Source: a virus
IMG/VR virus record: IMGVR_UViG_3300035182_002201
Location: 1-20,141 of that record
Direction: 5' to 3' (one strand)
Length of the DNA stretch: 20,141 bases
Shown here in pieces: positions 1 through 20,141 of this stretch; within the stretch, counting starts at the first letter, position 1, and every line of letters begins with the position of its first letter. Under the pieces are notes generated by a model that ran no database searches, had not been told where the DNA came from, and saw nothing but the letters and a program-made list of their open reading frames with translations. The position numbers were made by a program, and so were the translations under genes.

Positions 1-969
1 GTAGGGGAGATTGTCGCAATTAAATCAACTGGTTTAATATATCAGTTAACTGATAACACAGGTGTAACTAGTTCAACGCAAGTTGGTGATGCACTAGGGT
101 TAAGCTTATACGTTTTTAGTCCAGGGACAGCGCCGTTTTCTAAAGCCTTGTTTTATGGAGGAAATAACGGAATAGATTACAATACTACTACATTATTATC
201 CTCAACATCTGTTTTAGTTCAAGCAGAAACTTCAATAGGTACAGCTAGAGTATATTTAGCGGGAACAAGTGTTGATACAAACTCCTTATTTTATGGTGGA
301 TATTATTCAGAAGCTTTATCTACAACCACTCTATTATCCTCAACAGCTACTTTAGTCCAAGCAGAAACAAACGTAGGTACAGCTAGACCATATATAGCAG
401 GAGCTAACGTAGGTGTAAATGCGTTGTTCTATGGTGGATATATTTCAGTATCTGTTTCTATAGATACCCTATTATCTCCAACAGCTGTTTTAGTACAAGC
501 TGAAACCTCAGTAGGTACAGCTAGATATACTTTAGCAGGTGCAAACGTAGGTACTAATGCCTTATTCTATGGAGGATATGGTTCAAGATATTCGTCTACA
601 GCCACCTTATTATCTCCAACAGCTGTTCTAGTTCAAGCAGAAACATCAGTAGGAACAGCTAGATATGGTCCAGCTGGAGCAAACGTAGGAACTAATGCAT
701 TATTTTATGCAGGATATTCAACAGTATATTCATCCACTACGACGTTATTATCATCAACTGCTGTTCTAGTTCAAGCAGAAACCACAGTAGGTACAGCTAG
801 ATATGGTATAGCAGGTGCAAATGTAGGAACTAATGCATTATTCTTTGGAGGATATACCAGTTCAGCAATTATGTCTACAACTACTCTATTATCTCCAACA
901 GCTGTTCTAGTTCAAGCAGAAGTTTCAGTAGGTACAGCTAGAGGATATTTAGCAGGGACATCACTCTAA
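1..969 (+). CDS. Kelch-like repeat fibre protein, C-terminal part (5' partial)
   Basis: The reading frame is open from base 1 to the TAA at 967-969 (322 codons visible), so the true start lies left of the window; the TTG at 148 falls inside a repeat and is not a start. From base 148 the protein is six tandem units. Five are exactly 46 residues (138 bases; unit starts 148, 286, 424, 562, 700) and the last has 43 residues (838-966). Each unit follows LFYGGY...TTLLS(S/P)TAVLVQAETSVGTAR..AGANVGTNA. The Gly-Gly-aromatic step per unit resembles Kelch/galactose-oxidase beta-propeller blades, and similar repeats occur in phage tail-associated proteins. Six units would suit a six-bladed propeller, but this is inference. 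A role in host binding or virion decoration is likely. The gene converges on the capsid gene and is followed by a 24-base palindrome. Confidence 0.75.
   Translation, partial: VGEIVAIKSTGLIYQLTDNTGVTSSTQVGDALGLSLYVFSPGTAPFSKALFYGGNNGIDYNTTTLLSSTSVLVQAETSIGTARVYLAGTSVDTNSLFYGGYYSEALSTTTLLSSTATLVQAETNVGTARPYIAGANVGVNALFYGGYISVSVSIDTLLSPTAVLVQAETSVGTARYTLAGANVGTNALFYGGYGSRYSSTATLLSPTAVLVQAETSVGTARYGPAGANVGTNALFYAGYSTVYSSTTTLLSSTAVLVQAETTVGTARYGIAGANVGTNALFFGGYTSSAIMSTTTLLSPTAVLVQAEVSVGTARGYLAGTSL
148..966 (+). repeat. Six tandem 138-bp coding repeats
   Basis: Direct repeats within the fibre gene begin at 148, 286, 424, 562, 700 and 838, all exactly 138 bases apart; the last copy has 129 bases before the stop. 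The best conserved DNA is the part encoding LVQAETSVGTAR. The part after FYGGY is variable. Such repeats could gain or lose whole units by recombination without breaking the frame. Confidence 0.85.
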
Positions 970-1003
970 ATAATAACTTCTAATATTACAATACCTCAAT
1001 CGT

Positions 1004-1027
1004 AATTAAGGGAAATTTCCCTTAATT
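1004..1027. terminator. Perfect 24-base palindrome, probable hairpin terminator
   Basis: The half-site AATTAAGGGAAA is followed directly by its exact reverse complement. As RNA on either strand it can fold into a stem of nine or more pairs with a GGG/CCC core. It lies 35 bases after the fibre stop codon and is not followed by a long T-run, so termination on the + strand is plausible but not certain. A protein-binding site is the alternative. Confidence 0.5.
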
Positions 1028-1104
1028 CATCTTCAACTTAAATTAATCAAAACTATGTTATAATTGTTAACACATCATTCATTAATTCACAGAATTTTTG
1101 GCAT

Positions 1105-1139
1105 AAAAAAAGGCCACTCGATTAAAAATCGAATGACCT
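1105..1139 (-). terminator. Rho-independent terminator of the capsid gene
   Basis: On the minus strand a 13-pair stem (arms 1127-1139 and 1111-1123, including two G-U pairs) encloses a 3-base loop and runs into a run of T (the A-run at 1105-1111 on the + strand). It lies 33 bases beyond the capsid stop codon, the expected place to end transcription of the head cassette. Confidence 0.88.
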
Positions 1140-1171
1140 AAATATTAAAGATACATTAAAGTATCAACCAC

Positions 1172-2506
1172 TTATTGAAGTGGAGATACTTTACCTGATG
1201 CCGCTGTGAAATTCACACCGAATGTACTTACGAAATTCTCTGGGTTAAGAGGAGTTGTATCAACTGCATAACGTTGTGATAAGATGATAGCTGGTTGGCC
1301 ACTTTCTTGTAATGTTATACGTTGGAACGTTGCTGGAACATATGGGCTGAAAAATACAGCTGAGTCACGGCGATCTTGTCCTTTGTATAATACAGTTGCA
1401 TAATCGTGATCTGCGAAAGTATCAACAACAACTTTGTAACGACCATCAAATGTTCCTGCTACTGATCTAGACATACCATCAACTGTTGATTGTACACCAC
1501 TTGCAGTAAATCCACCAAGTGCTTCAAGAACAACTGATATTTTTGGAGATACAAGTAATGTATTACCAGCACCACGACGAGTTAAACGACCAATTTTAGC
1601 TGCTTCGTCAGCAAGTTTGATTGCAAGAATACGATATTTTTCGATTTCCCAACGTCCATCATATCCACCGATTGCAGCATCTGGTGCAACACGTGCTATA
1701 CCATTAACTTTGTTGATGATTTCACGGTCAATTTCTGCTTGCATTTCATAACTCATGATACCCATAAGTTCTTCATCAGCGTTCAATTGGTGTTGAGATT
1801 TTAAATCTTGGTACATTTCTAAAGTATATTTACCTTTTAATTTACGTGTTTGTGCTTCAACTGATTTACGTGTAAGCTCAAAACCGATCTCATTCATATC
1901 TTCGCCAAGTTTTTCACCCGATGCTGTTGTATGAGGTCCAGTATATCCTGTAAGAACACGATTAAATGTTGCTTCGTTTGTATATGTATCAAGAATAACT
2001 GCAGTATGTGTACCGTCAGTGATTGTGTTAGTTCCATTTGCTACTGCAGATGTGCCGTTCCAAAGAACTTTAACTACTGGTACACCGTCTACTACTGCTG
2101 ATTCTTTGTAAATAACATTTCCGGCAATTGTTAAAAGATCACCTTCTGCTTTATCTACAACAACGATTTGTTTTTTAGGACTTGGAGAGATATTAGTGAT
2201 ACCATTACCAGTATATGAACTTGTCATTGCATAGATGAATCCAGTTGGTCCTGCAAGTGGTTGTACACCAGCAATTTCATTTGCGATTAAGTTAGGATAT
2301 ACACGACGTACAAGTGGCATAAGGATTTTTGTAAATCCAGCGATGTCAGCAGCAGCTGTACCTTCTTTCAACATTTTTTCGATAGCTATTTCTTGTTGTT
2401 CAAGAATAACAGCCATAGTATTCATGTCTGATTTCTTAACTGGAGAAAAATTTTCGCTCAACAATTCTTTTTGGAATTTTTCTGTTAGGTTTGTTAGGTT
2501 TTGCAT
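1172..2506 (-). CDS. 23: Major capsid protein (T4 gp23-like)
   Basis: This 444-residue protein forms the hexamers of the head shell. Residues about 53-90 carry the family signature ADIAGFTKILMPLVRRVYPNL followed by IANEIAGVQPLAGPTG, which aligns with the start of mature T4 gp23. T4 gp23 is longer (521 residues). The part before this signature should be the propeptide removed by gp21: Leu46-Lys47-Glu48 fits the T4 protease consensus (I/L)-x-E, with other candidates at Glu18 and Glu36. An AAGGT ribosome-binding site precedes the ATG. The gene is last in the cassette, has a late-promoter-like box at 2541-2548 and ends before a strong terminator, consistent with high, partly independent expression. 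The family call is secure; the cleavage site is inferred. Confidence 0.97.
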   Translation of the reverse strand: MQNLTNLTEKFQKELLSENFSPVKKSDMNTMAVILEQQEIAIEKMLKEGTAAADIAGFTKILMPLVRRVYPNLIANEIAGVQPLAGPTGFIYAMTSSYTGNGITNISPSPKKQIVVVDKAEGDLLTIAGNVIYKESAVVDGVPVVKVLWNGTSAVANGTNTITDGTHTAVILDTYTNEATFNRVLTGYTGPHTTASGEKLGEDMNEIGFELTRKSVEAQTRKLKGKYTLEMYQDLKSQHQLNADEELMGIMSYEMQAEIDREIINKVNGIARVAPDAAIGGYDGRWEIEKYRILAIKLADEAAKIGRLTRRGAGNTLLVSPKISVVLEALGGFTASGVQSTVDGMSRSVAGTFDGRYKVVVDTFADHDYATVLYKGQDRRDSAVFFSPYVPATFQRITLQESGQPAIILSQRYAVDTTPLNPENFVSTFGVNFTAASGKVSPLQ

Positions 2507-2540
2507 ATTACCTTGTTTCCTTTTATTAATTGATTTGTTT

Positions 2541-2548
2541 TATTTATG
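2541..2548 (-). promoter_or_regulatory. Candidate late promoter for capsid gene 23
   Basis: The minus strand reads CATAAATA, one base from the T4 late box TATAAATA. It lies between genes 22 and 23 and would give a leader of roughly 29 bases before the capsid ATG. No experiment supports it here. Confidence 0.5.
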
Positions 2549-2550
2549 TT

Positions 2551-3291
2551 TTAGAAAAAACGTGCAGAATCTGCAACTGATTTATCTAATGTAGAACCTG
2601 TGAACGTTTCTACGGCCTCTGATATTGATACTGCAGGTACTACAGTTGTCACATCATCTGATTTTGAACCAATAACACTTTCTTTAAGTACTTCAAGTGA
2701 TTTCAAGTATTTTGCAGAATTGTTTGAATCAAATTCAACTACGCTTGCTAGTTTGTCGAATTTTTCTTTTTGAATAACAGTCATACCTTCTTTTATTTCA
2801 GCAACAAGGCCCATTTTAAGAAGTTCCGCTTTTTGTTTTTTCAATTCAATATTTTCAATAACTAATGAATCTATACGTGCAGTGCTTTCTACAACTGCTT
2901 CACGTGCTTCTGTATCATCAAGATTTTCAGAAATAGTTTTCAATTCTACACCACCAGCTATAAGTAATGCATTGAAACCTTCCAATAATGACTCAAGTTT
3001 TTCACCCTGAACGCTTTCTTCGATAGTGATTTTGTTTTCTTTGATATACTCTTCAGCAATCAAACTTAAAAACTCATCAAGATTTTCAAGCAATTTTGTT
3101 TTATATTCTGCTGCTTCAGCAACAAATCTGTCTGTGATTTCTTTTTCTTTAGCTTCTACCAAATCAACAAGTTTTTCTGCTACAAGTGTTTCAACTTTAG
3201 CATCAACTGATGTAGTAAAAGATTCTGAAATTTCTTTCTTCAACTCGTCTGTAAAAACAGCTTCATCAAGTTTTGCAAGGATATTTTCCAT
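2551..3291 (-). CDS. 22: Prohead core scaffold protein (T4 gp22-like)
   Basis: This 246-residue, Glu/Lys-rich and largely helical protein sits exactly where gene 22 lies in T4, between protease and capsid; T4 gp22 is about 269 residues. The segment LDEFLSLIAEEYIKENK (residues 71-87) is typical of the gp22 family, and a heptad-like helical stretch around 135-165 suggests coiled coil. In the family it forms the core around which the gp23 shell assembles and is then degraded by gp21; several L-x-E sites are present. An AAGG ribosome-binding site lies upstream of the ATG. The gene ends about 45 bases before the capsid start. Confidence 0.92.
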   Translation of the reverse strand: MENILAKLDEAVFTDELKKEISESFTTSVDAKVETLVAEKLVDLVEAKEKEITDRFVAEAAEYKTKLLENLDEFLSLIAEEYIKENKITIEESVQGEKLESLLEGFNALLIAGGVELKTISENLDDTEAREAVVESTARIDSLVIENIELKKQKAELLKMGLVAEIKEGMTVIQKEKFDKLASVVEFDSNNSAKYLKSLEVLKESVIGSKSDDVTTVVPAVSISEAVETFTGSTLDKSVADSARFF

Positions 3292-3322
3292 ATCTTATTT
3301 TCCTTTTAATTAATTACAATAT

Positions 3323-3330
3323 TATTTATT
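3323..3330 (-). promoter_or_regulatory. Candidate late promoter for scaffold gene 22
   Basis: The minus strand reads AATAAATA, one base from the T4 late box, overlapping the stop codon of gene 21. It would give a leader of about 26 bases before the scaffold ATG, similar to the other boxes in this window. Confidence 0.4.
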
Positions 3331-4246
3331 TAATATTAAATTTTAAGTTAACAGCTTCTATAATTGAATACATGATATCATTTGCTGCTGCTGCTTTATC
3401 TTCATCTTTTAGATCTTTAACGCTATCATCAATTGCAACCATAAGTTTGTCCATTGCACGTTTGCCATCTGCAGAAACATTAAATTTCTTTGCATAAGTT
3501 GAACCAATTTTATGTGTAACTTTATAGAATTTAGGTAATGATTCTTCAGTACCTTCATTAACTTCTGATAACATATTAAATAGAACTTTGAATTTGTCTT
3601 TTGCTGCTTCTTGTACTAAAGTTTTATCGAGAATCGAACAACCGCTTTCACTACACATTGCTACCTTTTCAATTTCACCTGATTCTGTTATTTCATAATC
3701 AAAATCTTGTACTACACCATTTTCGACAATTAATGACTCTGATATACCATTTAAGTAACTACCAGGGTTACTTGGGTTATCAACTAAATCATATGTGATA
3801 AGTTTAAAACTTTCAACCACACCGTCACGTCCTACTGATCCTACACCACGTGAGCTGATACCAATTTTAATACCTTCATCAATAAGATTTTTCAATCTGT
3901 TTGCTTCAGGATTATCAAGTAATTTTGCTTTACCGTAAACGAAGTCACCTTCCATACGAAGTTCAGTAATCTTAATAACTGCTTTCATTGGGTCAACTGT
4001 TGTACGTGGAGGATGTTGCCATTCGCCAAGTTTTTCTAATCCAGAACCTTTAAGAACTGATTGATATTCTTGGACTTGTTTTTGCCATACATTAGTAGGA
4101 TAGATACGTTTATTAGCGTTTCTTACGTTAGCTGTTGAAAATACACCTTCTACAAAATATGATTTTGATTTAAAACCACTTGCTTCATTTATATCTTCAA
4201 CGCAATAACCATCTAATGATACAGCTTGTTCGAGAATAAGTTTCAT
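3326..4246 (-). CDS. 21: Prohead maturation protease (T4 gp21-like)
   Basis: This 306-residue serine protease cleaves scaffold, core and capsid proteins inside the prohead. The herpesvirus-assemblin/gp21-type triad can be placed: His78 in GEWQHPP, Ser131 or Ser132 in GISSRG, and an Asp in YDLVDNPS (Asp153 or Asp156). The N-terminal segment with ANKRIYP (residues 44-50) is also family-typical. T4 gp21 is about 212 residues, so the C-terminal part after about residue 175 is an extension. It holds two close Cys (CSESGC) and a Lys/Asp-rich helical end. A strong AAGGAG ribosome-binding site precedes the ATG. It lies between the core protein gene and the scaffold gene as in T4. Confidence 0.93.
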   Translation of the reverse strand: MKLILEQAVSLDGYCVEDINEASGFKSKSYFVEGVFSTANVRNANKRIYPTNVWQKQVQEYQSVLKGSGLEKLGEWQHPPRTTVDPMKAVIKITELRMEGDFVYGKAKLLDNPEANRLKNLIDEGIKIGISSRGVGSVGRDGVVESFKLITYDLVDNPSNPGSYLNGISESLIVENGVVQDFDYEITESGEIEKVAMCSESGCSILDKTLVQEAAKDKFKVLFNMLSEVNEGTEESLPKFYKVTHKIGSTYAKKFNVSADGKRAMDKLMVAIDDSVKDLKDEDKAAAANDIMYSIIEAVNLKFNIK

Positions 4247-4307
4247 CGATTTACTCCTTTGTCATTCTGTACTGAGATAAGAATTTAAAATTTAATTCTC
4301 ATTACAA

Positions 4308-4538
4308 TTATTCAATTTCAGATGTTACGTCTTGTTCTTTTCCAGAAACTGGTTTAACAGAATCAATTTTTGCAAAAATATCTTTGATACGTGAATATCC
4401 TTCGATTTCTGTTTTTTTATCCTTGATATAAGGATGCGATTTTACCTTCTGATCTAGAACTTTTTTTACTGTTGCTGCGAATGCTGTAAATTCACCATTC
4501 TTTGCAAGATCGAGAGTTTCGGGAGATAATTCTTCCAT
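4308..4538 (-). CDS. Small prohead core protein (gp67/gp68 position)
   Basis: This 76-residue charged protein begins MEELSPETL and lies between portal and protease, the place of T4 genes 67 and 68 (core proteins). The motif FTAFAATVKKVLDQKV resembles short core proteins of T4-like phages. T4 gp67 is about 80 residues and far more acidic, so assignment rests mainly on position. The start at 4538 is preferred over an in-frame TTG at 4562. AAAAGGC lies at proper distance before this ATG, while the TTG has no ribosome-binding site and would sit at or beside the predicted start of transcription from the box at 4566-4573. Confidence 0.7.
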   Translation of the reverse strand: MEELSPETLDLAKNGEFTAFAATVKKVLDQKVKSHPYIKDKKTEIEGYSRIKDIFAKIDSVKPVSGKEQDVTSEIE

Positions 4539-4565
4539 TTTTTGCCTTTTGTTTTTATTCAATGT

Positions 4566-4573
4566 TATTTATA
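4566..4573 (-). promoter_or_regulatory. T4-type late promoter box (exact TATAAATA)
   Basis: The minus strand carries the exact T4 late consensus in the short gap after the portal gene. It would start RNA near 4560, about 22 bases before the core protein ATG at 4538, and could drive the core, protease, scaffold and capsid genes. Confidence 0.65.
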
Positions 4574-4591
4574 GATTAAAATTTTCTGAAA

Positions 4592-6163
4592 TTAATAACT
4601 ACTGCTATCTTCTTCAGTTTTATAAAATGCTGAATATTTAGGATCTTTTTTTTCACTTTCAATCTGTTCTGACATTTCAGCAATTTCATCATCACTCATT
4701 TTTAGAATATTTTTAAATGTGAATTCAACACTAAAGATTTTACCTATAAGATCCGCAATATTATTATATGCTTCAATTTTCTTTCCGAACATCTCACTTT
4801 CAAGATTTTGAATGAATGTGTTCTCTTTACTAAAATATAAATCAAATGAATCATATATCTCATTCCATTCATCTATAGTAATTTTGCCTTGTGCAATAAG
4901 ATGTCTATATATAAGTTCCTCAAATAATTGAAGGAATTTTTTACGTAATCTTTGTACGTATGCGAAGAATTTTACTTCATCACGTTGAATACTTGTTGCT
5001 GTAAAATCAAATTCTGAATTACTACCATCAACTTCATTATTGATACGTGACATTGGTATTTTTAATGCAGTATATAATTTTTTCTTGAAATAAAGAACAT
5101 CACCTAATTCACCCAAGTTTCCAGTTTCATCTAATGTATCAACAGTTGTGCCACGTCCTCCTGAGCGATTTGGAAACCAATAATCCTCAACTAATGTAGT
5201 TACATGATTTTGATTACTAATAGTACCTTTTTCAACATCATAAAACTTTTTATATTTGAAATTTGCTTTTACTTTATCAATTGCAGCTTCTGCTTTTTGA
5301 TGAGGAAGATCCCCTACGTCAACGTTAAAAACACGTCGTGATATTGAACGACTGAAACGCATAGGAATCAACATATCTTCAACAGTCTTTAATTGATTTG
5401 CAGGTTTGATTGCTGTATATAATTCACTTAAAATAAGTTTTTCTGAACCACTACGTGATCTTTTAAAACTAGGTTCAACATACACTCCACTATCAATTTT
5501 GAATACTTCATCAACCTTGAATTTTACTTCTGCTGTTGTCTGAGTTGTAAAACCTGTGTATGAATCTATTTCCTCAATAATATATGCCCATTCCTGTTTA
5601 GTTTTATCAAAATATAAATCAAGAGGTGTTAAAATATTAAGTTTTATAATACCACGTGTAATATCACTGTTATCATATATAGTCTGTACGTTTAATTGTC
5701 CATCAACAAACCACTGATTAATCAATGAATATGCATTTGTATCAAAACGAAGTAGTTTAGACATTTCATCAAATGCTTCAGTTAGCATTTTTTTTGTTGC
5801 AGATGAGGTCTCTGAATTATTGAAATTAATTTTTACTAATTGTTCGTTACCAGAAGTAAATACAATTTCATTAATAATTTCAGAAACTGCTGCAGATACA
5901 TCTGGATGTGTTACAATATCACGAAATGTTTCAATATATCTTTTTTGTTCTGCTAGCGATGAAGACATTAAATCACGAGATGTTCTATCCGTCACATTAT
6001 CAGTATTATCGAAAAATCCAATTGTTGGTGATATTTCATCTGAGAAATTTTTACTGAATGATCGTGCGATTACAAGTTGATCTGTATCAAAGTCAGATAA
6101 ATTTTTATCGTCTTTTTGCGCAGGAATAAATGTTTTTTTAAGCGACTCATAGATAGTTGCCAT
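4592..6163 (-). CDS. 20: Portal vertex protein (T4 gp20-like)
   Basis: Starting at the ATG at 6163 (MATIYESLKKTF), the protein has 523 residues, almost the same as T4 gp20 (524). It forms the dodecameric ring at one head vertex, the entry for DNA and the join to the neck. The most telling stretch is residues 328-373: YWFPNRSGGRGTTVDTL, then GELGDVLYFKKKLYTALKIPMSRI, which closely follows T4 gp20. The reading frame is open further upstream to 6250, but that part would overlap the terminase start, and AAAGGAAACTTA just before 6163 fixes the start. It is first in the leftward head cassette and diverges from the terminase across a shared promoter element. Confidence 0.96.
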   Translation of the reverse strand: MATIYESLKKTFIPAQKDDKNLSDFDTDQLVIARSFSKNFSDEISPTIGFFDNTDNVTDRTSRDLMSSSLAEQKRYIETFRDIVTHPDVSAAVSEIINEIVFTSGNEQLVKINFNNSETSSATKKMLTEAFDEMSKLLRFDTNAYSLINQWFVDGQLNVQTIYDNSDITRGIIKLNILTPLDLYFDKTKQEWAYIIEEIDSYTGFTTQTTAEVKFKVDEVFKIDSGVYVEPSFKRSRSGSEKLILSELYTAIKPANQLKTVEDMLIPMRFSRSISRRVFNVDVGDLPHQKAEAAIDKVKANFKYKKFYDVEKGTISNQNHVTTLVEDYWFPNRSGGRGTTVDTLDETGNLGELGDVLYFKKKLYTALKIPMSRINNEVDGSNSEFDFTATSIQRDEVKFFAYVQRLRKKFLQLFEELIYRHLIAQGKITIDEWNEIYDSFDLYFSKENTFIQNLESEMFGKKIEAYNNIADLIGKIFSVEFTFKNILKMSDDEIAEMSEQIESEKKDPKYSAFYKTEEDSSSY

Positions 6164-6177
6164 TAAGTTTCCTTTAA

Positions 6178-6185
6178 TATAAATA
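6178..6185 (+). promoter_or_regulatory. Late promoter box for terminase (exact TATAAATA)
   Basis: An exact T4 late consensus on the + strand, with a predicted leader of about 28 bases before the terminase ATG at 6219. It faces the box at 6199-6206. Confidence 0.65.
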
Positions 6186-6198
6186 ATTGTTATTGTAT

Positions 6199-6206
6199 TA
6201 TTTATA
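6199..6206 (-). promoter_or_regulatory. Late promoter box for portal (exact TATAAATA)
   Basis: An exact T4 late consensus on the minus strand, with a predicted leader of about 30 bases before the portal ATG at 6163. It lies in the right arm of the inverted repeat, next to the terminase ribosome-binding site. Confidence 0.65.
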
Positions 6207-6218
6207 CAAAGGAAACTT

Positions 6219-7937
6219 ATGACAAGACACGATATAGACGATGTAATCAATAGATTGAAACTACCACGTGATAATGAAGGTTATTACGTTGATGCTTTTG
6301 ATAATAGGGTTTCATTTAATGGAATTAGAACTATTAAACCAGCATTTACACAATTAAAATTAACTAATGAACACGCTGAGGAAATATTCAAATGTGCCAT
6401 GAGTTTTCAATATTTCAGAGAAAATTATTGTATCATTTTAACTGATAAAGGTTATGCACGTCCCCAACCACGGGATTATCAATCAAGATTAGAAGATAAT
6501 TTATTAAATAATGATAGAAATTTAATTTTATTTGGTCGTCAATCAGGAAAGACAGTTACTGTTGCAACATATATTTTATGGAAAGCATTATTTTATCTTG
6601 GTGATGAGATGACAATTGGTATTGCAGCTAATAAACAAGCTATGGCAATTGAGGTTCTTGATAAAATTAAAAATATATTTGTCAATTTACCATTCTGGTT
6701 AATGACTGGTGTAAATTCATGGAACAAAAAAACCGTTGAGTTTGAAAATAAAGTACGTATTCTAACAAGTGCAACAAATGGAGATTCATTTCGTGGATTT
6801 ACATTAGCATTATTATATATAGATGAGTGTTCATTTATTCGTCCTACAATATGGCAAGATTTTGAGGACTCAGTATTTCCAACTGTTACTGCTGTCGAAG
6901 GTTCTCAAATTATTATTTCTAGTACTCCTAAAGGTATGAATCATTTTTACGATATGGTACAAGGAGCAAGATTAAAAACAACTAATTATATATTATCAGA
7001 AATGGAATGGGATGAAGTTCCTGGTCGTGATAAAGCTTGGAGAGATAATATTATAGCGGATAAAGGGCTTGCATATTTTAATCAAAATTTTGGTTGTGCA
7101 TTTGAAGGTTCTGATAGCACATTAATATCTCATCTTGCCTTACAACGTATGATATCAAAACAACCATTACATATCAATAAATTTATTGATGGTTTGCGTG
7201 TTTATGATATGCCTGAGGAAAAATCAAAATATATTTGTGCAGTTGATAGTGCTAAAGATGGTCTTGATAAAATTGCTATCCAGATGATAAATGTGACAAA
7301 ATTCCCATTCATACAAGTGGCATCAGCAAATCTCGATATAAGTTATCTTAAACTTGCTGGTCCTCTAACTGAGTTATGTAAGGAATATAATAATGCATTT
7401 TTAGTTGTAGAAAATAATGAAGGTGCAGGTCAATCACTTGTAGATTCTGTTACGAACACATACGAGTATGACAATGTATATAAGGATGCTCCCGGAAAAG
7501 ACGGAAAAATGCGTAGATATTTTGGGTTTAGAACAACGTCACGTTCACGTAAGGTAACATTAAGTTTGTTACGTACATTTCTTGAAAATGATAGATTAAT
7601 ACTAAAAGATCATGCAACGATTGATGAATTCTATCATTTTATCGATATAAAAGGAAAATATCAGGCAGATGATGGTTATCATGATGATCTTGTAATGGCA
7701 TTAGCAATTAGTTTTGCACCTATTAAAGATATAAGAAACCTTGAAGATCAGAGAAAATTTATTGACTCATTATTTGAAGAGGACAATGAAGATGATAAAG
7801 AGGATACAACTTTTGAAGATGTTTTTGCATTTGGTTCATTTGATGAAATGGATGATAGTATTCACAGAAATGAATTCGCAGATTGGAATTCATTACGTGA
7901 GATTGATAATGTATATGTAGATAGTAATTTTGGTTAA
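6219..7937 (+). CDS. 17: Terminase large subunit (T4 gp17-like)
   Basis: This 572-residue protein is the ATP-driven packaging motor and head-filling nuclease. The ATPase half shows Walker A FGRQSGKT (residues 105-112), Walker B LLYIDE (198-203, Asp202 and Glu203) and the coupling motif SSTPKG (234-239). The RNase H-like nuclease half shows the acidic residues Asp343 (CAVDSAKDG), Glu398 (LVVENNEG) and Asp489/Asp490 (GYHDDLVMA). T4 gp17 has 610 residues. AAAGGAAACTT precedes the ATG. The acidic C-terminal tail (EEDNEDDKEDTT) is Asp/Glu-rich. Its strand is opposite to every complete neighbour, unlike T4, where gene 17 is co-directional with the portal. No small subunit (gp16) gene is visible here. 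Confidence 0.97.
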   Translation: MTRHDIDDVINRLKLPRDNEGYYVDAFDNRVSFNGIRTIKPAFTQLKLTNEHAEEIFKCAMSFQYFRENYCIILTDKGYARPQPRDYQSRLEDNLLNNDRNLILFGRQSGKTVTVATYILWKALFYLGDEMTIGIAANKQAMAIEVLDKIKNIFVNLPFWLMTGVNSWNKKTVEFENKVRILTSATNGDSFRGFTLALLYIDECSFIRPTIWQDFEDSVFPTVTAVEGSQIIISSTPKGMNHFYDMVQGARLKTTNYILSEMEWDEVPGRDKAWRDNIIADKGLAYFNQNFGCAFEGSDSTLISHLALQRMISKQPLHINKFIDGLRVYDMPEEKSKYICAVDSAKDGLDKIAIQMINVTKFPFIQVASANLDISYLKLAGPLTELCKEYNNAFLVVENNEGAGQSLVDSVTNTYEYDNVYKDAPGKDGKMRRYFGFRTTSRSRKVTLSLLRTFLENDRLILKDHATIDEFYHFIDIKGKYQADDGYHDDLVMALAISFAPIKDIRNLEDQRKFIDSLFEEDNEDDKEDTTFEDVFAFGSFDEMDDSIHRNEFADWNSLREIDNVYVDSNFG

Positions 7938-7939
7938 TG

Positions 7940-7961
7940 AATTGTGATTTTATTCACAATT
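7940..7961. terminator. Small hairpin between convergent terminase and fibre unit
   Basis: AATTGTGA and TCACAATT form an 8-pair stem around a 6-base loop in the 27-base gap between two convergent stop codons. No good T-run follows on either strand, so it may be a weak bidirectional terminator or an end-protecting structure. Confidence 0.45.
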
Positions 7962-7964
7962 TCA

Positions 7965-8609
7965 TCACATTATTGTAATATATTTAACTAACCATATATC
8001 AGATTCATTATTTAAAGAACATTTTACTTTAAGTGTTTGTTCTGAACCTTTTAAATTTTCAATTGTGAATGTACTTTTATTTTTGATTATTTTTTTAGAT
8101 GTTTTCTGACCACCAATTTTAATAGTCTCAGGATTTTTATCTTGTTGTTTAACATATGTTGAACTAAAATGATCAATATCATCAATAGGATCTTCAATTA
8201 TTAGATAAAACTTATATGATGTTTCACCTTCATTTAATGAAAATTTACCTGATTGTTCATCAAGTGTACAATTCACACCATTTACTGCAAGGAATACTAA
8301 TCCCATTTCTTTACGTGTAAAATCATATACAGGAAAACTATCTAAATAATCATCAACGCACATAATTGCTAATTGATAATCTTCTTTAGAAACTTTACCA
8401 AGATTAATATCTTTTAAACCATCATTATGAGAGACCTCAATTGGAAGATGTTCAGAATACATATATCCTTTTATAATTCCTGATTGTTCATTAACAAAAA
8501 TCATCAAAGATTTATTTTCATTGTATTCATCAACAAGTATTGTTCTTTGAGATTCAAATATGTGTTGAAATGAATTTCTCTCTTCTTGTGTTTCATATAA
8601 TTTAATCAT
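7965..8609 (-). CDS. Unrecognised protein, translationally coupled to U32-like gene
   Basis: I do not recognise this 214-residue protein. Its ATG overlaps the stop of the gene upstream (TAATG at 8607-8611), and GAGGA lies before it inside that gene, so the two are probably made together. It starts MIKLYETQEERNSF and has no membrane segment or signal peptide that I can see. The first 160 residues look like a mixed globular domain (FVNEQSGIIKGYMY, MGLVFLAVNGVNC). After a Lys/Gln-rich linker (about 155-178) comes a short beta-rich end that could be a small Ig-like or fibre-tip domain. It is the last gene of the tail-fibre unit and ends at a hairpin facing the terminase. A structural or fibre-modifying role is inference from position only. 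Confidence 0.7.
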   Translation of the reverse strand: MIKLYETQEERNSFQHIFESQRTILVDEYNENKSLMIFVNEQSGIIKGYMYSEHLPIEVSHNDGLKDINLGKVSKEDYQLAIMCVDDYLDSFPVYDFTRKEMGLVFLAVNGVNCTLDEQSGKFSLNEGETSYKFYLIIEDPIDDIDHFSSTYVKQQDKNPETIKIGGQKTSKKIIKNKSTFTIENLKGSEQTLKVKCSLNNESDIWLVKYITIM

Positions 8610-9580
8610 TATTTTTCCTCTTTTAAAAATTTTTCAAGTAACACATCACAATAATTACATTCATGACATTTATTTTTACAGTTAATAGTATGTTCAAAAA
8701 AATTATATTCATCAAGCACATGTGCATTAACAGTTTTGTAGATGTAATGAGGATTTGTATCCAATGCAACTGAAAGTGATATATTTTTATTATCAAACAT
8801 ATACGCTTTTAATCTAGACCTCACATCTTCGATTGTTTTTCCTCTACATGCAATTTTAAAGTAATTTATACCCATATCACGATATTTATTGATATAACCA
8901 GGAATGATAAATGGTGATTTCAATGTTAATGATTTATTACTTTCAAAATCTGAACTACATGTAAGAACAGCAAAATTATTGTTTTTTGTTAAATCATGAT
9001 TTGATAATGCATCATCACAAAATTGCTTATAAGGACAATTTGCAATACATCCCTCATTAACTAACAATGTTGTTGTATAACCATTAGTTTTACAATATTG
9101 TATAATTTTTTCTAATTCATCTTTATTTCTATTCAATGATCTATCAAGCATAATGTGTTTAAATTTAAAAAACGAAACATATTGAATAACATCATCTAAC
9201 GTTTTCAATTTATTATTAACAGAATTTTTAATAATAATTTTTTCATTCAATTCTTGAAATTGAATTGATTTCATAATAGCAGTATTGTTTATAGTTAACA
9301 TCTCAACACCAAGTGTATCAATAATTTTAACAATATCATTTAAACCAGATTCAGTATAAGCATTTTCATTATATGTTGCACCATTAAGAACAAGATGAAG
9401 TTTTACACCTTTTGATTGAATTTTTTTCAATTCATAGAACATCTTTTCATTAAACCCGGTAACTCGTGCTGATGCTGTGTAGGCATTTGGTATTGAAAAA
9501 TAAACATCGCTAATTTTATCATACGTATCAATTTCTTCAAATATCTCACTCAATCCCTCTGTATAACCAATGCTAAACAT
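8609..9580 (-). CDS. U32-peptidase-like, Cys-rich putative Fe-S protein
   Basis: This 323-residue protein resembles the U32 group (COG0826; relatives UbiU/UbiV, TrhP, RlhA). Residues 23-66 (DVYFSIPNAYTASARV, FNEKMFYELKKIQSKGVKLHLVLNG) follow the usual U32 pattern of strand, AR-x-FN, helix, then G-x-K-(V/L)-x-(V/L)-x-(L/V)-N. Residues 115-148 follow the later S-x-x-N...LDR strand-helix pattern. Cys178, Cys182, Cys188 and Cys208 could hold a 4Fe-4S cluster as in UbiU/UbiV, and a second set, Cys301, Cys305, Cys308 and Cys311, ends the protein. Known relatives act in oxygen-independent ubiquinone hydroxylation or RNA hydroxylation; some are called collagenase-like, but protease activity is poorly supported. 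An AAGGAT ribosome-binding site precedes the ATG. It lies in the tail-fibre unit 9 bases after its upstream neighbour. The fold assignment is by eye; substrate unknown. Confidence 0.6.
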   Translation of the reverse strand: MFSIGYTEGLSEIFEEIDTYDKISDVYFSIPNAYTASARVTGFNEKMFYELKKIQSKGVKLHLVLNGATYNENAYTESGLNDIVKIIDTLGVEMLTINNTAIMKSIQFQELNEKIIIKNSVNNKLKTLDDVIQYVSFFKFKHIMLDRSLNRNKDELEKIIQYCKTNGYTTTLLVNEGCIANCPYKQFCDDALSNHDLTKNNNFAVLTCSSDFESNKSLTLKSPFIIPGYINKYRDMGINYFKIACRGKTIEDVRSRLKAYMFDNKNISLSVALDTNPHYIYKTVNAHVLDEYNFFEHTINCKNKCHECNYCDVLLEKFLKEEK

Positions 9581-9589
9581 TAATATCCT

Positions 9590-10060
9590 TTATATCATAG
9601 TTGCAGATACAGTAACACCAAATGATAATGATGACTGAGTTGCATGATATCCAGAAACAGTTTGTGCACTAACTACAATTACTGCCGAATGTCCTGTTAC
9701 ATAACCTGAAACTGATGGTGCAGCTGAAGCAACAGGAACACCGCCACCATAACCTGTTGTACCCGTAGTTGCACCAAGAACAGAAACACTTATTGAAAAA
9801 TTCCATGCATCAGGATTAACAATACTTAATAAAGATGATAGTTCATATATATATGTCCCTGCAGACTTAAATCCTCCACTGTTAAATGTGAGTGATTTAC
9901 TTGATGCTATTTTTCTAACTGCCTCTGCATCTGCATAAGCTGCATCTGCACGTGTGTGTGCAGCATTAATTAAACTAATTAAATAAGTATAATCTTCTTT
10001 AGTTGAATAATCACTTAAATCTTGAAGCTCTTGACGCTCTAAAATTACTTTTGTTCCCAT
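9590..10060 (-). CDS. Small Gly/Ser/Val-rich protein of the fibre unit
   Basis: I do not recognise this 156-residue protein. The first 55 residues are charged and helical (TRADAAYADAEAVRKIASSK) and look like a trimeric coiled-coil stalk. The rest is rich in Ser, Gly, Val, Ala and Thr with alternating hydrophobic pattern (SISVSVLGATTGTTGYGGG, SVSGYVTGHSAVIVVSAQT), typical of beta-rich fibre tips or head domains. It has a strong AAGGAG ribosome-binding site and lies 9 bases after the collar-type fibre gene. A fibre accessory or tip protein is the most likely role, by composition and place only. Confidence 0.65.
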   Translation of the reverse strand: MGTKVILERQELQDLSDYSTKEDYTYLISLINAAHTRADAAYADAEAVRKIASSKSLTFNSGGFKSAGTYIYELSSLLSIVNPDAWNFSISVSVLGATTGTTGYGGGVPVASAAPSVSGYVTGHSAVIVVSAQTVSGYHATQSSLSFGVTVSATMI

Positions 10061-10069
10061 ATTATCTCC

Positions 10070-11707
10070 TTACGCTTTTGCTCTCATAATATATGATAAT
10101 ACATAATATGGAGGCAAGATATTAAATGGTTGTCCACCACCTGCAGTATTTACAACTTTAGTGTTTCCTGATACACCTGGAGTTACTGGTTTCAATGTTA
10201 ATTCATTATATCCAGTAGGTGCTGTATGATCAGAAGGTCCTTCCTCACCCATCAATAACTCATGGGTATGTGGTGCAAGATTATCAATTGTTAAAGATTT
10301 ATCTGCGCTACCACCAACTTGATCAATAGTATATGTTGTTCCACCTGATGTTCCTGCGCCAAGAATAAATCTTCCACGTAAGTCAGGTGTATTATGTGTA
10401 CCATCACAAAGATACCAATAAGGTGCAAGATTAGCAACATCAATTGCAGAACCAGAATATGAGATAATTCCACCTGGTGGTACTGAATAATTATTACTTG
10501 CAGCAAGTTGTGAATCTGAATAATTTTTTGCTTCATCACGTTTAGCATCGACATATGTCTTATTTGTTAAATCTTGTCCATCTACAGGTGTTACTGGTTG
10601 TTTAATTGCACCGCTTAATATATCGCCAGTTTGTTTAACGTAGATTGGGTCAAGTATTGTTTGTAATGCATTATCTGATAAAAATAATACAGTAATTCTC
10701 TCACCATTTCTACGTGGTTCAAGCCATATAATATTAGTATTATCTTGGCTATCAATGTTAAAGTCAGTTCCCTCGTACATAAGTGCTGAACCTGAATAAA
10801 CCATAATTTGACCTACCATCATAGGAACGCCAACATTTAATGAATTAATGGTTTGTTGAGTGATTATTTTATCAATTTTCTTGATTACATTATTCTGTCC
10901 TTCAGCAAATTTATTAGATATTTCTGCATCAATATAACCTTTTGTGGCTGCATGTGTATTTAGAACAGGAGTTGCTACATTAAATAATGCTGATGAATTA
11001 CCATTAATATTTGCAAAATTTAATAAAGAATTATTAATATCTTTAATTTCATTATCAACATAAGATTTAGTTGTTGCATGTGTAATTGCTGTAGGTTCTG
11101 CAACATTGAATTTTATTAAATTGTTTCCATTAATAGATGCTTTTGCATCAAGTTGGGCAAGTACATATCTTTTTGTTGTTGCAGCATCTAGGTTATCAGA
11201 ATCAGAAATAATAAAATATTCATATATAGAACCATTTATATTTGCTTTTAATCTATCAAGCCCATCAATTGCAGTGAATACATTTCCTGGTTTGAAAGTA
11301 TTTAGAATCTGATTTCTGTTTTGTGGTTGAGTCCATACAGTTGTATCTACAGTACCAGGATTAGTATCTTGTAGAATATATCGTGTGTAAGCAATTTGAT
11401 CAGCATCAATATCAATAGGAATCTCTTCCCAATATAATGGATTATAATCAGGTTGCATATTTGTATGTGGTTGTAATGATACCCAATATCTGCCAATTAA
11501 TGATACAAGATCACCTTGTGCATATGAAGTATTCGCTAACCACGCTGGTGGTCTTTCTCCAAATATAATATTTGTACGAGAATTCATAGTAAGTTGTTCT
11601 TGTTTTAATACAATGAACCCCTCATTGATTTTCTGTTCAGAAATCCAATCACCATTATGTACTAAATCATTTAAAAATTCTGCTTCAGTTGTTAAATATC
11701 TTGTCAT
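10070..11707 (-). CDS. Tail fibre with CBM-like module and tail-collar domain
   Basis: This 545-residue modular fibre has recognisable parts in order. Residues about 53-96 (PPAWLANTSYAQGDLVSLIG, then YWVSLQPHTN...YWEEI) match the small carbohydrate-binding fold common in phage fibres. Residues 175-260 hold three (A/T)TK-x-Y(V/I) fibre repeats (175-182, 210-217, 253-259), with a fourth at 382-386. Residues 409-450 are a phage tail-collar domain (PPGGIISYSGS...WYLCDGTHNTPDLRGRFILG). His480-Thr-His482 could bind metal as the HxH pairs do in T4 gp12. The end, PFNILPPYYVLSYIMRA, is also typical. It may be a short-tail-fibre (gp12) equivalent or a receptor-binding fibre. Its ribosome-binding site (GTGAGAAT) is weaker than its neighbours'. 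Confidence 0.85.
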   Translation of the reverse strand: MTRYLTTEAEFLNDLVHNGDWISEQKINEGFIVLKQEQLTMNSRTNIIFGERPPAWLANTSYAQGDLVSLIGRYWVSLQPHTNMQPDYNPLYWEEIPIDIDADQIAYTRYILQDTNPGTVDTTVWTQPQNRNQILNTFKPGNVFTAIDGLDRLKANINGSIYEYFIISDSDNLDAATTKRYVLAQLDAKASINGNNLIKFNVAEPTAITHATTKSYVDNEIKDINNSLLNFANINGNSSALFNVATPVLNTHAATKGYIDAEISNKFAEGQNNVIKKIDKIITQQTINSLNVGVPMMVGQIMVYSGSALMYEGTDFNIDSQDNTNIIWLEPRRNGERITVLFLSDNALQTILDPIYVKQTGDILSGAIKQPVTPVDGQDLTNKTYVDAKRDEAKNYSDSQLAASNNYSVPPGGIISYSGSAIDVANLAPYWYLCDGTHNTPDLRGRFILGAGTSGGTTYTIDQVGGSADKSLTIDNLAPHTHELLMGEEGPSDHTAPTGYNELTLKPVTPGVSGNTKVVNTAGGGQPFNILPPYYVLSYIMRAKA

Positions 11708-11718
11708 ATTATTCTCAC

Positions 11719-12069
11719 TTATTTACTAGCTGCGATTGCTTCACGAGCCGCTTGTCTTTGAATTAGTAATTGTTTATATTCATCTGCAGTAATAGATGTT
11801 GCAATTCCTAAATCAATCTGATCTTTATATTTAATAACTTTATAATCTGTTGAATTCAAAAAAATAATGTTCTCATCAAGTGCTTTAGGTTGTTCAATTT
11901 TTGTAAATGATTGAATTTGCACATCACGTGATATTAATTTATCATTAATAATTTGAAATTTTGTTGGGTCTGTATCATCAGGCACCTTAATATCTTTCAT
12001 ACCTTCGATTATAACCTCAACTTCTGAAAGGGATACAATATCCCCTTTATCATTATAGTATGCGTACAT
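11719..12069 (-). CDS. Tail fibre assembly chaperone-like protein
   Basis: This 116-residue protein ends in the pattern FLNSTDYKVIKYKDQ...TADEYKQLLIQRQAAREAI (residues about 69-112), which is common at the C terminus of phage tail-fibre assembly chaperones encoded next to fibre genes. The N-terminal half (MYAYYNDKGDIVSL) is also typical of such proteins. It has an AAGGAG ribosome-binding site, lies 9 bases after the fibre gene at 12079-13140 and 11 bases before the collar-type fibre, so either could be its client. Being a structural fibre subunit is the alternative. Confidence 0.7.
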   Translation of the reverse strand: MYAYYNDKGDIVSLSEVEVIIEGMKDIKVPDDTDPTKFQIINDKLISRDVQIQSFTKIEQPKALDENIIFLNSTDYKVIKYKDQIDLGIATSITADEYKQLLIQRQAAREAIAASK

Positions 12070-12078
12070 AATTTCTCC

Positions 12079-13140
12079 TTATTTCCAAAACATTATTTTA
12101 ACATAGCCTGAATACCATTGTGAATCACCATTTGAATAAACACCACCTGAACCAGTTTTGATTACATATGATGAATTGTTGTAACTTTCAACAATTGTAT
12201 GACAGTTTGCACCATAACCATACCAACCATACCACCAATACCACCAATAATTATTGTAACCGGTCTGAATATGAGGAATTGTATATACTGTTTTTGTTTC
12301 TGATACAGAATTATCATATGAGAATATAATTTGCGATATTCTCGGTCTTGAACCCATATTATGAGGGATTGTAATTCTATAATCTCCACCTGTTACATAT
12401 ATCCATGCAGATTCATAATCGGCAACAAGATCGATATTCGCACCTGATATAGTACCTGAACCATCTATAACAGAAACACCATTAATTTTTAGTCCTGAGC
12501 TGTCAAGTTGAGATGTACCTGCAACAATTACTGGTGCAGTTAAACGTTGTGCTCTTACTTGGTCACCAGCATATACTTTTGGTTGACTTGAAGTCATAAC
12601 CATTTCATCTTGAGGTCCTTGACCAGCTGCCCATTTACCAAAAGCTAAGTAATCAGCATCTATGTATAATCCTATTCCTGATGTTGTTGTTCCTGAGAAA
12701 CTTCTTACTGTTAGAGCATTTACAGTTGAATCAATCTTAATTCCTAAACCTTTTACTTTAAAAAATCCATTTGATGTAACAACAGTATCTGCTGCTATAA
12801 CTTCTAGTGTATTAGTTGTACTAAGAATTAATTTATGTGTATTTAGATCTATATCACCTTTTATTTTACCACCTTGATTTGGGTAATAATCGTGAAATGA
12901 TTGACTGTGATTATATGCAATCTGCCCATAATCCCCTCTGTATGCGTTTTTTGCAGTAACACCTAGTTCTAGATTCTGAATCCACGTTTTATTACCTTGA
13001 AGATCAGAAGTTAGCACTAACCCAAGATTATAAGGTAATGATAATCTATCTTCCTTTCCAGTGTTAAGTTGAATCAAAGGAGTGTTAAAATTTTCTGGTG
13101 AGCGATCACCTTGTTTTAATAGTTGAATATTTACTGGCAT
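12079..13140 (-). CDS. Tail fibre protein with Tyr/Trp-rich tip
   Basis: This 353-residue protein begins MPVNIQLLKQGDRSPENFN and continues with AYNHSQS...GGKIKGDIDL (residues 75-99), a pattern seen in phage fibres. The middle is beta-rich and repetitive. The C-terminal domain (from about 241) contains SAWIYVTGGDYRITIPHNMGSRPR, a fibre-tip-like segment. It is followed by a striking aromatic stretch at 295-309 (YNNYWWYWWYGWYGY) and ends in QWYSGYVKIMFWK. Exposed aromatic residues would suit sugar binding, so this is probably a receptor-binding fibre. It is first in the fibre unit, with AGGAT before the ATG and a late-promoter-like box at 13166-13173. Confidence 0.78.
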   Translation of the reverse strand: MPVNIQLLKQGDRSPENFNTPLIQLNTGKEDRLSLPYNLGLVLTSDLQGNKTWIQNLELGVTAKNAYRGDYGQIAYNHSQSFHDYYPNQGGKIKGDIDLNTHKLILSTTNTLEVIAADTVVTSNGFFKVKGLGIKIDSTVNALTVRSFSGTTTSGIGLYIDADYLAFGKWAAGQGPQDEMVMTSSQPKVYAGDQVRAQRLTAPVIVAGTSQLDSSGLKINGVSVIDGSGTISGANIDLVADYESAWIYVTGGDYRITIPHNMGSRPRISQIIFSYDNSVSETKTVYTIPHIQTGYNNYWWYWWYGWYGYGANCHTIVESYNNSSYVIKTGSGGVYSNGDSQWYSGYVKIMFWK

Positions 13141-13165
13141 GTTTAATCCTATTTTCTTATTACAA

Positions 13166-13173
13166 TATTTATC
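13166..13173 (-). promoter_or_regulatory. Candidate late promoter for the tail-fibre unit
   Basis: The minus strand reads GATAAATA, one base from the T4 late box, about 20 bases of leader before the fibre ATG at 13140. It lies in the 189-base gene-free stretch 13141-13329, otherwise AT-rich low-complexity DNA with no clear terminator or gene. No comparable box was seen directly before the next five genes down to 7965, suggesting one shared RNA. Confidence 0.45.
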
Positions 13174-13329
13174 AAATAAGAAGTGAGATATTTTTGAAGG
13201 GAAGTTTAAAAAATGAAGAGAATTATGGTGATTGTAGTTTAAAATACTAAGAAAAAATTTCTTTTTATTGAAACTTTTCCTAGTTCTTTTAATTAGGTAT
13301 ATTATATCATATTTTACCTTAAAACAAGA

Positions 13330-13947
13330 TTAAAAAATGATTTTCCAAACAATTATTAATTTTACAGTATCTTCTTTAACACGTGCGGGAAAACACTTCA
13401 TACTGAAAAGATCTACATCACCACCTGATACAGAAACCAATCCTGCTTCAGTATATGCAACTGGACCAGCTGGGTTATTTGCACTAGTAACTGGTACAGT
13501 TATTGTATAAGTTGTTTCTTTTCCTGATACTGCAATTGAAACAGCAACATCATTTAATGTTTCTGAAGTATTTACTACATTGGTTACATCTGCAATAGTT
13601 GCTGCACCACCCAAAGGACTTGGTGTAAAATCAACAAACCAGTATGGTGTTCCTGCAGGTGCAACTTCTGAGAAAAGTGAAAGACGTGTAGAATCAAAAA
13701 TACCTTCAGTATATGAACCACCTACAGTTTTAGGTGTTAAAAGGTCTGTTCCTACGTGCCCACGTGTACCCAAGATGAAACGATTGATTACTTTACCATT
13801 TGCAAGTCCTGCAATCAATTCAGCCATATTTTTACGAGCTGCATCCATGATAAGGTTTTTATCTGAATAACTTGAGATTAATTCGTCATTAGCATTGTAT
13901 TGATTAATTGAAAAATCTCCAATGAATTTGATAGTATCTGATAGCAT
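13330..13947 (-). CDS. Virion structural protein, probable baseplate or fibre-attachment role
   Basis: This 205-residue protein starts MLSDTIKFIGDFSINQYN and contains NLIMDAARKNMAELIAGL followed by VINRFILGTRGH (residues about 31-65), then a beta-rich middle and a closing VKLIIVWKIIF. I have an impression of similar arrangements among phage baseplate or tail-fibre-base proteins but cannot name a family. It follows the large wedge gene, the place of T4 genes 8-10, but it is much shorter than gp8 (334 residues). It has an AAGGAAAAT ribosome-binding site and a late-box candidate at 13977-13984. Confidence 0.7.
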   Translation of the reverse strand: MLSDTIKFIGDFSINQYNANDELISSYSDKNLIMDAARKNMAELIAGLANGKVINRFILGTRGHVGTDLLTPKTVGGSYTEGIFDSTRLSLFSEVAPAGTPYWFVDFTPSPLGGAATIADVTNVVNTSETLNDVAVSIAVSGKETTYTITVPVTSANNPAGPVAYTEAGLVSVSGGDVDLFSMKCFPARVKEDTVKLIIVWKIIF

Positions 13948-13966
13948 ATATTTTCCTTACTTTATT

Positions 13967-16159
13967 TTAATTGTTGTATTTATTAAGAATTATATCTAAC
14001 TCTTGTTGGAATGTTTCAAGTGTTTTGATTAAATCATCACGTTCAAGTCTTAATTGTATTCTAGTATAGGTTCCCCATACACCAACAACATCTGCAATTT
14101 CAGTTTCTTTCTCTGCAATAAGACTATTTAATTCAGTAATGTTATTTCTGTAATCATTGATTAAGTCTGAATCAAGTGTTAAAACGTCACCAAGGAATCC
14201 AATATAATCAACTAATGAATATACACCATTATTTAATGTATATGTATATATTCCTGCACCATCATCTGTATCCATTGAATCTTCATAACCTAATGGTTTT
14301 TGTCCAATACCTACAGAACCTACACTCATACCATCTGCGTTTGACATATTAATAAGAATAGTTGTTCGTTCAATTAAATCAGATGTTATAACTGTATCAG
14401 AAATATCTTTTTCGTCTATATGTTCAATAAGTTCATCGACAATATATGGCTCTATTAGATCTTCACCTTGAATAACAAAATAAAATTCTTCACGTGAACT
14501 TAATACTTTGTTTAATCTTCCATTTATATTGATTATATCTTCCTCATTAGAAACAATAAGGTTTTTTAATTCACGTATTTTTGCTAAAAGTATATTACCA
14601 GTAAGCATAGGAACATCACGACAATCTTTCTCTGCTCTCGGGTCACTAAAACCTTTCCATGCACCAATACGTGTTCTTCCTTTACGAGTTGCATATGTAT
14701 CATACATATCTTGATTATATGCAAGTTCAAGTTTAAGATCACTAAGAATTTTTATGAAATGATTTACATAATAATCTGTATTATTCCAAAATAATTCATC
14801 ATCTTCTTGAATTTTAGGAACATTACCTTCTTTTACATCTTTTAGTTGATATGTAAATTGATTTCCTTGAAGACCAAATATTTTTGAATTATTTAACCAT
14901 ATTGTTTCTTCAAGTATTATACTATTTTCTTCAGGTTCAGGAAATTCCTCAGGATAAAATGTTGTTTTATGATCTGTTAAATCAGGTTCATTATAATCTT
15001 TGATATCTTCATAATAACTATTATCGTCAATATGGTCAATTTTTTCTGTATAATCAGATACAGGAACATGAATTATATTAAGTTTACCATTAATTACTTG
15101 ATAAACGATATCATATTGATCATCTATGTAAGATGTATGTTCAGCCATCTGTGAATCTTTAGTTAAAACAGTTATACGCTTTTTGAAATTATATTCCAAT
15201 TCATAGAATTTTTTCGACCAGCTATGAGGAATTGATTGTTTATCATAATAAACAAAATCGCCATTTGTTGTACGATATAATCTTTCACCCGTCATGAATC
15301 TTATATCAAGTTCCTCAATACCATATTCATTTAAATCTGATTTGAATGTCTTGATTAATTGATTTGTTACGTTACCACTTGCATCAAGTTCATCTTTCCA
15401 TGAATATGTTTTACCATTACGTTGTTTAATAACAACTGAAAAACCATAATTTTCAATTTTAAGATTAAATGCATCTTCCATTAATAAACGAAGAACACGA
15501 GTATATATTACATTGAATCCAACAGGATGCACTATTGGTCTTATAGCACGATTAAAAACAACATTATGTAATGAGGATTCTACCTCGTATGAACATGGAA
15601 CAAGTTCTTCAGTATCATGGTCAATATGATCTGTAACAGTTATTCCACCAATAGGTGATATACCAGGATCTAAATTTTCGTTCTCAAGAAGATTTGATAG
15701 AAAATCAAAAGGTACTTTAGTTCCTTTTGTTTCTGCAAAAGGTTTAGAACATGAAATAATTTCTTCATCTATATTGATATTTAATTTACTCATATCATAT
15801 AGTTCATTTTTTTCAAGACCAAGTAATTTTGCATATTTTGTAAGAGCAGCATCAATTTGTCTATCATTTTTTATTGTATCAAAAAAATGATTTATGTTAG
15901 TTGCAAATAAATTAACAAACGCCATTTTCAATTCAATATTTTGTCTTTTGTTTATCGGTTGAAAACTGAATGATGATTTATCTTCAGATTCATCTTCCTG
16001 AATACTTGTTACTAGATTTGAAATATTTGAGATTTTAGAGTATGATGTTTCATCTATAAATTCAAGGAATATTCTGAACAACTCAGTAACAACTGGGTTA
16101 TTCTCCTTTAGATGTTCTGGTATTAATGCGTTTAAAATAATTTCAAAATCTCTTTTCAT
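13967..16159 (-). CDS. Large baseplate wedge protein (gp7 position)
   Basis: This 730-residue protein directly follows gp6, the place of gene 7 in T4 (1032 residues), and shows no motif that I can assign firmly. The N terminus (FEIILNALIPEHLKENNPVVTELFRIFLEFID) is helical and resembles the starts of other tail and baseplate proteins. The middle is acidic and Tyr-rich (DHIDDNSYYEDIKDYNEPDL). The C-terminal stretch of about 65 residues (ITELNSLIAEKETEIADV, LRLERDDLIKTLETFQQELD) looks like a coiled-coil hairpin. Its start has an AGAGAGAT ribosome-binding site and lies 10 bases after the gp6 stop. A structural wedge role is inferred from position and size. Confidence 0.72.
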   Translation of the reverse strand: MKRDFEIILNALIPEHLKENNPVVTELFRIFLEFIDETSYSKISNISNLVTSIQEDESEDKSSFSFQPINKRQNIELKMAFVNLFATNINHFFDTIKNDRQIDAALTKYAKLLGLEKNELYDMSKLNINIDEEIISCSKPFAETKGTKVPFDFLSNLLENENLDPGISPIGGITVTDHIDHDTEELVPCSYEVESSLHNVVFNRAIRPIVHPVGFNVIYTRVLRLLMEDAFNLKIENYGFSVVIKQRNGKTYSWKDELDASGNVTNQLIKTFKSDLNEYGIEELDIRFMTGERLYRTTNGDFVYYDKQSIPHSWSKKFYELEYNFKKRITVLTKDSQMAEHTSYIDDQYDIVYQVINGKLNIIHVPVSDYTEKIDHIDDNSYYEDIKDYNEPDLTDHKTTFYPEEFPEPEENSIILEETIWLNNSKIFGLQGNQFTYQLKDVKEGNVPKIQEDDELFWNNTDYYVNHFIKILSDLKLELAYNQDMYDTYATRKGRTRIGAWKGFSDPRAEKDCRDVPMLTGNILLAKIRELKNLIVSNEEDIININGRLNKVLSSREEFYFVIQGEDLIEPYIVDELIEHIDEKDISDTVITSDLIERTTILINMSNADGMSVGSVGIGQKPLGYEDSMDTDDGAGIYTYTLNNGVYSLVDYIGFLGDVLTLDSDLINDYRNNITELNSLIAEKETEIADVVGVWGTYTRIQLRLERDDLIKTLETFQQELDIILNKYNN
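13977..13984 (-). promoter_or_regulatory. Candidate late promoter for the 13330-13947 gene
   Basis: The minus strand reads AATAAATA, one base from the T4 late box, inside the 3' end of the upstream wedge gene. It would give a leader of about 24 bases before the ATG at 13947. Confidence 0.35.
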
Positions 16160-16169
16160 ATCTCTCTAC

Positions 16170-18509
16170 TTAAATAAATTGTACACTGTTTAGTCTTGGA
16201 ATACTATTTCTGAAAAATCTTACATTATCTGTTTTATTAGATAAGCGAATTTTTTGTGGTTGATTAAAATAATTTTTCATTAATGATGATTGCGAAAACA
16301 CATCAGTGCCTGTTGTATTATTATTTATCCAAATATCAACTCTGATATAGTTGTCACTGTCAAGAATTCCATTTCTAATAATATATTGACCTACGTCTTT
16401 ACCTGCATATACAATAGGAAGTACATCAAGTTCAGATATTTCTGAAATTGTGTTTACATCATATACTTCGTTAACATCAATTGTATGCTTAACACGAGTA
16501 TAATCTACAATTAGAGAATGATCCAATGATGCTGTTTGATTTTTAATAAAATCAACTGTATCAATATTAGGCATATTTTCAGCAATTAATAATTTTTCAG
16601 GTGTCGATTCATCATACATTGCTTCGAATGGCAATTCAAGATAAAATTGAAACATATAGTTATTTCCAACACTAATCATATTACCTGTGCTAAGATTAAT
16701 TGAATATTCAACATCGATATCTACACCTGATATATTACCAAATTGATTATCAACCATTCTTATAATATTTGAATTAAAATATTCAACTCCAAACTCACCC
16801 ATATCAGATTTAAAATATGAATTTATAACATTGAATAATGATATTTGTGTTGATTTACTATCATTAATATAGCGCATAACTTTAATCATGATGTCACAAT
16901 CAATAAAGACTGGATTTACATGAATAAGTTTCATAGTCATAATTTTATAACGTTCAAGATATTTTAAAATATCATTAACATTTGTATTACTTAGATAAAA
17001 ATTTGCATCATAAAATGAACTTGCATTTGGTTCTAATGCAATTCCTGTTGTATTATCATAGATGTCGTTATTGATTAATCTGAATACATTATCATTAACA
17101 TCATGTGTAAATTTATCTGAGTTATTTGACACTACTGATGATAAGAATGATAGGTAAACATTACCTAATTCTTTTTCAATTTTATCCTCACCACCCCAAA
17201 CTGCACATCTTTGAATCTCAGTGCGTCTTTCACAAATTGCTTTATAATCCATTGCAGTAACCGCACGATTAGCTGTGTTGTAAAAAATTGGTGCATTTAT
17301 TTTAATATCTTGATCTGATTCCTCATCAGTTCCTACTGAAACCATTTTAGGAGCAGAACCTGGTTCTATTATTACATTTGCTTGAAGATCTTGATCTTCA
17401 ATAGCAATTGCAGTGATATTATTGCCTAATGAACCACTTGTTTTTAACACATTAATAGCAACACGTGAACCAGGATACAAACTTTTACCTGTATTTCCAT
17501 ATCTGAAATAAACACGAACAAAACCTGTATCAAAATCCATTAATGGAAGGAATGAATCTTTGTTATTATCAACTTCATCATCAATAACAAAATATGTTCT
17601 TTTATGGAATGGACGATTAATCATAGGATCAACTGCTTGTATATCAAGCATAGGATTACTTTTGTAATTATTGATAATACTATTAGTTGAATTTTGCCAT
17701 GAACTTAAAAATTCCCATTCTCCTAACATAATACTAGATGAATCATCAGATTTTGCAAGATAGATATTGGTGTCTGTAGTAATATCTTTTATCAAACCAT
17801 TTGAAAATTCAGTTTGAACCCATAACGAACCTTTAGGAACCATTGTAGGAGTATCAAGTTGAAAGTAGACATTTATATCTTCAGAAGAAGTTACAAATAC
17901 CTCAATACCATCTTCTTCAATAGAATTTTCATATACAAGTATTGAAGATTCTGTTTTTAATTCACCATTATAATCAACAAATGTACCAATAACATAATTG
18001 AAGTCATCACGATCTGTTTGCATTAAAAGAGTTCCCTCTTTTACACGGATAGTTATACGTGAATTATCATTGTAATTTAAAACATCTTCACGTGAGATGA
18101 TTCTTTCAAAATCATCTCCCATATAATAACAATACATTCCATTATTTGTTGTAAATCGTGTGTACTTATGTATTGATATTGTCATTGTATCAGAAAGCCA
18201 ATTAGCGATAGGAATAGCAGGAACTAATGTTATTTCAAATTCTGCTGATTTTGCACGAAGAGCTTCATAACCAATATTTCTTGCAGATTTCAAAATGTTT
18301 GTACGTTCTACAGCATCATTTAGAATCATCTCATTAACACCAAAGTTAGTATTAGCATTAACAATTTGAGCTGCGCTTGCAAGAAGATTAATCAATATTG
18401 ATATATTAGAACCTTCATAATCTACATCAGTAAAGACATTAGATGCTTTAACCTTCTCTTTGAGAGCAAGACTTATTTCCTCAAAATTGAATGGGACAAC
18501 TTCTATCAT
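16170..18509 (-). CDS. 6: Baseplate wedge subunit (T4 gp6-like, J-like)
   Basis: This 779-residue protein is longer than T4 gp6 (660). Near the N terminus, YEGSNISILINLLA (residues 31-44) followed by NEMILNDAVERTNILKSARNIGYEALRAKSA (59-89) follows the gp6/baseplate J pattern. The stretch AVTAMDYKAICERRTEIQRCAVWGGED (416-442) matches the conserved core that includes the WGGED motif of gp6. In T4 two gp6 copies per wedge join into a ring that ties the baseplate together. A GAGGT ribosome-binding site precedes the ATG, and the gene follows gp25, its usual partner in contractile tails. The extra length lies mainly in the middle, between about 90 and 410. Confidence 0.93.
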   Translation of the reverse strand: MIEVVPFNFEEISLALKEKVKASNVFTDVDYEGSNISILINLLASAAQIVNANTNFGVNEMILNDAVERTNILKSARNIGYEALRAKSAEFEITLVPAIPIANWLSDTMTISIHKYTRFTTNNGMYCYYMGDDFERIISREDVLNYNDNSRITIRVKEGTLLMQTDRDDFNYVIGTFVDYNGELKTESSILVYENSIEEDGIEVFVTSSEDINVYFQLDTPTMVPKGSLWVQTEFSNGLIKDITTDTNIYLAKSDDSSSIMLGEWEFLSSWQNSTNSIINNYKSNPMLDIQAVDPMINRPFHKRTYFVIDDEVDNNKDSFLPLMDFDTGFVRVYFRYGNTGKSLYPGSRVAINVLKTSGSLGNNITAIAIEDQDLQANVIIEPGSAPKMVSVGTDEESDQDIKINAPIFYNTANRAVTAMDYKAICERRTEIQRCAVWGGEDKIEKELGNVYLSFLSSVVSNNSDKFTHDVNDNVFRLINNDIYDNTTGIALEPNASSFYDANFYLSNTNVNDILKYLERYKIMTMKLIHVNPVFIDCDIMIKVMRYINDSKSTQISLFNVINSYFKSDMGEFGVEYFNSNIIRMVDNQFGNISGVDIDVEYSINLSTGNMISVGNNYMFQFYLELPFEAMYDESTPEKLLIAENMPNIDTVDFIKNQTASLDHSLIVDYTRVKHTIDVNEVYDVNTISEISELDVLPIVYAGKDVGQYIIRNGILDSDNYIRVDIWINNNTTGTDVFSQSSLMKNYFNQPQKIRLSNKTDNVRFFRNSIPRLNSVQFI

Positions 18510-18518
18510 CGTAACCTC

Positions 18519-18869
18519 TTAATTTAAATTTAAACGAACAGTTTCAACTGAATCGATTAGCGAATTTTTTATGCTATAAAGAATATTAACATTTATCTCG
18601 TTATTATCATTTTTTTCCATTATTACATCAAGAACATTGATTCTAGGCTCTTTGTTTTTAATTACAGTCATGATTTCCATCTTGAACATAGCCTCATCAA
18701 GGTCATCAAATCCAGAAAAAATAATATTAGATGCGTTTGAACCTAATGATATATTACCCATAAGAGAATATTTTCGTATAAGAATTATATTTTTTATTGA
18801 ATTTCTGATAGCGTCTTTATCGGAGATCAAATAACCAAGAAAGTCGGGAGACATATCTACAAATTTCAT
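18519..18869 (-). CDS. 25: Baseplate wedge subunit (T4 gp25-like)
   Basis: This 116-residue protein (T4 gp25 has 132) shows the GPW/gp25 signature: AIRNSIKNIIL (residues 20-30), then a Gly-rich turn and FSGFDDLDEAMFKMEIMTVI, and the EPR motif at Glu74-Pro75-Arg76 in EPRINVLDV. In the family it is the lysozyme-like wedge core on which sheath assembly starts. It is followed at once by gp6, the normal pairing. A strong AAGGAG ribosome-binding site lies before the ATG. Confidence 0.92.
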   Translation of the reverse strand: MKFVDMSPDFLGYLISDKDAIRNSIKNIILIRKYSLMGNISLGSNASNIIFSGFDDLDEAMFKMEIMTVIKNKEPRINVLDVIMEKNDNNEINVNILYSIKNSLIDSVETVRLNLN

Positions 18870-18887
18870 TGATACTCCTTTTTTAAT

Positions 18888-18895
18888 TATTTATT
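18888..18895 (-). promoter_or_regulatory. Possible late promoter for gene 25
   Basis: The minus strand reads AATAAATA, but it overlaps the end of the upstream gene and would leave a leader of only about 13 bases, just enough for the ribosome-binding site. Weak candidate. Confidence 0.25.
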
Positions 18896-19140
18896 CAATT
18901 TAGAAAAACTGCACCATCGATTGTCTTTAACATAATATTTTTTCTTGATACTATAGCTAGATCACTATTTGATGCAATTATAACTTTTTTATTAAATTTT
19001 ATTACAGTATAACCATTTATTTCTTCAATACCATCAAATATAGATAATAATTGGTCAAGTTTCTCTTCACGTGACATAGGTACAGTTGACATTTTAATAT
19101 CAGGTAGATTTTTACATATATCTGAATATTCAGGTTTCAT
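18895..19140 (-). CDS. Small unrecognised protein between PAAR and gp25 genes
   Basis: This 81-residue protein starts MKPEYSDICKNLPDI and shows a short helical region followed by alternating hydrophobic strands (EEINGYTVIKFNKKVIIAS, LAIVSRKNIMLKTIDGAVFLN). I cannot name it. It has a good AAAGGAAAT ribosome-binding site, an ATG and tight spacing to both neighbours, so it is probably real and expressed with the baseplate genes. Confidence 0.72.
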   Translation of the reverse strand: MKPEYSDICKNLPDIKMSTVPMSREEKLDQLLSIFDGIEEINGYTVIKFNKKVIIASNSDLAIVSRKNIMLKTIDGAVFLN

Positions 19141-19149
19141 TTATTTCCT

Positions 19150-19431
19150 TTAATTAGCGAATACATTGCTAGAACCACCAGCGATTGTAGAACCACAATC
19201 TATAGGGTCACCAATTCGTGCTTGAGGTTTACCATTTGTAAAAACTTTACCTGAACCAGCACAATGTGCACCACTATGACATGAAGGACCGCAACAATGA
19301 ACTGTTACAGTATCACCTATCCTTGACATTGGGATACCATTTGCGAATACATTTCCTGAACCGGAATTTAGTATGTGTCCGCCGAAACAACCATGTTGTA
19401 CTGGGTCATTTACTCGAGCTACTGGAGGCAT
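19150..19431 (-). CDS. PAAR-repeat spike-tip protein (T4 gp5.4-like)
   Basis: This 93-residue protein caps the central spike and sharpens the membrane-piercing tip in contractile machines. It begins MPPVARVNDP with the PAAR-type start, and a (S)GSGNVFANGIPMSRIGD unit recurs as AGSGKVFTNGKPQARIGDP and, shortened, at the end. Metal-binding candidates are plentiful: His13, Cys15, His19, His45, Cys46, Cys47, Cys51, His52, His56, Cys57 and Cys79. PAAR tips bind zinc through His and Cys. The ribosome-binding site is AAAAGGATT. Place and length (T4 gp5.4 is 97 residues) agree. Confidence 0.93.
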   Translation of the reverse strand: MPPVARVNDPVQHGCFGGHILNSGSGNVFANGIPMSRIGDTVTVHCCGPSCHSGAHCAGSGKVFTNGKPQARIGDPIDCGSTIAGGSSNVFAN

Positions 19432-19447
19432 AATAATCCTTTTAGAT

Positions 19448-19455
19448 TATTTATG
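19448..19455 (-). promoter_or_regulatory. Possible late promoter for the PAAR gene
   Basis: The minus strand reads CATAAATA, the same variant as before the capsid gene, overlapping the stop of the upstream gene. The predicted leader is only about 11 bases, so confidence is low. Confidence 0.25.
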
Positions 19456-20141
19456 CACCAGTAATTGTTATTGTAAGTGTAGCAAGATTTGAACGTGCTA
19501 AAACTGAATCAAGTATATAATATGTATATGTAATAACACTTTGTACACCTTTTGCTAATGTGTATTTCGATGGGTCAACCGTTATTTTATTTGAAGAAAG
19601 AACTCTTGTTATTCCTGCCTCATCACCTGTTACATTGAAATTCAATGTATCAATAGTTAATATATCACCATCAAAATCTGTAGCATTTTTATCTAACATA
19701 ATATCAAATGTAGAATCAGATGTTAATTTGCTTACATTTATATCTGCTGATACGACAGGTGGGTGATTAACACCTTTTAATGTTAATTTTGTAGTTGCCA
19801 TATTAGAACGAGTCGATAAAGAATCGAGTACATAATATGTATAAACAACATTTAATGTTTCATCACGTTTTAATATATTATAATATTGTTGTGGTGTAAC
19901 TGTTACCTTATTTGATGAAAGAACCCTTACAATACCAATTTCATTTCCTGTTGCATTAAAATTTAATGTGTCAACAGAAAGTGTATCGCCATCAAAATCT
20001 GTAGCATTTTGTAATAAATTGACATCTGTTGTCGCATCTGATGTCAATATTAATTTATTAATATCTCCTGATACAACAGGTGCATGATTGATACCTTTAA
20101 ATTTAATTGATGCAGATGTTGGTACTTTTGCTGATTTATTA
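19451..20141 (-). CDS. Ig/cadherin-like repeat virion protein, C-terminal part (5' partial)
   Basis: The frame is open to the right edge (the TTG at 20047 is inside a repeat and not a start), so only about 230 C-terminal residues are visible. They form two repeats of about 100 residues starting near G(I/V)NH(A/P)PVVS. Each contains NATDFDGDxLxxDTLNFN, then (I/V)xRVLSSNK(I/V)TV, then VxYTYYxLDSxxxRSNxAT. The N-x-P-V start and the D-x-D-G-D turn resemble the tandem Ig-like, cadherin-like repeats of large bacterial and phage surface proteins, and the acidic turn may bind calcium. It lies just upstream of the PAAR gene, where T4 has the spike gene 5, so a hub, spike or side-fibre protein is likely, with the function of the missing N terminus unknown. 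Confidence 0.72.
   Translation of the reverse strand, partial: NKSAKVPTSASIKFKGINHAPVVSGDINKLILTSDATTDVNLLQNATDFDGDTLSVDTLNFNATGNEIGIVRVLSSNKVTVTPQQYYNILKRDETLNVVYTYYVLDSLSTRSNMATTKLTLKGVNHPPVVSADINVSKLTSDSTFDIMLDKNATDFDGDILTIDTLNFNVTGDEAGITRVLSSNKITVDPSKYTLAKGVQSVITYTYYILDSVLARSNLATLTITITGA

Follow-up and report, generated by a model that had tools for sequence, protein, structure and literature searches.

A palindrome between the divergent portal and terminase genes of a phage as a probable pair of face-to-face T4-type late promoters

The portal and large terminase genes of the viral record IMGVR_UViG_3300035182_002201 (IMG/VR; the whole stretch analysed, positions 1 to 20,141 of the record and 20,141 nucleotides long, is referred to as the window) diverge from a gap of just 55 nt, and direct reading of the sequence reveals that this gap is filled by an inverted repeat. 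The question arises as to why two packaging genes should be separated by such a palindrome. The minus-strand gene (4592-6163) encodes a portal protein of the gp20 type of 523 aa (PHROG 213, E=6.3e-125; PF07230, T4-type portal, E=3.1e-117), and the plus-strand one (6219-7937) a large terminase subunit of the gp17 type of 572 aa (PHROG 5989, E=5.9e-58; PF03237, E=4.7e-18). At the DNA level, similarity to known phages is confined to a short piece of the terminase gene. The closest named relative by protein is phiKT1024, in which the portal and terminase genes are far apart; this suggests that their pairing is specific to the lineage of the window phage.

The initial annotation had described a near-perfect inverted repeat with arms of 23 and 22 bases, each embedding a late promoter box and a ribosome-binding site, and both statements are borne out. 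The left arm (6165-6187) is AAGTTTCCTTTAATATAAATAAT and the right arm (6197-6218), read on the opposite strand, is AAGTTTCCTTTGTATAAATAAT; the sole mismatch (AA versus G) falls between the Shine-Dalgarno sequence (SD) and the box, and pairing continues for one further base pair (6164/6219), so that the complete repeat spans 6164-6219, with arms at 6164-6187 and 6197-6219 and a 9-nt loop. A repeat search returned the same arms, split in two pieces. With a local Watson-Crick repeat score of 18, against 12 for the runner-up and 11-13 in Markov sequences, this is the strongest inverted repeat of the window. When the 76-nt region was folded as RNA, values of -20.8 (plus strand) and -27.1 kcal/mol (minus strand) were obtained (z = -5.4 and -8.6, respectively, with no shuffled sequence as stable), and no other 76-nt stretch of the window folds as stably as this region does on the minus strand. 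The search of the element against Rfam gave no match.

Each arm contains an exact copy of the octamer TATAAATA together with the hexamer AAAGGA. The box serving the terminase gene lies at 6178-6185 (plus strand) and its SD at 6208-6213, while the box serving the portal gene lies at 6199-6206 (minus strand) and its SD at 6170-6175; the two boxes face each other across 13 nt. T4 late promoters consist of the TATAAATA octamer located at -13 to -6 (PMC1524935). The application of this rule to the window places the predicted RNA starts at 6191 (plus, terminase) and 6193 (minus, portal), i.e., 2 bp apart, with predicted leaders of 28 nt for the terminase and 30 nt for the portal.

Is the octamer likely to act as a promoter in this phage? 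By chance, 5.35 copies would be expected in the window; three are present, and all three are located upstream of a gene and on the correct strand. The third one (4566-4573, minus strand) is found just past the portal gene and before a small ORF, for which the TTG start called by the program at 4562 is probably wrong, an ATG near 4538 being likelier. When the window was considered together with two related 77-kb contigs (L023/G001 and L026/G002), 26 out of 36 copies of the octamer fell 20-55 nt before a start codon, versus about 0.8 expected; for five rearranged octamers used as a control, the figure was 19/314 (summed from listed counts). This placement supports a late-promoter role of TATAAATA in the lineage of the window phage. 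Sigma-70-like matches in the region are as numerous as in shuffled sequences (31 versus 31.3), and a match at chance level overlaps the site. A search for gp55, gp33 and gp45 in the related contigs, which are fragments, yielded nothing above noise, and gp55 was also missed in Campylobacter phage NCTC12673.

The same portal/terminase junction was retrieved in three further sequence versions from viral contigs (L022-L024, L025-L027, and L028). In all four versions, that of the window included, the genes are divergent, both boxes and both SDs are maintained, and the spacer measures 12-13 nt, with an overlap of 2-3 nt between the predicted RNA ends. The proposal of two opposed, overlapping T4-type late promoters whose RNAs would start within a few bases of each other is thus supported. 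The extended palindrome, on the other hand, is absent from the three further versions. The initial annotation had indicated the loss of symmetry in close relatives with divergent genes as evidence against its reading: in L022-L024, whose proteins are 91-93% identical to those of the window phage, this is in part the case, as the symmetric bases outside the SD are gone and the genes still diverge (on the terminase side, AATAATCC is found where the window has AAGTTTCC), and what remains are the signals for promoter and SD. The conserved symmetric bases are exactly those of the promoter boxes and SDs.

The stability of the hairpins was then compared with a null model in which boxes, SDs, and start codons were kept fixed and the filler was shuffled. 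The window hairpin lies above this null (P = 0.02 and <0.0025), whereas those of L024, L026, and L028 do not differ from it (P = 0.19-0.82); among the other junctions analysed, only RB49 4|53 exceeds it (P about 0.01). Since the symmetry beyond the signals is lost in the relatives, and since the hairpins of these relatives are at the null level, the palindrome is mainly the by-product of identical box and SD sets arranged in mirror order on the two strands. These data also bear on the suggestion that the palindrome is a site recognised, as dimeric DNA, by a regulator or by a packaging protein such as terminase. The long symmetric arms and the adjacency to the terminase gene would suit such a site; nevertheless, its outer symmetry is not shared by close relatives, the conserved symmetric bases coincide with transcription and translation signals, and the same layout occurs at junctions devoid of packaging genes. 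A protein-binding role of the palindrome is, therefore, not supported and is to be regarded as very improbable indeed.

A different function for the hairpin might be a two-way translational gate operating only late, in which the RNA reading through the junction would hide the SD and start codon in the hairpin, while the late-started RNA, beginning in the loop, would be freely translated. In the predicted read-through RNAs, i.e., the two stable folds reported above, SD and AUG are paired with the opposite, promoter-carrying arm, whereas the late-initiated RNAs fold with only -3.1 and -0.5 kcal/mol and leave the SD open. It is known that the T4 genes e, soc, 49, and I-TevI are controlled by a mechanism with the same anatomy (PMC3014915): as in the window, the late box is embedded in the 5' arm and the SD in the 3' arm, and the late RNA (in the window, according to the predicted starts) is devoid of the 5' arm. 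In these T4 genes, however, the arrangement works in one direction and an early read-through RNA is known, while in the window it would work in both directions and the hairpin strength is not conserved. The excess stability of the window hairpin over its fixed signals speaks in favour of the gate; against it stand the ordinary hairpins of the relatives, the lack of a same-strand upstream gene that might feed an early read-through, and a possible bidirectional stem-loop between the terminase gene and the convergent operon. On balance, such a gate seems unlikely.

On the basis of these observations, the element is very probably a pair of opposed promoters of the gp55 (T4) type sharing one initiation region. 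It is known that the T4 late polymerase recognises only a -10-like box and that its activator is the gp45 sliding clamp, located upstream. In the window, the only element that each promoter requires (TATAAATA) would be embedded in the 5' leader of the opposite gene, and the RNA polymerase carrying the late sigma factor would melt one and the same stretch of ~20 bp whichever way it is oriented, the terminase RNA starting rightward at ~6191 and the portal RNA leftward at ~6193. Since the base pairs required by one open complex would also be required by the other, only one complex could exist at a time, and each round of initiation would proceed in one direction. We infer the RNA starts and the dependence on a gp55/gp33/gp45-like machinery; a steric exclusion between opposed polymerases is plausible, and it may affect the output if the late promoters of phages reach the strength that this takes.

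In T4, activation takes the direction set by the nicked strand, because the activating sliding clamp is loaded with a polarity (PMC2988020). One might imagine that the polarity of nick or fork on each DNA copy selects, through the clamp loaded in replication, between the synthesis of portal RNA and that of terminase RNA, the palindrome silencing the RNA that crosses the junction. We consider this a long shot, even though, if true, it would represent a two-way insulated switch, used all across the T4-like phages where late genes diverge.

The comparison with known systems adds the element as a new case to the T4-type late promoters, and its arrangement is one found in T4 itself. The divergent late genes 4 and 53 of T4 are separated by 47 nt, and this gap contains two exact, mutually facing TATAAATA boxes, each lying in the leader of the other, with the SDs at the edges of the gap, as in the window; differently from the window, the spacer is 7 rather than 13 nt, so that the RNA ends do not overlap, the genes are others, and the symmetry is shorter. 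Since the T4 late system has been fully reconstituted and its activator acts with a polarity, 4|53 is suited to direct tests of the competition between polymerases at facing promoters. The T4 26|51 junction also has late boxes in opposite orientation between divergent late genes, but these are directed outward and have 4 bp in common (TATTTATAAATA), with starts ~23 bp apart. Bidirectional sigma-70 promoters (PMC10268837, PMC12825309) share with the window a nearly symmetric DNA, two mutually exclusive polymerase orientations, and divergent RNAs; they rely, however, on one shared -10 element, with back-to-back starts ~18 bp apart, while the window has two separate facing boxes at 13 nt from each other and predicted starts separated by 2 bp. 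The element was not assigned to this class, the shared symmetric -10 and the start distance of ~18 bp being absent. In the window, a promoter of a well-known type, present twice, accounts for a conspicuous palindrome between packaging genes.

In order to assess how widespread the layout is, other T4-like phages were considered. T4 harbors only one exact face-to-face TATAAATA pair within 30 nt, that of the divergent junction 4|53; close versions are found at T4 inh|segE, RB49 4|53, and RB49 inh|uvsW, so that facing late boxes at 4|53 are common to T4 (77349-77371) and RB49 (64545-64566). In Campylobacter phage NCTC12673, an exact facing pair is located upstream of the portal gene. Divergent gaps of 1-100 nt number 11 in the two 77-kb relatives; in eight of them, (N)ATAAATA occurs on both strands, and in six of these eight the boxes are face to face. 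In a sample of IMG/VR, 31 of the 112 usable face-to-face hits were at divergent gene starts, against 0/121 for a scrambled octamer (Fisher P=1e-11, a value that overstates independence, since one phage family recurs in the sample). Most of these divergent junctions include a gp4-like head-closure gene, and the three pairs that were checked combine head closure with the baseplate tail tube cap. No sharp preferred spacing between the boxes was found across phages, the values ranging from 0 to about 25 nt; this wide variation speaks against a strictly common start site as something that the layout requires in general. The scrambled octamer replaced a control scan (ATATTTAT N0-30 ATAAATAT) that was discarded because it contains ATAAATA cores and caught genuine outward-facing late junctions.

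Hence, judging from the sequences, the facing-box layout is not specific to portal and terminase and is common at divergent late-gene junctions in T4-like phages; a compact solution, in which facing late promoters start their RNAs at almost the same place, recurs from T4 to distant T4-like phages. In a library of non-subscription papers, searches on overlapping or divergent T4 late promoters retrieved nothing specific, and no paper discussing the layout as a class was encountered; an older T4 description may exist elsewhere. This distribution also concerns the proposal that mutual exclusion evolved as a dedicated control of portal/terminase stoichiometry, keeping portal and packaging motor in balance. 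The overlapping start sites make exclusion likely, and, in the bidirectional sigma-70 promoters, transcription that is strong one way can repress that in the opposite direction (PMC12825309); yet, the competition mattered in E. coli at high initiation rates only (PMC12825309), and exclusion by itself sets no ratio. Moreover, the layout serves many other gene pairs, such as gp4 with a baseplate gene, inh with segE or uvsW, and the portal with a small ORF, and its recurrence at unrelated pairs argues against a dedicated balancing function, which is unsupported by the present observations and which we find hard to credit.

Some further observations concern junctions of a different kind. Four contigs matching ATATTTAT-N16-ATAAATAT (L273, L275, L283, and L298) embed another divergent late junction of other T4-like phages, in which two outward-facing ATAAATA boxes lie 16 nt apart and the start codons follow the boxes by a few nucleotides; this suggests almost leaderless late mRNAs. 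The genes flanking this junction are presumably those of the neck proteins gp13 and gp14. In NCTC12673, the nearly perfect palindrome TATAAATAACCTTTTAAGGTTATTTATA (GU296433, 32919-32946) lies between gp25 and gp45 and contains late boxes that face each other; its flanking genes are on the same strand, leaving one box without a gene to serve.

In the window itself, the stem-loop at 7939-7965 (AATTGTGA...TCACAATT) separates the convergent ends of the terminase gene and of the downstream minus-strand operon; it is possibly a two-way terminator, with no clear T run. The gene at 8609-9580 (minus strand), placed in a late tail/fibre cluster and adjoining an unmatched 214-aa gene (7965-8609), exhibits cysteine-rich motifs and weakly resembles a phage 'peptidase' family (PHROG 5757, 1458). 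Lastly, the plus-strand ORF at 1-969, open at the window edge and with no match in a Pfam search, is composed of ~50-residue repeats (FYGGYxS...LLSPTAVLVQAETSVGTAR) and resembles a repeat-built surface or fibre protein.
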